The position numbers and the translations under genes were made by a program. This document shows, one piece after another, positions 1 to 64,000 of a stretch of DNA of 64,000 nucleotides (positions within the stretch are counted from its first letter, which is position 1; each line of letters opens with the position of its first letter). Location: assembly GCF_001418685.1 (NCBI RefSeq), contig NZ_LIVM01000005.1, positions 62,001 through 126,000 of the forward strand. Direction: 5' to 3'. The DNA comes from Apibacter mensalis. Its GTDB lineage: Bacteria; Bacteroidota; Bacteroidia; Flavobacteriales; Weeksellaceae. The notes beneath the pieces are model-generated. The model was given only the letters and a program-made list of their open reading frames with translations, ran no database searches and had not been told where the DNA came from.

Positions 1-54
1 AATATTAGATGTGGAAGTTTAATTTAAATAATATTAATTTAAAAATAAAAGTCT

Positions 55-588
55 ATGAAATTTAAACTTTTAATTATGGCTGCTTTTTGCATTTTACTAT
101 CTAGCTGTGCATTAACTACCTCTTATGATTTTGATAAAACGGTTAATTTTTCAAATTATAACTCATTTACAATCTATCAACAAGGTATTGATAAATTAAA
201 ATTGAATGACATTGACAAAAGTCGCATTATACGTGCTTTAGAGCAGCAACTAAAAAGTAAGGGATTAACCGAAAGCACCAATGGTGATCTAATAGTAAAT
301 GTTCTTGCTTCTTCTAAAAAAGTAATTAATGTAGATAATGACCCTTATTGGAACGGTCCTTGGGGTTGGGGATATTATTGGGCTCCTTCCAGTACAGTTT
401 ATGAATCGCGAGAAGGAAAATTAACTTTCCATTTAGTTGATTCTAAGAAAAATATTTTAGTTTGGGAAGGTATGGTTGATGGATTTGATGTTGGTAATAT
501 CAGAAATAAAGATGAACAAATAAGTAAGGCAATTCAAAAAATATTTAACTATTATCCACCTAGAAAAAAAGATAATTCATATTATTAA
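55..588 (+). CDS. DUF4136 family lipoprotein
   Basis: Predicted outer-membrane or periplasm-facing lipoprotein of unknown function. The first 17 residues form a signal peptide that ends in a lipobox (L-S-S-C, Cys18 lipidated). The rest matches the DUF4136 pattern: an early Y-x-F-x-x-Y/F segment (NYNSFTIY), alternating strands, a Trp/Gly/Tyr-rich centre (about residues 98-110) and a C-terminal helix (ISKAIQKIF). At 177 residues it has the usual family length. It stands alone: nothing precedes it in the window and about 1.4 kb without an intact gene follows. The family assignment is from pattern recognition; no molecular role is known for it. Confidence 0.8.
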   Translation: MKFKLLIMAAFCILLSSCALTTSYDFDKTVNFSNYNSFTIYQQGIDKLKLNDIDKSRIIRALEQQLKSKGLTESTNGDLIVNVLASSKKVINVDNDPYWNGPWGWGYYWAPSSTVYESREGKLTFHLVDSKKNILVWEGMVDGFDVGNIRNKDEQISKAIQKIFNYYPPRKKDNSYY

Positions 589-675
589 AATTAATAAATT
601 CTCAAAATTTAAATTTTGAGGCTTTACTAAGTAATCTAATCTATTCTATATGAATATTTTTTAATTTCAATTGAA

Positions 676-1722
676 TTAAATTAATTTCTTTACATTTAAT
701 TTTATTATATATCTTCTCTTCAATATTTTTATTTTTATATTTAGGAGTTGAAGATCAGGTTTTATATTGTATTCCATAATTTTTAACGCTCCTTCTATTT
801 TACCTAATGATAGCGCATAATCCGAAAAATTATTAATTAAGGTTTTTGATAATAAAAAGGATGGTTTAATTGAAACGATATTTTTTTATAATATATATCC
901 TATTGATTTAAAATTTTTTTTAACGGGAGAACTTACACTTTGAAAAAAAAATTTGAAGGCATCGTATATTCCATATTATAGAACCTTAATCTTCATCAAA
1001 ATATCATCCCCATTAAGTTTTTACTAAATTAAAATTTACACGGTTTTTACCTAACAACTTTTTACAAAATTGTTTTATGGGTTAAGAATGTTCTGATTTA
1101 CTCTCCACATATTCTTTTACCATAGCTATAATATATACATTCACTACATCATATATGTTTTGAAACCCTTTGTCATCAATTGTTAAATGCAAATAATCTA
1201 ACCCTCCTAAAATTTCATTTTTAACTTCGACAAAATTGTGCTATCTTAAAAAGTTTGATTTAATATTGTAACGGAAAAAGAATAATAAGTGCTTACGACA
1301 TCTAATTATTTAAAATTTTATATTTCGCTTCAATAAATGAGTTAAATATTCTATTTTCGATCACTTAATTTTTAATTGTAAGATAGTTTTTCAAGTTTGT
1401 GGACATTCATAGGATATATCAAAGAGTTTAACACTAAAATTTTTTGCTTCTTGATTTGTTTCCCTTGAAATATAACTTCATCCATAATTTTAATTATATA
1501 AAACATAGTAATTAAATTTAAATAGTAAGCTTTAGGATACTACAATTTAAATTGTCTTTCATAAATAGTTTTACGCTTACCTAAAATGGGTATCGTATAT
1601 TTTATTAACTTAAAATTAGAAAAAATAAATTTACATTTAGACCAATAAAATATTCTTAAAGGAGTATCTATTCTACTAATTACTTCACTATATTTAACAT
1701 ATATATTATTGATATACAATAT
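676..1722 (-). pseudogene. decayed protein-coding gene, fragments in several frames
   Basis: No intact gene fits here, but the minus strand carries a run of coding-looking segments broken by stops and frame changes. The clearest are 1540-1722 (contains RIDTPLRIFYWSKC), 1372-1485 (starts MDEVIFQGKQIKK), 1082-1240 (contains EILGGLDYLHLTIDDKGFQ, ends SKSEHS) and 676-885 (contains SDYALSLGKIEGALKIMEYN). Amino-acid composition and helix-like spacing look like real protein, and the last piece resembles a TPR-type helical repeat. I read it as one helical-repeat protein inactivated by several mutations. The family is unknown, and it could be two neighbouring relics. Confidence 0.45.
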
Positions 1723-1947
1723 TTAATCTCAATTGAGAAAAACAACATTCGACTAGTAATTCCTAAACAAAAAAAGAACTGATAAAACATAAATCAATTT
1801 TCATATTATTAATTTTTAACTGAATTATAACTTAATTTAAGATAAATATAATCAAAAAAAATATGATTTAGAATAGTTGCATTATTATTTTTTTTAAAAC
1901 ATTTGTAAAAACTTTCCAATATTTAAATATGAATTAAAAGATATTTA

Positions 1948-1955
1948 TACTTTTG
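1948..1955 (+). promoter_or_regulatory. promoter -7 element for the APC permease
   Basis: TACTTTTG matches the Bacteroidetes -7 consensus TAnnTTTG and lies 44 bases before the permease ATG. Transcription would start near 1960. No convincing -33 TTTG was found at the right distance. Confidence 0.5.
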
Positions 1956-1999
1956 CACTTAATATCATTTCCTTTATTTAAAAATTCAAAAAAGCCGGA

Positions 2000-3667
2000 A
2001 TGAATTTTAACACATTTTTTCGTAAAAAAAATATATCTGATTTACAGGATACAACACAAAAATCTGAATTAAGTAGAGTTTTAACTGTAAAGGATTTAAC
2101 GTTTTTTGGAATTGCTGCGATTATAGGCGCCGGCATTTTCAGCACCATTGGAAGAGCCTCTTATGAAGGGGGACCCGCCATTTCATTGCTCTTTATCCTA
2201 GTAGCTGTTGCCTGTATATTTACTGCATTGTGCTATGCTCAATTTGCATCTATGATTCCGGTAAGCGGTAGCGCCTATACCTATACTTATGTTTCCTTAG
2301 GTGAAATATTTGCTTGGACCATAGGTTGGGCTTTAATATTAGAATATGCTGTATCCAATATGGTGATAGCTATTTCCTGGTCCGGATATTTTGTCTCTAT
2401 GTTACAAGGTTTCGGCATTCATTGGCCTGATTGGCTTTCCATTGATTATTGGAATGCTCATAGGGCTTATCTTGCATCTTTAGCACATCCATCAACTATA
2501 TCTGAAAATGATCTTAAACTTTCAAAAATATATCAATCTGCCCCCGAATTTGCTAATATTAAAATAATTTTTAATTTACCTGCAGGTTTAATCACACTAT
2601 TAGTAACTTCCCTAGCTTATGTAGGGATAAAGGAATCTACCCGTGTCAGCAATGCTCTAGTTTGGATTAAATTGTCCGTTATCATAGGCATTATTTTAAT
2701 AGGTGCATTTTATGTAAAACCGGATAATTGGTCACCTTTTTCCCCTAACGGTTTAGGAGGAGTCATGGGCGGAGTTGCAGCCGTGTTTTTTTCTTTTATC
2801 GGATTTGATTCTATATCTACTACTGCCGAAGAAGCTAAAAACCCACAAAGAGATTTGCCTCGAGCCATGCTTTATTGCATTATAATTTGTACCGTTTTAT
2901 ACGCTTCAATTGCTTTAATATTGACGGGTATGGTTAATTATAAGGAGTTACGTGTGGATGATCCTTTAGCATACGTGTTTAATAAAATAGGAATAAATTT
3001 TATAGCCGGAATTATTTCCGTTAGTGCGGTTATTGCCATGACGGGAGCTATTCTTGTATACCAGATCGGACAACCAAGAATATGGATGACAATGAGTCGA
3101 GACGGGTTATTATGGAAGCCTTTTGGCTCTATACATAAAAAATATCATACTCCTGGTTTTGCAACTATTATTGCCGGTTTTTTTGTTGGTATACCTGCCA
3201 TGTTTTTAGATATGCAGTTGGTTGTTGATCTGACAAGTGTGGGTACATTTTTCGCTTTTATATTAGTATGTTCAGGAGTATTATATTTGGACAATAAAGA
3301 TCTTTCTAAACAAGCGAAGTTTAAATTAATTTATATAAACGGTCAATATGTAATTCCTTTAACTTTTTGTTTGGGAATAACCTTATTTTTTTCCCAAACC
3401 AATTACAAAGAAATCCTTACTATAAAACCTTTACTAATCATTTTTTGGATTATATGGTTGGGTATATCTATAGGTGCATTAAAATATAAATTCTCACTAA
3501 TACCTGTTCTTGGTATACTATTTAACCTATATTTAATGACTGAATTAGGATGGTCTAATTGGGGAATGTTTATATTATGGTTACTAATTGGATTAACTAT
3601 ATACTTCTTATATGGAAGAAAAAACAGTAAACTTGAAAAGTTATTACAAACTACCAATGATAAGTAA
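2000..3667 (+). CDS. APC-family amino acid permease
   Basis: Cytoplasmic-membrane amino acid transporter of the APC superfamily, closest in pattern to the cationic amino acid transporter (CAT/YfnA) group. The first helix carries the family signature GIAAIIGAGIFSTIG (about residues 37-51), the substrate-binding broken helix. A conserved FFSFIGFDSISTTAEEAKNP segment (helix 6 region) follows near residue 265. I count 12 or more hydrophobic segments over 555 residues. A soluble N-terminus of about 30 residues precedes helix 1. The gene is monocistronic with its own TAnnTTTG promoter. The exact substrate cannot be read from the sequence. Confidence 0.88.
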   Translation: MNFNTFFRKKNISDLQDTTQKSELSRVLTVKDLTFFGIAAIIGAGIFSTIGRASYEGGPAISLLFILVAVACIFTALCYAQFASMIPVSGSAYTYTYVSLGEIFAWTIGWALILEYAVSNMVIAISWSGYFVSMLQGFGIHWPDWLSIDYWNAHRAYLASLAHPSTISENDLKLSKIYQSAPEFANIKIIFNLPAGLITLLVTSLAYVGIKESTRVSNALVWIKLSVIIGIILIGAFYVKPDNWSPFSPNGLGGVMGGVAAVFFSFIGFDSISTTAEEAKNPQRDLPRAMLYCIIICTVLYASIALILTGMVNYKELRVDDPLAYVFNKIGINFIAGIISVSAVIAMTGAILVYQIGQPRIWMTMSRDGLLWKPFGSIHKKYHTPGFATIIAGFFVGIPAMFLDMQLVVDLTSVGTFFAFILVCSGVLYLDNKDLSKQAKFKLIYINGQYVIPLTFCLGITLFFSQTNYKEILTIKPLLIIFWIIWLGISIGALKYKFSLIPVLGILFNLYLMTELGWSNWGMFILWLLIGLTIYFLYGRKNSKLEKLLQTTNDK

Positions 3668-4027
3668 ATTTTAAAATTGTTTGTTTTTAATTATTAATTC
3701 TTCAAATAAATTAGAATAAATTACTTAAAACTTAATTATTTTCATTTAATTGAAGTCATATGAAAATGTAGTAATCCCAATTCATGATGTCATGATAAAA
3801 ATATTTTAATTATTTTTAAAAACATATTTTTTACATCATTAAACTATATACATTTATCTTTCAATATTTTAAAAAAAAAAAGTTTCTTTTATTTTCAGTT
3901 TTTACTTTATTCCTTTCATATGAACACAAAAATAATCCTGTCAAAAAAAAATAAACTTAGTATCTTTGCAAATGCTAACTAGCTTGAAAGTAAATTTTTT
4001 CTTGCTCAATAATTATAATTAAGTATT
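3668..4027. other. intergenic region, no gene seen
   Basis: AT-rich spacer between the permease and the gapN-like gene. Apart from the promoter element at 3961-3968 I see no open frame of coding character, no RNA gene and no clear terminator hairpin. Confidence 0.6.
3961..3968 (+). promoter_or_regulatory. promoter -7 element for the gapN-like gene
   Basis: TATCTTTG is a perfect TAnnTTTG match, followed by C as is usual. The predicted start is near 3973 and gives an untranslated leader of about 55 bases before the ATG at 4028. Confidence 0.6.
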
Positions 4028-5647
4028 ATGAATCAGAACTTAATAAATTTTTTTCCAAAAGAAAATGAAATTCCTGAACATTTTCGACTTCAAAACGAAA
4101 TCTCTCAAAAAAGGGTCTTGATCGATGGAGAATTTATTGAATGGGAAGGTCCATTTCAAGAAGTTTATTCTCCTATTTATACTCGTTCGAGCTCTACTGA
4201 TGAGTTAATCAAAACTAAATTAGGCAGCTACCCAATCTGTACCACAAAGGAATCCGATCTGGCCTTAAAGTCAGCATTAAAAGCCTTTAATGGGGGGAGA
4301 GGAGAATGGCCGTCTATGTCAGTTTCTCAAAGAATCTCTGCGATGGAAAATTTCATCGTAAAAATGGTTGAGCAAAGAGAAAAAGTAGTAAAATTACTAG
4401 TTTGGGAAATTTGTAAAAGCTATAAAGACTCTGAAAAAGAATTTGATAGAACAGTAGATGCAATAAAATGCTCCATTGAAGCGCTTAAAGAATTAGATAT
4501 TAATTCATCCAGAACTAAGGCTGATGAAGGTGTTGTTGCTCAAGTAAAAAAGTCTCCCTATGGTGTTGTCCTTTGTATGGGACCTTACAATTATCCTTTA
4601 AATGAGACTTTTGCGACTTTAATACCTGCTTTATTAATGGGTAACACCGTTTTATTTAAGCCTCCTCGTCGTGGTACTTTATTGTTCGAACCTTTATTAA
4701 ATGCATTTAAAGAATGTTTCCCTAAAGGAGTTATCAACACTTTATATGGTAGAGGTAAAGATGTTATTCCGGCACTTATGCAATCAGGTAAAATCAATGT
4801 ATTGGCATTTATTGGTTCCAGCAAAGTAGTAAATGGAATGATTAAAGAACATCCTAATGCAAACAGTCTACACTCCGTGTTAGGGTTAGATGCTAAAAAT
4901 GCGGCTATTATAGACAAAACAGCTGATATAGATTTAGCAGTGAAAGAAGCCGTTTTAGGTTCCTTTTCATTCAATGGACAAAGATGTACAGCTTTAAAAA
5001 TAATCTTTGTTCATTCTTCCGTTGCTGATGAATTTAATAAAAAATTCACTCAGGAAATATCTAAATTAAAAGTGGGAATGCCATGGGAAGAAAATGTAAC
5101 TATTACTCCTTTAGCTGAGCCTGATAAACCTCAATATGTTCAAAAATGTATTGATGAAGCTTTGCAAAATAAGGGTGAAATTATCAATAAAGAAAACGGA
5201 GGAGGACAAATTTTAAATTCATTAGTTAGTCCTACTGTCATTTATCCTGCTAATGAAAAAATGAATCTATTATATAACAATGAGCAATTCGCTCCTATTA
5301 TACCGATAGTTCCTTTTGATGATCTTGAATCTCCAATTAGCTATATAACCAATTCCACTAAAGGACAACAAGCAGCAATCTTCAGTAATGATGAAGATAC
5401 TGTATCCTATCTTGTTGATGCTTTATGTTGTCAGGTCGGTAGAATCAATATTAATGCTCAATGCCAAAGAGGTCCTGACACCCTTCCTTTTAACGGAAGA
5501 AAGAATTCAGCTTTAGGCACTCTATCGACCATTGACGCTTTATATGCCCTATCAATCGACTCTGTTGTAGCTACTAAGGATACCCAATCAAATGATAATT
5601 TGATTGACACTGTCATTAAGAGTGGTAAATCATCGAGATTAAGCTAA
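4028..5647 (+). CDS. gapN: NADP-dependent (non-phosphorylating) glyceraldehyde-3-phosphate dehydrogenase, GapN-type ALDH
   Basis: Aldehyde dehydrogenase superfamily enzyme (539 residues) that probably oxidises glyceraldehyde-3-phosphate directly to 3-phosphoglycerate with NADP, bypassing ATP formation in glycolysis. Visible motifs are the substrate/cofactor stretch MGPYNYPLNE (about residues 184-193), the catalytic-cysteine motif FNGQRCTALK with Cys320, and a C-terminal NAQCQRGPDTLPFNGRKNS typical of GapN. Where most ALDHs have LELGGK with the general-base Glu, this protein reads LGLDAKN, so that Glu is replaced. I believe this is a feature of a bacterial GapN subgroup rather than damage, since everything else is intact. 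The gene is monocistronic with its own promoter and a strong terminator. Confidence 0.82.
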   Translation: MNQNLINFFPKENEIPEHFRLQNEISQKRVLIDGEFIEWEGPFQEVYSPIYTRSSSTDELIKTKLGSYPICTTKESDLALKSALKAFNGGRGEWPSMSVSQRISAMENFIVKMVEQREKVVKLLVWEICKSYKDSEKEFDRTVDAIKCSIEALKELDINSSRTKADEGVVAQVKKSPYGVVLCMGPYNYPLNETFATLIPALLMGNTVLFKPPRRGTLLFEPLLNAFKECFPKGVINTLYGRGKDVIPALMQSGKINVLAFIGSSKVVNGMIKEHPNANSLHSVLGLDAKNAAIIDKTADIDLAVKEAVLGSFSFNGQRCTALKIIFVHSSVADEFNKKFTQEISKLKVGMPWEENVTITPLAEPDKPQYVQKCIDEALQNKGEIINKENGGGQILNSLVSPTVIYPANEKMNLLYNNEQFAPIIPIVPFDDLESPISYITNSTKGQQAAIFSNDEDTVSYLVDALCCQVGRININAQCQRGPDTLPFNGRKNSALGTLSTIDALYALSIDSVVATKDTQSNDNLIDTVIKSGKSSRLS

Positions 5648-5690
5648 TACGAGGTTTTTTATCTTATAATATCAATTATTTTATAAAATG

Positions 5691-5727
5691 AAACCATCTA
5701 TTTTTGTATAGATGGTTTTATTTTTTA
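5691..5727 (+). terminator. rho-independent terminator after gapN
   Basis: Perfect 10-bp inverted repeat (AAACCATCTA at 5691-5700 and TAGATGGTTT at 5709-5718) with an 8-base loop, followed by a T-rich tail. It sits 43 bases after the gapN stop codon. Confidence 0.85.
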
Positions 5728-6019
5728 TATGCAATATTCTACAATTTTTATATACAAGATTTAATTATTTTTTTCAAAATTTAGACAACTATATTATTGA
5801 TAATTATAACTTTATGTAGATTCAGATTTCAAGTACCGATGTATATGGTTATCTTCTGCTTATAGTTTAAAATTGTATCAAGATAATTAAGAGTTGCTAT
5901 TCATTTTGCTTTTAATATAAATATGGATAAATGTGTGATATAGTTTACTTTGGTTTAGAATTTGTAGCGAAAAGTATTAGACAAAATATCTACCAATATA
6001 AAAATTTGATTTATACTAT
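5728..6019. other. intergenic region, nothing recognised
   Basis: AT-rich spacer upstream of cbpA. A near match to a promoter (TTTACTTTGG near 5942) is one base off the consensus spacing, so I do not call it. No coding or RNA feature is visible. Confidence 0.5.
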
Positions 6020-6931
6020 ATGGCATATATTGACTATTATAAAGTTTTAGGATTAAGTAAAAATGCTTCTCAGGACGATATTAAAAAAGCTTACCGTAAA
6101 TTAGCAAGAAAATATCATCCGGATCTGAATCCTAATGATAAAGAAGCAAACGTAAAGTTTCAGCAGATAAATGAAGCCAATGAAGTTCTTGGTGATCCTG
6201 AAAAACGAAAGAAATACGATCAGTACGGGGAAAACTGGAAACATGCAGAAAAATTTGAACAAGCACGTCAACAGCAAGGTGGCGGTAGTAATCAATATTA
6301 CTATGACAATTCCGGTAATCCATTTGAAGGATTCTCACAGGGTTTTGGTACGGAAGATTTTTCTGATTTTTTTAGCGATCTTTTTGGAGGAAGAAGCGGT
6401 AGAACCAATCGAAGGAGCTCTCAATTTAAAGGGCAAGATTATACAACAGAATTACGGATTTCCTTAAGAGATGCGGCCAATACTCATAAGCAGACCCTTA
6501 ATATTAATGGAAAACAAATACGTATTACTATTCCTGCCGGTGTTTCGAATGGGCAGCAAATAAAACTGAAAGGTCAAGGTGGACCGGGTGCAAATGGAGG
6601 ACCAAACGGAGATCTTTATATTACTTTCATTCTTTTAGAAGATCCAAAATTTAAAAGATTAAATAATGATTTAACCACTACTGCTGAAATAGACCTTTAT
6701 ACTGCAGTATTAGGAGGAGAAATTACTGTAAATACTCTTGACGGAAAAGTTAAACTTAAAGTAAGTCCGGGCACACAGAATGGTACTAAGGTTCGTTTGA
6801 AAGGAAAAGGTTTTCCTGTATATAAAAAAGAGGGAGAGCATGGAGATTTATTTGTGACTTACCAAATAAAAATACCTACTCATCTAACTGAAAAGCAAAA
6901 AAATTTATTCAAACAATTAGCAGAATCATAA
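6020..6931 (+). CDS. cbpA: CbpA-type DnaJ co-chaperone
   Basis: Hsp40 co-chaperone that stimulates DnaK. An N-terminal J domain (residues 4-68) carries the HPD triad at His33-Pro34-Asp35. A Gly/Phe-rich linker follows (about 82-135, repeated GF and DFFSDLFGG). Two C-terminal beta-sandwich substrate-binding domains come next, with [17 protein letters not shown] and [18 protein letters not shown], where HGDLFV is the usual end of the family. The four CxxCxGxG zinc repeats of true DnaJ are absent, which makes it CbpA-like. The length of 303 residues is typical. The next gene, 12 bases downstream, encodes its dedicated modulator, which supports the CbpA assignment. Confidence 0.92.
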
Positions 6932-6943
6932 AATTATTGATAC

Positions 6944-7231
6944 ATGAAAAATGATTTGATCACTATAGAAGAATATTCCAACCATTATAATGTAGATGTG
7001 TCATTTATTGAGAATTTAGAGAACCTGGGGCTTATTCATACAGTTCAAAAGGAACAAATAAAATACATTCCTTTTGATATTCTTTCCGATTTAGAATCAT
7101 ACTCTAGGATGTTTTATGATATGGATATAAATCTTGCCGGAATTGATGCTGTTAAAAATTTACTTTATAAAATTCAAAAACTCCAACATGAAATGACTGA
7201 ACTTAAAAATAGACTTAAATTTTATGAATGA
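6944..7231 (+). CDS. cbpM: CbpM-like chaperone modulator
   Basis: Small (95 residues) MerR-type helix-turn-helix-like protein of the CbpM family, which binds the J domain of CbpA and blocks its work with DnaK and its DNA binding. The N-terminus (DLITIEEYSNHYNVDVSFIENLENLGLI) has the winged-helix first helices of the family. The C-terminus is a predicted coiled coil (LYKIQKLQHEMTELKNRLKF). It lies 12 bases after cbpA on the same strand, the conserved gene pair, so the two are almost certainly co-transcribed. Confidence 0.85.
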   Translation: MKNDLITIEEYSNHYNVDVSFIENLENLGLIHTVQKEQIKYIPFDILSDLESYSRMFYDMDINLAGIDAVKNLLYKIQKLQHEMTELKNRLKFYE

Positions 7232-7272
7232 ATAGAAATATTCTATTATTCGAAATTTTATTAATCAATATA

Positions 7273-7311
7273 TACAATAGCCATACATTTCAAAAATGTA
7301 TGGCTATTGTA
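7273..7311. terminator. bidirectional hairpin between cbpM and the TonB receptor
   Basis: Perfect 17-bp inverted repeat (arms 7273-7289 and 7295-7311, core TAGCCATACAT) with a 5-base loop between two convergent genes. It could stop transcription from both sides, though no long T tract follows on either strand. Confidence 0.75.
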
Positions 7312-7325
7312 TATGTGTACAAACT

Positions 7326-9131
7326 TTATAAAAAATTCTTAAAAACTATACCTCCTTGTATCCATCTTCCCGGCATAGGAACCAAATTGGTTTCCGTGTA
7401 TTTCGTATTTAGAATATTGGTCATTTGAATATATAACTGTATATTATTAGTTTGATACATAATACGATCATCCAATAAATGGTAATCGTCCAGATTTACT
7501 CTATCGTTATATCTGTAAATAATTTGATTTGAAATATTTTTAATAAGTTTATGTTCTAATTTTACAACCAATTGGTGTCTTAAATTATCTAATGAAGATC
7601 TGGAATAAGCTCGTTTAGAATATTTCATATTATTATCCAAATAGGTATAACCCAAACTAACAGAATTGAATAAAGAAACTATAAAATTATAATTGAACTC
7701 CACTTCTACTCCATTCGTGTTTATCCGAGTAATATTTTCCGGTTTCCATCTATCTTCTTCACTGTCTTTGGTCCAATCTATACTCTTTTTGGATTCTCGT
7801 CTAAAAAGACTAATGGTAGTTTTTATATTTTTATGCATCAATCGATATCCCAATTCATAAGATAATGCATTTTCAGGTTTTAATTTGGAATTTCCTTCAT
7901 TAATAGGATCTGAATAATTAAGATCTGTATAAGTAGGTATTCTATATGTTTTTCCTAGATTAGCAAACAATTTATTTTGTTGATCAATTCTATATCCTAC
8001 ATCTATTCCCGGATACCAAAAATTTCCAAAATCCGAATAATCGGAAAAACTGATTCCCGGAGTAATATCCAACTTATTTTTAAAAAACGTAAATCGATGT
8101 TCCAAAAATGCAAAATAAACTGTGCGTTGATTATCACCTAAATTATTGGAGGATAAATATTCTTTTCTAAAGTCCAATCCGACTCCAGTAATTCCTAAAA
8201 ATGATGTGTAATTAGTATTTGCTTCTATTCCTGCATTATTACCTATATGAAAGTTTCTATACTTGGATGGTTTATCCCTTTCAAATACATATTCATCTTG
8301 AGATCTTCTCCAATATGCATTGGATACCCACTTAAAATTTCGGAATTTTTGACTCCAACCTATGCTTACCATTGAAGTTTGATTTGCTTCATATTGATCT
8401 TTTGCTAATGGAGAAGAATAAAACCCGTTGGCCCCAAATTTTTTATTTATGAATCCTCCTTGCATACGAATCTCCCCCAGGTTTAACTTATATTGATTCT
8501 GATACCATACACTTTTGACCTGATAATCTGTATTGTAACGATATCCATCGGATTGAGAAGTTTCAGCTTGTAAAAATTGTGAAAATTTCTTTCCTGTCCT
8601 ATTTAATGCTGCACCTAATGAATACGTATTGAAACCACCTCCGGAGCTTGAAATCGTTATATCATTCTTACCCGATGGACGGGTAACAATATTAATAGAT
8701 CCGGCGTACGCATTTTGTCCAAAACGTCGAGCTGAAGGACCTTTTACAATTTCAATTCGTTCTATTGAAGCTAAATCCAGCGGAATATTCATCGTATTAT
8801 GCCCGGTCTGGCTATCATTCATTCGTATGCCATTGATAAGAATCAATACCTGTTCAAAAGAACTTCCTCTAATGCTCACATCTGCCTGCACTCCATGCGC
8901 TCCCCTTTGTCTAATATCTATTCCCGAATAATAAGAAAGCACTTCTTCAATGCTGGAGGCAGGCATAGCTTTAATTTGTTCTTTAGTAATTATCTGAACA
9001 TTTTGTGAAGTTTTATTAAAAGGTAAGGATAGGGTTTTTCCTTGAATAACCACTTCTTCAAGTTCCCTATCCTGTTGCGCAGCTAGTACTAAATACATAA
9101 ATAAGACCATAATTGAAATAAACAGTTTCAT
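7326..9131 (-). CDS. TonB-dependent outer-membrane receptor
   Basis: Outer-membrane active-transport channel of 601 residues. A signal peptide (about 1-18) is followed directly by a plug domain (ITKEQIKAMPASSIEEVLSYYSGIDIRQRG, then SIRGSSFEQVLILINGIRMND and a closing IERIEIVKGP, about residues 50-130). A 22-strand-type barrel with many aromatic turns comes after it. There is no N-terminal carboxypeptidase-like or signalling domain, so it resembles the compact BtuB/iron-chelate receptors rather than SusC. The ligand is not determined. It is transcribed away from a MocR-type regulator across a 122-bp gap that contains its promoter, so that regulator may control it. Confidence 0.9.
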   Translation of the reverse strand: MKLFISIMVLFMYLVLAAQQDRELEEVVIQGKTLSLPFNKTSQNVQIITKEQIKAMPASSIEEVLSYYSGIDIRQRGAHGVQADVSIRGSSFEQVLILINGIRMNDSQTGHNTMNIPLDLASIERIEIVKGPSARRFGQNAYAGSINIVTRPSGKNDITISSSGGGFNTYSLGAALNRTGKKFSQFLQAETSQSDGYRYNTDYQVKSVWYQNQYKLNLGEIRMQGGFINKKFGANGFYSSPLAKDQYEANQTSMVSIGWSQKFRNFKWVSNAYWRRSQDEYVFERDKPSKYRNFHIGNNAGIEANTNYTSFLGITGVGLDFRKEYLSSNNLGDNQRTVYFAFLEHRFTFFKNKLDITPGISFSDYSDFGNFWYPGIDVGYRIDQQNKLFANLGKTYRIPTYTDLNYSDPINEGNSKLKPENALSYELGYRLMHKNIKTTISLFRRESKKSIDWTKDSEEDRWKPENITRINTNGVEVEFNYNFIVSLFNSVSLGYTYLDNNMKYSKRAYSRSSLDNLRHQLVVKLEHKLIKNISNQIIYRYNDRVNLDDYHLLDDRIMYQTNNIQLYIQMTNILNTKYTETNLVPMPGRWIQGGIVFKNFL

Positions 9132-9205
9132 ATTCTTACTTGTTAGTTTTATATCCTAATGTCCACGTTAGCTTATTAAAAATAATTTTTAATTGAAATT
9201 TTAAA

Positions 9206-9213
9206 CAAAGGTA
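9206..9213 (-). promoter_or_regulatory. promoter -7 element for the TonB receptor
   Basis: Read on the minus strand this is TACCTTTG, a perfect TAnnTTTG. Transcription would begin near 9201, about 70 bases before the receptor ATG. A weaker plus-strand element (TATCTTTC, 9215-9222) directly abuts it and may serve the divergent regulator. Confidence 0.55.
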
Positions 9214-9253
9214 GTATCTTTCCGGATGATTAAACTATACCAGTTTTATTATT

Positions 9254-10744
9254 ATGACTAGTCCGGATTTACTTCCTTATCGTAGTTTTATACATATAAA
9301 TCGAAATTCTAATGTTTCTGTGTATCTACAAATTACTACTCAGATAATCAATGCCATTCAAAGAGGTTATTTAATTAAAGGTACCCGACTCCCCGGAACA
9401 CGTATTTTAAGCAATCTTCTTACTGTAAATCGTAATACTATAGTTAAAGTATATGATGAATTAGATGCCCAAGGATGGATTGAGGTACATCCCAATAAGG
9501 GGAGTTTTATCATTCAAAAAGTCAGTGATGCTAATAAAAAAATTAAAATCATATCTAAAGAATATTTAACTCATTATCCTTCAAAAACAGGATTTTCATA
9601 TAAAACGTCCAATTTATGGGATAATCCTTTTGAATCTTCAACATGCTCTTGGGTATTAAACGATGGAATACCTGATACACGATTACTACAAATTCACAAG
9701 TTATCGAGTCTCTATTCTTCTAATCTAAAAAGAAAAAGACCTCTTAACAAAGGTTATAATGAGACTAATGAAAAAAGTGAATATTTTAAAAAAAATTTAT
9801 CTAATTTTTTAAATTTAACTCGTGGGTTGCATATTTCACAAAAGAATCTTCTTATAACACGAAGTATAGAAATGGGAGTATATATTGCCGCCGAACTGCT
9901 TATTTCTCCTAAAGATATAGTGCTGGTTGGAGAGCTTAGTTATTTTGTTACCAATATGATCCTACAAAAGGTTGGTGCAGAAATAATAACCATTCCTGTG
10001 GATGAGGAAGGTATTTCTGTAGAAGCAGTTAAAAAAATTTGTCAAAAAAGAAAGATCCGTATGTTGTATCTTACCCCGCACCATCACTATCCAACGACCG
10101 TATCATTGAGTGCTAAACGTCGATTAGAATTATTAGAACTTTCTCAATATTATGGGTTTATTATTTTAGAGGATGATTATGATTATGATTTTTATTATGA
10201 AAACAATCGGGTTCTTTCTCTAGCTAGTGCTGACACTTCGGGAATGGTTGTTTATATCGGTTCTTTCGGAAAATCTTTAGTTCCTGGATTTCGTATGGGC
10301 TTTGTGATAGCTCCTGAAAATTTAATTTTAGAAATGCAAAAATTTTCAAATATGCTTGATAGACAAGGTGATATTTTTATGGAATATGCATTGGGTGAAT
10401 TAATTGAAGAGGGCGAGATTCACAGACATCTGAGAAGAACCTCTGCCATATACAAAGAAAGAAGAGATTTTCTTGCTTCATTATTAATTACTCATTTGAA
10501 AGAGTATGTAAATTTCTCTTTACCTTCAGGTGGATTGGCTATTTGGACTCAATGGAATTCATCTGTAAATCTGATGAAATTACGGGAATACTGTCAAAAG
10601 GAAGATCTGTTCATTCCTAAATCCTTGCTATATCAAACACAAAATATATCAGCTATGAGAATAGGATTTGGAAGTTTTACTACTGATGAAATGGAAAAAA
10701 TAATTCAGAGAATTAAATCTTCGTTATTACTTTTGAAAAAATAA
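9254..10744 (+). CDS. MocR/PdxR-type GntR-family regulator with aminotransferase domain
   Basis: Two-domain transcription factor of 496 residues. A GntR winged helix-turn-helix (about 17-88) contains QITTQIINAIQRGYLIKGTRLPGTR and the recognition helix region NRNTIVKVYDELDAQGW. It is linked to a fold-type I aminotransferase-like domain (about 150-490). The PLP-binding lysine is Lys340 in GSFGKSLVPGFR, and EDDYDYDF gives the Asp that contacts the pyridine nitrogen. Such proteins sense PLP or amino acids. No pdxS/pdxT or GABA genes are nearby. The best candidate target is the divergent TonB receptor. Start choice: the ATG at 9254 directly precedes the conserved wHTH region. Confidence 0.87.
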   Translation: MTSPDLLPYRSFIHINRNSNVSVYLQITTQIINAIQRGYLIKGTRLPGTRILSNLLTVNRNTIVKVYDELDAQGWIEVHPNKGSFIIQKVSDANKKIKIISKEYLTHYPSKTGFSYKTSNLWDNPFESSTCSWVLNDGIPDTRLLQIHKLSSLYSSNLKRKRPLNKGYNETNEKSEYFKKNLSNFLNLTRGLHISQKNLLITRSIEMGVYIAAELLISPKDIVLVGELSYFVTNMILQKVGAEIITIPVDEEGISVEAVKKICQKRKIRMLYLTPHHHYPTTVSLSAKRRLELLELSQYYGFIILEDDYDYDFYYENNRVLSLASADTSGMVVYIGSFGKSLVPGFRMGFVIAPENLILEMQKFSNMLDRQGDIFMEYALGELIEEGEIHRHLRRTSAIYKERRDFLASLLITHLKEYVNFSLPSGGLAIWTQWNSSVNLMKLREYCQKEDLFIPKSLLYQTQNISAMRIGFGSFTTDEMEKIIQRIKSSLLLLKK

Positions 10745-10893
10745 TAGCTGCGTTAATAAAATATTCGTAACAACTTGATAAAATGTAATACAAAATTATT
10801 TCTTATTTTTAGGTTATTTTAAAAGTTTATTTTTCCAATCATAAATATTAAAAGCTTTAACGCTTGATGTAAACTAAATATAATTAAATTCAT

Positions 10894-12054
10894 TTAGTTG
10901 CTTAACTTTGCCCTGACATGGGTGTAATATAAAAATATAAAAAAACCAATACACGTTAATCCTACACCCGGCAAGGCACTATATTCGTAGGAATAATTTT
11001 TACTTATGGGAATACCTCCTAAAAAAGCGCCTAGTGCATTTCCGATATTAAAAGCAACTTGTGCCATTGCCGATCCCAACATTTCCCCTCCCTTTGAATT
11101 ATACAACAATAGTATTTGTTGAGGAGCTGATACAGCAAACAAGCAACCGGTGCATATGAACATAAGCAGTAAAGAAATAAATTGAGAATTACAGAAAAAA
11201 AAGAACGATAATAAAGATAGCATTGCCAATCCTTGGGTTGCCGTGGCTACTTTTTGTGGAGAAAATTTGTCCGACAATTTACCACTTAATATATTACCTA
11301 CTACCATTCCTAATCCTGCAAACATCATAACTCCTGTTATGGCTTCTTCTGAAAAACCAACTGATTTTGTCATAATGGGATTTATATAGCTATACCAGCA
11401 AAAAATACCTCCATTTCCTACTATAATTGTTAAAATAAGAATCCATGGATTTAAATTCTTTAAAAAATAAAACTGGTCTTTAAACCTAGTATAAGGGAGC
11501 GGTTTTAACTCCGGAACAAATTTTTTGATTGATATGAAAATTATAACTCCTAATAATGCTATAAGAAAGTATGTAATTTTCCAAGAAAACTGATGACTTA
11601 TGAATGTACCTAAAGGTACACCTAACAGGTTAGCTATAGTCATACCCGAAATCATTCCCGAAACTGCAGAAGTTCCTTTTCCTTTAGGAGCTAGTTTACT
11701 GGCAACAATGGAACCGACACCAAAATAAGCTCCATGAGGAAAACCTGAAATAAATCTGAAAAACAAATTCAATTCATAATTGGAACATAATGCAAAAGAT
11801 AAATTACCCAGTATGAAAATACTAATTAATAGTAACAAAATCCTTTTTAAGGGAAGTCTACCGGATATTAAAACTAACAAAGGAGCTCCTATTGCTACAC
11901 CGATTGCATAGGCCGAAATAAAATGACCTGCTTCAGTAATATTTATGGACATATTAGAGGCGATATCAGGAAGTATACCCATCATACTAAATTCGGACAT
12001 CCCTAATCCTAATGTACCTAATGCCAAAGCTATTGTAGATTTTTTCATAACCAC
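10894..12054 (-). CDS. MFS efflux transporter (DHA1, AraJ-like)
   Basis: Drug:H+ antiporter-1 type major facilitator of the inner membrane, 386 residues, 12 hydrophobic helices. Helix 1 (LALGTLGLGMSEFSMMGILPDIA) and the GFPHGAYFGVGS motif are typical of the AraJ/YdhP sugar or drug efflux group. A second start (Met3) is equally possible because the protein begins Met-Val-Met-Lys-Lys. It converges with the MocR regulator and is divergent from the aldo/keto reductase over 107 bp. The substrate is unknown. Confidence 0.85.
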   Translation of the reverse strand: MVMKKSTIALALGTLGLGMSEFSMMGILPDIASNMSINITEAGHFISAYAIGVAIGAPLLVLISGRLPLKRILLLLISIFILGNLSFALCSNYELNLFFRFISGFPHGAYFGVGSIVASKLAPKGKGTSAVSGMISGMTIANLLGVPLGTFISHQFSWKITYFLIALLGVIIFISIKKFVPELKPLPYTRFKDQFYFLKNLNPWILILTIIVGNGGIFCWYSYINPIMTKSVGFSEEAITGVMMFAGLGMVVGNILSGKLSDKFSPQKVATATQGLAMLSLLSFFFFCNSQFISLLLMFICTGCLFAVSAPQQILLLYNSKGGEMLGSAMAQVAFNIGNALGAFLGGIPISKNYSYEYSALPGVGLTCIGFFIFLYYTHVRAKLSN

Positions 12055-12131
12055 TCGATGTTTCCTTAACGAATAAAATTATAAGAAATTATTATTTATC
12101 TCATAAATTCCCATAAAAGAAATATTTATCG

Positions 12132-12139
12132 TATATTTG
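12132..12139 (+). promoter_or_regulatory. promoter -7 element for the aldo/keto reductase
   Basis: TATATTTG is a perfect TAnnTTTG match 22 bases before the ATG, giving a short leader of about 17 bases. Confidence 0.55.
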
Positions 12140-12161
12140 ATTAAAATATAATATAGAGATC

Positions 12162-13019
12162 ATGAATATAACAGATGTTTCAGGAACAGCTACTCTTTCC
12201 AATGGTGTAAAAATGCCTTACTTGGGTTTAGGAGTGTATAAAGCTGATGGAGGACAGGAGGTAATTACTGCTATACATGATGCCTTAGATGCCGGATATC
12301 GACATATAGATACGGCTGCATATTATTATAATGAAGAAGGAGTTGGGAAAGCAATCAAAACAGCTTCCCTACCTCGCGAAGAAATTTTTGTAACTACCAA
12401 AATATGGTTTAGCCGACAAAAGTATGAAGATACATTCAAAGCGTTTGATGAATCAATGCAAAAACTCGGCCTTGATTATCTTGATTTATATTTAATTCAT
12501 TGGCCTCATCCGGAATATTATTTGGAAGCATGGAAAGCTATGGAAGAATTATATAAAGCCGGTAGAATACGTGCTATAGGCTTATGTAACTGCTTGCAAC
12601 ATCATATCCAAAAAATTATAGATAGGGGACTAACAGTTCCTATGGTAAATCAAATGGAATTTCATCCAAATTTAGTACAACAAAATTTATTGGATTTTTG
12701 TAAAAAAAGTCAAATTCAATACGAAGCTTGGTCTCCTTTAAAAAGAGGTGCTTTGTTCCATGACCCATTACTTCTAGAATTGGCTCAAAAATATAATAAA
12801 AGCGTAGCACAAATTATTATAAGATGGGATTTACAAAAAGGGGTTGTAACCATTCCTAAAAGTACTAAGAAAGAAAGAATTATTTCTAATGCCGATGTTT
12901 TCGATTTTCATTTAAGTGATGAGGATGTAAAAACAATAGATTCTTTAGATTCTAATGATAGGACCGGTGCTCACCCCGATCATTTTTTAGAATACTTTGC
13001 CAAAAAAGGTATTAAATAA
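12162..13019 (+). CDS. aldo/keto reductase (2,5-diketogluconate reductase / YtbE-like)
   Basis: Cytosolic NADPH-dependent carbonyl reductase with a TIM barrel, 285 residues. The full catalytic tetrad is visible: Asp50 and Tyr55 in HIDTAAYYYNE, Lys80 in VTTKIW and His113 in LIHWPHP. The C-terminal cofactor site shows IPKSTKKERI. The compact length and GLCNCLQHHI segment place it with the AKR5/methylglyoxal-reductase-like bacterial group. The physiological aldehyde cannot be told from sequence. It stands alone with its own promoter. Confidence 0.9.
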   Translation: MNITDVSGTATLSNGVKMPYLGLGVYKADGGQEVITAIHDALDAGYRHIDTAAYYYNEEGVGKAIKTASLPREEIFVTTKIWFSRQKYEDTFKAFDESMQKLGLDYLDLYLIHWPHPEYYLEAWKAMEELYKAGRIRAIGLCNCLQHHIQKIIDRGLTVPMVNQMEFHPNLVQQNLLDFCKKSQIQYEAWSPLKRGALFHDPLLLELAQKYNKSVAQIIIRWDLQKGVVTIPKSTKKERIISNADVFDFHLSDEDVKTIDSLDSNDRTGAHPDHFLEYFAKKGIK

Positions 13020-13330
13020 TAGATACTATATAGTTCCCTTATTTTAAAACAAACCTTCCGTTTAGCGTGTTAGAATAACACCTATTTATTGGATTTGAAT
13101 TGTAAACTTGGAAAATATTAATTAATTTATTTTCAATAAAATTATATCTCAATAATTGGGATTGCTCAATCAATAAAAAAAGATTTTACCAATCTGAGAC
13201 TCGGATTAGTAAGTAGTCGAGCAAGCAATAAAATTTCCCATATGTGAATTCAGATAAACCCAACTAAAGTCCATTTGCACTATATTGTAAAAATATTTTA
13301 GAAATTAACCTAAATAAAATCAATTTCTTA
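13020..13330. other. intergenic region, nothing recognised
   Basis: A 311-base AT-rich spacer. No tRNA cloverleaf, no clear promoter consensus and no open frame of coding character was found. Confidence 0.5.
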
Positions 13331-14467
13331 ATGAAAATTGTATATTGTATTGGTAATATTCATAACTCCGGAGGAATAGAACGTGTAATTTCAATTAAGT
13401 CTAATTATCTGGTTAATAAAGGGTATGAAGTTCACATTGTTGTTATATATCCCTCTGCTAAAAAAACTTTTTTCAATTTTAATTCCCATATTCAATTTCA
13501 TTATCTGAATTTGGATTTTGAAAAAGAAAGAGGTTTAAAAAAACATTTAAATTTTAAAAAGAATAAAAAAATCTTCCTTCAAACTATCGGTAATCTTTTT
13601 CAGAATATGAAACCCGACATTGTCATTTCAACTTTTTGTAAATATTCAAAATATATTTATGAATTGAATGATGGCAGTAAAAAAATTATAGAACGACATT
13701 TTGCTAAGTATAAACGTGCACAATATTATTCTAAATTGGATAATTATTATCTAGGAAGAATAATTACTTATTTATACCGTAAAAAAGATTATGATATATG
13801 TAAGAATTTCGACCGATTTATAGTTTTAACTAATGAAGATAAAGAATCTTGGGGTAAAAACATTACCAATCTTGAGGTAATTGAGAATCCACTTACTCTA
13901 ATACCTAATCACCGTGCACTTCTTGAAAATAAAAGGGTAATTAGTTTAGGCAGGTTAAATCAACAAAAACAATTTGACCACCTTATTGAAATATGGAATA
14001 TGATAGCTCAAAAATATCCTGATTGGAAATTGTCTATTTATGGAAATGGTGAGAAAGAAAAAGTGCTTAAAGAAATGATTGAGCGATTACATCTAAGTTC
14101 GAGTGTTGAGATACATCCGGCAACTTCAGATATTAGCTCTGTTTTACTGGAAAGTTCCATTTATGTGATGACATCTAAATACGAAGGCTTTCCCTTGACA
14201 TTAATTGAATCTATGGTTCATGGAGTTCCTCCAATTTCTTATATGTGTAAATGTGGGCCAAAAGAGATCATCCATAATGAAGTAGATGGCTTATTAGTTC
14301 CCTTTAATAATAAAAATATTTTTGCACAAAAACTTTCCTACTTAATTGAAAATGAAAATGTAAGAAAACGAATGGGGAAAGCAGCCTCTGAAAATGTTCT
14401 TTGTTATTCACAAAATGTAATCATGCAAAAATGGATCGATTTGTTTCAACGTTTGGTAGATGATTGA
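13331..14467 (+). CDS. GT4 family glycosyltransferase
   Basis: GT-B fold retaining glycosyltransferase of 378 residues, probably acting on cell-surface glycan from the cytoplasmic side. The N-terminal Rossmann domain starts with the donor/acceptor loop IGNIHNSGGIERV, characteristic of GT4. The C-terminal domain has VISLGRLNQQKQFDHLIEIW and the signature SKYEGFPLTLIESMVHG, containing the E-x7-E pair that binds the nucleotide-sugar. It is not in a polysaccharide cluster here; the next gene converges on it with only 3 bases between them. Sugar and acceptor are unknown. Confidence 0.88.
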   Translation: MKIVYCIGNIHNSGGIERVISIKSNYLVNKGYEVHIVVIYPSAKKTFFNFNSHIQFHYLNLDFEKERGLKKHLNFKKNKKIFLQTIGNLFQNMKPDIVISTFCKYSKYIYELNDGSKKIIERHFAKYKRAQYYSKLDNYYLGRIITYLYRKKDYDICKNFDRFIVLTNEDKESWGKNITNLEVIENPLTLIPNHRALLENKRVISLGRLNQQKQFDHLIEIWNMIAQKYPDWKLSIYGNGEKEKVLKEMIERLHLSSSVEIHPATSDISSVLLESSIYVMTSKYEGFPLTLIESMVHGVPPISYMCKCGPKEIIHNEVDGLLVPFNNKNIFAQKLSYLIENENVRKRMGKAASENVLCYSQNVIMQKWIDLFQRLVDD

Positions 14468-14470
14468 TGA

Positions 14471-15532
14471 TTAAGGGCTGGTTGCAGGCTTTAATTCTGA
14501 GTCATAAATTTCCACTTTTGTATTAAAATATTTCGATTTAAGAATTTTACCCTTATCTGTAATAATAAGACAACTATAATTCGGATATTGATTTATTAGT
14601 CTAAATCCTGCTTTAACTCCTAATACCATTATTGATGTACTGAATCCGTTTGCCGTTTCAGCATTGGGTCCTATCACACTAACACTCTTAATCCCTTTGA
14701 CCGGATAGCCGGTGCGAGGATTGATAATATGAGAATATTTTTTACCTCCGAGTTCCACATATTTTTCATAAGAACCGGATGTAGTGACACTTACATCCTT
14801 AAGTGTAAAAGCTCCTATAATATCAGTGGGTTCAAAGGGATTTACTATTCCTATTTTCCAATCCTCTCCATTGTTTTTATTGCCCCAAACACTTATGTCT
14901 CCTGATGCATTGATAATTCCCGCTTTGACATGATTTCTCACCATTTTTTCTTTTGCTTTATCAGCTGCATACCCTTTCCCTATGGATCCAAAACCAATTT
15001 TCATTCCGGGTATTTTTAAAAAAATGGTAGAATGTAAAGTATCCAATATAATATTTTTATATCCTATTTTTTTAATGGATTCTTTGATTTGATCGGCAGA
15101 GGGTACTTTCTTCATAGATCCGTCAAATTTCCAAATTTTATCCACGGCGGCAAAACTTATATCAAATGCACCTTCGGTCATCTCCGAAATTTTAATAGCT
15201 CTCCGGGTAAGTTCCCATACTTCCCGATTTACTTTAACCGGTTGTATACCGGCATTTAGATTAACTTTTGATACTTGTGAATCGGGCTTCCAATCCGATA
15301 TTAAATTTTCAATACGAACTATTTCATCTATAGCTTTGTCTATATATTTTTCTGCCAATAAGGAATCTTCGGCTATAATTGAAAAATCAAATCTACACCC
15401 CATTAACGTTGCAGTACGGTTTCTTTGAACCTGTGCTTTACTGTTTATAAAAGATAGAATAAAAATGGCTGATAATAGTATTATTTTCCAATTCTTTTTT
15501 TTATTATTTATAATGAAATTCATCAATAACAA
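14471..15532 (-). CDS. apbE: ApbE, FAD:protein FMN transferase
   Basis: Enzyme that moves FMN from FAD to a Ser/Thr of exported target proteins through a phosphoester bond. An N-terminal hydrophobic signal (about 16-33, ending KAQ) sends it outside the cytoplasm. Core motifs are GCRFDFSIIAED, the substrate-site segment GAFDISFAAVDKIW, FGSIGKGYAADKAK, INASGDISVWG and HIINPRTGYPVKGIKSVSV, where His/Asn/Pro/Arg-Thr-Gly is the hallmark. The length of 353 residues is normal. It is the last gene of the operon and overlaps the PepSY-flavodoxin reductase by 10 bases. The DUF2271 protein two genes upstream carries its target motif. Confidence 0.93.
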   Translation of the reverse strand: MLLMNFIINNKKKNWKIILLSAIFILSFINSKAQVQRNRTATLMGCRFDFSIIAEDSLLAEKYIDKAIDEIVRIENLISDWKPDSQVSKVNLNAGIQPVKVNREVWELTRRAIKISEMTEGAFDISFAAVDKIWKFDGSMKKVPSADQIKESIKKIGYKNIILDTLHSTIFLKIPGMKIGFGSIGKGYAADKAKEKMVRNHVKAGIINASGDISVWGNKNNGEDWKIGIVNPFEPTDIIGAFTLKDVSVTTSGSYEKYVELGGKKYSHIINPRTGYPVKGIKSVSVIGPNAETANGFSTSIMVLGVKAGFRLINQYPNYSCLIITDKGKILKSKYFNTKVEIYDSELKPATSP

Positions 15533-17721
15533 TCTATTAAAATTTGTCTATTCTTTTTATAATCAATACATTTTTTTAGGCTATTTTCAAAAACTATTTC
15601 ATCTAGAACTTTTTCTACACTCATCTGCATCCGCAATGCTCCACAAATCATTATTACTCCTCCTTCTTCAAGCAAATGAACCAAAAAATCCTTATCTTTT
15701 TGCAGTAAATTCATCACATATTTATTTTCTGAATCTAATGAAAAAGAAAAATTATATCGTTCTAAATTTCCCTTATTAATTTGTTCTTCTAAAAAACTTC
15801 TATACCTATCGACAATTTCACTTCGTTGTCTGAATCCGCAATAAAGATAAGTCTTTATCTTTTTTAAATTTTGATCCATCATTCCTAAAAAAGGACCTAT
15901 CCCTGTTCCATTTGCAATCATTACTACTTTATTGGCTTTATCGGGGAAATGAAAAGAAGTATTATTTATTATCTTTCCATAAATATAATCACCTTTATTC
16001 CGATTGATTAAATATTCTGATGCTAATCCGGATGGATAGTATTTAATTGATATTTGTATTTGGTGATTAACTTTAGCTATGGAATAATATCTTTCATTGG
16101 GAGCTTTATATGGATAAACAGCTAAGATATCACCTGAAGTAAAGCTTTTTTTACCGGGATTTATTTTTATTATAAAGGTTTCTTTGGTATCTTTAGGAAT
16201 GTAAACCTCCTCTATCTTCATTTTTATAACGTTCTCAGGTCTACTTCTATAAAATTTAGATTCTGCATATAGTTTTATACCGGTTTTATTATTCCATTTT
16301 TTTATCCATTCTACAAATTCCTCAATAGATTTATTGTTAACAGTATGCAAATCAAGAATCGATTCACTCCATGGCTCCATTTTAATTTGTTTATCTATAT
16401 TTTCTGCAAACAGACAAAAATCGTCATAAGATTTAGAACCAAATCCTAATACACTACACTTAATGGAATGGTTTTGGGGATTTTTTCTAACAAGGGTTTC
16501 GAATTTTCGGGCATTGGAAGGAGCTTCTCCCATTCCATAGGTAGAGGTTAGAACAAGCATATATTCAGCTTTCGGAAATACTTGGTACTTATTGAGCTCT
16601 GTTAGATAGGAAAGATAATTTTGCGAAATCAATTGTTGGTGTATAGCATGGGCAAAGTTGAATGTACTGCCATTCTCTGACCCTACCAGAATAATAATTC
16701 TACTTTCTGAAGGGCTATATTTATTTTTTAGACGATGATTTCCCCTTTTCCATGTTATAGTAAATCCTGATTCTATAAAAAATAATATATACAAGCAGGA
16801 AATAAAAAGAATGACAGCCCAAATCACATGTGTTCTGCCTGTGTGAAGATCTAAACTTATAGTTGCTAACCTTTTAGAAATGGGATAATTTAATTGCGAA
16901 ATGATTGCACCTGTCAAAGGACTTACTGTTAATTCTTTATCCTTTAATTTTACAATAAAATATTCGTCCGGATCATCAGAAAATGGAAATTCTATTTTGC
17001 GTACTTCTGAAAGCTTAATTTGAGAAAAAATAGGAATGTCTTTATATGATAGTACTTTGTTTGAACTATCGAATGAATCGGAATAATTAATAATTTTCTG
17101 TGCATTTTTAGAAAAAAAATTGAACCTTTCCATACACAGATAACTTCCGGTTATAGAAATTATGCTAATAGGTATTAGCATGAATCGTCCAAATAGGGTA
17201 TGATAATATTGTGAAAAAGTAATTCCCTTTATTTTTGAAAAAAAGTTCCAGAATTTTTTTTGTCTTTTTAGTACAAGTATTCCTCCGGATATTGCTATCA
17301 AGAAAAGTAAAAATGAATTGATACCGACAAGTATTCGCCCGGTTTCGTGCAAAAACAAAGATCTATGTAAGGAAGTTACCCACTGGATTAAAGGGGGGGC
17401 TATTTGAAGCTTACCTAATATATCTCCAGTTTTCGGATTTATATACCCTTTTACCTCCTCCCCGTTTCTATCAATTCCTTGTAATTTTACATAAGATTTT
17501 TCATTGATTTCCAATTCAGAAATTTCCTGAATCTTAGATTGCAATACAGAAAGTGTTTGTGCAATACTAATACGATTTAAATCATGAATACAATACGGAG
17601 ATGTATTATCCTTAATTGTATAAAAAGCTAGTATGGATCCCGTTATGGAAGCCATACTTAAAAATATAAAAGATAGTAATGCTAAAGTTAAATGAGCATA
17701 TCTCCAAATGGAAAGAGTCAT
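15523..17721 (-). CDS. PepSY membrane flavoreductase (PepSY-TM, flavodoxin, FAD/NAD(P)H reductase fusion)
   Basis: A 732-residue fusion that can carry electrons from cytosolic NAD(P)H across the inner membrane. Residues 1 to about 330 are a PepSY-associated transmembrane module with four helices and two external PepSY segments; conserved His lie near the helices (HRSLFLHETGR, LDLHTGRTHV). Residues about 340-490 are a flavodoxin domain with an FMN phosphate loop (GSENGSTFNFA) and LTSTYGMGEAPSNA. Residues about 505-732 are a ferredoxin-reductase-like part with an RYYSIA flavin motif and a GTGIGPFLGMM nucleotide loop. It lies 4 bases after the DUF2271 gene and overlaps apbE. In Bacteroidetes such proteins are linked to iron-chelate reduction or periplasmic flavin redox chains. 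Confidence 0.88.
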   Translation of the reverse strand: MTLSIWRYAHLTLALLSFIFLSMASITGSILAFYTIKDNTSPYCIHDLNRISIAQTLSVLQSKIQEISELEINEKSYVKLQGIDRNGEEVKGYINPKTGDILGKLQIAPPLIQWVTSLHRSLFLHETGRILVGINSFLLFLIAISGGILVLKRQKKFWNFFSKIKGITFSQYYHTLFGRFMLIPISIISITGSYLCMERFNFFSKNAQKIINYSDSFDSSNKVLSYKDIPIFSQIKLSEVRKIEFPFSDDPDEYFIVKLKDKELTVSPLTGAIISQLNYPISKRLATISLDLHTGRTHVIWAVILFISCLYILFFIESGFTITWKRGNHRLKNKYSPSESRIIILVGSENGSTFNFAHAIHQQLISQNYLSYLTELNKYQVFPKAEYMLVLTSTYGMGEAPSNARKFETLVRKNPQNHSIKCSVLGFGSKSYDDFCLFAENIDKQIKMEPWSESILDLHTVNNKSIEEFVEWIKKWNNKTGIKLYAESKFYRSRPENVIKMKIEEVYIPKDTKETFIIKINPGKKSFTSGDILAVYPYKAPNERYYSIAKVNHQIQISIKYYPSGLASEYLINRNKGDYIYGKIINNTSFHFPDKANKVVMIANGTGIGPFLGMMDQNLKKIKTYLYCGFRQRSEIVDRYRSFLEEQINKGNLERYNFSFSLDSENKYVMNLLQKDKDFLVHLLEEGGVIMICGALRMQMSVEKVLDEIVFENSLKKCIDYKKNRQILIDCY

Positions 17722-17725
17722 TGAA

Positions 17726-18208
17726 TTATTGAATCTTACTTAGTCTCACATAATTAATATATCCCGTTCCGGATATTTTACCCGAAAATGCTTGAGAAGT
17801 TAAAGGAATTTCCAGATCTTTTACATAATAATTTTGATCTTCAACGGCGGTTTCAAAACGGAGTTTATATCCTTTATCTATTTTTGAATCTTCAATTTCT
17901 AATGTAGTTATACTTCGATCTCCGCCTGTAACGGATGCTCCTGTTTTAGCGTCTATATTTTTCTTTTTTGAATAATATTTATGCCATTCTTTCAACGTAT
18001 TATACCATCTTTTATCTTCTCCCATAATGTATAAAGTTTTTTCATATTGACCCTGAGGAGAAATTAACGATACTACTATATAGGCGCCTTCTCCTATATA
18101 ATTATTCATTTGAAGCAAACATTTATACTTATGAGTCTGTGCATTGCCCATAAAAGGCATCAATATAAGAATTAAAATGTAAGCTACTAATTTACTATTT
18201 ATCTTCAT
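17726..18208 (-). CDS. DUF2271 periplasmic protein with an ApbE flavinylation motif
   Basis: A 160-residue exported protein with signal peptide 1 to about 23 (MGNAQ cleavage region) and a compact all-beta DUF2271 domain. Residues 86-94 read D-A-K-T-G-A-S-V-T, which matches the D-x-x-(S/T)-G-A-(S/T)-x-(S/T) motif where ApbE attaches FMN in NqrC, RnfG and related proteins. Ser92 would be the acceptor by alignment with the SGAT threonine. ApbE is encoded two genes downstream and a membrane flavoreductase between them, so this protein is probably the periplasmic flavin carrier of the system. The domain is known; its flavinylation here is inferred. Confidence 0.82.
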   Translation of the reverse strand: MKINSKLVAYILILILMPFMGNAQTHKYKCLLQMNNYIGEGAYIVVSLISPQGQYEKTLYIMGEDKRWYNTLKEWHKYYSKKKNIDAKTGASVTGGDRSITTLEIEDSKIDKGYKLRFETAVEDQNYYVKDLEIPLTSQAFSGKISGTGYINYVRLSKIQ

Positions 18209-18214
18209 TACAAT

Positions 18215-19684
18215 TTATTTTAAAAAATCAACGAATACTTTATTATGAGTTAAAACTTTGTTTTCTTTTGCTAAGTCATAGGCGGTTTCTCCAAATTCAG
18301 TTTTTATATCTTTCTTAGCTCCTAAAGATAGTAGATATTTTAAAATAGCATCATCTTTAGCTATCATAGCTGCTCTTTGTAAGGGAGTTATGCCCTCATT
18401 ATTAGCTGTATTTACATCTACATTAAGTTGTGAAATTTTTTTTATCAAATTTATATCATTTTTAACTACCGCCAAATGATAAATGGTATTACCATCTTCT
18501 TGTTTTGCTCCAAAATTTACTCCATTTTCTTTTAACAATTTTAAATTTGCATCAAAATCTTCATTTCTTGGATGATAAGATTGCATGAGATAATATACCA
18601 AACTGTTTCCTTTATTATCTTTTTGGTTGATACTTGCTCCATTTTTAAGCAATACAGCTATCATCTCGGGGGTACTGGATTTTACCGCCAGCATTAATGC
18701 AGTTTCTCCTTTATTATTAGAATCATTAATATTCTTAACCAGAGGTAATAAAACTTGTGCATTTTTCACATCTTTTCCTGAAGCACTATTTATAAATGCA
18801 GTATTTCCATCTTTATCTTTTTTTTGTGGATTAACGTTTTTAGTAATAAAATAGTTAATAATTTCTGCCTGATTGGGTTTAGTTGCTACTATGTGAAGTA
18901 CAGTTTGTTCATTGTTATTGATTACTAATGGATTTAATTGTATATTATCTATCAAATATTTATAAATATCTATTGTATTGGCTGTTCTCCGCGTAGCTTC
19001 AGCAGCGATAAAAAGAGCATTGTCAGTACTTTCAACTCCTCTTCCTTTCAATTTTTGTAATAATTCAATATTACCATTTCTTGCAGCATAATCAAATGCG
19101 GTATAACCTTTATCGTCAGTATCAGCTAAAGAAAGTCCTCTGGATTGCAAATAATCCGTAAGATGAAGATCGGAATCATAAGGTATAGCCAAAAGTAATA
19201 GGGTCGTTCCGTTTTTATATTTTTGTTTAGGATTTAAACCCGCATCAAAAAACAATCGATATATTTCCACGTTGGTTTGTCCGGAATTTGCCGCAAACAC
19301 TAATGGAGTTAATCCATGGGAATCTTCTAGATGTATGTCACTTTTTTTATCAATTAAAAACTTGATTAATTCCGTATTTCCTTTGAAAGCGGCCCAATGT
19401 AAATAAATTCTATTATCATGAGTTAATTTATTTATATCATTACCTTTTTGTTTTAACAGGTATTTAATTGTTTCTAAAGGAGCATCATTTAATATGGCAA
19501 CCGTAACAGCATCAAATTTATTATCATTAAATTCTATTGCACTATTACCTTTTTTAATTTCAGATTCAACTACTTGTATATCGGGTTTATTTTTCCAAAA
19601 GTTATTATCTAACAGTTTATTATTAATTTGAGCATTCATCCAAATAGATGTCATGCAAATTAAAGTTACAAAACTTCTTTTCAT
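18215..19684 (-). CDS. exported ankyrin-repeat protein
   Basis: A 489-residue protein with signal peptide (1 to about 18, WMNAQ) followed by roughly a dozen ankyrin repeats. Typical units are NRIYLHWAAFKGNTELIKFL, HGLTPLVFAANSGQT and GETALMLAVKSSTPEMIAVL. Ankyrin stacks bind other proteins, and this one would act in the periplasm. It is the first gene of the operon, 6 bases before the DUF2271 gene, so it probably belongs to the same flavin-transfer or metal-reduction system as a scaffold or partner. Its start is preceded by an unusual tandem repeat of ATG-containing octamers (separate entry); 19684 is the only one of these ATGs that opens the long frame. Confidence 0.88.
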   Translation of the reverse strand: MKRSFVTLICMTSIWMNAQINNKLLDNNFWKNKPDIQVVESEIKKGNSAIEFNDNKFDAVTVAILNDAPLETIKYLLKQKGNDINKLTHDNRIYLHWAAFKGNTELIKFLIDKKSDIHLEDSHGLTPLVFAANSGQTNVEIYRLFFDAGLNPKQKYKNGTTLLLLAIPYDSDLHLTDYLQSRGLSLADTDDKGYTAFDYAARNGNIELLQKLKGRGVESTDNALFIAAEATRRTANTIDIYKYLIDNIQLNPLVINNNEQTVLHIVATKPNQAEIINYFITKNVNPQKKDKDGNTAFINSASGKDVKNAQVLLPLVKNINDSNNKGETALMLAVKSSTPEMIAVLLKNGASINQKDNKGNSLVYYLMQSYHPRNEDFDANLKLLKENGVNFGAKQEDGNTIYHLAVVKNDINLIKKISQLNVDVNTANNEGITPLQRAAMIAKDDAILKYLLSLGAKKDIKTEFGETAYDLAKENKVLTHNKVFVDFLK

Positions 19685-19712
19685 TTTTTCATTTTTTCAT
19701 TTTTTCATTTTT
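19682..19712 (-). repeat. tandem 8-bp repeat carrying overlapping ATGs in the ankyrin-gene leader
   Basis: On the minus strand the unit AAAAAATG occurs four times in a row. The last ATG (19684) is the ankyrin start. The other three (ATG first bases at 19692, 19700 and 19708) each encode only Met-Lys-Lys and stop at a TGA that overlaps the next ATG. This gives three nested mini-frames that hand over to the real start. Short repeats of this kind change copy number by slippage, so leader strength may vary. Confidence 0.7.
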
Positions 19713-19842
19713 TTTATAAAAGTACTAATAATACTAGGATTTTTTTGCAATAATATTTATATAGACTAAATAAAGACAAAATAGTTTAAAGCAGTCGATA
19801 ATTTCAACTGTATTTATAAAAAATTTATTTAAATAAAATTAT

Positions 19843-20004
19843 TTAATTTTTAAAGAAAGAAACTGCTCTACTATGTTTTTTAGTATTAAAAAGCTCAAAT
19901 CCTTTTTTAGCTGTAGCTGTTACCGGATCAATCACATATATTGTTGAATTTTCGGTTAGCAGATTTAAACTTATACATAATGTACCATCCTTAATTATGT
20001 TATA
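19843..20004 (-). pseudogene. 3' remnant of a gene (propeller-type, possibly DUF4374)
   Basis: Minus-strand open segment of about 54 codons with no start. It reads in part KDGTLCISLNLLTENSTIYV and then IDPVTATAKKGFELFN, ending SFFKN-stop. The alternating strand pattern and YVIDPVTATAKKG look like the last blades of a beta-propeller of the YncE/DUF4374 kind. Such genes often accompany PepSY and TonB-receptor genes in Bacteroidetes iron loci. Only the C-terminal end is left, and it meets the AraC remnant head-on. The family call is tentative; that it is a relic is more secure. Confidence 0.5.
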
Positions 20005-20181
20005 GAACTACGCAGGAAATATGTTCCCAAAAAGTTATATAATAAATATTCTATAAACGAAATAGCTTTAACTGAAAGTTATACAAGCACTTCTTATTTT
20101 ATAACAATCTTCAAAAAATTATTTGATAAAACACCCAAACAGCATATCATGGATGAACTACCTTTGATTTTAAACTTATAA
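20005..20181 (+). pseudogene. remnant of an AraC-family regulator (C-terminal HTH)
   Basis: Plus-strand open segment of 58 codons without a start. It contains VPKKLYNKYSINEIALTESY and then TSTSYFITIFKKLFDKTPKQ, the second helix-turn-helix of AraC-type regulators (IAxxxGYxSxSYFxxxFKKxxGxTPxQ), and runs to a normal stop. The first HTH and the effector domain are gone. It starts exactly where the oppositely oriented remnant ends, which suggests that one deletion removed the middle of both genes. It probably once regulated the neighbouring redox operon or a lost uptake gene. Confidence 0.75.
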
Positions 20182-20327
20182 TTTTTCACAAGACTAAGAT
20201 TTTCTTAACCTTTCAACAGTTTAAAATAATTTAAATAATTTTGATTCATTAGATATATTTATAATATCTAAATATATATTTAACTTAGCTTTTCTATTCC
20301 TTGATTATAAAATTTATTTTTTTACAC

Positions 20328-20335
20328 TAAATTTG
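20328..20335 (+). promoter_or_regulatory. promoter -7 element for serS
   Basis: TAAATTTG is a perfect TAnnTTTG match followed by C, 23 bases before the serS ATG. A TTGATT at 20301 could be a poor upstream element. Confidence 0.55.
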
Positions 20336-20358
20336 CCATTTAAAGATATTACATAAAT

Positions 20359-21627
20359 ATGTTACAAGTTGCATTTATTAAAGATAACAAAGAAAAAGTC
20401 TTAGCTGGATTAAAAAAAAGAAATTTCAGCAAATTAGAACTCATCAATGAAATTATTTCATTAGATGAATCCAGAAAAAAAATACAATTTGATTTGGATT
20501 CACGACTAGCGGAAATGAATAAACTTTCAAAAGAAATCGGGGTTTTAATGAAAGACGGTAAAAAAGAAGAAGCTGAAAAAGCTAAATCCCAAACTCTTTC
20601 TTTAAAAGAATCAATTAAAAAATTGCAACAAAATTTATCTGAGACAGAAGAAAAGCTAATAGTAGCTCTATACGAAGTTCCTAATATCCCCAACGATTTA
20701 GTTCCTGCCGGAACTAATGAAAATGACAATTTAGAAGTATTTAAATATACGGCAAATGAAAATATTGACACCACCGCTTTACCTCATTGGGACCTTGCTA
20801 AAAAATACGATTTAATAGATTTTGAATTAGGAGTAAAAATAACAGGGGCCGGTTTTCCCGTTTATAAAGGTAAAGGAGCAAGATTGCAACGCTCTCTGGT
20901 TCAATATTTTTTAGATAAAAATTCTGAAGCCGGTTATAGGGAAATCGTTCCGCCATTTGTTGTGAATGAAGCTTCCGGATACGGCACCGGACAACTTCCT
21001 GACAAAGAAGGTCAAATGTATTACATTAATGAAGACCAATTATATTTAATCCCTACCTCCGAAGTTCCTGTAACCAATATTTACAGAGATGTTCTCCTGG
21101 ACGAAAATCATTTACCTATTAAATTAACTGCTTACTCACCATGTTTTAGAAGAGAAGCCGGTTCTTATGGAAAAGATGTTAGAGGACTTAACAGATTACA
21201 CCAATTTGAAAAAGTTGAAATTGTTCGAATCGAAAAATCAGATAACTCCTATCAGGCACTCCAAGAAATGGTTGACCATATTAAATCTTTATTAGAGTCA
21301 TTACAATTAACGTATCGGATATTGCGGCTATGTGGTGGAGATTTGGGCTTTACCTCAGCGATTACTTATGACTTTGAAGTTTGGTCAGCAGCACAACAAA
21401 GATGGTTAGAAGTAAGCTCAGTTTCCAATTTTGAAACATTTCAAGCAAACCGATTAAAGTTACGTTACAAATCAGAAGGAAAAAATCAGCTTTGCCATAC
21501 ACTTAACGGCTCTTCCCTTGCTTTACCAAGAGTTTTAGCAGCCTTGCTTGAAAATCACCAAACAGCAGACGGAATTAAAATTCCGAAGGTTTTGGTTCCC
21601 TATACCGGTTTTGAACTAATTAATTAA
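20359..21627 (+). CDS. serS: seryl-tRNA synthetase
   Basis: Class II aminoacyl-tRNA synthetase that charges tRNA-Ser, 422 residues. An N-terminal long antiparallel coiled coil (about 25-100, rich in Lys/Glu) grips the long variable arm of tRNA-Ser. The catalytic domain shows the TSEVPVTN serine/ATP segment, motif 2 (CFRREAGSYGKDVRGLNRLH, then QFEKVEI) and motif 3 (LNGSSLALPRVLAALLENHQ). It heads a close trio with a SufE gene 12 bases downstream and a GT9 gene after that. Confidence 0.96.
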   Translation: MLQVAFIKDNKEKVLAGLKKRNFSKLELINEIISLDESRKKIQFDLDSRLAEMNKLSKEIGVLMKDGKKEEAEKAKSQTLSLKESIKKLQQNLSETEEKLIVALYEVPNIPNDLVPAGTNENDNLEVFKYTANENIDTTALPHWDLAKKYDLIDFELGVKITGAGFPVYKGKGARLQRSLVQYFLDKNSEAGYREIVPPFVVNEASGYGTGQLPDKEGQMYYINEDQLYLIPTSEVPVTNIYRDVLLDENHLPIKLTAYSPCFRREAGSYGKDVRGLNRLHQFEKVEIVRIEKSDNSYQALQEMVDHIKSLLESLQLTYRILRLCGGDLGFTSAITYDFEVWSAAQQRWLEVSSVSNFETFQANRLKLRYKSEGKNQLCHTLNGSSLALPRVLAALLENHQTADGIKIPKVLVPYTGFELIN

Positions 21628-21639
21628 ATAATCTTTACC

Positions 21640-22059
21640 ATGACAATTTCTGAAATACAACAAGGACTTATAAATGAATTTAGTTTATTTGATTCTTGGG
21701 AACAACGGTATGAATATGTTATTGAATTAGGTAAATCGCTGCCTGAAATGCCTGAAAAAGACAAAATACAAGATAAATTAATAAAAGGATGTCAATCTCA
21801 AGTATGGCTAAATACTCGTTTGGAAAATGGTAAATTGTTTTTCGAAGCAGATTCTGATGCTATTTTACCGAAAGGAATAGCAGCCATGTTAGTACATATA
21901 TATTCAGGCCAACCCATTGAAGACATATTAAAATCGGATGAAAATTTTATTGAAAAAATAGGCCTTCAAGAATTTTTATCTCCTACTCGCGCTAATGGAT
22001 TATTGGCAATGATTAAGCAAATTAAATATTACGCAATTGCTTACTCTGCAAAAAAATAA
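21640..22059 (+). CDS. sufE: SufE family Fe-S cluster assembly protein
   Basis: Sulfur-acceptor protein that takes persulfide from the cysteine desulfurase SufS and passes it to the SufBCD scaffold. Length is 139 residues. The active-site Cys51 sits in KGCQSQVW, the family signature, and the terminal LSPTRANGLLAMIKQIK helix is also typical. It is not beside a suf operon here; it follows serS by 12 bases and precedes a GT9 gene by 11. Confidence 0.92.
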   Translation: MTISEIQQGLINEFSLFDSWEQRYEYVIELGKSLPEMPEKDKIQDKLIKGCQSQVWLNTRLENGKLFFEADSDAILPKGIAAMLVHIYSGQPIEDILKSDENFIEKIGLQEFLSPTRANGLLAMIKQIKYYAIAYSAKK

Positions 22060-22070
22060 TTAGTATAAAG

Positions 22071-23069
22071 GTGAGTAAGATTAAAGAAAAAATTTTAGTT
22101 TTTCGTTTTTCTGCAATGGGAGATGTCGCAATGACTGTACCCGTTTTAAGAGAATTTGTTGAACAAAACAGGGACGTAGAACTGCTTATAGTTACACGCC
22201 ATTTTTATGCTCCCTTTTTTCAATCAATCCCCAATATAACTTTTATAGGAGTAAATATTGAAAATTATCACGGTATTTTAGGTTTAAAGAAGCTTGCCGA
22301 TGAGCTTAAAGGTTACCAACCTACCATGATAGCTGATCTTCATAATGCATTAAGAACCAAGATTTTAAAATTTTTTTTGTTTAATCATGTAAAAAAAATC
22401 GCTACATTAAACAAAAATCGAAAAGAAAAAAAATTATTGACTCGAAGAAAAAATAAGAAGTTTTGTCCACTACGTCCGGTATCAGAATGTTATGCCGATG
22501 TCTTCAGACGGTTAGGATTTAATTTACAATTATCACATAAATTACCATTTAATCCAATTAAGAAAAAAAATTCAATAGGTATTGCTCCTTTCGCTAATTA
22601 TAAAGAAAAAATGTTTCCTTTAAATAAAATGAAAGAAATTTGTATAAATCTCGCAAGAGAAAATTATCATGTATATTTATTTGGAGGAGGAAAGAAAGAA
22701 ACTGAAGTTCTCAATTCTTGGCAAAAATTACATCCGAATATCCATTCTTTATCGGGACAAATTACCTTAAAGGATCAAATGAAAATGATCGGCCAATTGC
22801 CCTTAATGATAACTATGGATTCTGCCAATATGCATATAGCCTCTTTAGTAGGCACTAAGGTAATATCCATTTGGGGAGCCACCCATCCTTTTGCAGGTTT
22901 CCTGGGTTATGGGCAACAAGTAAGTGATGTAATACAAGTCAATGATTTACCATGCAGACCCTGCTCAATTTTCGGTAATAAACCTTGTTATAGAAAAGAT
23001 TGGGCTTGTACCAGAAATTTAGATAATTCATACATATTAAATAAAATAAAAAAACAAAATATTCTCTAA
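22071..23069 (+). CDS. GT9 family glycosyltransferase (heptosyltransferase-like)
   Basis: GT-B fold transferase of the ADP-heptose:LPS heptosyltransferase family, 332 residues, likely acting in lipopolysaccharide core assembly. Visible are the N-terminal LVFRFSAMGDVAMTVPVLRE (Rossmann start), IADLHNALRT, FGGGKKETEVLNSW and the C-terminal donor site TMDSANMHIASLVGTKVISIWGATHP. The start is GTG at 22071, 11 bases after sufE; it fits because the conserved segment begins a few residues later and no ATG lies upstream in frame near it. Confidence 0.9.
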   Translation: MSKIKEKILVFRFSAMGDVAMTVPVLREFVEQNRDVELLIVTRHFYAPFFQSIPNITFIGVNIENYHGILGLKKLADELKGYQPTMIADLHNALRTKILKFFLFNHVKKIATLNKNRKEKKLLTRRKNKKFCPLRPVSECYADVFRRLGFNLQLSHKLPFNPIKKKNSIGIAPFANYKEKMFPLNKMKEICINLARENYHVYLFGGGKKETEVLNSWQKLHPNIHSLSGQITLKDQMKMIGQLPLMITMDSANMHIASLVGTKVISIWGATHPFAGFLGYGQQVSDVIQVNDLPCRPCSIFGNKPCYRKDWACTRNLDNSYILNKIKKQNIL

Positions 23070-23324
23070 TTTTTAATTTTATTTCTCCATTGCCACTCCT
23101 TACCTAACCTAATTTTAGAATAAAGTATACTAATTATAATTACTTAGACTACTTGATTATATAATAATCAAAATTGATAACGTTCCTAAAATAAACGCTT
23201 TAACCATATAAAATATAGACAAAACACATTCATAATTTATTTTATATAAAATTATTTGTTATATCTTTATATAAATTTTCTTTTCTTTTTAAACATAAAA
23301 GAATTTCATTGTACAAAAAATTCG

Positions 23325-23332
23325 TATTTTTG
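23325..23332 (+). promoter_or_regulatory. promoter -7 element for pdhB
   Basis: TATTTTTG followed by C matches TAnnTTTG and lies 21 bases before the pdhB ATG. Confidence 0.55.
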
Positions 23333-23353
23333 CCGAAATAATTTTAAGTACAA

Positions 23354-24334
23354 ATGAAGGAAGTTCAATTTAGACAAGCAATTTGTGAAGCTATGAGCGA
23401 AGAAATGAGAAGAGATCCTTCCATTTATCTGATTGGTGAAGAAGTTGCTAATTATAATGGAGCTTATAAAGCTTCCAAAGGAATGGTAGACGAATTCGGA
23501 GCCAAAAGAGTCATTGATTCCCCTATTGCTGAAAGTGGTTTTACCGGAATTAGTGTTGGCGCAGCCATGAATGGATGCCGTCCTATTGTAGAATTTATGA
23601 CATTTAATTTTTCTTTGGTTGCGATCGATCAAATTATAAATAATGCGGCTAAAATTTATCAAATGACTGGTGGGCAATGGAATGTGCCTATCGTATTTCG
23701 TGGTCCTACAGCTTCAGCAGGACAGTTAGGAGCTACTCACTCTCAAGCCTTTGAAAGTTGGTTTGCCAATTGTCCGGGGTTAAAAGTTATAGTACCTTCT
23801 AACCCATATGATGCAAAAGGTTTATTGAAATCCGCCATTAGAGATAATGATCCTGTTATTTTCATGGAATCCGAGCAAATGTATGGCGACAAAATGGAAA
23901 TACCTGAAGATGAATATCTTATCCCTATAGGAGTTGCAGACATAAAAAAACCGGGTTCAGATGTAACTATTGTCTCTTTCGGTAAAATAATGAAAGTTGC
24001 GCTACAAGCTGCTGCGGAACTTGAAAAAGAAGGTATAAATGCAGAAGTTATAGATTTAAGAACCGTTAGACCGTTAGACTATGATACGGTTATTAATTCT
24101 GTAAAGAAAACAAATCGTTTGGTTTTATTAATCGAAGAATGGCCTTTTGCTTCCATAGCAAGCGAAGTAGCCTATATGGTACAACAAAAAGCTTTTGATT
24201 ATTTGGATGCACCTATAAAAAGAATCACAACAGCTGATACTTCAGCACCTTACTCATCTTCTTTGTTTTCTAAATGGTATCCTAACATGCACCAGGTGAT
24301 AACGGCCGTTAAAGATACCTTATATAAAAAGTAA
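23354..24334 (+). CDS. pdhB: pyruvate dehydrogenase E1 component subunit beta
   Basis: Beta chain of the thiamine-diphosphate-dependent E1 of the pyruvate dehydrogenase complex, 326 residues. Key segments are the N-terminal REALxEAM-like QFRQAICEAMSEEMRRDPS, GEEVANYNGAYKASKGM, PIAESGFTGISVGAAMNGCRP with the ThDP-contacting Glu, and the C-terminal transketolase domain (DLRTVRPLDYDTVINSVKKT). No alpha subunit gene is adjacent, so the E1 alpha and E2 genes must be elsewhere, a common arrangement in Flavobacteriia. It is monocistronic with its own promoter and terminator. Confidence 0.93.
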   Translation: MKEVQFRQAICEAMSEEMRRDPSIYLIGEEVANYNGAYKASKGMVDEFGAKRVIDSPIAESGFTGISVGAAMNGCRPIVEFMTFNFSLVAIDQIINNAAKIYQMTGGQWNVPIVFRGPTASAGQLGATHSQAFESWFANCPGLKVIVPSNPYDAKGLLKSAIRDNDPVIFMESEQMYGDKMEIPEDEYLIPIGVADIKKPGSDVTIVSFGKIMKVALQAAAELEKEGINAEVIDLRTVRPLDYDTVINSVKKTNRLVLLIEEWPFASIASEVAYMVQQKAFDYLDAPIKRITTADTSAPYSSSLFSKWYPNMHQVITAVKDTLYKK

Positions 24335-24376
24335 TTGTATTTATTTTATTCAAAATAATATAAACTAAAAAATATT

Positions 24377-24420
24377 TTCAGGTTTCAATTTTAATTAATA
24401 AATTAATTTTGAAACCTGAA
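24377..24420 (+). terminator. hairpin terminator between pdhB and clpX
   Basis: Perfect 12-bp inverted repeat (TTCAGGTTTCAA at 24377-24388 and its complement at 24409-24420) whose inner AT-rich part can extend the stem. It lies 42 bases after the pdhB stop codon. The tail is T-rich but interrupted. Confidence 0.75.
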
Positions 24421-24451
24421 TTTTAAATTAATATCAGCTTTATTAAAGCTT

Positions 24452-25648
24452 ATGGAACAAAAATGTACTTTTTGCGGAAGAAAAAAATCGGAAGTCCAAT
24501 TATTAATAGCCGGACTTCATGGACACATATGCAACGATTGTATTGAGCAAGCACATAATATTGTTGTACAGGATGAAAATCACAAGGGCGATAGCGGTTT
24601 TAATCTACAAATAAAAAAACCTAAAGAAATTAAAGAATTTTTAGATCAATACGTCATAGGTCAAGAAAGTGCAAAAAAAACTTTATCTGTAGCAGTTTAC
24701 AACCATTATAAAAGATTATCCCACTCATTAGAAGTTGATAAAGAGGTTGAAATTGAAAAATCTAATATCTTAATGGTTGGTGAAACAGGTACCGGAAAAA
24801 CACTTATGGCCAAATCTATTGCTAAACTTCTGGATGTTCCTTTTACTATAGTTGACGCAACTGTTTTAACAGAGGCTGGATACGTGGGAGAAGATGTTGA
24901 AAGTATTTTAACTCGTTTATTGCAAGCTGCAGATTATAATGTTGAAAAAGCAGAACAAGGAATAGTCTTTATTGATGAAATAGATAAAATCAGCAGGAAA
25001 AGTGATAATCCTAGCATTACGCGCGATGTTTCCGGAGAAGGAGTACAACAAGCATTACTAAAACTTTTAGAAGGCAGTATTATTAATGTACCTCCTCAAG
25101 GTGGAAGAAAACACCCTGATCAAAAATACATTCAAGTAAATACACAAAATATATTATTTATTGCAGGGGGTGCTTTTTCAGGCATTGATCATATTATCTC
25201 TAACAGACTAAATAAAAATACGATTGGTTTTAGTAAAACAGATCAAAAGGATATTAAAAAAGAACATATTTTATCTCAAGTAAACGCCACCGATTTAAAA
25301 TCTTTCGGACTTATTCCTGAACTATTAGGCAGGTTTCCCGTAATTACAAATTTAGAACCCTTGGATGATCAAGCCTTATTACAAATACTTACGAAGCCTA
25401 AAAACGCTATTATTAAACAGTATCAGGCACTATTTAAATTAGATGGAATCAACCTTTCTATAACAGATGAGGTTTTAAAAGAAATAGTTAAAGAAACTAG
25501 GATTTTAGGTTTAGGTGCAAGAGGCTTACGAAGTATTTCAGAAAACCTTTTTTCTCAAATTAGTTATGATATTGATAACTATAATGGAGATTTACTTATA
25601 GATATAGATAAATTTGTAATGTTAACAAAAAACAAATTAATAAAATAA
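24452..25648 (+). CDS. clpX: ClpX, ATP-dependent Clp protease unfoldase subunit
   Basis: AAA+ hexameric unfoldase that feeds substrates to ClpP, 398 residues. The N-terminal zinc-binding domain has four cysteines (Cys5, Cys8, Cys27, Cys30). It is followed by Walker A (GETGTGKT), the pore-loop region [10 protein letters not shown], Walker B (IVFIDEIDK), the RKH-like [10 protein letters not shown] and sensor 2 GARGLRS. The IGF loop that docks on ClpP is seen as NTIGFSK. clpP is not adjacent. Length and motifs are complete. Confidence 0.96.
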
Positions 25649-25678
25649 AAAAAAACACTTGCGAATAATATTTTTGTT

Positions 25679-25686
25679 TATATTTG
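25679..25686 (+). promoter_or_regulatory. promoter -7 element for the T9SS cargo gene
   Basis: TATATTTG followed by C is a perfect TAnnTTTG match. A TTG at about 25659 sits at a suitable -33 distance. The leader to the ATG at 25743 would be about 52 bases. Confidence 0.6.
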
Positions 25687-25742
25687 CAGTACTAGTATAT
25701 ATTATATTTAATAAATAAATTTAACTAATAAATGCTTAATAA

Positions 25743-27722
25743 ATGAAAATGAAATTTATACCCTTGCTTTTTATACTGGGTTGTATTGCAAGCAATTCAC
25801 AAATAACCACTACAGGAGGTGCTAAGTTTTTTGTGAGTCCAGGTACGACTGTATTTAGTACTGGAGATCTAACCATAGAAAATAGTTCTGATGTATTTAC
25901 TAATAAAGGTAATGTTAAAATATCAGAAGGTACTATAAAAAATAATGGCAGTCCTAAGAATTTTGTTTTAACTTATGATGATGAAAAAAATTATGGTCAA
26001 TTAATTATCGTAAATAATAAAAGTAGTGTAGGTGGCGTTACTATTCAAAAACGCCTGGATGATTATTATGGATCAGGAGAAATACTTTTTGGAATACCAT
26101 TTATTAATTATACCTATAACAATTTTTCAGATGATCTTACAAATAAACAAATCAGACCGGAACTTATTTGTGGCTTATTTGGAACCAACAATAATTGCAA
26201 AGGTAGTAAGAAATGGAATGATCATCCTTTATTTACTTGGAGAGAAGATCGATTTAGATATGATCCTTTTCAAGAAAATGAAAATTTTGTCCCCGGTAAA
26301 TATTACGCCTTTAGAAAAGCGAAATTTGACACAGGGTCAAACTTTACTAATGTAATTTCATTCGAAGGTACGCCTTACGTTGCGGGTACTAAGCCAACTG
26401 ATGGAGGTGCAGCCTCATCCGCAGATTTATCACTTCCTGTAAATAATAGAGTAGCCGGAGGATATAAAATTGGTAATAATGCTAAAAATGGTTACGGATT
26501 GTATTATTGGACTTATCTAGATGACCCGTTTGCTTCCACTGTTAAATATAATGCATATACTTTGAATGAAACTTTAGACTCAAACCGTTATTGGGATAGA
26601 ATATTACGTATGGTAAATCCTTATACTTCCAATATCAACATACTTGAGTTACTTAAAGGTCAAATTTCAAATATAATAGGTGTTGCTAGTGATGGTCCTA
26701 TAACAAATCAAGTTACTAATGGTAAGACAAGATATGAAGGAAAAACACAAGCGGCTACCTTTGATAATAATGGACAATTGATTGGTGATGATGTCTCTAT
26801 AATCCCTCCAATGACTAATTTCTTTATAAAAGCTAAAAGTGATGATGTAAAAGTTGATTTATATAAAAATAGTAATCCTCAAACATTTACCCAATCAAAA
26901 TATGAATTTGATAAGGGAAAGGTAACAAAATCAAATGCAAATTTTGATGACTTATACCAATTAAATCTTGTATTAACTTCAGGAAAAACTTATTATGGTA
27001 ATACCTATCTGGCTGCCGGAGCAAGTTTAATAACAGGTGAATTCAACCAATGGGAAGCCAAAAACAAATCAAGTAAAGAAGATATTTCAATCACCCGTAT
27101 TTATACCATACCTGAATCTATAAATGGAGGTAAATATCCGGGATATGAAGACACAGAATTATATATTAATGTAATTAATTCGAATAATTCTTCTAAAGTT
27201 TCCATACCGGTAGGAGTAAACATTAGTGATATGGACAGAGGAAAAGAATTTACATTTTCATCTGAACTTAAATATAATATGATTCCTTTAAAAAACGAGG
27301 GAAAAACTAATTTTGATGATCCTGATGCAAAATTCTATTTCCATGATAAAGAAAATAATGTAGTTAAAGAAATCAATACGGATTTTTCTTACTCTGTAAC
27401 TCTTAACGAATCAACTAGTGACAGATTTGAAATCTTTTTCAAAGAACCCGGAACTTTAGGAAATGAAGATATTAATACATTAAATGGTTTAACAACTATT
27501 TATAAAACCGGAAATGAATATAAAGTTCAATTTGATAAAAGTTGGCAAAAAGCAGAAGTAAATGTATTTAACGTTTTAGGTCAGTTAATTTCCTCAGAAA
27601 AAAATATCAATACTCAAAATGATTATTTACTACCTATTCATACTACATCTTCATCTTTATACGTTATAGTAGTAACTAATCAAATTACTGGTGAGAAAGT
27701 AACTAAAAAAATAGTTAAATAA
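25743..27722 (+). CDS. type IX secretion system cargo protein (C-terminal sorting domain)
   Basis: Exported cell-surface or secreted protein of 659 residues. A Sec signal peptide (1 to about 19) is followed by an extracellular region of repeated beta strands with Asn/Gly-rich turns and no recognised catalytic motif. The last 75 or so residues form a type A T9SS sorting domain: YKVQFDKSWQKAEVNVFNVL, then GQLISSEKNI, ending LYVIVVTNQITGEKVTKKIVK split as strand-turn-strand. That domain is cleaved and the protein attached to the surface or released. The next gene, a small membrane protein 9 bases on, shares its transcript. Function of the passenger is unknown; an adhesin-like role is only a guess. 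Confidence 0.85.
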   Translation: MKMKFIPLLFILGCIASNSQITTTGGAKFFVSPGTTVFSTGDLTIENSSDVFTNKGNVKISEGTIKNNGSPKNFVLTYDDEKNYGQLIIVNNKSSVGGVTIQKRLDDYYGSGEILFGIPFINYTYNNFSDDLTNKQIRPELICGLFGTNNNCKGSKKWNDHPLFTWREDRFRYDPFQENENFVPGKYYAFRKAKFDTGSNFTNVISFEGTPYVAGTKPTDGGAASSADLSLPVNNRVAGGYKIGNNAKNGYGLYYWTYLDDPFASTVKYNAYTLNETLDSNRYWDRILRMVNPYTSNINILELLKGQISNIIGVASDGPITNQVTNGKTRYEGKTQAATFDNNGQLIGDDVSIIPPMTNFFIKAKSDDVKVDLYKNSNPQTFTQSKYEFDKGKVTKSNANFDDLYQLNLVLTSGKTYYGNTYLAAGASLITGEFNQWEAKNKSSKEDISITRIYTIPESINGGKYPGYEDTELYINVINSNNSSKVSIPVGVNISDMDRGKEFTFSSELKYNMIPLKNEGKTNFDDPDAKFYFHDKENNVVKEINTDFSYSVTLNESTSDRFEIFFKEPGTLGNEDINTLNGLTTIYKTGNEYKVQFDKSWQKAEVNVFNVLGQLISSEKNINTQNDYLLPIHTTSSSLYVIVVTNQITGEKVTKKIVK

Positions 27723-27731
27723 TAAAGTAAA

Positions 27732-27995
27732 ATGAAAATGAAAAAATTATTTTCCATAATATTTATAGCTTTAGTTTATAGTCAATCTTTTGCTTACAAT
27801 ATTTTGCAAGTTGTAGTTGAAACGGAAGAAGTTCCCCCAATTCCAAACCTTGAAGGAGATGTAGAAACTTATGGTGGTGGGATAGGTACAATGCCTGATT
27901 CAACTCCAATTAATTTTATAGTACCTTTTTTATTAATTAGTGCTATTTTTATCATGTTTTATATTTTTAAAAAGAAAAGAATTAAATCTATATAA
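27732..27995 (+). CDS. small exported membrane protein, function unknown
   Basis: An 87-residue protein with a signal peptide (1 to about 21, SFAYN), a short acidic, Pro/Gly-rich external segment (EEVPPIPNLEGDVETYGGG) and one C-terminal membrane helix (about 61-79) followed by a basic tail (KKKRIKSI). The layout resembles a C-terminal membrane anchor. It follows the T9SS cargo gene by 9 bases and both precede one terminator, so they form a two-gene unit. Both genes open with Met-Lys-Met-Lys. I do not recognise the family. Confidence 0.65.
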   Translation: MKMKKLFSIIFIALVYSQSFAYNILQVVVETEEVPPIPNLEGDVETYGGGIGTMPDSTPINFIVPFLLISAIFIMFYIFKKKRIKSI

Positions 27996-28015
27996 AGATT
28001 TAAATTTCATAAATT

Positions 28016-28044
28016 AGCCTTGTTAAAACAACAAGGCTTTTTTT
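28016..28044 (+). terminator. rho-independent terminator ending at the next start codon
   Basis: Stem AGCCTTGTT (28016-28024) pairs with AACAAGGCT (28030-28038) around a 5-base loop, followed by an unbroken T run to 28044. The next base is the A of the ATG of the thioredoxin-like gene, so the terminator fills that gene's upstream region completely. Confidence 0.88.
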
Positions 28045-29364
28045 ATGAAAAAAAAATTATTTACAAGCTTATACCTTCTAATAAGCATAATATCTCAAGC
28101 TCAATTTACATTTAGAGGCACTATTAGCAATTATTCAAATAAAAGAGTACTTGTGAAAATAAATAGAGCATTTGATGATATATTAATAGGAAATACTATT
28201 ACCAATTCATTAGGATCATTTTCAATTCCTATTAAAGAAAAATATTCAGGTATAATTGAAATTTCATTACTGGATGCTAAAAAAAACTACATATTTATTT
28301 CTGATAATACAGATATAGATTTTAATGCAACAATTACAACAGATGACGAATTTATTATAAACACATCCGGTAATCAAATTAACGATCGTTATCAAAATTA
28401 TTTAAATTACGATTTGAAAAAAAATTCAATTCTTGCTCAATTACAAAATATAACTTTTTATTATAATTCTAAAGATGAATTTTATTTGCCTCTTAAAAAT
28501 GAAATTCAAAGAATATCTGTAATGAAAGAACCAGATGTTTCAGAATTTTCATTTTTATCTTATTATATAAAAACTTCAAACCTTATTAAAAATACGGAAA
28601 TTGGAACCGGAGATGCCATATCTAATAAAAATTTAATTTTAAATCATTTTAAAAATGCCGGACAAGAATTTGAAACTTCCGGTTTGGGCAAATCCTTATT
28701 ATATAATTACTTTAAATTATCAGTGTTTGGAGCTTCTACACAAAAAGATTGGGAAAATAAAATAGACAAAGCTATTGAAGTTTTACTGGATGAAGTTGGT
28801 GAGGAGACCAGTAGAGGTCAAGAGTTGCTATCAGCAACTATTAATTTTTTAAATGGATACGGTATGGAAAACCTGTCGGATAAATATATGAAAAGAGCTG
28901 AATCTTTAACATGTGAAATTAATCCGGAACTTAAAGAAACTATTAAAAATAATAATTCTATAAAGGAAGGAAAAATAATTCCAAATATTAAATTTACACA
29001 TAAACTAAACGGTAAGTATGCATATTTATATGACATTAAAAGTAAATATAAATTGATTATGGTATGGGCTTCATGGTGTAGTCACTGTCAGCAAGAGATG
29101 CCATTTGTTAAACAGTTTTATGATAATTTTAAAAAATTGGGCGGTGAAATTATTGGTTTATCTGTAGATTATAATAAAGATGACTGGCAAAATGCTATAA
29201 AAGAAACTTCTTGGTTAAACGATTCCGATTTATTATATTGGGATAGTAGTTTTGTAAAATTACTTAATATAACGGGTACTCCTACTTTATTTTTAGTCGA
29301 TCAGAAAAATAAAATATTAAAAATTACTTCTAAGATTTCTGAAATTAATCAATTAATTAAATAA
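28045..29364 (+). CDS. exported thioredoxin-fold (TlpA/ResA-like) protein
   Basis: Periplasmic thiol-disulfide protein, 439 residues. A signal peptide (1 to about 20, SQAQF) precedes an N-terminal DUF4369-like beta domain (about 20-110) and a helical middle. A C-terminal thioredoxin fold (about 310-435) carries the redox motif WCSHC (Cys345 and Cys348) and the cis-proline loop TGTPTLFLVD. It would reduce or oxidise disulfides in exported proteins. It begins directly behind the terminator of the preceding pair, so its expression depends on read-through or on a promoter inside that region. A hairpin follows the gene. Confidence 0.85.
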   Translation: MKKKLFTSLYLLISIISQAQFTFRGTISNYSNKRVLVKINRAFDDILIGNTITNSLGSFSIPIKEKYSGIIEISLLDAKKNYIFISDNTDIDFNATITTDDEFIINTSGNQINDRYQNYLNYDLKKNSILAQLQNITFYYNSKDEFYLPLKNEIQRISVMKEPDVSEFSFLSYYIKTSNLIKNTEIGTGDAISNKNLILNHFKNAGQEFETSGLGKSLLYNYFKLSVFGASTQKDWENKIDKAIEVLLDEVGEETSRGQELLSATINFLNGYGMENLSDKYMKRAESLTCEINPELKETIKNNNSIKEGKIIPNIKFTHKLNGKYAYLYDIKSKYKLIMVWASWCSHCQQEMPFVKQFYDNFKKLGGEIIGLSVDYNKDDWQNAIKETSWLNDSDLLYWDSSFVKLLNITGTPTLFLVDQKNKILKITSKISEINQLIK

Positions 29365-29386
29365 AAATATTCTAAAAAATTATCTA

Positions 29387-29413
29387 ATAAGAAGGGAATA
29401 ATTCCCTTCTTAT
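29387..29413 (+). terminator. hairpin after the thioredoxin-fold gene
   Basis: Perfect 13-bp palindrome arms (29387-29399 and 29401-29413; ATAAGAAGGGAAT and its complement) with a one-base centre, so the real loop opens a few inner pairs. No T run follows, so termination strength is uncertain. Confidence 0.6.
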
Positions 29414-29481
29414 CTGTTTATTATAATTTATAAATTCAAACTAATATAGATACATTCATAATTAAATTAAGATCTGTTTCT

Positions 29482-29489
29482 TATTTTTG
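29482..29489 (+). promoter_or_regulatory. promoter -7 element at the recG start
   Basis: TATTTTTG is a perfect TAnnTTTG match that ends only 4 bases before the recG ATG, so the predicted first transcribed base coincides with the start codon. Confidence 0.5.
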
Positions 29490-29493
29490 TATT

Positions 29494-31596
29494 ATGGGAA
29501 TTTTATATCTTCAATCTTCTATAGAATATGTTAAAGGTATAGGAACTGAAAAAGCTAACTTGTTAAAAAAACATCTTAATATTCATACATGCGAAGATTT
29601 ACTCAATTATTTTCCTTTTCGGTATGTGGATAAAAGTAAAATCTATAAAATAAATCAGATTGGTACTTCTTCAGCTGAAATACAAGTAAAAGGTAAAATT
29701 ATATCTTTAAAAGAGACAATTTTTAATAAAAAAAACAGACTAACCGGAATTTTTGAAGATTCTACCGGAAGATTAGAACTTATTTGGTTTAATGTAACTA
29801 ATTGGTTAATTAAAAGTATTCCCTTACATGAAAAAGTAATACTATTTGGAAAAGTAAATACTTTCAATGGAAAATTTACTATGGCTCATCCGGAAATTGA
29901 GAAAATTAATGATGCCAGGCTTTCTCCAATTGCTTTAGAGCCGGTTTATTCAAGTTCAGAAAAAATCCAAAAAAGAGGTGTTAATCAACGTTTTTTAAAA
30001 AAATCAATTAAAGAAATTTTATTTGCTATTGAAGATCAAATGGAGGAAAATTTATCTCAGGATATTTTATTAAATTATAAGTTAATATCTCGTAAAAAAG
30101 CATATCATCAAATTCATTTTCCAAATTCTTACGTAGATTTACAACAGGCTGAATATAGATTGAAATTTGAAGAAATGTTTTTTTTTCAGCTAGGTTTTGG
30201 TTTACAAAAAATTCATAGACAACGTATAAATTTAGGAAATCCATTCACTAATGTCGGACATAATTTCAATCAATTTTATAATTTTCACCTTCCCTTCAAA
30301 TTAACCAATGCTCAAAAAAAAGTCTTTAAAGAAATTCGAAAAGACCTAAGCAGAAATATACAAATGAATAGGCTATTACAAGGTGACGTTGGTAGTGGTA
30401 AGACAATGGTTGCACTCCTATCTATGCTTTTAGCTATGGACAATGGATTTCAGGCTTGCATGATTGCCCCTACAGAAATTTTAGCCGTTCAACATTATAA
30501 AAGCATCCTCGAATTAGTTAATGGAATGAATGTTTCAGTGCATTTACTAACAGGTTCTACTTCAACTTCAGAGAGAAAACTAATCCATAAAGAATTACTT
30601 TCAGGAAAAATTCATATACTAGTGGGGACACATGCTTTATTAGAAGAAAAAGTACAATTTAAAAATTTAGGTTTGGCTATTATTGATGAGCAGCATCGAT
30701 TTGGAGTTGAACAACGGTCACGGTTATGGAATAAAAATTCAATACCTCCTCATATATTGATTATGACCGCTACTCCAATTCCCAGAACATTGGCTATGAG
30801 TTATTATAGTGATTTGGATGTATCCGTAATTGATGAATTACCAAGTGGCAGAAAAGAAATAAAAACCTTTCATAAAACAGATTCAAATAGGCTATCGGTT
30901 TTTGGCTTTCTTAAAAATGAGATTAAGAAAGGCAGGCAAGTATATTTTGTATATCCGCTTATAGAAGAAAGTGAAACTCTCAATTATAAATATCTTATGG
31001 ACGGATATGAGAGTATTATTAGAGATTTTCCAATGCCAGATTATCAAATTAGCATTATTCATGGCAAGATGAAAGCGACAGATAAAGAGTATGAAATGCA
31101 ACGATTTGTTAATAACCAGACTCAAATTATGATTGCCACTACTGTTATTGAGGTCGGGGTAAATGTTCCTAATGCTAGTGTCATGGTGATAGAAAGTGCT
31201 GAAAGATTTGGATTATCTCAATTACACCAATTAAGAGGAAGAGTCGGTAGAGGAGCTGCGCAGTCTTATTGTATATTGATGACCAAATCAGAGCTTTCAA
31301 ATGATGCTCAGAAAAGGATTGATACAATGTGTCAAACTAATGATGGATTTAGAATATCCGAAGTAGATTTAGAATTAAGAGGCCCCGGTAATATTTTGGG
31401 AACACAGCAAAGTGGTACGATAGATTTTAAAAAAACTGATTTGATTCATGATAAGGTGATTGTATCCTTATCTAAATCTTGCGTAGATAATCTTTTACAA
31501 GAAGATCCTGAGCTCAAACTCGAAAAAAATAATCCTATAAAGAATTTCTTCTTAAAATATCATAGAAATAAGGTCAAATGGTCAAAAATCAGTTAA
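29494..31596 (+). CDS. recG: ATP-dependent DNA helicase RecG
   Basis: Superfamily 2 helicase that reverses stalled replication forks and branch-migrates Holliday junctions, 700 residues. An N-terminal wedge/OB domain (about 1-160, starting SSIEYVKGIGTEKANLL) is followed by helicase motifs: Q-like LTNAQKKVFKEI, Walker A GDVGSGKTMVAL, TPTEILA-like APTEILAVQH, a DEQH box (IIDEQHRFGVEQR), TATPIPRTLA, and motifs V-VI (TTVIEVGVNVPNASVM, QLRGRVGRG). The C-terminal TRG region (LRGPGNILGTQQSG) is intact. The start at 29494 matches the family N-terminus although the promoter abuts it. It converges with rodA. Confidence 0.95.
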   Translation: MGILYLQSSIEYVKGIGTEKANLLKKHLNIHTCEDLLNYFPFRYVDKSKIYKINQIGTSSAEIQVKGKIISLKETIFNKKNRLTGIFEDSTGRLELIWFNVTNWLIKSIPLHEKVILFGKVNTFNGKFTMAHPEIEKINDARLSPIALEPVYSSSEKIQKRGVNQRFLKKSIKEILFAIEDQMEENLSQDILLNYKLISRKKAYHQIHFPNSYVDLQQAEYRLKFEEMFFFQLGFGLQKIHRQRINLGNPFTNVGHNFNQFYNFHLPFKLTNAQKKVFKEIRKDLSRNIQMNRLLQGDVGSGKTMVALLSMLLAMDNGFQACMIAPTEILAVQHYKSILELVNGMNVSVHLLTGSTSTSERKLIHKELLSGKIHILVGTHALLEEKVQFKNLGLAIIDEQHRFGVEQRSRLWNKNSIPPHILIMTATPIPRTLAMSYYSDLDVSVIDELPSGRKEIKTFHKTDSNRLSVFGFLKNEIKKGRQVYFVYPLIEESETLNYKYLMDGYESIIRDFPMPDYQISIIHGKMKATDKEYEMQRFVNNQTQIMIATTVIEVGVNVPNASVMVIESAERFGLSQLHQLRGRVGRGAAQSYCILMTKSELSNDAQKRIDTMCQTNDGFRISEVDLELRGPGNILGTQQSGTIDFKKTDLIHDKVIVSLSKSCVDNLLQEDPELKLEKNNPIKNFFLKYHRNKVKWSKIS

Positions 31597-31609
31597 TATT
31601 TATATTCAG

Positions 31610-32845
31610 TTAAATGAGGCTGTTTTTATCGGAATAGTTTAGTCGTAAGAATATAAAAATAAATAAAGAAAAGCCTAATAATGAACTACCTCCATAACTA
31701 AAGAAGGGTAACGGAATTCCAACTGTTGGAAATAAACCTATAACCATACCTATATTAATTAAAAAATGCATAAATAAAACAGAGGCTAATGAATATCCCA
31801 TAACTCTTGAAAATGCGCTTTTTTGCGTTTCTGCCAGATAATATATTCTTGCTATTAAACATGTGTATAGCCCAATTAATACGGTACAACCTACAAATCC
31901 CCACTCTTCTCCCACCGTGCAAAATATATAGTCTGTTTGTTGCTCGGGAACAAATTTACCGGCTGTGACGCTACCTTGTTTATATCCCTTTCCCCAAAAA
32001 CCTCCGGATCCTATTGCTGTTTTAGAATATAAAAGATTATAGCCTGCTGTGTCTCTGTATTTTCTTTCTCCTTCATATAAAACTAATATTCTTTCTTTTT
32101 GATGTTTGGGTAAATTCTTAAATATAAATGGTGATGATATACTTATTATACTGGATACAATTACAAATACAAAGATAAATAGAATATTAAATTGTTGATT
32201 CCATTTTATTTTCTTTCTAAGCAAAAATAATAATATAAATAGTAGAAGTGTTAAAGCCAATATGACTATCCATGATGGAACCCAAATAGAGGTTAAAAAT
32301 AAAATTGAAAAATAAAAACCTATTATAAACAACCATCCCTTCATACCTTCTCTATATAAAGCTATAAAATAAGAGACAAATACTAAGATGGATCCCACAT
32401 CGGGTTGAAGCAGAATTAAGATTATGGGAATAAATATAATTAGAAATGCAATTCCTAAGGATTGATTATTTTTTATATTAAAATTGGGAGAATCTATATA
32501 ATTGGCTAACATTAATGCTGTTGAAATTTTAGCTAATTCTACCGGTTGTAAGCTGAATCCTCCAAATCTATACCAAGCTTTAGCTCCATTTACATAACTT
32601 CCGAAAAATAACACACCGGTAAGTAAACATAAACCTAATAGATAGAACAATCCTGCAAAATTTTCGAAGAATTTGGGTCGTACAAGAAATGTCGAAACTC
32701 CTACAGTTAAAGAAATGAGAAGCCAGATAAATTGTTTTGTACCACTTGAACTATCTACGCTATATATATTTGCAATTCCAAATAAGGCTATAAGCAAATA
32801 TAAAAATAACATCAAACCATCTACTCCTCTAAAAATCTTATTCAT
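31610..32845 (-). CDS. rodA: rod-shape SEDS peptidoglycan glycosyltransferase RodA
   Basis: Polytopic SEDS-family polymerase (411 residues, about 10 helices) that makes glycan strands for side-wall growth together with PBP2. Conserved pieces are the QPVELAKISTALMLANY segment, LLQPDVGSILVF with the functional Asp, EEWGFVGC and the C-terminal PTVGIPLPFFSYGGSSLL. It is the last gene of the mre operon and lies 2 bases after the PBP2 gene, its enzymatic partner. Confidence 0.95.
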   Translation of the reverse strand: MNKIFRGVDGLMLFLYLLIALFGIANIYSVDSSSGTKQFIWLLISLTVGVSTFLVRPKFFENFAGLFYLLGLCLLTGVLFFGSYVNGAKAWYRFGGFSLQPVELAKISTALMLANYIDSPNFNIKNNQSLGIAFLIIFIPIILILLQPDVGSILVFVSYFIALYREGMKGWLFIIGFYFSILFLTSIWVPSWIVILALTLLLFILLFLLRKKIKWNQQFNILFIFVFVIVSSIISISSPFIFKNLPKHQKERILVLYEGERKYRDTAGYNLLYSKTAIGSGGFWGKGYKQGSVTAGKFVPEQQTDYIFCTVGEEWGFVGCTVLIGLYTCLIARIYYLAETQKSAFSRVMGYSLASVLFMHFLINIGMVIGLFPTVGIPLPFFSYGGSSLLGFSLFIFIFLRLNYSDKNSLI

Positions 32846-32847
32846 TC

Positions 32848-34869
32848 TTAATCACCAATAAAATTATCTACTTTTTTAGCTGTTGCTTCACTCTGATTAA
32901 TTATATTTTGTATTAATTTTTGCTTCTCCTTAGAAGAAAGCTTTTTAATATTATTAATCTTATTTATACTATCTTTTAATTCCTGAGGTAGATTATTAGG
33001 AATGTATTTTCCTGTTCTTTTTAAATATTCGTACCATTGCCTTAAATACTCATTGTTGAAATCAGATTTTATTATACTTTCCTCCATAGATTTTCTTTCA
33101 ATAGTTCCGGTAAGATATTTTTCTGCTAATAAGGATGCTATTGGACCTGCATAGGTAGCTCCAAATCCTCCATTTTCAACAACTACAGCAATCGCAATCT
33201 TAGGTTTATCTACGGGAGCTATCAAAACAAAAATGGAATGATCTTTTCCATGCGGATTTTGAGAGGTACCTGTTTTGCCTTCTTGACTAAATGTATGTGT
33301 AAAAATCCTATTCCCAGTACCGGACAAAACTACCATACTCATTCCCTTATTGACAATATCAAAATATTTTTTTTCTACTTTGACTTGTTTAGGTACAGTA
33401 AATTGAGGATCAGTTATTGGCTTTCCATCTATAGCTTTTACTATATGAGGGGTATAAAAAAATCCTCTGTTAGCAATAACCGCAGTATAATTTGCAATTT
33501 GTAAAGGGGTCGCCAATATCTCGCCTTGTCCTATTGAATTAGATATAATAGTGTAAATATTCCATTTATCTTTTCCGTAACGTTTATTATAATATTGGGT
33601 ATCCGGAATATTACCTTTACTTCCCACCGGTAAATCATTATTCATAAATTCGCCAACGGCAAAACTTTTAACTATATCACTCCATTCATCAATACTTTTC
33701 TCAATATTCCCCGGATATTTGTTAAGTATTCTTACATAAGTCTCAGCAAAGTAATTATTACATGATTTTTGGATGGCTTTATCCATTTCAATTGGGGTAT
33801 AAAAATATCCACAATGGCAACCTATTTTTCTATTTCCATAGTGAAATCCATGTTTACATATAAATGTTGTTTTTTCATCAATAACACCCATTTGTAGAGC
33901 TGCTAATCCATTTATTAATTTAAAAGTAGAACCGGGAGGATAAGCTGCTTGGACTGCTCTGTCGTACATAGGTTTATTCATTGAATCCATTTGAAGAGCA
34001 TATATATGTTTATTTTTATCTCTACCTACAAAGACTGACGGATCTATAACCGGAGCGGAAGCCATTACTAATATTTCTCCATTATTGGGATCTAATGCTA
34101 CTATACCTCCTCTTTTGTTTACTAATAATCTTTCTGCCAAACTTTGTAATTCATAGTCAATGGAAAGAGTTATATCTTTTCCACTATGCATTTGCTGATC
34201 ATATTCACCATCTTTATAGGAACCTATACTTCTTAATCTTCTGTCTTTTTGAATATATTTAATTCCTTTAATTCCTCTTAAATATTTTTCATACGATTTC
34301 TCAACCCCTGTCATACCCGCTAAATTACCGGGCATGTAATAGGATGAATCGGACTTTATATATTTATCGTTAACTTCATTAATATAACCTAAAATATTTC
34401 CAGCAGAATGAACCAAATAATTTCTTTCAGGAGTTCTTACTATTGAAAATGCATTATATTTAAAAAGTTTCTCTTGTATCCTGGCCAAATCCTCGCTGGT
34501 TAGACCTTTCATAAAAGTCATAGGAACCAGGTTATTGTATATTTTCTTGTTTGATTTGATACTTTTTATTTTTTTTATAAAATCTGCTTTTGATATATTC
34601 ACTAATTTGCAAAAACCTATGGTATCAAAATTTTTTTCCATTTGGGATTGAGTAAAAGTTAATTCATAGGAAGGAGTATTTCCTACTAATATTTTACCAT
34701 TTCTGTCCATTATATAGCCCCGTAATGGAATTTGATATTCTGCTTTAATAGAAGTATTAGCCGCGTTTAGCTTATATTTTTCAGTAAATAATTGCAAATA
34801 GGATATACGTGCGATAAATAGTAACGCTAAGAAAATCAACACACCTATTAAAATCTGAAATTTTTTCAC
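32848..34869 (-). CDS. mrdA: penicillin-binding protein 2 (class B transpeptidase)
   Basis: Inner-membrane DD-transpeptidase that cross-links peptidoglycan for elongation, 673 residues. One N-terminal membrane helix (about 5-25) precedes a pedestal/dimerisation domain beginning IPLRGYIMDRNGKILVGN. The transpeptidase domain has SxxK in PPGSTFKLING, SxN in KSCNNYFAE and KTG in EGKTGTSQN. The C-terminus adds a charged helical tail (about 615-673, KDSINKINNIKKLSSKEKQK), longer than in the E. coli protein. Its ATG overlaps the mreD stop by one base, so translation is coupled. Confidence 0.94.
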   Translation of the reverse strand: MKKFQILIGVLIFLALLFIARISYLQLFTEKYKLNAANTSIKAEYQIPLRGYIMDRNGKILVGNTPSYELTFTQSQMEKNFDTIGFCKLVNISKADFIKKIKSIKSNKKIYNNLVPMTFMKGLTSEDLARIQEKLFKYNAFSIVRTPERNYLVHSAGNILGYINEVNDKYIKSDSSYYMPGNLAGMTGVEKSYEKYLRGIKGIKYIQKDRRLRSIGSYKDGEYDQQMHSGKDITLSIDYELQSLAERLLVNKRGGIVALDPNNGEILVMASAPVIDPSVFVGRDKNKHIYALQMDSMNKPMYDRAVQAAYPPGSTFKLINGLAALQMGVIDEKTTFICKHGFHYGNRKIGCHCGYFYTPIEMDKAIQKSCNNYFAETYVRILNKYPGNIEKSIDEWSDIVKSFAVGEFMNNDLPVGSKGNIPDTQYYNKRYGKDKWNIYTIISNSIGQGEILATPLQIANYTAVIANRGFFYTPHIVKAIDGKPITDPQFTVPKQVKVEKKYFDIVNKGMSMVVLSGTGNRIFTHTFSQEGKTGTSQNPHGKDHSIFVLIAPVDKPKIAIAVVVENGGFGATYAGPIASLLAEKYLTGTIERKSMEESIIKSDFNNEYLRQWYEYLKRTGKYIPNNLPQELKDSINKINNIKKLSSKEKQKLIQNIINQSEATAKKVDNFIGD

Positions 34870-35381
34870 TATTTAATCTTATTTTTAAAGAAAGCGTATA
34901 TTATCATGATAAATAAAAATGAAAATACCGATGTTATAAGAGCGTCTTCTGCTACATCTAATATCATAGTTATTTTAAAACTTTCTAAAATAAATAGACT
35001 TAAATGATGGGTTAATATAATTATTACTATATACAATAGTAATTGAAGGAAATTTAAATCTGAAAAGTTTAATAATTTCATTTCTCTATCTAGGTCTGAT
35101 ATATATCGTATAACAGTATTTCTTATATAGGAAATTAATACGGATGAGAAGGCATTAACACCTCCGGTATCCATAAAACAATCAACTCCAAAACCTAAAA
35201 GGAAAGAAAATATAAAAAATAAATATTTATGGGACTTATCATAGGGATAAAAAATAATCCAAATAATGTATATTATAGGGTTATATTTATGGAAAAAATA
35301 AATGTTATTAAATACAAAAACTTGTACTAATATTAAAATAGGAATTAAGATAAGATTTATTAATGTATACCTATTAAGCAT
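34869..35381 (-). CDS. mreD: rod shape-determining protein MreD
   Basis: Small inner-membrane component of the elongasome, 170 residues with five or six hydrophobic helices. Its sequence is poorly conserved; the call rests on a GFGVDCFMDTGGVNAFSS segment typical of Bacteroidetes MreD, on length and on position between mreC (2 bases upstream) and the PBP2 gene (1-base overlap). Confidence 0.88.
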   Translation of the reverse strand: MLNRYTLINLILIPILILVQVFVFNNIYFFHKYNPIIYIIWIIFYPYDKSHKYLFFIFSFLLGFGVDCFMDTGGVNAFSSVLISYIRNTVIRYISDLDREMKLLNFSDLNFLQLLLYIVIIILTHHLSLFILESFKITMILDVAEDALITSVFSFLFIMIIYAFFKNKIK

Positions 35382-35383
35382 TA

Positions 35384-36211
35384 TTAATTTATAGAATCTT
35401 TCAAACTTTTAATTTCATCTCTGTCTAGCTTATCTACAACATATACTTTTTGTATATTACCCATATCTTGAAATAATTCAACTGAAATATTCCAATTACC
35501 TGTCTCCTCATCTATAGATTTGCTACTTACTCTTCCAATTAATATTCCTTCCGGATATATCTTTGATTTTCCATCAGTTTCAATAGTATCACCTATTTTT
35601 ACACTGACATATTTAGGTATATCTGACAAACACATGATTCTAGGATCTTCTCCTTGCCATAGTAATGTGCCATAATATTTACTAGATTTTAATCTAGCAT
35701 TTATTCTTGTATTTTTATTAAGAATCGAAATAACTTTAGAATAATTTTTAGTACAATTGATAATCATCCCAACTACCCCTGAAGAGGTTACCACTCCCAT
35801 TTCCGGGCTAACTCCCTGATCCGTTCCCCTATCTATAATTAAATAATTATTTGACCTTGTAATAGAGTTTGATATTATATCAGCTGTGGTATAATAATAT
35901 TTTTGCTTATATTTAGTAGAATCCAACATTGCAAAAAACTCAGGTTTAATCTTTTTTGTTTTTCCCAGAAACTTATTCCTATATTCTTTATTTTCTTCAA
36001 GCAGACGTTCATTTTCCTTCTTAAGATTTATATATGAGGTTAAATAGGATATTTTTGAATCTAAAAACCCGGTAAATGAAATTATTTTCTCTTCAAGAAT
36101 TGAATTATGATAAACATTTCTGTTAAATGTAAAAAAAAGAGCTGATATCTGCAAAAATAGAAATAGCAAAAACTTACTATTTTTTGATAGAAAATTTATC
36201 AATACAGACAT
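35384..36211 (-). CDS. mreC: rod shape-determining protein MreC
   Basis: Bitopic periplasmic scaffold that activates PBP2/RodA, 275 residues. A membrane helix (about 13-30) leads into a short coiled coil (about 55-80, NLKKENERLLEENKEYRN) and the double beta-barrel core. That core contains YLIIDRGTDQGVSPEMGVVT, SGVVGMI, the SRINARLK-like NTRINARLKSSKYYGTLLW, and a closing IYPEGILIGRV. It lies 28 bases after mreB on the same strand. Confidence 0.93.
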   Translation of the reverse strand: MSVLINFLSKNSKFLLFLFLQISALFFTFNRNVYHNSILEEKIISFTGFLDSKISYLTSYINLKKENERLLEENKEYRNKFLGKTKKIKPEFFAMLDSTKYKQKYYYTTADIISNSITRSNNYLIIDRGTDQGVSPEMGVVTSSGVVGMIINCTKNYSKVISILNKNTRINARLKSSKYYGTLLWQGEDPRIMCLSDIPKYVSVKIGDTIETDGKSKIYPEGILIGRVSSKSIDEETGNWNISVELFQDMGNIQKVYVVDKLDRDEIKSLKDSIN

Positions 36212-36239
36212 TAAAACGTTTTATCTTAAGAATAATTTA

Positions 36240-37268
36240 TTATTTAATTAAAAAATTCTCAAATTTTTCAATATTTTTTAGTGCAATACCGGTACCTCTA
36301 ACTACAGCTCTCAACGGATCATCAGCTATAAAAACGGGCAATCCTGTTTTCCTACCAATTCTTTGATCCAATCCTCTAAGTAAAGCCCCTCCTCCTGCTA
36401 GATATATACCAGTGTTATATATGTCTGCAGATAATTCAGGAGGTGTTCTTGATAAAGTTTCCATTATAGCATCTTCTATTCTTAAAATGGATTTATCAAG
36501 AGCTCTGGCCATTTCTTTATAATTAACCATAATTTCTTTTGGTTTACCGGTAATTAAGTCTCTACCTTGAACCGGTAAATCTTCAGGTGGATTATCTAAT
36601 TCTTCAAGCCCTGAGCCAACTTCCATTTTAATATGTTCAGCAGTTTTTTCTCCGATGAATAAATTATGGTGAGTTCTTAAATAATATAGAATATCATTAT
36701 TAAAAACATCCCCAGCAATTTTAATAGAATTATCACATACAATACCACCCAATGCTATAACTGCTATTTCGGTTGTTCCTCCTCCTATATCTATAATCAT
36801 ATTCCCTTTAGGCTGAGTTACATCAATTCCAACACCAATAGCTGCTGCCATAGGCTCATAAATTAATTTCACATCCTTGGCATTTACTTTAGCTGCGGAA
36901 TCTTTTACTGCTCTTTTTTCAACCTCTGTTATTCCTGAAGGAATACAAATAACCATCCTCAACGAAGGATTAAAAATTTTACCTTTTATTCCCGGGATTT
37001 GTTTTATAAACTCCCTGATCATATGTTCAGAGGCGCCAAAATCGGCTATAACTCCGTCTTTTAGAGGTCTAATAGTTTTAATGTCATCATGGGTTTTCCC
37101 CTGCATTTGTTTAGCTATTTCTCCGACCGCAATAGGTTTCATAGTTCTTCTATCAATCGCTACTATAGAAGGGCTGTCTACTACCACTTTATTATTATGA
37201 ATGATTAGAGTATTTGCTGTACCCAAATCAATTGCAATTTCTTGTGTAAGAAAATCAAATAATCCCAT
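36240..37268 (-). CDS. mreB: rod shape-determining protein MreB
   Basis: Bacterial actin that guides side-wall synthesis, 342 residues. Phosphate 1 loop DLGTANTLI, phosphate 2 MIDIGGGTTEIAVI, and the adenosine site GIYLAGGGALLRGLD are all present, and the N-terminal FDFLTQ amphipathic stretch can bind the membrane. It is first in the operon mreB-mreC-mreD-mrdA-rodA and has its own TAnnTTTG promoter, so the presence of the whole set indicates a rod-shaped cell. Confidence 0.96.
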   Translation of the reverse strand: MGLFDFLTQEIAIDLGTANTLIIHNNKVVVDSPSIVAIDRRTMKPIAVGEIAKQMQGKTHDDIKTIRPLKDGVIADFGASEHMIREFIKQIPGIKGKIFNPSLRMVICIPSGITEVEKRAVKDSAAKVNAKDVKLIYEPMAAAIGVGIDVTQPKGNMIIDIGGGTTEIAVIALGGIVCDNSIKIAGDVFNNDILYYLRTHHNLFIGEKTAEHIKMEVGSGLEELDNPPEDLPVQGRDLITGKPKEIMVNYKEMARALDKSILRIEDAIMETLSRTPPELSADIYNTGIYLAGGGALLRGLDQRIGRKTGLPVFIADDPLRAVVRGTGIALKNIEKFENFLIK

Positions 37269-37353
37269 TTAACTTTTAAATAATTGTACTATTTGGTTGA
37301 ATGAATTCTCGAAAAAATTATAAAAATACCTCTTCTCAAACTTCTAGGTTTTG

Positions 37354-37361
37354 CAAAGATA
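37354..37361 (-). promoter_or_regulatory. promoter -7 element for the mre operon
   Basis: On the minus strand TATCTTTG followed by C is a perfect TAnnTTTG match. The leader to the mreB ATG (37268) would be about 80 bases, long enough for regulation. Confidence 0.6.
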
Positions 37362-37422
37362 TAACATCTTTATTGAAAATGATATATTAGTTAGAATATT
37401 TTTGTTTAAGACTTTTTATCTG

Positions 37423-39189
37423 TTATTTAATTTCTATATCAAAAGGCATTAAACACATAACACCTTGATTCCTTTCTATATTTTTAATTCTTTGAAATAA
37501 CTTATAATTTTCCCTACCTAACTCATATTTTATAAGTTTCCCTACTATTCCTGTATTATCATCATTGTTATTATTGGATGTAATCATATTTACTATAAGA
37601 TCCCAACCGGATCTTTCTTTCGGATATGAAACTAAATTATAGGTAATTACACCTGCTTTTTTAGCAGCATAATCAATAGCATCATAAAAACCGCCAATTT
37701 GGTCTACCAATCCATTTTCTAAAGCTTCTTTTCCACTCCATATTCTCCCTTTACCTAAGGAATCTACTTGATTAAAAGTCATTTTCCTGCCCTTCATTAC
37801 TTCATTAATAAATTTTTTATAAGTTATATCTATTCCTTTACTCATAATTTCTTTGAATCCTTGAGAAGTTCCTTGTGTTAGTGAATAATACATGGAATTT
37901 GAGTTTGTAGAAACATAATCTGAGTTAATACCCACATTATTGGCTAATTTCTTAACATCAGGAATCATTCCTAAAACCCCAATGGATCCAGTAAGCGTAT
38001 TTTCTTGTGCGTAAATTTTATCAGCCGCCATTGAAATATAATAGCCTCCGGAAGCAGCTATATCACTAAATGATACTATTAGAGGTTTTTTCTCTTTTAA
38101 CTCATATAATTCATACAAAATTTCAGCTGATGCGTTTGCACTTCCTCCCGGCGAATTTATTCGTAAAATCACCGCTTTTATATCATCATCATTTTTTATT
38201 TCATTAATTTGATCAATGAATGTTTTGGAATAAATATCTGTATTTCCCTTACCTGTATATATTTGTCCCGTTGCATATAATATTGCTATTTTATTATCGC
38301 TGCGTGAAATATTTTGAGCTATTTCTTTATATTGATCTATAGATATTTTATTAAATAGGTCATCATTCGCCAGACCTAATTTCTTTTTAAGTAAATTCTC
38401 ATATTGAGATTCATATATTAACTTGTCTACTAGTTTATATTTAAAAGCTAATTCAGGGATAAAACTATATAAACTATCAACATATTTATTAAAATTTTCG
38501 ATGGAAATTTTCCTTGACGCAATTATATCATTGGATATTTTATACCAAAAATTCTGCAATATATTTTTTAACTGATATCTATTCTCTTCAGAAAGATTAT
38601 CTCTTATATAGGGTTCTACTGCAGATTTATATTTACCGTGTCTGATCACTTCAAAATTTATCCCATACTTTTGACCTAAATTTTTATAAAATAACACTTC
38701 TGCAGATAAACCTGTTAATTCTATATTTGCATTAGGATTTAAAAACATTGAATCTGCTACTGAAGATAAATAATATGATTTTTGGTCACAGTCATTACTA
38801 TATGAATATATAAATTTTTTACTTTTTTTAAAGTTAAGTAAAGCCTGACGAATTTCAGAAATTTGTGAATATCCGGCATTTAAATTTGATAATTTAAGAC
38901 TAATTCCTTTTATCTTATCATCCGTTTGTGCATAGTTAATTACATCTAAAATATCTTTTAAAGAAATACTTTTATCATTATTCAATAAAGAAATGGATAT
39001 ATCTCTTTCGTTTGGATCTTCCAAAATAGAATTATTAAGATTTATTTCTAAAATTGATTTATCTTTAACCACAAATTTAGAAGGAATAAATGCGAAGATA
39101 TTTATGAAAATCAAGCTCAAGACAACTATACTTGATAATAAAAGAATACCAATAATAGTTGCCAATACTTGAAAGATAAATTTTTTCAT
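37423..39189 (-). CDS. sppA: signal peptide peptidase SppA (67 kDa type)
   Basis: Membrane-anchored serine protease that degrades cleaved signal peptides, 588 residues. One N-terminal membrane helix (about 5-35) is followed by two tandem S49 domains. The first carries the Lys-region (RHGKYKSAVEPY, Lys near 200). The second has the nucleophile in FSDIAASGGYYISMAADKIY, followed by TLTGSIGVLG. The double-domain size matches E. coli SppA. It ends 154 bases before mreB, which has its own promoter, and diverges from folK over 28 bp. Confidence 0.93.
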   Translation of the reverse strand: MKKFIFQVLATIIGILLLSSIVVLSLIFINIFAFIPSKFVVKDKSILEINLNNSILEDPNERDISISLLNNDKSISLKDILDVINYAQTDDKIKGISLKLSNLNAGYSQISEIRQALLNFKKSKKFIYSYSNDCDQKSYYLSSVADSMFLNPNANIELTGLSAEVLFYKNLGQKYGINFEVIRHGKYKSAVEPYIRDNLSEENRYQLKNILQNFWYKISNDIIASRKISIENFNKYVDSLYSFIPELAFKYKLVDKLIYESQYENLLKKKLGLANDDLFNKISIDQYKEIAQNISRSDNKIAILYATGQIYTGKGNTDIYSKTFIDQINEIKNDDDIKAVILRINSPGGSANASAEILYELYELKEKKPLIVSFSDIAASGGYYISMAADKIYAQENTLTGSIGVLGMIPDVKKLANNVGINSDYVSTNSNSMYYSLTQGTSQGFKEIMSKGIDITYKKFINEVMKGRKMTFNQVDSLGKGRIWSGKEALENGLVDQIGGFYDAIDYAAKKAGVITYNLVSYPKERSGWDLIVNMITSNNNNDDNTGIVGKLIKYELGRENYKLFQRIKNIERNQGVMCLMPFDIEIK

Positions 39190-39217
39190 TTCCTTTAATT
39201 AATAAATAACTAATTAG

Positions 39218-39631
39218 TTGATGAATAAGGTCATTTTGTTACTTGGCAGTAATTTAGGAGATAAAAAAAATAACATATCACAAGCAATAGGTTTTATCGA
39301 TTCTAAAATTGGTCGAATTATAAAAAGATCCAACCTAATTGAATCCGAACCAGAAGGTTATATTTCATCCAATAACTACCTAAATATGGGTATTGTTATT
39401 TGCACAGATTTATCGCCCACTCAACTTTTAAAATCAATTAAAGACATTGAAAAATCATTAGGCAGACTTAATGATACTTTTGTTAGTGGAAAATATGAGG
39501 ATAGGACTATCGATATTGATATAGTATCTTTTAACTCAATACTATTTTATTCTGAATCATTAAAAATACCTCATATTTCTCATCTTACAAAAAGATCTTT
39601 CTCAAAAAAAATTTTATATGAATTGGTTTAA
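39218..39631 (+). CDS. folK: HPPK (FolK), short form
   Basis: 6-Hydroxymethyl-7,8-dihydropterin pyrophosphokinase of folate synthesis. Present are LLLGSNLGDKKNNI (N-terminal loop), ESEPEGYISSNNYLNMGI, and the ATP/Mg motif YEDRTIDIDIVSFN. At 137 residues it is about 20 shorter than usual. After PHISHLTKRSF the normal terminal segment (hydrophobic-Pro-Leu and following helix) is replaced by a short basic end, SKKILYELV. The catalytic Asp residues are kept, so it may be functional, but a recent 3' truncation is possible. Confidence 0.82.
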   Translation: MMNKVILLLGSNLGDKKNNISQAIGFIDSKIGRIIKRSNLIESEPEGYISSNNYLNMGIVICTDLSPTQLLKSIKDIEKSLGRLNDTFVSGKYEDRTIDIDIVSFNSILFYSESLKIPHISHLTKRSFSKKILYELV

Positions 39632-39725
39632 TATATTTTTTTATTAAAAAAATTTTGATAATTTTACAACCTTCAATCATTTTGTATAGAAGAAGACTTA
39701 ATATACTTACTAATTAATTATAGTT

Positions 39726-41147
39726 ATGAATAAAAAATGTATTCTATTTTTACTTGCAGTTATTTGTACATGTTTAAATGTGCAAGCTCAAAATGTAGAT
39801 AGTAGTAATTTCACTGATGATTATGTAAAATTCACTAATGATCAAAAGCAATTTAATGACTGGTCTATATCTATATATGGAGGTGTTCCCTGGTTAATAA
39901 CATCTGACTTTACCTCTATAGATAATGGTGCTTCTAGCAAATGGAGAGTTGGATATGATTTTCAAGCTTCAATTAATAAACAAATTTCACATGTCTTCGG
40001 ATTAAATTTATTAGGTCAAATTGGTGAGACTAAACAAGGATATGGATCTGATAAAGTAGATGCTAAAACTAATTATTTTGCTTTAAGCATTTTAGGAGAT
40101 TTAAATGTTTCTTCTTTATTCAGAAGAATTGATAACAGGTCTCCATATAGATGGGCAATACATACATATGCAGGAGTAGGAACAATACAATATAAAGCTA
40201 AAACTAAATTCATAGAAAGAGGTTCTAATGTATATGAAACTATGGCTGACGAAGATATGGGGCTCAAATCCCTATTCGCTCAAATAGGTACCGGGTTAAC
40301 CTATAAAATAAATAAAAGATGGGATACATCTTTACGTGCCATGTATGTAATTACAGGTGACGAACTATTTGATGGTTCTGGTAATAATGGTCATTATCCA
40401 GATTTGCATAAAGGAGGTAAATCCGATAATTTTTTAACAACCTCATTGGGTATTACCTATAAAATTGGAAGGCATAACGAACATTTAAGCTGGGTGGATC
40501 CTTTAAGAGAAATGTTTACAAAAATTAATGATGTAGCCAGTCAACAACAATTAGAAGTTTGTGTTTTTGGAGATAAAGACGATGATGGAGTTTGTGACGA
40601 TTGGGATAGAGAATTAGATACTCCTAAAGGAGCACGTGTAGATGGATCAGGTAGAGCTTTAGATGTAGATATGGACGGTATAATTGACTTATATGACAAA
40701 TGTCCTACATTTCCTGGCCCTGAATCCAACGATGGTTGTCCTGAACCACAAAAATTAGCTGAAGATGCTATTAATCCACTAATTGCCACTATGGGAGGTA
40801 TTCAGTTTAATTTAGATTCAGACAAAATTCTTTTAGAATCACAACCGATTTTAGATCAAGTGGCTGATATCATAGTTAAATATGGTCAAGGTACTAGATT
40901 TTTAGTTGAAGGACACTCTGACGCTAGAGGTTCTGATGCATATAATCTTAATCTTTCTAAGAGAAGAGTTACTTCAGTAATTAAATATTTAGTTTCCAAA
41001 GGTGTTCCTCCTTATCAATTAACAGGTAAAGGCATGGGATTCACTACCCCTAAGTATCCTGAGTGTAAACCAGCCTCTAAATGTCCTGAATGGAAAAATA
41101 AAGAGAACAGAAGAGTTGTTTTCAAATTACTTGATTCAGCAGAATAA
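39726..41147 (+). CDS. OmpA-family outer-membrane protein
   Basis: Outer-membrane protein tying the membrane to peptidoglycan, 473 residues. A signal peptide (1-21, VQAQN) is followed by an eight-stranded barrel-like domain (about 25-255, ending ITYKIG). A linker with TSP type-3-like calcium repeats follows (DKDDDGVCDDWDRE, DVDMDGIIDLYDKCP, about 280-330). The C-terminal OmpA domain binds diaminopimelate through EGHSDARGSDAYNLNLSKRR. Four cysteines lie in the calcium-binding part and two near the end. The gene is monocistronic and ends in a strong terminator. Confidence 0.92.
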   Translation: MNKKCILFLLAVICTCLNVQAQNVDSSNFTDDYVKFTNDQKQFNDWSISIYGGVPWLITSDFTSIDNGASSKWRVGYDFQASINKQISHVFGLNLLGQIGETKQGYGSDKVDAKTNYFALSILGDLNVSSLFRRIDNRSPYRWAIHTYAGVGTIQYKAKTKFIERGSNVYETMADEDMGLKSLFAQIGTGLTYKINKRWDTSLRAMYVITGDELFDGSGNNGHYPDLHKGGKSDNFLTTSLGITYKIGRHNEHLSWVDPLREMFTKINDVASQQQLEVCVFGDKDDDGVCDDWDRELDTPKGARVDGSGRALDVDMDGIIDLYDKCPTFPGPESNDGCPEPQKLAEDAINPLIATMGGIQFNLDSDKILLESQPILDQVADIIVKYGQGTRFLVEGHSDARGSDAYNLNLSKRRVTSVIKYLVSKGVPPYQLTGKGMGFTTPKYPECKPASKCPEWKNKENRRVVFKLLDSAE

Positions 41148-41164
41148 AATTAATAGTAAATATA

Positions 41165-41195
41165 AAAAAAGCCTCTTAAAATAAGAGGCTTTTTT
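41165..41195 (+). terminator. rho-independent terminator after ompA-like gene
   Basis: Stem AAAAAGCCTCTTA / TAAGAGGCTTTTT (arms about 41166-41178 and 41182-41194) with a short A-rich loop and a T run, 18 bases after the stop codon. Confidence 0.9.
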
Positions 41196-41622
41196 GTTTA
41201 CTTAGATATTATAATTATTTATAATTTCATTATCATATATTATCTCTCTCAAATATTATTATATAATTAATTTTTAAATGAATTATAGTTAAATCTATGA
41301 ATTAACATTAGGATACTTTTGAAAAACTTATTAAATAAGGCTATTATTTTTTTATTTAAATACTATTTTTTACTATACACCAAGAGTAATACATCTTTTT
41401 AAATTAAATTCACTTATATCCTATATATTTAATATTCATTAAAATATACTTTATTTAACTAATTATGAAGTTTAATGAAAAGTACATTTACTTTCAATCT
41501 CGAGCATAATTATTACCTCAATCCCAAAAGCATCTTAACCAAATATCTAAAATGAAAATAAATACTGTTTTAATTAAAATTCAATTATTATCTTTCATAA
41601 TAATTAAACCATATTAATAAAA
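41196..41622. other. intergenic region between convergent units, nothing recognised
   Basis: About 430 bases of very AT-rich DNA between two terminators. I looked for protein remnants on both strands and for RNA structure and found no convincing signal. Confidence 0.5.
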
Positions 41623-41623
41623 T

Positions 41624-41652
41624 AAAAAAGCAGGTTAAAAACCTGCTTTTTT
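41624..41652 (-). terminator. terminator of the ribosomal protein supercluster
   Basis: Stem AAAAAAGCAGGTT / AACCTGCTTTTTT (41624-41636 and 41640-41652) with a 3-base A loop. Poly-T follows on either strand, so it works in both directions. It lies 19 bases after the rplQ stop. Confidence 0.9.
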
Positions 41653-41671
41653 ATTTTACAAAATTTATTAT

Positions 41672-42184
41672 TTATTCTTTAGTTTCAACTGATTTATTAT
41701 CAGATTGTACTTCACTAGATTCATTTACTACAGTATCTACTATTGATTCTATTGTATCCGATTTTTTAGTGGAACGACGACTTCTTCTAGTTACTTTTTT
41801 ATTAGATTCTCCTAAATTGTAAGTCTCATTAAAATCTACTAATTCAATAAGAGCGGTATCTGCACCATCTCCTAATCTAAAACCAGTTTTAATTATTCTA
41901 CAATATCCACCATTTCTTAAAGAAATTTTGGTAGCAATTGTTCTGAATAGTTCTGTAACTGCCTCCTTATTTTGAAGATAGCTAAAAACAATTCTTCTAT
42001 TGTGCGTAGTATCTTCTTTAGATTTAGTTAATAATGGTTCTATATATGTTCTTAATGCTTTAGCTTTAGCAACAGTTGTATTGATTCTCTTATGAAGAAT
42101 AAGAGAGGCAGCCATATTTGAAAGCATAGCTTTACGATGTGATGCCGTTCTCCCTAAATGATTAAACTTTTTTCCGTGTCTCAT
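41672..42184 (-). CDS. rplQ: 50S ribosomal protein L17
   Basis: Large-subunit protein near the exit tunnel. The core (1 to about 117) begins [20 protein letters not shown], the universal L17 start, and includes [11 protein letters not shown]-like [19 protein letters not shown]. Residues about 120-170 are an added Ser/Thr/Glu-rich, low-complexity tail with a basic patch ([10 protein letters not shown]), as is common in Bacteroidetes. It is the last gene of the supercluster, 9 bases after rpoA. Confidence 0.96.
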
Positions 42185-42193
42185 GATTTCTTA

Positions 42194-43186
42194 TTATTCT
42201 GCTTCTAATTTATACTTTGAAACATCCAAACCAAAAGTCAGATTCTTTGAATATACTAAATCTTCCAATTCGGTTAATGATTTTTTACCAAAATTCCTAA
42301 ACTTCATTAAATCTGATTTTGTAAAGGAAACTAATTCACCCAAAGTTTCAACTTCAGCAGCTTTTAGACAATTAAGAGCCCTAACAGATAGATCCATATC
42401 AACTAATTTAGTTTTTAATAGCTGTCTCATATGAAGAGCTTCTTCGTCATAAGTATCTGCAGATGAAACAACATCAGCTTCTAATGTTATTCTTTCATCA
42501 GAAAATAACATAAAATGATGAATTAATATTTTAGCTGCTTCTGTTAAAGCTTCTTGAGGGGTTATAGAACCATCTGTTTGAATATCTAGAATAAGCTTTT
42601 CATAATCTGTTCTCTGTTCAACACGGTAATCTTCAATGCTATAACTAACATTTCTGATAGGTGTATAAATAGAGTCAATTGCAATAGTTCCTATTGGAGC
42701 ATGATTAGATTTATTTTGTTCTGCAGGTACATACCCTCTTCCCTTATCTATATTAAAAGTTATATTAAATTTAACTGATTTATCCATATGACAAATCACC
42801 AAATCAGGATTTAAAACTTGATAGGAAGAAATAAATTTACCTAAATCTCCAGCTGTCAATTCTGATTTACCGGAGATTTGTGCAGTTACAATTTCATTTC
42901 CACCTTTATTGATTTGATTTTTAAATCTAACTTTTTTAAGATTCAATATGATTTCAGTCACATCTTCTATTACGCCCGGAATAGTTGAAAATTCATGTTC
43001 AACTCCCTCAATTTTTATTGATGTAATAGCGTATCCTTCCAACGAAGATAATAAAACTCTTCTTAAAGCATTTCCTACGGTTAATCCAAATCCAGGCTCT
43101 AAGGGTCTGAATTCAAATTGACCTTTAAAATCATCTGATTCAACTAAAATTACCTTATCAGGTTTTATAAAGTTTAAAATTGCCAT
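42194..43186 (-). CDS. rpoA: RNA polymerase subunit alpha
   Basis: Alpha subunit, 330 residues. The N-terminal dimerisation domain ([20 protein letters not shown] with the [15 protein letters not shown] segment) nucleates the assembly of beta and beta prime. After a flexible linker, the C-terminal domain (about 255-320, ELSVRALN-like [20 protein letters not shown], then LRNFGKKSL-like [13 protein letters not shown]) contacts promoters and activators. It stands between rpsD (24 bases) and rplQ, the standard alpha-operon order. Confidence 0.97.
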
Positions 43187-43210
43187 ATAAATCTTAGCTA
43201 ATTTTTTATT

Positions 43211-43822
43211 TTATTTAGAATATAATTCGACTATCAATTGTTCTTTGATATCTTCAGGAATTTGAATTCTTTCAGGAACTACTTTAAAATCTCCTGATAG
43301 TTTTTCATCATTCCATACTAGCCATTCATAAGTTTTATGAGAATTATTAGCTAAAGCATCTTTAATTACTTGTAATGATTTAGATTTTTCTCTAACTCCA
43401 ATCACATCACCCGGTTTTAAAAGGTAAGACGGTATATTTACAATTTCACCATTTACGGTAATATGTTTATGGGAGACTAATTGACGAGATCCCGCTCTAG
43501 TATTAGACAACCCAAACCTATATACAACATTATCTAGTCTGGATTCGCATAATTGTAATAAAACTTCTCCGGTAATCCCTTTACTCCTCTGTGCTTTATT
43601 AAACAAATTTGCAAACTGTCTCTCTAAAATACCATAAGTGTATTTTGCTTTTTGTTTTTCTGCTAATTGAACTGCATATTCAGATTTTTTAGCACCTCTT
43701 CTCTTGTTCGGACCGTGTTGTCCTGGAGGATATTTTCTTCTTTCAAAATACTTATCTTCCCCATAAATAGCCTGTCCGAATTTTCTAGCTATTTTCGTTT
43801 TTGGACCAATATATCTTGCCAT
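43211..43822 (-). CDS. rpsD: 30S ribosomal protein S4
   Basis: Primary 16S rRNA binder of the small-subunit body and a contributor to decoding accuracy; in many bacteria it represses its own operon. Length 203 residues. The N-terminus [21 protein letters not shown] is the Bacteroidetes form. The S4 RNA-binding motif is at about 93-155 ([20 protein letters not shown], then [12 protein letters not shown]). There is no N-terminal zinc-binding cysteine cluster. Confidence 0.97.
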
Positions 43823-43849
43823 TATAAAATTTGAATGATATTAATAGTA

Positions 43850-44242
43850 TTAAACTCTTCTTCTTTTTGGTGGTCTACATCCATTATGTGGTATAGGAGT
43901 AACATCAATTATTTCACTAACTTCAATACCGGCATTATGGATGGTTCGAATAGCAGATTCTCTTCCAGCTCCTGGACCTTTCACAAAAACTTTAACCCTT
44001 CTTAATCCTAATTCATACGCAACTTGCGCACAATTATCAGCTGCCATTTGAGCCGCATAAGGTGTATTTTTTTTAGAGCCTTTGAAACCCATTTTTCCAG
44101 CAGAAGCCCAAGATATTACTTCTCCATTTTTATTGGTTAAAGAGATGATAATATTATTAAAAGTGGCTTGAATGTGAGCTTCTCCTATCGCTTCAATTTT
44201 AACTTTTCTTTTTTTAGCTGTTTTTGACGCTGTTTTTGCCAT
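43850..44242 (-). CDS. rpsK: 30S ribosomal protein S11
   Basis: Platform protein of the small subunit that lies along the mRNA exit near the 3' end of 16S rRNA. Length 130 residues. Conserved parts are [34 protein letters not shown], the [14 protein letters not shown] loop and the basic end [10 protein letters not shown]. It follows rpsM by 11 bases. Confidence 0.97.
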
Positions 44243-44253
44243 ATTTTTATTTA

Positions 44254-44631
44254 TTATTTAGTGGCCTTTTTCTTATTAGCTACAGTTTTTCTTTTACCTT
44301 TTCTTGTACGAGAATTATTCTTAGTTCTTTGACCTCTGAGTGGTAAGCCCAAACGATGCCTAATACCTCTCTGACATCCGATATCCATTAAACGTTTAAT
44401 GTTCAATTGAATTTCAGAACGTAATTCTCCCTCAACTTTTACATTTTCGGAAATAAATTTTCTGATAGCATTAACTTCATCATCATTCCATTCAGAAACT
44501 TTTTTATCTTCACTAATTCCTGCATCTTTTAAAACTTTTGATGCAGTACTTTTACCAACACCGTATATATAGGTAAGGCCTATAACTCCTCTTTTATTTT
44601 TTGGTAAATCTACACCGGAAATTCTAGCCAT
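44254..44631 (-). CDS. rpsM: 30S ribosomal protein S13
   Basis: Head protein of the small subunit that touches the P-site tRNA and bridges to L5. Length 125 residues. It starts [20 protein letters not shown]; the central [20 protein letters not shown] is the rRNA-binding signature and the lysine-rich tail reaches the tRNA. The closing basic sequence ([16 protein letters not shown]) is typical. Confidence 0.97.
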
Positions 44632-44635
44632 AGTA

Positions 44636-44752
44636 TTAACCTTGTCTTTGTTTAAATTTAGGATTTTTTTTGTTTATAATGTATAGACGACCTTTACGTC
44701 TTACAACAATATCATCTGAACTTCTTTTTTTAAGTGATGCTCTAATTTTCAT
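44636..44752 (-). CDS. rpmJ: 50S ribosomal protein L36 (zinc-free form)
   Basis: A 38-residue gene read directly from the minus strand: it begins [20 protein letters not shown] and ends PKFKQRQG. L36 is the smallest bacterial ribosomal protein and packs 23S rRNA near helix 89. The four zinc ligands of the common form (Cys11, Cys14, Cys27, His33) are Ser11, Asp14, Asn27 and Phe33 here, so it cannot bind zinc. It sits in its standard place, 4 bases before rpsM and 12 after infA. Confidence 0.95.
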
Positions 44753-44764
44753 TTTCTTTCTATT

Positions 44765-44980
44765 TTAATATCTGAAAGTTATTCTTCCTTTTGATAAATC
44801 GTATGGTGACATTTCCAACCTTACTTTATCTCCAGGTAATAGTTTAATATAATGCATCCTCATTTTACCAGAAATATGCGCGGTTAAAATGTGACCATTT
44901 TCTAATTCTACTCTGAACATTGCATTAGACAATGCTTCAATGATAGTTCCGTCTTGTTCTATATGTTTTTGTTTCGCCAT
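44765..44980 (-). CDS. infA: translation initiation factor IF-1
   Basis: OB-fold factor that blocks the A site during initiation, 71 residues. The sequence [29 protein letters not shown] and [19 protein letters not shown] are unmistakable. It lies between secY (3 bases) and rpmJ as in most Bacteroidetes. Confidence 0.97.
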
Positions 44981-44983
44981 ATA

Positions 44984-46363
44984 TTAATTCGGATTTCTAC
45001 TTAATCTTGACTGCATTAAACCATCATAATGGTGATTTAATAAATAAGTATTAATTTGTTGTACAGTATCTAATAATACTCCTACCATGATTAATAAAGA
45101 GGTTCCACCAAAAAATAATGCAAATTTATCGGTTGCGGTGAGACCGATAATTTTAACTATTGCTGGAAGAACTGCTATAAGAGCTAAATAAATTGCTCCG
45201 GGTAAGGTTATTTTAGATAAAACGTCATCTAAAAAATCAGCTGTTTCTTTACCAGGTTTTACACGTGGAATTAATCCTCCATTTCTTTTTAAATCATCAG
45301 CCATTTGATTTATAGGAATAGTTATTGCCGTGTAGAAAAAGGTAAAGACAATTATTAATATGGCAAACAAAAGATTATATTGCCAACTGAATACTTGACT
45401 GAATCCTGCCCAAAAAGTATTGGTAGTTGTTTCAGAACGAACCAATAATCCCGGTATAAACATCAATGCTTGTGCAAAAATTATAGGCATTACACCTGCA
45501 GCGTTAACTTTTAATGGTATATACTGTCTTGCCGCATTGGTTATGGATCGTAATGAACCTGATTTTGTCCTACTAACATATTGTACTGGAACTTTTCTTA
45601 CGGCTACAGTCAACATAATACATAATATGATAACCAGCAACCAAGCAAGGACTTCTACAAACATCATGATAAGTCCTTTTCCAGTATCTCCCATTTGTAC
45701 ACCAATTTCTTGTACAAATGCTGTTGGAAAACCTGCCAAAATACCAACCATAATTAGAATAGATATTCCATTTCCAATTCCTTTATCAGTAATCTTTTCG
45801 CCCATCCACATAGCAAAAATTGTGCCTGAAATCAAGATTATAATACTTGGTATCCAGAATAAGAAAATATTATTCGGATCTACCAAATAGGCAGTTCTAA
45901 ATTGCTCAATCGGTAGAAAGACTTGTGTAATGGACGTCAAATAAGCAGGAGCTTGTATTAAACATATTAATATTGTCAACCACCTTGTTATTTGATTAAC
46001 CTTTTTACGACCACTTTCTCCCTCTTTTTGTAGTTTTTGTATATAAGGTATAGCTAATCCCATTAATTGCACTACAATAGAAGCAGATATATACGGCATA
46101 ATACCTAAAGCAAAAATTGATGCTTTACTAAATGCACCCCCCGTAAATGAAGATAATAAACCTAATAGGCCGGTAGCCTGTTGGTTTCCACCGTTGTTTT
46201 TGTAGATATCAAGAATATTATCTACTTCAACCATATTGATAGCAGGAAGTGAAACATGCGTACCAAATCTGTATACCAATACTAGAACAAAAGTGAAAAT
46301 AAGTTTATCTCTTAACTCTTTTATACTCCAGATATTCTTTAATGTCTGTATAAATCCTTTCAT
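44984..46363 (-). CDS. secY: protein translocase subunit SecY
   Basis: Channel-forming subunit of the Sec translocon in the inner membrane, 459 residues, ten helices. Conserved features are the plug/helix 2 region (SIFALGIMPYISASIVVQL), the KLQKEGESGRKKVNQ cytosolic loop and the ribosome/SecA-binding loops (around SGSLRSITNAARQYIPLKVN and DDLKRNGGLIPRVKPGKET). It is co-transcribed with rplO upstream (6 bases) and infA downstream. Confidence 0.97.
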   Translation of the reverse strand: MKGFIQTLKNIWSIKELRDKLIFTFVLVLVYRFGTHVSLPAINMVEVDNILDIYKNNGGNQQATGLLGLLSSFTGGAFSKASIFALGIMPYISASIVVQLMGLAIPYIQKLQKEGESGRKKVNQITRWLTILICLIQAPAYLTSITQVFLPIEQFRTAYLVDPNNIFLFWIPSIIILISGTIFAMWMGEKITDKGIGNGISILIMVGILAGFPTAFVQEIGVQMGDTGKGLIMMFVEVLAWLLVIILCIMLTVAVRKVPVQYVSRTKSGSLRSITNAARQYIPLKVNAAGVMPIIFAQALMFIPGLLVRSETTTNTFWAGFSQVFSWQYNLLFAILIIVFTFFYTAITIPINQMADDLKRNGGLIPRVKPGKETADFLDDVLSKITLPGAIYLALIAVLPAIVKIIGLTATDKFALFFGGTSLLIMVGVLLDTVQQINTYLLNHHYDGLMQSRLSRNPN

Positions 46364-46369
46364 GCCATT

Positions 46370-46819
46370 TTATAAGATGTTAGCTTTCCCCCCGGCTTTT
46401 TCAATAGCCTCTTTTGCTGATTTTGTATATTTATCAACAGTTATGTTAACAGTGGATTTCAATTCTCCTCTACCAAGAATTTTAACTAAATCATTTTTGG
46501 AAATTAATCCATTTTGAGTTAAAGTTTCTTTGGTGATTTCAGTAGAAATTTTATTTATATCAATTAACTCCTGAATTGTGTCTAAATTAATACCTACATA
46601 TTCTTTTCTATTGATATTTTTAAAACCAAATTTAGGAATTCTTCTTTGTAAAGGCATTTGCCCCCCTTCAAATCCTATTTTATCTTTATGTCCTGAACGA
46701 GATTTGTCTCCTTTATGACCTTTAGTAGAAGTACCTCCTTTACCACTTCCTTGACCTCTACCTAATCTTTTGCTATTATGTGTTGAACCTTGTGCAGGTT
46801 TTAAAGTATGTAAATTCAT
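46370..46819 (-). CDS. rplO: 50S ribosomal protein L15
   Basis: Late-assembly 23S rRNA binder, 149 residues. The extended Gly/Lys-rich N-terminus (LGRGQGSGKGGTSTKGHKGD) threads through rRNA; FEGGQMPLQRRIPKFGFKN is the family signature. The C-terminal domain ends with KYTKSAKEAIEKAGGKA. Confidence 0.97.
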   Translation of the reverse strand: MNLHTLKPAQGSTHNSKRLGRGQGSGKGGTSTKGHKGDKSRSGHKDKIGFEGGQMPLQRRIPKFGFKNINRKEYVGINLDTIQELIDINKISTEITKETLTQNGLISKNDLVKILGRGELKSTVNITVDKYTKSAKEAIEKAGGKANIL

Positions 46820-46826
46820 ATCTTAA

Positions 46827-47003
46827 TTATTCTTCAACAGTTACTAAATGTTTTACTACTGCAACCATACCCAATATTTGTGGGGTTGCTTCATGTTCAA
46901 CGGTCTTATTCAATTTAGTTAATCCTAAAGCTTCTAAGGTTAGCTTTTGATTTTTTGGTCTTTTAATTGAACTTCTTTTTAAAGTTATTTTTATCGTTGC
47001 CAT
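46827..47003 (-). CDS. rpmD: 50S ribosomal protein L30
   Basis: Small (58 residues) surface protein of the large subunit. The start is the ATG at 47003 giving [21 protein letters not shown] longer frame reaching back to 47066 overlaps the end of rpsE and has no family counterpart. The next gene upstream, rpsE, ends 4 bases before. Confidence 0.95.
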
Positions 47004-47007
47004 GTTC

Positions 47008-47529
47008 TTATCCTTTAAATACTTTAGAAAGTGAAACTCCTCTTTGTTGTGCGATAGTCTCTGCACTTCTTAAGTTTAATAGTGCTTTTACTGTTGCTTT
47101 TACTACATTATGTGGATTTGAAGATCCTTTTGATTTTGAAAGCACATCTTTAACTCCTGCAGATTCTAATACTGCACGAACCGCACCACCAGCAATTAAT
47201 CCAGTACCATGAGAAGCAGGACGTATAAATACATCAGCACCACCATATTTTGCAGATTGTTCATGTGGAAGTGAACCGTTTAATATCGGTACTCTAACTA
47301 AATTTTTCTTAGCATCTTCAACAGCTTTTGATATAGCACTGGCTACCTCTTTAGATTTCCCTAAACCAAATCCAACTACTCCTTTTTCATCACCTACAAC
47401 AACAATAGCTGAAAATCCAAATGCTCTACCTCCTTTGGTTACTTTTGTTACTCTTTGCACACCTACCAATCGGTCTACAAGTTCTAACCCACCTGGTTTT
47501 ACTCTTTCAATATTATTTATTCCTAACAT
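47008..47529 (-). CDS. rpsE: 30S ribosomal protein S5
   Basis: Small-subunit protein near the mRNA entry, involved in accuracy and helicase action. Length 173 residues. Double-stranded-RNA-binding-like N-terminal domain with [20 protein letters not shown] and [15 protein letters not shown]-terminal domain with [20 protein letters not shown]. It is preceded by rplR (15 bases). Confidence 0.97.
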
Positions 47530-47544
47530 AATTTTTTTAATGTA

Positions 47545-47901
47545 TTAAAATTTTAAACCTCCTTCTCTAGCACCATCAGCTAAGGCTTTCACTCTTCCGT
47601 GGTATATAAAGCCATTTCTATCAAAAACAATAGTTTCAATACCGGCTACTTTAGCATTTTCAGCTAATTTCTTACCTACTAAAGTAGAAATTTCAGTTTT
47701 AGTTCCTTTTTCTCCAGCAATTTCTTTTTGACGCGAAGAAGCGTAAGCTAAAGTTTTGCCAGTATTATCATCTATAAGTTGAGCGTAAATTTCTTTATTA
47801 CTTCTGAATACAGATAAACGAGGTTTATCAGCCGTACCGAATATATTTTTACGTACTCTTCTTTTAACTCTTATTCTTTTTTCTCTTTTAGTTAATGCCA
47901 T
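47545..47901 (-). CDS. rplR: 50S ribosomal protein L18
   Basis: 5S rRNA-binding protein of the central protuberance, 118 residues. Basic N-terminus ([19 protein letters not shown]), then [18 protein letters not shown], ending [20 protein letters not shown]. It stands between rplF (11 bases) and rpsE. Confidence 0.97.
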
Positions 47902-47912
47902 AACTTAATTTT

Positions 47913-48458
47913 TTATGCAGATTTACCTGCTTTTCTTCTGATTTGTTCTCCTACAAATTTAACTCCTTTACCTTTATAAGGTTCAGGTTTACGAAGTGAT
48001 CTTATTTTTGCACAAACCATCCCTAATAAATGTTTATCGTATGAAGATAAAGTAATTATTGGATTTTTACCTTTTTCCGTTAATGTTTCTACTTTTACTT
48101 CTTGAGGTAATTCCAAAACTACTAAATGCGAAAACCCTAAAGCTAATTCCAACTTTTGTCCTTGATTGGAAGCTCTGTATCCCACACCGGCTAATTCTAA
48201 TTTTTTAGTGAACCCTTCGGATACACCGACTATCATATTATTTATAAGGGCTCTATACAACCCATGCAAAGATTTATGTTCTTTGCTATCGGAAGGACGA
48301 TTAACTGCTAATTGAGAGTTTTCAATATTTATAGTTATTCCTCCGGTAAGTTCCTGTTTTAACTCACCATTTTTTCCTTTAACTGTAACTACATTATCAT
48401 TATAATCAATGGTAGTACCTGTTGGAATATTTATTATTGCTTTTCCTATTCTTGACAT
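47913..48458 (-). CDS. rplF: 50S ribosomal protein L6
   Basis: Large-subunit protein near the factor-binding site, with two similar alpha/beta domains, 181 residues. MSRIGKAIINIPTGTTIDYN opens the first. The second closes with KIRSLRKPEPYKGKGVKF, the family signature. Neighbours are rpsH (12 bases) and rplR. Confidence 0.97.
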   Translation of the reverse strand: MSRIGKAIINIPTGTTIDYNDNVVTVKGKNGELKQELTGGITINIENSQLAVNRPSDSKEHKSLHGLYRALINNMIVGVSEGFTKKLELAGVGYRASNQGQKLELALGFSHLVVLELPQEVKVETLTEKGKNPIITLSSYDKHLLGMVCAKIRSLRKPEPYKGKGVKFVGEQIRRKAGKSA

Positions 48459-48470
48459 TTCTTCAATTTT

Positions 48471-48869
48471 TTAATAAACATAACAAATTACCTCTCCACC
48501 AACATTTTCTTGTCGTGCTTTCTTATCTGTCATTACTCCTTTTGAAGTTGAGATAATAGCTATACCTAATCCATTTAAAACTCTTGGAAGTTCTTTACAA
48601 CCGGAATATTTTCTTAAACCCGGTTTTGATGCCCGTTCAATTTTTTTGATAGCCGGAAGATTGGTTGCCTTATCGTATTTTAAAGCAATTTTAATAATTC
48701 CTTGTACACTACCTTCTTCAAATTTGTAGTTAAGGATATATCCTTGATCAAAGAGAATTTTAGTAATCTCTTTTTTAATTTTTGATGCAGGAATTTCAAC
48801 AACTTTGTGTCCTGCTCTCATGGCATTTCTTACTCTTGTCAAGTAATCTGCAATTGGGTCTGTAACCAT
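48471..48869 (-). CDS. rpsH: 30S ribosomal protein S8
   Basis: 16S rRNA-binding protein of the body, and in many bacteria the repressor of the spc operon. Length 132 residues. [19 protein letters not shown] at the start and [20 protein letters not shown] at the end are diagnostic. The gap to rpsN (61 bases) is the widest in this stretch of the cluster but shows no clear signal. Confidence 0.97.
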
Positions 48870-48930
48870 ATTTATTTAATTTTAGAGTATAGAATTTAAA
48901 TTCTACTTTTAAAATCTATTATTTTTAATT

Positions 48931-49200
48931 TTACCAACTAGCTTTTTTAACTCCCGGTATTAGTCCTTCATTAGCCATTTCTCTAAAAGTAACTCTGGAA
49001 ATTCCAAACACTCTCATGTATCCTCTTGGTCTACCTGTAAGCTTACATCTGTTATGTAATCTTACCGGAGAAGAGTTTTTAGGGAGTTTTTGAAGTGCTT
49101 CATAATCTCCAGCTTCTTTTAAAGCTTTTCTCTTAGCGGCATATTTAGCAGAAAGTGCTTCTCTTTTGCGCTCACGCGCTTTCATTGATTCTTTAGCCAT
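48931..49200 (-). CDS. rpsN: 30S ribosomal protein S14 (zinc-free type)
   Basis: Head protein of the small subunit, 89 residues. [20 protein letters not shown] and [20 protein letters not shown] are typical. Only one cysteine is present, so the CxxC zinc ribbon of short S14 is missing; with L36 this makes a second ribosomal protein here that does not need zinc. Confidence 0.96.
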
Positions 49201-49208
49201 ACTATAAA

Positions 49209-49760
49209 TTAATTCTTTTTAAATGGTAATCCAAAATGGGTTAATAATGCTTTAGCTTCCTTATCGGTTTTCGCATTAGTTACAAAGGTAATATCCATAC
49301 CTTGAATTTTCTTCACTTTATCGATATTTATTTCCGGGAATATGATTTGTTCAGTAATTCCTAACGTATAGTTACCTCTACCATCAAAACCATCTGATTT
49401 TATTCCATTAAAATCTCTAACTCGTGGTAAAGCAGCAGTTATTAATCGATCTAAAAATTCATACATTCTATCTCCTCTTAAGGTAACCATTGCACCGATT
49501 GGCATTCCTTTTCTTAATTTGAAACCGGCTTCATCTTTTTTGGATAGACATGGAACTGCTTTTTGTCCGGCTATTAAAGTAATCTCTTCAACTGCATAAT
49601 CAACAATTTTTTTATCAGCCGTTGCTGCCCCTAGTCCTTGACTTATCACAATCTTTTCAAGTTTTGGAACCTGCATCACGGATGTGTAACCAAATTCCTC
49701 TTTTAGAGCTGAGATGATTTTATCTTTATATAATTGTTTAGGTCTTGCTATGTATTGCAT
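49209..49760 (-). CDS. rplE: 50S ribosomal protein L5
   Basis: 5S rRNA binder of the central protuberance that contacts P-site tRNA and S13. Length 183 residues. Signature segments: [39 protein letters not shown] and [18 protein letters not shown]. Confidence 0.97.
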
Positions 49761-49776
49761 AATCTTTCAAATTTAA

Positions 49777-50091
49777 TTAAATCACTTCTCCTGATTTGGT
49801 TGCAACTCTAACTTTTTTCTCACCATCTATTTTATAACTTACTCTTGTTGGTTTTCCAGATTGAGGATCCAATAAAGCTATGTTAGAAATATGTATGGAA
49901 GCTTCTTTTTCAATAATGCTTCCTTGAGGATTTTCAGCTGAAGGTTTTTTATGTTTTTTAACAATATTAACTCCTTCAACAATTGCTCTGTTTTTATCAG
50001 GATAAATTACTAAAACTTGTCCTTGCTTTCCTTTATAAGCTCCTGCAAGAACCTGAACTTTATCTCCTTTTTTTATTTTAACTTTTGCCAT
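49777..50091 (-). CDS. rplX: 50S ribosomal protein L24
   Basis: Early-assembly protein near the tunnel exit, 104 residues. The KOW motif ([20 protein letters not shown]) is at the N-terminus and [20 protein letters not shown] follows. It lies between rplN (15 bases) and rplE (16 bases). Confidence 0.97.
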
Positions 50092-50106
50092 TTTTTTTAA
50101 TTTACC

Positions 50107-50475
50107 TTATAATACCTCAGGAGCTAATGAAATAATTTTCATATACTCTTTATCACGTAATTCTCTGGCTACCGGTCCAAAAACACGAGTTCCTCTCATT
50201 TCTCCTGCAGCATTTAACAATACACATGCATTATCTTCAAAACTAATATAAGAACCATCTTTCCTTCTTACAGGCTTTTTAGTTCTAACAACAACCGCTT
50301 TGGATACTTGACCTTTTTTAGCGTTTCCTGATGGGGTAGCATCTTTTATTGTAACAACTATTTTATCACCCACAGATGCATATCTTCTCTTTGAACCACC
50401 TAACACTCTGATAACTAAAGCTTCCTTGGCTCCAGTATTATCTGCAACTTTTAATCTTGATTCTGTTTGTAGCAT
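50107..50475 (-). CDS. rplN: 50S ribosomal protein L14
   Basis: Subunit-interface protein that forms intersubunit bridges with 16S rRNA, 122 residues. [36 protein letters not shown] and [14 protein letters not shown] are diagnostic. Confidence 0.97.
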
Positions 50476-50482
50476 CTCTAAA

Positions 50483-50737
50483 TTATTTAGCTCTTTCTAA
50501 TATTTCTACTAATCTCCATCTTTTACTCTTACTCAATGGACGAGTTTCCATAATGCGAACGGTATCCCCTTCATTGCATTCGTTTTTCTCATCGTGAGCA
50601 GTATATTTTTTAGTTTTTAAAACGAATTTCCCATACATGGGATGTTTCATTCTGCTTGTCTCACTAACAACGATAGTTTTATCCATCTTATTACTAGATA
50701 CTACTCCGATTCTTTCTTTTCTTAAATTTCTTTCCAT
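50483..50737 (-). CDS. rpsQ: 30S ribosomal protein S17
   Basis: OB-fold protein binding the 5' domain of 16S rRNA, 84 residues. [40 protein letters not shown] and [16 protein letters not shown] match the family. It follows rpmC by 32 bases. Confidence 0.97.
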
Positions 50738-50769
50738 AATTGAAATTAAATTCTTTTTCGGATATTAAA

Positions 50770-50946
50770 TTACTTTAAGGCTGTTGACAACCTTGCTATT
50801 GTTTTTCTCATCTCTCTTAATTGAATCGGATTTCCAATCGGAGACACTTTATGTGATAATCTTAGCTTAGCATATTCAGCTTTTGTTTCGGCTAATTTTG
50901 CTTTAACTTCTTCTTGACTTAAATTTCTTATATCAACTGCTTTCAT
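50770..50946 (-). CDS. rpmC: 50S ribosomal protein L29
   Basis: A 58-residue gene read from the minus strand. It begins MKAVDIRNLSQEEVKAKLAE, continues with the helix TKAEYAKLRLSHKVSPIGNP and ends ARLSTALK. L29 forms a helical hairpin at the tunnel exit beside L23, part of the docking site for trigger factor and SRP. It sits between rplP (12 bases) and rpsQ, as expected. Confidence 0.95.
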   Translation of the reverse strand: MKAVDIRNLSQEEVKAKLAETKAEYAKLRLSHKVSPIGNPIQLREMRKTIARLSTALK

Positions 50947-50958
50947 CGATTTTATTAT

Positions 50959-51381
50959 TTATGATTGCACAAAATCGTTAGCGACAACAAATTTAGTTTT
51001 TACCGGTAATTTTTGAGCTGCAAGACGTAATGCTTCTTTTGCAACATCATAAGGAACCCCTCCTATTTCAAATAAAATTCTTCCCGGTGATACTCTTGCT
51101 ACCCAATATTCCACAGCTCCTTTTCCTTTACCCATACGAACCTCAGCAGGTTTTTTGGTAATAGGCTTATCCGGAAATATTTTAATCCATAATTGTCCTT
51201 CTCTTTTCATATATCGGGTGGCAGCAATACGTGCAGCTTCTATCTGTCTTGCAGTAATAAATACTGAATCTAACGCTTTAATTCCAAATGTACCGTATGC
51301 TAATTTACTTCCTCTGTAAGAAAGACCTTTCATACGTCCCTTTTGCTGTTTACGGAATTTTGTTCTTTTTGGTTGTAACAT
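50959..51381 (-). CDS. rplP: 50S ribosomal protein L16
   Basis: Protein next to the A-site tRNA and the peptidyl transferase centre, 140 residues. [20 protein letters not shown] opens it; [20 protein letters not shown] is the signature around the conserved Arg loop. Confidence 0.97.
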
Positions 51382-51399
51382 AATTACCTAAGATATTTT

Positions 51400-52095
51400 T
51401 TATCTTCTTTCTTTAACTTTTCTTTTCTGAGTCTTTTTCTGAAGACCTACTAATGGAGATAACTCTCTTTTACCATACACTTCGCCTTTCATAATCCATA
51501 CTTTTACTCCTAAGCGACCATAGGTTGTATGAGCTTCAGCAATATAATAATCGATATCAGCACGGAAAGTTGACAAAGGAATTCTTCCTTCTTTAAAAGA
51601 TTCTGATCTTGCCATTTCAGCTCCATTTAAACGACCGGAAATCATAATTTTAATTCCTTCCGCATTCATTCTCATAGTAGATGCAATCGCCATTTTTACG
51701 GCTCTTCTATATGAAATACGACTTTCAATTTGACGAGCTACACTTTCTGCAACTAATTTTGCATCAAGCTCAGGTCTTTTAATTTCGAAAATATTTATTT
51801 GAATTTCCTTTTTTGTGATCTTTTTTAACTCCTCTTTTAATTTATCTACTTCCTGACCACCTTTCCCTATGATTATTCCAGGTCTCGCAGTGGTAATGGT
51901 GATAGTAACTAATTTCAAAGTTCTTTCGATGTAAATTCGGGAAACACCTGCTTTGGATAATCTAGCTTCTAAATATCTTCTGATTTTATAATCTTCTGCT
52001 ATTTTATCTCCAAAGTTTTTTCCACCATACCAATTAGAATCCCATCCTCGAATGATTCCTAATCTATTACCTATTGGATTTGTTTTTTGTCCCAT
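51400..52095 (-). CDS. rpsC: 30S ribosomal protein S3
   Basis: Head protein at the mRNA entry tunnel, 231 residues. A type II KH domain (about 40-110) has the [18 protein letters not shown] loop; the C-terminal domain has [20 protein letters not shown]. It ends in a basic tail ([11 protein letters not shown]). The gene is 2 bases after rplV. Confidence 0.97.
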
Positions 52096-52097
52096 AC

Positions 52098-52502
52098 TTA
52101 ATTTACTTCGTTTTTGTTTCCAAGAATAATTGTTACATGATTAGATCTTTTTCTAATCCTATATCCTCTACCTTGAGGAGCAGGACGTAATCTTTTTAAC
52201 ATAGATCCACCGTCAACAAAAATTTCTTTTACATAAAGTTTAGCTTCTTCGATGTCTTTACCTTCATTTTTTACTTGCCAATTAGCTATAGCACTTAATA
52301 AAAGTTTTTCTAATCTGATTGAAGCTTCTTTTTTTGAATATTTTAATATGTATAATGCTTTATCAACATCAACGCCTCTAATGATATCTGCTACTAATCT
52401 CATCTTTCTAGGCGAGGTAGGACAATTATTCAAGCGAGCAATTGCTAAATTTTTTTTAGCTTCTTTACGTGCTGTAGCACTATTTTGTTTTCTGTTACCC
52501 AT
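52098..52502 (-). CDS. rplV: 50S ribosomal protein L22
   Basis: Tunnel-lining protein whose beta hairpin meets L4 at the constriction. Length 134 residues. [20 protein letters not shown] and the hairpin with [20 protein letters not shown] are diagnostic. It follows rpsS by 6 bases. Confidence 0.97.
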
Positions 52503-52508
52503 TGCTTA

Positions 52509-52787
52509 TTATCTGTTACCTTTATTTTTATTTCCTGCATGACCTCTAAACACACGAGTAGGTGAAAATTCCCCTAGCTTATGTCCAACCATATTTTCAG
52601 TTACATATACCGGTACAAATTGTTTTCCGTTATGTACTGCAAACGTTTGACCAACGAAATCTGGAGATATCATTGATGCTCTAGACCATGTTTTAATCAC
52701 GACTTTTTTTCCTGACTCTATATTTGCTTGAACTTTCTTGTTTAATTTATAGTGAATATAAGGTCCTTTTTTTAACGAACGTGCCAT
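52509..52787 (-). CDS. rpsS: 30S ribosomal protein S19
   Basis: Small-subunit head protein that pairs with S13, 92 residues. [20 protein letters not shown] and [19 protein letters not shown] are the universal signatures. Spacing to rplB is 6 bases. Confidence 0.97.
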
Positions 52788-52793
52788 ACTAGA

Positions 52794-53615
52794 TTATTTT
52801 CTTTTTTGTAAAATATAACGATTCGATTCTTTCTTCTTTGAACGAGTCTTGTATCCTTTTGCAGGCATACCTTTTCTAGATCTTGGATGTCCTCCGGTTG
52901 ATCTACCTTCACCACCTCCCATTGGGTGATCTACAGGGTTCATTGCTACCGGCCTTGTTCTTGGTCTTCTTCCTAACCATCTGCTTCTACCTGCTTTACC
53001 AGATACGATTAACTGATGATCTGAATTGGATACTGAACCAATTGTTGCCATACATTCAACTAAAATCATACGAGTTTCTCCGGAAGGCATTTTAAGAACA
53101 GCATATTTACCGTCTCTGGCAATTAATTGCGCACTTGTCCCTGCACTTCTTGCCATTTTCGCTCCTTGTCCGGGGCGTAACTCAATACATGAAATAACTG
53201 TACCTAAAGGTATGTTTTTTAATTTCATTGCGTTTCCAATTTCGGGAGCAACACTCTCTCCTGAAACGACTTTTTGCCCCACTTTGATTCCGTGAGGAGA
53301 TACAATGTAGCGTTTTTCACCATCTGCATAAACCAATAAGGCGATAAATGCAGTTCTGTTTGGATCATATTCTACTGATTTAACAGTAGCCGGAATACCA
53401 AACTTATTTCTCTTGAAATCGATCTCTCTGTATCGTTTCTTGTGTCCACCTCCGGTATAACGCATGGTCATTTTTCCGGAATTATTTCTACCTCCTGATT
53501 TAGAAATTCCTCTCAATAAGGATTTTTCTGGTTTTGAAGTAGTGATTTCTTCAAAATTGTTAACAATTCTGAATCTTTGTCCGGGGGTGATAGGTTTTAA
53601 TTTTCTTACCGACAT
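52794..53615 (-). CDS. rplB: 50S ribosomal protein L2
   Basis: Highly conserved large-subunit protein needed for subunit joining and peptidyl transfer, 273 residues. [20 protein letters not shown] near the start and the loop [20 protein letters not shown] with its conserved His are present, followed by the basic tail. Confidence 0.97.
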
Positions 53616-53628
53616 GATTCTTTATAAA

Positions 53629-53919
53629 TTATATATTTCCAAATACGTCAATGGTTTGCCCTTCTTGTATGTCTACCATTGCTTTTTTCAATTTATTAGT
53701 TTTTCCAACTTGAAGACCTGTTTTTGTGTATTTAGATTTAACAACAGGTGCAGAAATTAATGTTCTTACTGCAACTACACTAACTCCGTAAGCTTGTTCC
53801 ACCGCATACTTAATCTCTGATTTATTCGATTTGGTATCTACTAAAAATGTATAACGATTTCTTTTTTCAGCGATTTCGTTTGCTTTTTCTGATATAACAG
53901 GTTTTATGAGTACAGACAT
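53629..53919 (-). CDS. rplW: 50S ribosomal protein L23
   Basis: Tunnel-exit protein that docks trigger factor and SRP, 96 residues. VLIKPVISEKANEIAEKRNR and YTFLVDTKSNKSEIKYAVEQ are the usual signatures. It lies between rplD (4 bases) and rplB (13 bases). Confidence 0.96.
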   Translation of the reverse strand: MSVLIKPVISEKANEIAEKRNRYTFLVDTKSNKSEIKYAVEQAYGVSVVAVRTLISAPVVKSKYTKTGLQVGKTNKLKKAMVDIQEGQTIDVFGNI

Positions 53920-53923
53920 AATT

Positions 53924-54553
53924 CTATTTTCTTAAATTTTCTTGTATTTTTTCTACTGAGCTTTCAAACAAAACCACCTCATTCGCTTTTAAGATATCGT
54001 AACTACTTATCTCGTTATATTCTAACACTTTAGCATCTTTTAAATTTCTTGATGACAAATATACATATTTATTTGACTTCCCTAAAACGAACAAAGTCTT
54101 TTTGTTAGCCAGTCCTAAATCTTGTAAAACTTTAATAAAATCTTTTGTTTTAGGTACTTCAAAATTTAAGTCCTCAACTATTTTCAAGTTGTTCTCTTTT
54201 AATTTCTGACTTAAAACGGATTTTTTCGCTATTCTTTTTAATGATTTATTCAATTTAAACCTATAATCTCTTGGTTTAGGACCAAACACTCTTGCCCCAC
54301 CCCTAAACAAAGGATTGTTTATATCCCCTTTTCGAGACCCACCTGTTCCTTTTTGACGATGAAGTTTTCGAGTTGACCCGCTTAATTCGGATCTTTCTTT
54401 AGATTTATGTGTCCCTTGTCTTTGTGATGCCAAATATTGCTTTACTTCTAAGTAAACTGCATGTGTATTTGGTTCAACTCCAAATATTGTTTCGTCTAAA
54501 GCAACCTTTCTTCCGGTTTCTTTTCCGCTTCTATCTAGTACTACTAATTCCAT
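53924..54553 (-). CDS. rplD: 50S ribosomal protein L4
   Basis: Tunnel-lining protein, in other bacteria also the repressor of the S10 operon. Length 209 residues. The extended loop has [20 protein letters not shown] and [20 protein letters not shown]. Its start overlaps the end of rplC by 10 bases, giving translational coupling. Confidence 0.97.
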
Positions 54554-55167
54554 CTTCTTACAATTACATATGAATTTTTAGGACCCGGAACTGCACCTTT
54601 TACAATTAAAAGATTTTTTTCATTGTCCACTTTTATAACCTGTAAATTTTGCACTGTCACTTGATTTCCACCCATTCTTCCTGCCATTCTCATTCCTTTA
54701 AATACTCTAGATGGATCTGATCCTGCTCCAATAGAACCCGGAGCTCTCAATCTGTTATGCTGACCGTGTGTTGCTTGCATAACCCCTCCAAAGCCGTGTC
54801 TTTTAACCACCCCTTGAAATCCTTTACCTTTCGAAGTTCCGGTAACGTCAACATATTCTCCTTCTGAAAATAAATCAACCTTTACTTCCTCTCCGATTTT
54901 CAACCCGTCAAATCCGTGACGAAACTCCACCATTTTTCTTTTTGGTGTTGAACCTGCTTTTTTGAAGTGACCTAAAAGGGCTTTGCCGACATTTTTTTCA
55001 CTTCTGTCATCGAAACCTAGCTGAACTGCATAATAGCCGTCCTTCTCTTCGGTTCTGACCTGTAAAACTGTACATGGACCTGCTTCTATAACTGTACAAG
55101 GAATATTTTTACCTTCCTCATCGAACAAGCTGGTCATGCCAATTTTTTTTCCAATAATACCTGACAT
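54544..55167 (-). CDS. rplC: 50S ribosomal protein L3
   Basis: Early 23S rRNA-binding protein whose long loop reaches the peptidyl transferase centre. Length 207 residues. [19 protein letters not shown] at the start, then [20 protein letters not shown] with [20 protein letters not shown] in the loop (Gln/Met-methylation region). It is the first gene of the supercluster here. rpsJ, which usually comes directly before it, is missing and is replaced by toxin-gene debris. Confidence 0.97.
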
Positions 55168-55196
55168 TTGTTCTATTTATATATTTTTTCGGACTG

Positions 55197-55204
55197 CAAA
55201 ATTA
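55197..55204 (-). promoter_or_regulatory. promoter -7 element for the ribosomal supercluster
   Basis: On the minus strand TAATTTTG followed by C matches TAnnTTTG. The predicted start is near 55192, leaving a leader of about 25 bases before rplC. The sequence upstream is an A/T-tract-rich stretch (55205-55260), which would suit a strong promoter. Confidence 0.6.
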
Positions 55205-55367
55205 AAAATTTTTTTTCACAATTTAACATTCTGATTCAAAATTTTTTATATTTAGTTTTTATTTTGATTTTCCTGATGTAATCATTATTAAAATTTACCC
55301 ATGTTTTTTTTACTTTTATTAAATCTGTTTAGAATAAATCATTAATAATTTTACATCTTTTAATTTT

Positions 55368-55625
55368 TCATATATGCAGTTTGTATGAAATAACTTCTTT
55401 TTTATATCCGCCTTTTTCATCCTTCTCATATCCATTATCCAGGCTTTCCCTATGCGCCACATGATTCAATCCGCTTACTATCAGGCCTGTGGCGGCGCCT
55501 TGCCAGAAGTTTCCATTCGTTAAAACTGCGCCAAAACCTCCGCTTACGGTGCCGAAAAACAGGGTCCCGCCTATTTTTGTGCCATCTACGCCGGAGGCGA
55601 CACCGATTATTAATACTTTTAACTT
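55368..55625 (-). pseudogene. pre-toxin stub (copy A) without a start or toxin domain
   Basis: Open minus-strand segment that contains VDGTKIGGTLFFGTVSGGFG, the shared pre-toxin sequence of the array, through GLNHVAHRE. It then carries SLDNGYEKDEKGGY, also found in copy B, and stops 11 codons later (KKEVISYKLHI-stop). No start codon is available and the preceding frame is closed by a stop. It is the terminal, inactive relic of the array and lies next to the promoter of the ribosomal cluster. Confidence 0.75.
55403..55610 (-). repeat. pre-toxin repeat copy A
   Basis: Copy of a repeated, visibly GC-richer DNA segment. It shares with copy B the whole stretch from SLDNGYEKDEKGGY back to the VDGTKIGG codons and diverges at about 55595, where ATxAG becomes GVASG. 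Confidence 0.75.
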
Positions 55626-55629
55626 CTAT

Positions 55630-56082
55630 TTATTCTGTTTCTGACATTTCTTCATCATCCGGTGGACAATATAAATCTAAGTCAAATTCTACTTCTATTT
55701 GTCTTATAAATTCATTATATCTTGGGGTTAAATGTACCCACGGTGTGCTCTCTTTTCTGTTATAAATAAATAGGGCTAGGGAAAATTCATATTCGCAGCC
55801 GTACTTTTTACTTAACATCTGTAGTATTTCTATTTTAGGTTCTAATAAATCCAACATAGCATTGAGTTGATCTTCAAATAAAGATTTATTATCTAAGGGA
55901 TTTTTTAATATCCATCCATTTTGTTTTGATAATCTTGGAATATTTGGTCTTATTCTTTGTCCTTTAACATATACTATAGAAGGCGTAATTTCTAACATCC
56001 GAGTTATATCTTCATGAGTAATATCCTCATAATTCCATATACAGAAATCGAAATACATATTATTTAAATCTAGTTTTTCCAT
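55630..56082 (-). CDS. DUF4279 family protein, probable immunity protein
   Basis: A 150-residue soluble protein. The pattern matches DUF4279: an ITRMLEITPSIVYVKGQ segment after the first strand, a W near residue 57, the long helix FEDQLNAMLDLLEPKIEILQ followed by MLSKKYGCEYEF, and STPWVHLTPRYNEFI near the end. Such proteins are often encoded behind polymorphic-toxin tips. The gene before it is a DUF1493 protein (20 bases), so this one lacks its own toxin and may be an orphan immunity kept after its toxin was lost. The acidic tail (PPDDEEMSETE) is notable. Confidence 0.78.
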   Translation of the reverse strand: MEKLDLNNMYFDFCIWNYEDITHEDITRMLEITPSIVYVKGQRIRPNIPRLSKQNGWILKNPLDNKSLFEDQLNAMLDLLEPKIEILQMLSKKYGCEYEFSLALFIYNRKESTPWVHLTPRYNEFIRQIEVEFDLDLYCPPDDEEMSETE

Positions 56083-56102
56083 GATCTAATAAATTTGGTT
56101 TT

Positions 56103-56432
56103 TTATTCCTCAGGTTTAAACCATTCTCCTTTTTCTGCTACTTTTACTAAATGATCTATAGTTAAACATTTTTTATTATTAGGATAAATATATTTTTTTC
56201 TTTTAAGTATTTGATTAATAAAATATTTCCAATTTATATTTGGAAAATCTTGAAAGTATGTGTAAAGATCAAAATCTTTAGAATCGATATCAAATTCATT
56301 GAAAAAAGAAAGCATTAATGATTCTGCGTCTAACTCTATAATTCCATATTTAGGATCTGCTATATTTATCCCTTTATTAAGATTATTTAATCCCGTTTTT
56401 TTCTGAAAAAATAAAATAACTTTTTTTTCCAT
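56103..56432 (-). CDS. DUF1493 family protein, probable immunity to toxin B
   Basis: A 109-residue acidic cytosolic protein. The acyl-carrier-like DUF1493 pattern is visible: DAESLMLSFFNEFDIDSKDF in the middle and CLTIDHLVKVAEKGEWFKPE at the end. It starts 5 bases after the stop of the copy-B toxin gene, the usual toxin-immunity spacing. A second DUF1493 protein occupies the same position behind the copy-D toxin (60962-61276), which supports a specific pairing. Confidence 0.72.
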   Translation of the reverse strand: MEKKVILFFQKKTGLNNLNKGINIADPKYGIIELDAESLMLSFFNEFDIDSKDFDLYTYFQDFPNINWKYFINQILKRKKYIYPNNKKCLTIDHLVKVAEKGEWFKPEE

Positions 56433-56437
56433 TTTTT

Positions 56438-57340
56438 TTAATAACTTAATCTATTATAAATTCTTCTGCCACCATCTAACATAAGAGAAGAGCCAATAAT
56501 AACTGAATTTCTTCCTAAAAATGTCCCTAATGTAGATGCATTAGGCCCAATAACTGTGAACCATTTACTCCCTAGACTATAATTAAGACCATAATTTCTA
56601 AGATATTTAGTAAAAAAAACTGAAGATTTTAATGCTTTTTTTGATGCTCCTCCTACTTTCATAGCTCTTATACCTGAGGATGATTTAGATACTAATGTTA
56701 CTCCCATTTTGGTTAATTTAGCTCCTACGAAAAACTCGCCTACAGGTAAACAAGTCGTAAAAATATCCCAGGAGGGATCATTTAGGCTTCCTCCGGTTCC
56801 TGTATTGGCTAATACTCCGTATGTCCTACTATAAGAGACTTCTCCTCCTTTTTGAAAGGGTACTTTACTTTCTATTATTGTTCCATTTTCATATAAATAA
56901 TCCATACTATCTCCTCCTTCTTCATTTATCTGTCTATATCCGCCTTTTTCATCCTTCTCATATCCATTATCCAGGCTTTCCCTATGCGCTACATGGTTTA
57001 ATCCGCTTACAATCAGGTCTGTGGCAGCGCCTTGCCAAAAGTTTCCATTCGTTAAAACTGCGCCAAAACCTCCGCTTACGGTCCCGAAAAACAAAGTGCC
57101 GCCTATTTTTGTGCCATCTATGCCGGCGGCGGTTCCTCCCATGCTTACTGTTGTGGATACTAAACTGCTGATACTGCCGCTACTTATTCCTTGAAGTATA
57201 TCGCCACCGCTTATTCCTTGGATGATCCCTTGGGTTAGTCCATTCATGGCCCCTTCTATGCCTGCAGCCAATATGTCTACTTGTAAATTAGTCAGGGTTT
57301 GGGTGGTGGTACTTATTCCGGTGCGGATTACTCCCGCCAA
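56438..57340 (-). CDS. orphan polymorphic toxin tip B (pre-toxin plus hydrophobic C-terminal domain)
   Basis: A 300-residue frame starting at TTG (57340); the same frame continues openly upstream to about 57366, where homology to the parent ends. Residues 1-121 are the shared pre-toxin (hydrophobic, Gly/Ser-rich, ends VSGLNHVAHRE). Residues 122-300 are the variable toxin part: a polar stretch, then a domain with ASTLGTFLGRNSVIIGSSLM and a final DGGRRIYNRLSY. The FLGR...G...D.G..IYN pattern recurs in toxin D. The domain type is not assigned; its amphipathic, Gly-rich end could attack membranes. There is no signal, and the N-terminal delivery part of the parent is absent. Confidence 0.72.
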   Translation of the reverse strand: MAGVIRTGISTTTQTLTNLQVDILAAGIEGAMNGLTQGIIQGISGGDILQGISSGSISSLVSTTVSMGGTAAGIDGTKIGGTLFFGTVSGGFGAVLTNGNFWQGAATDLIVSGLNHVAHRESLDNGYEKDEKGGYRQINEEGGDSMDYLYENGTIIESKVPFQKGGEVSYSRTYGVLANTGTGGSLNDPSWDIFTTCLPVGEFFVGAKLTKMGVTLVSKSSSGIRAMKVGGASKKALKSSVFFTKYLRNYGLNYSLGSKWFTVIGPNASTLGTFLGRNSVIIGSSLMLDGGRRIYNRLSY

Positions 57341-57366
57341 GCTGCCTACTCCATATGCGGCGGCGT
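56936..57366 (-). repeat. pre-toxin repeat copy B (longest)
   Basis: The longest copy, about 430 bases. It runs from NAAAYGVGSLAGVIRTGIST through TQTLTNLQVDILAAGIEG to GLNHVAHRE and on to EKGGY. Its 5' junction falls exactly at the stop codon of the lipoprotein gene at 57370. Confidence 0.8.
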
Positions 57367-57369
57367 TTA

Positions 57370-57885
57370 TTATAAAATAAATAATCCTCTCTTATTTTGT
57401 ATTATTTTTATTGTATCTTCTAACTTTTTAAATATTGGTTTTGATACAACCATACTATCTATGAACTTATTAAATTTAATTATTTCTGATTTATTTTTAC
57501 CAATAAATAATTCTTTATTCGAACTTACTGGACTCCCTACTATGGCATCAAAATATTCTTTTTTATTACGATATAAAATAATTTCATTATCAAATGAAGG
57601 AACTGTAATACTTTCGAATATATTAATATTACCATTTTTAGTATTCATATGATATATAAAAAACTTTTTTATTATTTTTTTTCTTTCCTTTTCTGCTAAA
57701 TAATTACTATAAGTTTTATTTATTATTGATCGAAATGTATTTTTACCAAAATTGTATTTACCCCTATAAGGTATAATATAATCCAAATCGTAACCTTTAA
57801 AAGATTCTTTTTTTTCCTCATCGTAACAATTTTGAAAGGATAAGATAGATAGAATTAGAAATATATGTTTAATTATTCTTTTCAT
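57370..57885 (-). CDS. lipoprotein, possible immunity to the truncated HExxH module
   Basis: A 171-residue protein with a lipobox signal (ILSFQNC, Cys20) that puts it on the outside of the inner membrane or in the outer membrane. The rest is Lys/Ile/Asn-rich and matches no family I know. It overlaps the preceding HExxH fragment by 4 bases (ATGA type), so the two are translationally coupled. Position and localisation fit an immunity lipoprotein against a periplasm-acting peptidase toxin. The stop codon coincides with the junction of repeat copy B. Confidence 0.6.
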   Translation of the reverse strand: MKRIIKHIFLILSILSFQNCYDEEKKESFKGYDLDYIIPYRGKYNFGKNTFRSIINKTYSNYLAEKERKKIIKKFFIYHMNTKNGNINIFESITVPSFDNEIILYRNKKEYFDAIVGSPVSSNKELFIGKNKSEIIKFNKFIDSMVVSKPIFKKLEDTIKIIQNKRGLFIL

Positions 57886-58109
57886 AATGGTACAATCCCT
57901 AAATTAAATATTTTTGCTAATGGCTTCCAAGAATAAGTAGATGGATACTTTATTATTTTATCTTTAAACCCCTGTAATGCTTGATTTTCCAAATTATGAA
58001 TTTTTAAATAAAAATATGAATAGTTACTTGCTGAAGCCTCTGAATATTTATTATCATATAGTCCTAATGAAAAATGATATGCATGGATAAATTCGTGATT
58101 AAACACCAT
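57882..58109 (-). CDS. 5'-truncated zinc-peptidase-like toxin tip
   Basis: A 75-residue frame with the zinc motif H-E-F-I-H (His5-Glu6...His9) in MVFNHEFIHAYHFSLGLYD. The open frame extends upstream without a start for about 17 codons (KSFEISTYTSQIKQ just before the Met) to a stop near 58155. Only the C-terminal part of a metallopeptidase-type domain is left; the sequence between the motif and the end is not a known family. It is probably inactive as a toxin unless joined to a parent by recombination. Confidence 0.55.
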   Translation of the reverse strand: MVFNHEFIHAYHFSLGLYDNKYSEASASNYSYFYLKIHNLENQALQGFKDKIIKYPSTYSWKPLAKIFNLGIVPL

Positions 58110-58160
58110 TTGTTTAATTTGTGATGTATAGGTACTTATTTCGAAAGATTTTAAAAATAT

Positions 58161-58826
58161 TTATTTTATATAAATTGTATTATTTTTTATATAAATTGTA
58201 TCTTTATATATGAATTTATCTTCATAAATAACATAATTATCTATTTCTAATTTTTTCATCTCTTTATAAAAATCATTAGAATTTTTCTGTTCTTTTATTC
58301 TACCATTTCTTAGTTCACTAAAAAAATTTAACAGATATATTTTTCCTTTTACATGTTTTTGTGTATACTTATCAATAGTTAATTTATAAAATAACTTAAT
58401 ATTGGTATTGGATTCTAAGTTCATTAATCTATTAAAGTAATATAAGGAATCTAATTTTCTCGTCTCAGGAAAATATTTATCATAATTAATCCTAAGCATT
58501 ATTGAGTCCATAAACAGATTAAGTTTTTTCTTACTATAAATATTATTTTCGCCTTCAATTTGGATTAACTTAATATTAATATTTCCAGCAAGTAATATAT
58601 TGTTTAAATCATTTTTATAATTATAATTTAAACTTTGATTCAATATTGGTATAAAAAAATAATTTTTATTCGATCGATTAAATAATGTAATTTTAATTAA
58701 GGAATCTTGTTTATCAAATCTATAAGATACTTCTATAGCCTTATTTGATAGGTGATCGCTCTTTTTTTTACATCCAACTGCTATAAGTAATACAACTAAT
58801 AAAAATAATTTATTTAATTTTAACAT
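58161..58826 (-). CDS. lipoprotein, probable immunity to the HELGH toxin
   Basis: A 221-residue lipoprotein (signal LLIAVGC, Cys19) of mostly beta-strand and Lys/Asn/Tyr-rich character. No family was recognised. It overlaps the 3' end of the metallopeptidase-like toxin gene by 17 bases, a tight coupling typical of toxin-immunity pairs. The C-terminus contains a tandem heptapeptide (DTIYIKN, NTIYIK) from a 21-base step duplication (TTTTATATAAATTGTAT at 58164 and 58185), a recent slippage event. Confidence 0.65.
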   Translation of the reverse strand: MLKLNKLFLLVVLLIAVGCKKKSDHLSNKAIEVSYRFDKQDSLIKITLFNRSNKNYFFIPILNQSLNYNYKNDLNNILLAGNINIKLIQIEGENNIYSKKKLNLFMDSIMLRINYDKYFPETRKLDSLYYFNRLMNLESNTNIKLFYKLTIDKYTQKHVKGKIYLLNFFSELRNGRIKEQKNSNDFYKEMKKLEIDNYVIYEDKFIYKDTIYIKNNTIYIK

Positions 58827-59643
58827 TTCCTAACATTTTAATTGCATTATAAACCGTACCATTTACATCTGGCAACATCCAGTTATCTAGTACTTCTTTA
58901 GTAGCCTGTCCAATTATATTTAGGTTTAGCCAACCGTTGGTTTGTAAAAATTTATAGGTCATTTTTTGAATGGCTTGATGACCAACGTTATCAATTAATT
59001 TATGTGCCCCTTGAACAATTTTTTGTGATGCTATACTTGACAAACCTGCTTTAGATATATTGACATGCCCTAATTCATGTACTAATACATAAGACAATTG
59101 CTCTTTAGAAGAAAACGCTCCGGAAGCAAAAAGTATTTTATAATTATCTCCATGTTTCCATATTGAAGATCTAGTTACTCCCAACACTTTTCCTTTGGGT
59201 CCAGTTATATTACCTATGGCATCAACATTATACCCTTTAAATCCTAATCCGTCTAAAGATCCTGCATTTGCACCCTCTTTAATCTTATAAAAGGTTATAT
59301 CTGCTTTTACTAAATCTTTAAAGTTCTCATTATAAACATTTTTAACTTCATCTATAGAGTTGCTTACAGGAGTTAATCCTTCTAGCGAAGAAACTGATTC
59401 AATAAGCATTCCTTGGGAAACTCTATATCCTATCCAAAGATTTCCTCCTAATTGTTGAGCCTCTATTCCGCCGATTACTCCGCCCAGTATTCCACCAGTA
59501 ACTGCGCCTAATAATCCGCCTTTTGCTGGATCGCCTCCACTTACTATTGAACTAAATATCCCTATGACACCTCCTGTTACTGCTCCATAGGGCGCTCCGG
59601 GAAGTATTCCTATCGAGGCATTTATTCCTATTATTTCTACCAA
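58810..59643 (-). CDS. orphan polymorphic toxin tip with HELGH zinc-peptidase motif
   Basis: A 277-residue frame starting at TTG (59643). Residues 1-75 form a glycine-zipper hydrophobic pre-toxin, different from the shared repeat (AVTGGVIGIFSSIVSGGDPA, AVTGGILGGVIGG). Residues about 95-200 lead to the zinc motif VLVHELGHVNISKAG with His189-Glu190 and His193. The C-terminus (to 277) is helical. A minimal zinc metallopeptidase toxin is the best reading. Just upstream, in another frame, ATG at 59672 opens MLVGLGGGGYW and stops at 59637, so a frameshift may separate the tip from more of its parent. Confidence 0.68.
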   Translation of the reverse strand: MVEIIGINASIGILPGAPYGAVTGGVIGIFSSIVSGGDPAKGGLLGAVTGGILGGVIGGIEAQQLGGNLWIGYRVSQGMLIESVSSLEGLTPVSNSIDEVKNVYNENFKDLVKADITFYKIKEGANAGSLDGLGFKGYNVDAIGNITGPKGKVLGVTRSSIWKHGDNYKILFASGAFSSKEQLSYVLVHELGHVNISKAGLSSIASQKIVQGAHKLIDNVGHQAIQKMTYKFLQTNGWLNLNIIGQATKEVLDNWMLPDVNGTVYNAIKMLGNVKIK

Positions 59644-59716
59644 TAGCCTCCTCCACCTAATCCTACTAACATTAATTTTGTATCTTCATTTTATTTTTTA
59701 TTATACATAAAAAATT

Positions 59717-60259
59717 TTAAGTATTAAGATTTTGAAAAATTTCTATTTTTTTCTGTGACCACCCCTCTAAATATATTTCATTAATATCTTCAATCTGCAA
59801 AATCGTAATTCCATCTTTTGAGCATTCCTCTGTATAAACTTCCATCAATAAAGAACATTTATCTATTTTTATAATATATCCTAATATATCAAATCCATAA
59901 TTATGTTTAATTGTTATGCATATATTTTTTGATTTACAAAAATTAAGAAAATCAAATAACAAGATTTCCTTTTCGTTCCTCTCAAAATCTATCTCTTTAA
60001 TTAATATTCCTTGTGCATTGATTATTTTTTGAATATTCTTTAAATAGAAAGTATCATACTCAATCAAGTAAATTAAGTTCATATTAACCATTGCAAAACC
60101 ATCGTTTTTTATTTCCGGTGATATTATTGAGATTAAAGTAGCTTCTTCATATACTTTTTCTACATATCCAACTATAAATTTAGAAGTGTCATCTCTATCT
60201 AAATATATTCCTATTAAAAATTTTTCCTTTAATGCCTTTTCTAATACATCTACTATCAT
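59717..60259 (-). CDS. probable immunity protein to toxin C
   Basis: A 180-residue soluble, acidic protein beginning MIVDVLEKALKEKFLIGIYL. It has two similar beta-rich halves (FIVGYVEKVYEEATLISIIS and FDILGYIIKIDKCSLLMEVY), suggesting an internal repeat of an SH3-like or OB-like domain. The start is 2 bases after the stop of toxin C. No known family was recognised; the function is inferred from position only. Confidence 0.6.
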   Translation of the reverse strand: MIVDVLEKALKEKFLIGIYLDRDDTSKFIVGYVEKVYEEATLISIISPEIKNDGFAMVNMNLIYLIEYDTFYLKNIQKIINAQGILIKEIDFERNEKEILLFDFLNFCKSKNICITIKHNYGFDILGYIIKIDKCSLLMEVYTEECSKDGITILQIEDINEIYLEGWSQKKIEIFQNLNT

Positions 60260-60261
60260 TT

Positions 60262-60828
60262 TTATTTTCTTTTATTTGGATTTTGATTCCAGTTAGGTTT
60301 TTGTCTATTTTTTGTATTATCTCTTCCTGCTCTTGGTTTTGTATGTTTATTCCAGTTTGAAGGTCTTTTATTAGACCTATGTTCAGAAGCAAAAAAATCG
60401 ATTATTTTATCTAATGTTACTCCTGATTTTATTATTTCATAACTTTTTTCTAACAAAGAAGGAATCTTAAATATTTTATTTGGATTTATCAACTCTAAAC
60501 TTCCACTTCCTCCAATTAGTAGATTAGTTATCCATTGTCCTTTATTATAATAATAATTAATACCATTTAACCAATCAAAATAGTTTTCGCCCTCTTTTCC
60601 TTCTTTTGGGCAAGTTATACAATCATTTTCTATTTCTATCGTTTTATTTTCTTCTACATTATCTTCCCTATGCGCCACATGATTTAGTCCGCTTACAATC
60701 AGGCATGTGGCAGCGCCTTGCCAGAAGTTTCCATTCGTTAAAACTGCGCCAAAGCCTCCGCTTACGGTGCCGAAAAACAAAGTCCCGCCTATTTTTGTGC
60801 CATCTATGCCGGCGGCGGTTTCGCTCAT
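60262..60828 (-). CDS. orphan polymorphic toxin tip C (basic C-terminal tail)
   Basis: A 188-residue frame. Residues 1-55 are the shared pre-toxin, ending GLNHVAHRE; the open frame and homology extend upstream to about 60887 (ILQGISSGSISSLVSTTVG). Residues 56-188 are unique: an acidic linker with DCITCP, a helical middle, and a strongly basic, Asn/Trp/Lys-rich end (HRSNKRPSNWNKHTKPRAGR, then a KKRK-like finish). Such tails are seen in nucleic-acid-targeting tips, but no catalytic motif is certain. The pre-toxin has a Cys (TCLIVSG) where the other copies have Gly or Asp. Confidence 0.65.
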   Translation of the reverse strand: MSETAAGIDGTKIGGTLFFGTVSGGFGAVLTNGNFWQGAATCLIVSGLNHVAHREDNVEENKTIEIENDCITCPKEGKEGENYFDWLNGINYYYNKGQWITNLLIGGSGSLELINPNKIFKIPSLLEKSYEIIKSGVTLDKIIDFFASEHRSNKRPSNWNKHTKPRAGRDNTKNRQKPNWNQNPNKRK

Positions 60829-60890
60829 TCCTACTGTTGTGGATACTAAACTGCTGATACTGCCGCTGCTTATTCCTTGTAAGATATTAT
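60664..60890 (-). repeat. pre-toxin repeat copy C
   Basis: About 225 bases, from ILQGISSG to AHRE. It differs from the other copies by MSETAAG in place of MGGTAAG. The 5' breakpoint lies at 60887-60890, well inside the region copies B and E retain. Confidence 0.8.
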
Positions 60891-60961
60891 AAAGAAAATT
60901 TATAATCTATTTTTCAAAAATAATAGATGAAATGCTCTTATACTCAACCCGTTTTACTTTT

Positions 60962-61276
60962 TTAGAGTTCTTCCCAATACCCTTTATCTACCCAATTAAC
61001 TAACATCAATAGGGTTATAGGTTGTATTTTTCTTAACTTTTTCCCAAACAAAAATTTCCTAATAAAATACCCACCCTCATCATCTATATATTTATCGAAA
61101 GGGAATTGTTTTATACTTAAATTAAACTCTTTCGTAAAGTCAATTATAAATTCATATTTATCATCACCAAACATTCCTATATCATCAAGTGTTGTTTCTA
61201 ATTTTAGTTTGTCTAATTTAAAATTCCAATATTTACCAATAAATATTTTTACTTTATCTTCATTAAGACTATACAT
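60962..61276 (-). CDS. DUF1493 family protein, probable immunity to toxin D
   Basis: A 104-residue acidic protein with the DUF1493 pattern: KLETTLDDIGMFGDDKYEFI followed by a helix, a KQFPFDKYIDDEGGYF centre and QPITLLMLVNWVDKGYWEEL at the end. It starts 1 base after the stop of toxin D (TAA-A-ATG). It is only distantly similar to the other DUF1493 protein of this array, as expected for immunities of related but distinct toxins. Confidence 0.75.
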   Translation of the reverse strand: MYSLNEDKVKIFIGKYWNFKLDKLKLETTLDDIGMFGDDKYEFIIDFTKEFNLSIKQFPFDKYIDDEGGYFIRKFLFGKKLRKIQPITLLMLVNWVDKGYWEEL

Positions 61277-61277
61277 T

Positions 61278-61907
61278 TTATTGTTGATTAGTTGTTATCC
61301 TATTATATATTACTTGTGTATTATAAAGTGTCTTTCCTATATCATAGGTTAATACTCCCCAACCTATTGGGCCTACAACTCTACCTAAAAATTTCCCCAA
61401 TACTTTTGTATACCTTAGACTGCCACCTCTAATATGTGTAGGAAGTCTTTGAGACATTTTTTGAGGAAAAATTTTAGAACCATATTTTGAAGCGTAAGAA
61501 GTTTTTGATGACGATTCTTCAATAATAAAAGGCTTATCTATAGAAGGAAACGTAAAATCTAAAGCTGCAGCAAGGGAAACAACATCTTTAATACCTAATT
61601 GTTCTGATGCCTGATCTAAAAGTATGGCTCCATATAACTCCTCTTTACTTTCATAAGTTTTATTATTATATTTATAGGGTGGATCGGTATTTTCGTTATT
61701 ATTTTCTATATCAATAGTTGATTTATTATTGAAAGGGTAAGCAATCCTATGCACCACATGATTCAATCCGCTTACGATTAGGCCTGTGGCGGCGCCTTGC
61801 CAGAAGTTTCCATTCGTTAAAACTGCGCCAAAACCTCCGCTTACGCTTCCGAAAAATAGGGTCCCGCCTATTTTTGTGCCATCTACTCCGGCGACGGTTC
61901 CTCCCAT
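61278..61907 (-). CDS. orphan polymorphic toxin tip D (pre-toxin plus FLGR-type domain)
   Basis: A 209-residue frame from ATG 61907. Residues 1-54 are the shared pre-toxin in a divergent form (MGGTVAGVDGTKIGG, ending GLNHVVHR). The variable part has a Lys/Tyr/Asn linker, then EQLGIKDVVSLAAALDF, PTHIRGGSLRYTK and a terminal hydrophobic block VLGKFLGRVVGPIGWGVLTY ending DIGKTLYNTQVIYNRI. The block has the same layout as the end of toxin B. Upstream the frame continues as LTSNLQQAVN, a different variant of the parent sequence. The cognate immunity follows after 1 base. Confidence 0.72.
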   Translation of the reverse strand: MGGTVAGVDGTKIGGTLFFGSVSGGFGAVLTNGNFWQGAATGLIVSGLNHVVHRIAYPFNNKSTIDIENNNENTDPPYKYNNKTYESKEELYGAILLDQASEQLGIKDVVSLAAALDFTFPSIDKPFIIEESSSKTSYASKYGSKIFPQKMSQRLPTHIRGGSLRYTKVLGKFLGRVVGPIGWGVLTYDIGKTLYNTQVIYNRITTNQQ

Positions 61908-61937
61908 GTTTACTGCCTGCTGAAGATTGCTCGTTAA
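61746..61937 (-). repeat. pre-toxin repeat copy D (shortest coding copy)
   Basis: About 190 bases. Its upstream part (SNLQQAVNMGGTVAG) differs from copies B, C and E, so it was derived from another allele of the parent gene. Confidence 0.75.
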
Positions 61938-62009
61938 TTAAGCTTCGTGAATTGTGCTCACTCTAATTGATGATATACTCATTATTTTATTGAGCGTTTT
62001 CTTACTCAT
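61938..62009 (-). CDS. 23-codon reading frame at the junction before copy D
   Basis: Begins MSKKTLNKIMSISSIRVSTI and stops at TAA (61938-61940), immediately where repeat copy D starts. It has normal amino-acid character but no recognised family. It may be the 5' end of a gene cut by the insertion of the toxin cassette, or chance. Confidence 0.25.
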   Translation of the reverse strand: MSKKTLNKIMSISSIRVSTIHEA

Positions 62010-62076
62010 AATAAGATTCAAATTATTTATTTAAATTATAATCATAATATTATAAATTATATCAAGTATTAAGTTA

Positions 62077-62325
62077 TTATTTCCTTTTCATTAAATATAT
62101 AGGATAAAAAAATAGTGATGAAATAATGATTATGGTAAGAACTATTTTTTTATCTCGTTCAATTTTACTTTTTAATTCTTTTGCCTTTTTAATCTGTTGT
62201 TCTGTTGGACTTAAACCTTCTAACTGTGCTTCATATTTATCTGAAACACATAAATCAAGATATTTTAATGACAATCCTATTATTATAATAAACAGTCCTA
62301 TTGTTACTTTTGTTTTTATTCTCAT
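62077..62325 (-). CDS. small two-helix membrane protein, possible immunity
   Basis: An 82-residue protein with membrane helices at about 7-24 and 61-77 and a charged, helical middle (SPTEQQIKKAKELKSKIERD) that would form one loop. It lies 6 bases after the NlpC/P60-like toxin fragment. Membrane-bound immunities are known for tips that act in the periplasm, so a protective role fits, but there is no sequence family to confirm it. Confidence 0.55.
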   Translation of the reverse strand: MRIKTKVTIGLFIIIIGLSLKYLDLCVSDKYEAQLEGLSPTEQQIKKAKELKSKIERDKKIVLTIIIISSLFFYPIYLMKRK

Positions 62326-62331
62326 ACTTAA

Positions 62332-62550
62332 TTATTTTGCCCCCCAAATACGTCTAGAAGGATTATATCCGTGATTATAGTACCATAATTGCTGAAAATC
62401 ATGTCGCATCCCTGCTGGAGTTTGTGCAGGCCTTATATTTGCTCCTCCATAATTTAAAGCTTTATATGTGATTGTTGTGCAATTATTGCCACCTGGTCCT
62501 AATAAATTATATGTATCTATAGCTCTTCCATATTTATAATTACCAATCAC
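62332..62550 (-). CDS. truncated toxin tip with NlpC/P60- or LRAT-like cysteine motif
   Basis: A 72-residue frame starting at GTG (62550) and overlapping the Imm32 gene by 4 bases; the frame is open about 9 codons further up (RYLRCYQFV) to a stop. It contains LLGPGGNNCTTITYKALNYG with a likely nucleophile Cys24 and RHDFQQLWYYN near the end. N-C-T-T before a helix is characteristic of papain-like NlpC/P60-type domains. Only the C-terminal half is present, without delivery or pre-toxin sequence. Confidence 0.5.
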   Translation of the reverse strand: MIGNYKYGRAIDTYNLLGPGGNNCTTITYKALNYGGANIRPAQTPAGMRHDFQQLWYYNHGYNPSRRIWGAK

Positions 62551-62900
62551 AAATTGGTAGCATCTGAGATATCTTTAGGAATAAAATTATTATAAAATTT
62601 TCCTGTACCTTTAGAATCAAGTCTTCCTACTGTGACCTCATTGGAATTTTTCGAAAGCTCTAAACCTGGCCTTAAAGTGAAGTGTACTCTTTCGCCTATT
62701 GGTAAATATTTATCTTCTATTTTTTCTTGGTTGAGTTTTGAGATTTTAATTAATAATTCTCCTAATGATTTCAACCCTTCTGGATCACCATGTATTAACA
62801 CTTCGTCCCACTTAGATATTTCTCCTTCAAATTCATCTTCGTTATGAATCACTAAAATATCTAAATTCCCTGTGATTTTTATATTTTTATTTGTTTTCAT
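62547..62900 (-). CDS. Imm32 family immunity protein
   Basis: A 117-residue soluble protein. The Imm32 signature is clear: VLIHGDPEGLKSLGELLIKI in the middle, VHFTLRPGLELSKNSNEVTV, then GRLDSKGTGKFYNNFIP near the end. Family members sit beside polymorphic-toxin genes. Here it starts 29 bases after the stop of the toxin-37-like gene (copy E), which makes that its likely partner. Its 3' end overlaps the next toxin fragment. Confidence 0.78.
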   Translation of the reverse strand: MKTNKNIKITGNLDILVIHNEDEFEGEISKWDEVLIHGDPEGLKSLGELLIKISKLNQEKIEDKYLPIGERVHFTLRPGLELSKNSNEVTVGRLDSKGTGKFYNNFIPKDISDATNL

Positions 62901-62929
62901 ACCTATTTCAAATTATTTTATTTTTTTAC

Positions 62930-63625
62930 TTATAGTGCTAACAAAGCCGTTCCCCCCGAAAAATAAATGATACTTCCTATTAGTATGGCACTTCCAAGAA
63001 TTATTCCCATTGTCTTAAAATTTACTCCCATTTGAGAATAATCTGATGTTCTTTTAGTAGGAATATCCAAATTATTACATTCAAATTTTGGATAAACATT
63101 TGTATAACCTCCCCCTTTAGGCTCTTGTCTATCCCAATGAGGAGCATGTGTTCCTCCATGATCAGTTGGTACCCATACCCTTCCATCCTTATCAATCCAC
63201 CCTGAACCTTGTCCATTAGGATTTTTAACCTTTCTAGCACCTCCTTTTGGAGGAACATATTCTGGATGATCGGGGGGACTTTCTTTCAAATCTTTTAATG
63301 TCTTCCCTTTTTCTTTTCGATCGCCATCTCCCATTTGATGCGCCACATGATTCAATCCGCTTACAATCAGGCCTGTGGCAACGCCTTGCCAGAAGTTTCC
63401 ATTCGTTAAAACTGCGCCAAAACCTCCGCTTACGCTTCCGAAAAATAGGGTACCGCCTATTTTTGTGCCATCTATGCCGGCGGCGGTTCCTCCCATGCCT
63501 ACTGTTGTGGATACTAAACTGCTGATACTGCCGCTGCTTATTCCTTGAAGTATATCGCCACCGCTTATTCCTTGGATGATCCCTTGGGTTAGTCCATTCA
63601 TGGCCCCTTCTATGCCTGAAGCCAA
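62930..63625 (-). CDS. orphan polymorphic toxin tip E (toxin-37-like)
   Basis: A 231-residue frame that begins at TTG (63625) inside the shared pre-toxin. Residues 1-97 are the repeat (GIEGAMNGLTQGIIQGISGG to GLNHVAHQ). Residues about 120-178 resemble the toxin-37 domain: YVPPKGGARKVKNPNGQGSG, then GWIDKDGRVWVPTDHGGTHA, PHWDRQ and YTNVYP with the HGGxHxPHWD core. An extra tail follows with a membrane helix (about 209-226, IILGSAILIGSIIYFSGG), not typical of the family. The stop codon directly precedes the 29-base gap to Imm32. Confidence 0.7.
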   Translation of the reverse strand: MASGIEGAMNGLTQGIIQGISGGDILQGISSGSISSLVSTTVGMGGTAAGIDGTKIGGTLFFGSVSGGFGAVLTNGNFWQGVATGLIVSGLNHVAHQMGDGDRKEKGKTLKDLKESPPDHPEYVPPKGGARKVKNPNGQGSGWIDKDGRVWVPTDHGGTHAPHWDRQEPKGGGYTNVYPKFECNNLDIPTKRTSDYSQMGVNFKTMGIILGSAILIGSIIYFSGGTALLAL

Positions 63626-63634
63626 TATGTCTAC
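63338..63634 (-). repeat. pre-toxin repeat copy E
   Basis: About 300 bases from VDILASGIEG to VAHQ, nearly identical to copy B over its length. The 5' breakpoint is at about 63634, where the frame meets a stop codon. Only isolated base changes (for example AAG to ASG) separate it from B. Confidence 0.8.
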
Positions 63635-63742
63635 CTACATCCAATTTATATTTTACTCATTATTTATACTAATGTGTGTGATGAGCATATTTATAAATCT
63701 AACTTATTTTCATTTACAATTCCTTTTTTTGTTCACGATTTT

Positions 63743-63994
63743 TCAGAAACTATATAAGGATAAAGGTAACCTTACTAACGTTATTTCATAAAATTCTAAA
63801 TAACTTATAATTACAAAATATATGGAATAAATTAATAGGATAATATAATAATAATAAATTTTCTTAACTATTTTTCGCACACTATTATTTTTTATTTTAT
63901 GAATTAAATATTTAATTGTAATTACAATAAATGAACTTTCTGAAAAAAGAACTAATGGAATAAAATCTAATCCGCCTATCCCAATTAAATACAT
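63743..63994 (-). CDS. small hydrophobic membrane protein, possibly partial at the window edge
   Basis: An 83-residue, Ile/Tyr/Leu-rich protein with two or three membrane helices (about 5-27, 46-66). The ATG is 6 bases from the window end and the frame stays open beyond it, so the true start may lie outside. It is unrecognised. It may be the immunity of a toxin module that lies upstream. Confidence 0.4.
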   Translation of the reverse strand: MYLIGIGGLDFIPLVLFSESSFIVITIKYLIHKIKNNSVRKIVKKIYYYYIILLIYSIYFVIISYLEFYEITLVRLPLSLYSF

Positions 63995-64000
63995 TGAATT

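Follow-up and report, generated by a model that had tools for sequence, protein, structure and literature searches.

A conserved ankyrin-repeat partner in a putative flavinylated electron-transfer operon of Apibacter mensalis

What is the function of an operon that places an exported ankyrin-repeat protein ahead of a DUF2271 protein, a membrane-bound reductase and an ApbE-type flavin transferase, and does the ankyrin protein belong to the same machinery? We address these questions for a 64,000-nucleotide stretch of Apibacter mensalis DNA (hereafter, the window), in which open reading frames and Pfam matches place the four genes in a tight operon on the minus strand, from 19684 to 14471. This bears out the layout given by the first-pass annotation, which had located the four genes here, with ApbE in the operon and a PepSY fusion between it and the DUF2271 gene. 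The leading gene, ank (18215..19684), encodes 489 residues, with an N-terminal signal peptide recognized by inspection and an ankyrin-repeat solenoid (Pfam Ank_2, E 8.6e-45). After a gap of 6 bp follows the DUF2271 gene (17726..18208; 160 residues; PF10029, E 7.8e-37, scoring 126.5 bits against a curated cut-off of 27.3) and, after a further 4 bp, the gene for a 732-residue PepSY_TM-flavodoxin-FAD/NAD(P)H reductase fusion (15523..17721). The latter runs into apbE, encoding an FAD:protein FMN transferase (14471..15523; PF02424, E 2.1e-81; exported by inspection), through a TGATG stop-start overlap, provided that apbE starts at the ATG at 15523 and not at the TTG at 15532 given in the open reading frame list.

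Residues 86-94 of the DUF2271 protein (DAKTGASVT; codons 17927..17953, minus strand) had been proposed to match the target motif of ApbE, and the sequence agrees: TGAS, at residues 89-92, fits the substrate motif [S/T]GA[S/T] and makes Ser92 (codon 17933-17935) the predicted FMN-bearing acceptor. When the protein was shuffled in 20,000 trials, [ST]GA[ST] arose in 0.9% of them and the extended pattern D..[ST]GA[ST].[ST] in 0. A precedent is provided by Méheust et al. (2021; PMC8238504), who describe a DUF2271 protein that is flavinylated when co-expressed with its cognate ApbE and in which a Thr-to-Ala substitution abolished flavinylation. The ApbE of the window matches solved ApbE structures (best 7esa, E 7.5e-50) and is the only one found in its genome, where a search for FMN_bind, NqrB/RnfD and DUF3570 genes returned none; the DUF2271 protein is thus the genome's only substrate of the known types named. 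PF10029 is carried by 32 of 296 genomes in the order, 31 of 395 in the class and six of nine in the genus, and the three congeners without DUF2271 (one of which is 83% complete) are also without ApbE. The earlier proposal that the DUF2271 protein is a flavinylated carrier is strongly supported, as a member of a class known from the precedent in PMC8238504, and we are highly confident in predicting from its sequence that Ser92 is flavinylated. The carrier idea as such, with DUF2271 flavinylated by ApbE and linked to iron reduction, is already in print.

The AlphaFold2 model of the DUF2271 protein is a beta-sandwich (mean pLDDT 75.8), with the motif falling where confidence is low (residues 83-95, pLDDT < 50). 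We set this fold aside as a clue to function: the best Foldseek E value was 0.009 and the best VIA Z score 7.6, the top VIA match being a C2 domain (rmsd 3.4 over 106 residues), and such matches may reflect mere beta-sandwich likeness. A sequence search of the PDB with the protein gave only one match, at chance level (E 0.59).

For comparison with relatives, 60 stretches were fetched, of which 47, together with the window, form a set of 48 loci with a stand-alone DUF2271 gene recognizable by the window's protein; 13 loci without a DUF2271 blast match, being distant or fused forms, were left out. Of the 48 loci, 29 have an apbE gene in the stretch (on the opposite strand in L096, L098, L100 and L104), and all 29 of the DUF2271 genes concerned encode TGAS; the motif is therefore kept next to apbE, a point on which the first-pass annotation had staked its carrier proposal. 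The 19 loci without nearby apbE comprise 12 with [TS]GAT, one with TGAS (L110) and six with TGET, VGET, TGST or TGPT, such that 13 fit the motif and six do not, while the acceptor Ser/Thr position is kept in all 48 proteins. ApbE is present elsewhere in all 18 genomes whose DUF2271 locus has no apbE, and FMN_bind occurs in 17 of the 18 genomes without nearby apbE versus none of the 29 with it. Judged by their length, the FMN_bind proteins of the lineage without apbE are probably NqrC.

These counts might be taken as evidence repeated across many genomes. We ruled this out with a tree of the PepSY proteins from 46 of the 48 loci (L085 and L106, with no PepSY protein above 650 residues, being left out), in which 29 rows combine apbE, Ser and no FMN_bind, 16 combine no apbE, Thr and FMN_bind, and one combines no apbE, Ser and no FMN_bind. 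On this tree apbE linkage, acceptor residue and FMN_bind each change once, leaving one independent pair only; the near-perfect association results from a single switch and therefore counts as one event. The split between a lineage with its own apbE and a Ser acceptor and one with no apbE and a Thr acceptor offers a natural experiment on the matching of ApbE to its substrate.

The membrane component unites PepSY_TM (PF03929, E 4.4e-32), Flavodoxin_1 and NAD_binding_1 in one 732-residue protein, and PDB matches of its reductase part include cytochrome P450 reductase and CysJ-type or sulfite reductase alpha chains. Four histidines of the PepSY part (His10, His119, His174 and His293) are kept without exception, by all 46 Bacteroidota homologues and by all 26 rows of an alignment to which five proteobacterial homologues contribute. 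Given these invariant residues, heme groups probably belong in the electron chain. The full chain drawn by the first-pass annotation, from NAD(P)H through FAD, FMN and the membrane PepSY part to a periplasmic FMN-protein, omits the membrane hemes to which the histidines may point. In the mechanism we propose, exported ApbE would couple FMN to the periplasmic DUF2271 protein at Ser92, and the cytosolic reductase domain of the membrane protein would pass electrons from NAD(P)H to FAD and on to the flavodoxin FMN. Electrons would then cross the inner membrane over histidine-bound hemes of the PepSY protein to reach the covalent FMN on DUF2271 and, from there, periplasmic ferric iron or ferric siderophores; the Fe(II) so produced would then be imported. 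The probable role of the operon is to export electrons from the cell by way of a flavinylated protein, most likely to free iron for uptake.

Assigning a place to the ankyrin protein in this scheme relies on its neighbourhood and its conservation. AlphaFold2 models Ank with confidence as a solenoid (mean pLDDT 91.7, with low values confined to residues 1-19), and the matches listed in a fold search with this model are ankyrin-repeat proteins and DARPins, ankyrins being the nearest solved folds. Directly upstream of DUF2271, and on the same strand, ank is found in 46 of the 48 loci, spanning several families; it is lacking there in L110 and in L085, which is the second DUF2271 locus of its genome (G133). 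PepSY is directly downstream of DUF2271 in 46 of the 48 loci, and in L065 an open reading frame of 228 residues is called in between. From the ankyrin side, a search with an ankyrin alignment yielded at least 594 confirmed relatives, the best 80 of which were used as ankyrin-centred loci; these are mostly from Flavobacterium and so understate diversity, the 48 loci spanning several families. Flavobacterium johnsoniae (L152) is one relative that has the operon. Among these best 80 of at least 594, DUF2271 directly follows ank in all 79 loci with room for it (the contig of L195 ends with ank) and reads, by alignment position, TGAS in 72 and SGAS in seven. PepSY follows in 78 of these 79, the exception being L154, in which a second ank-DUF2271 pair with no PepSY after it stands behind a complete DUF2271-PepSY-ApbE set. 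In 77 of the same 79 an apbE gene lies further on; L171 has it on the opposite strand and L125 ends inside PepSY. A tblastn search of all plasmids with Ank matched eight records, one of them a Spirosoma plasmid on which ank-DUF2271-PepSY is accompanied by a nearby TonB receptor and apbE gene.

Conservation within Ank was assessed over 45 full-length proteins, with the Ank of L106, which is in three pieces, and a 127-residue fragment in L066 set aside; alignment A1 comprises 26 of the 45, and alignments A2 (30 sequences) and A3 (26) draw on the 80 loci and include the window. Residues that are invariant in the family, such as the K.THD.R stretch at 86-92, are taken to differ from the generic ankyrin consensus. 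It is very likely that Ank is part of the same machine as DUF2271, PepSY and ApbE. The description of Ank as a new partner in the first-pass annotation holds in that the protein is a conserved neighbour (46/48; 79/79 with room, among the best 80 of at least 594), and its newness is supported by a literature search which found no description of ankyrin with DUF2271, with siderophore and PepSY, or with Flavobacterium, PepSY and iron. The near-obligate ankyrin partner in Bacteroidota is real and, apparently, undescribed. As a separate observation, ankyrin and ApbE are both mentioned in two papers, one listing hypothetical proteins of Treponema and the other correcting that list.

What Ank does within the machine can be suggested more tentatively. 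It may act as a periplasmic docking scaffold, a role which we consider plausible without favouring it strongly; exported Ank would then, most likely, tether DUF2271 either to the PepSY protein or to receptors for siderophores. In the main rival to this role, Ank would help to assemble the PepSY cytochrome or deliver heme to it and would not be a scaffold for the flavin carrier. Four invariant histidines in the PepSY protein would suit such a factor, and periplasmic ankyrins, namely AnkB of Pseudomonas and Cj1386 of Campylobacter, are tied to catalase and heme. However, no heme-ligand motif was identified in Ank, and five of five proteobacterial DUF2271 clusters with the same fusion show no annotated ankyrin in the stretch (the gene table being incomplete by its own description), which argues that an ankyrin is not generally needed for heme insertion. 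We therefore consider the heme-delivery role unlikely and retain the docking scaffold as the working proposal. A near-constant ankyrin subunit is a testable candidate for organizing the electron step from membrane to siderophore in Bacteroidota.

The identity of the terminal acceptor is a further concern, and we regard iron as the probable one. A motif discovered upstream of ank matches the Fur box published for Riemerella anatipestifer, ATTTAGAATTATTCTAAAT (PMC5609570), and EMSA results in the same source support Fur binding at R. anatipestifer promoters holding that box. Matches of at least 15/19 within 150 bp upstream were found for 93 of 120 ank genes, against 18 among 360 shuffled sequences and 34 among 729 other open reading frames, and in 23 of the 45 loci outside the ankyrin-centred set (the window being included in the 45); these counts are not independent, since related sequences share ancestry, and some genomes occur in both sets. 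Five of the 80 ankyrin-centred loci (L125, L170, L179, L194 and L195) were left out of this test, and for the other 75 the stretch before the match start was used, not that before a checked start codon. In the window, the best upstream match to the R. anatipestifer consensus is 13/19 (P 0.78), not above chance, and a Fur box is accordingly not supported there; four sister loci have matches of 13-14/19, again at chance level (P 0.21-0.78 for the window and these four). Aligning the window against loci L090-L094 of the genus brings out a well-conserved stretch upstream of ank, TTTATTTAGTCTATATAAA (19756..19774, minus strand), which is kept in all of these except L094. It lies near the distance of the relatives' Fur-box-like site and is, at best, a degenerate operator or promoter.

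Neighbouring genes offer a second line of evidence. A TonB receptor, a type of protein common in Bacteroidota, lies near the locus in 23 of the 48; the window is among these solely on account of a different, unrelated receptor at a distance of about 5 kb. Either DUF4374 or f5, a lipoprotein related to it (hhalign probability 98% between the two), occurs in 13 of the 48 DUF2271 loci and in 25 of the 80 ankyrin-centred loci (best 80 of at least 594), DUF6607 in seven of the 48 and AraC regulators in eight. DUF4374 corresponds to XusB, described as a siderophore-binding surface lipoprotein in PMC13142918. According to PMC11870441, Caulobacter mutants defective in iron homeostasis upregulate a PepSY/DUF2271/DUF4198 operon, and fitness in the presence of EDTA is reduced by insertions in that operon.

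The operon might, alternatively, reduce copper, another metal or a periplasmic enzyme. In the proteobacterial clusters, heavy-metal P-type ATPases stand beside two of five and two-component regulator genes beside all five; 22 of the 48 Bacteroidota loci have no TonB receptor, XusB-like gene or DUF6607 in the stretch; and the Fur-box match in the window is at chance level. Set against this are Fur-box-like sites before ank in several families, neighbours resembling XusA and XusB, and the iron links published in PMC8238504 and PMC11870441, such that we give a non-iron target a small chance only and continue to prefer iron.

The upstream region raises the separate question of whether the system is still in use in this genome. 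In L091-L093 the order is a divergent AraC gene, a TonB receptor, two DUF4374 genes and the ank operon. In the window, a C-terminal stub left from a DUF4374 (XusB-like) lipoprotein gene (19846..19989, minus strand; 62% identity over 47 residues to the L092 DUF4374 by tblastn, E 9e-13) abuts the C-terminal stub of an AraC-type regulator gene (19981..20163, plus strand; 57% identity over 61 residues to the L091 AraC by tblastn, E 2e-17). This is a deletion scar, and coordinate arithmetic indicates that some 5.7 kb is missing relative to L092. No DUF4374 scored over threshold in the window's genome; each of the remaining five operon-bearing congeners has one, that of G680 being short and on another contig. 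With the receptor and lipoprotein module of the sister species deleted here, a reductase still in use would have to act on iron from a different source. Loss of that module could also mean that the operon is a relic on its way out, as might be read from the abutting stubs, the lack of a DUF4374 over threshold, the three congeners without the system and the lack of an above-chance Fur box in the window. We find this improbable: the four reading frames are intact, with an omega of 0.09-0.16 for each gene against L092, the nearest species (a pairwise dN/dS that is blind to whether selection went on after the upstream deletion), and the spacer upstream of ank has kept its genus-conserved stretch.

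The weakest alternative, in which the ankyrin gene is a bystander carried by linkage, draws on co-transcription alone being no proof of shared function, but we dismissed it as very improbable on linkage across several families (46/48 from the DUF2271 side; 79/79 with room from the ankyrin side, best 80 of at least 594), and the family-specific invariant residues in Ank likewise speak against it.

Taken as a whole, the locus is best explained as a flavinylated electron-transfer system of the PepSY/DUF2271/ApbE type in a Bacteroidota version, which has an ankyrin partner and reduces periplasmic ferric iron, and we consider this explanation likely. Gene content, the acceptor motif, the conserved histidines and the conserved linkage are read from sequence; flavinylation of this DUF2271 protein, binding of heme, iron as the acceptor and a scaffold role for Ank are inferred. 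A more elaborate joint reading, which we offer as speculative and on balance doubtful, would see a Bacteroidota version of the flavinylated iron reductase under Fur control, in which a periplasmic ankyrin solenoid keeps the FMN carrier in place, with the cytochrome of the inner membrane on one side and XusA/XusB receptors of the outer membrane on the other. It would comprise two lineages, one with its own apbE, a Ser acceptor and no FMN_bind in the genome, the other with no apbE of its own, a Thr acceptor (within a motif to which ApbE should no longer be suited in six loci) and FMN_bind and apbE elsewhere.

Comparison with known systems clarifies which parts of this locus are familiar. FoxB of Pseudomonas aeruginosa (7ABW), for which PMC11334425 describes two heme sites alongside a model of DUF2271, has a PepSY membrane core expected to bind hemes via histidines, as may also hold here. 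FoxB is not among the 60 matches listed, of 184, in a PepSY profile search of the PDB; unlike FoxB, the system described here has, in addition, a fused flavodoxin/reductase and a predicted flavinylated partner. XusABC of Bacteroides (PMC13142918) sets an inner-membrane PepSY reductase, XusC, for which reduction of ferric siderophores in the Bacteroidota periplasm is proposed, beside the TonB receptor XusA and the DUF4374 lipoprotein XusB. Similarly, a TonB receptor and two DUF4374 genes lie upstream of ank in sister loci L090-L093, whereas in the window the XusA/XusB counterparts are deleted and only the DUF4374 and AraC stubs are left. XusC is a PepSY-domain protein, and the available part of PMC13142918 names no flavinylated carrier, ApbE or ankyrin, the words "flavin" and "ankyrin" being absent from it.

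Clusters on proteobacterial plasmids (Shinella, Cupriavidus, Klebsiella, Roseovarius and Rhizobium) have the same order of DUF2271 followed by a PepSY-reductase of about 735 residues, with apbE next in four of five, and share the four histidines and the reductase motifs of the window's fusion. Upstream, however, stands a small PepSY protein and not an ankyrin (directly so in three of five); a PepSY_2 protein is found upstream in all four of the five clusters that were checked. PepSY-like flavinylated systems, as defined in PMC8238504, are represented in the window by a PF03929 protein beside ApbE, together with DUF2271. The published systems, in which DUF2271 occurs in 2833 of 3220 clusters and for which iron reduction is proposed, have in common with this one the PepSY_TM protein, DUF2271 with [S/T]GA[S/T], ApbE and the proposed iron reduction; the NAD-binding domain is present here and in part of them. 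Their additional component is DUF4198 (1500 of 3220 clusters), whereas here an ankyrin solenoid heads the operon, and the word "ankyrin" is absent from the main text of PMC8238504 as available. The core of the system is thus ordinary and known, and the ankyrin partner is the one real addition to it.

Upstream of the ankyrin-repeat gene (ank) in the window, a stub of a gene for DUF4374, an XusB-like siderophore-binding lipoprotein family, abuts the stub of a divergent gene for an AraC regulator (19846-20163). This junction is a deletion scar, at which approximately 5.7 kb have been lost relative to L092, a sister locus within the same genus. Among the fetched loci of Bacteroidota relatives, a gene upstream of ank and on the opposite strand encodes a ribonucleotide reductase small subunit in six cases (L068, L075, L078, L081, L082, and L084), and a neighbor of the same type and orientation occurs in 29 of the 80 loci retained as the best of at least 594 ankyrin relatives.

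In a locus of Flavobacterium bizetiae (L154), a DUF2271-PepSY-ApbE set, accompanied by genes for a TonB receptor and a lipoprotein related to DUF4374 (f5), is followed by a second ank-DUF2271 pair that lacks a PepSY gene on its downstream side. A short contig (L195) bears a tandem pair of ank genes behind a DUF4374 gene. In L106, where the PepSY gene is short, ank is split into three ORF pieces; this copy is frame-broken or poorly assembled.

A 219-kb plasmid of Spirosoma oryzicola (L199) carries an ank-DUF2271-PepSY operon together with a TonB receptor gene and apbE. The DUF2271-PepSY cluster of a Klebsiella oxytoca plasmid typed as conjugative (L202) adjoins genes for a VIT1/CCC1 transporter and a ferric-reductase-like protein, and apbE is absent from that stretch.

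In the DUF2271 protein, the predicted flavin acceptor motif TGA[ST] is replaced by TGET, VGET, TGST, or TGPT, with the acceptor Thr retained, in six loci (L062, L069, L085, L088, L097, and L109), and the fetched stretches of all six lack apbE; these proteins may be unflavinylated carriers, or else may be served by a relaxed ApbE. Distant DUF2271-like proteins of 262-290 aa (L112-L118) retain [TS]GAT, and apbE lies close to the gene in six loci (L112-L117). ApbE and DUF2271 are fused into single proteins of 503-548 aa in five further loci, each fusion adjoined by a gene of approximately 220 aa whose product likely has a membrane part. Four of these fusions (L101, L103, L105, and L107) contain no [ST]GA[ST]-like site; the fifth (L102) has TGAT at residue 430, within its C-terminal DUF2271 part.
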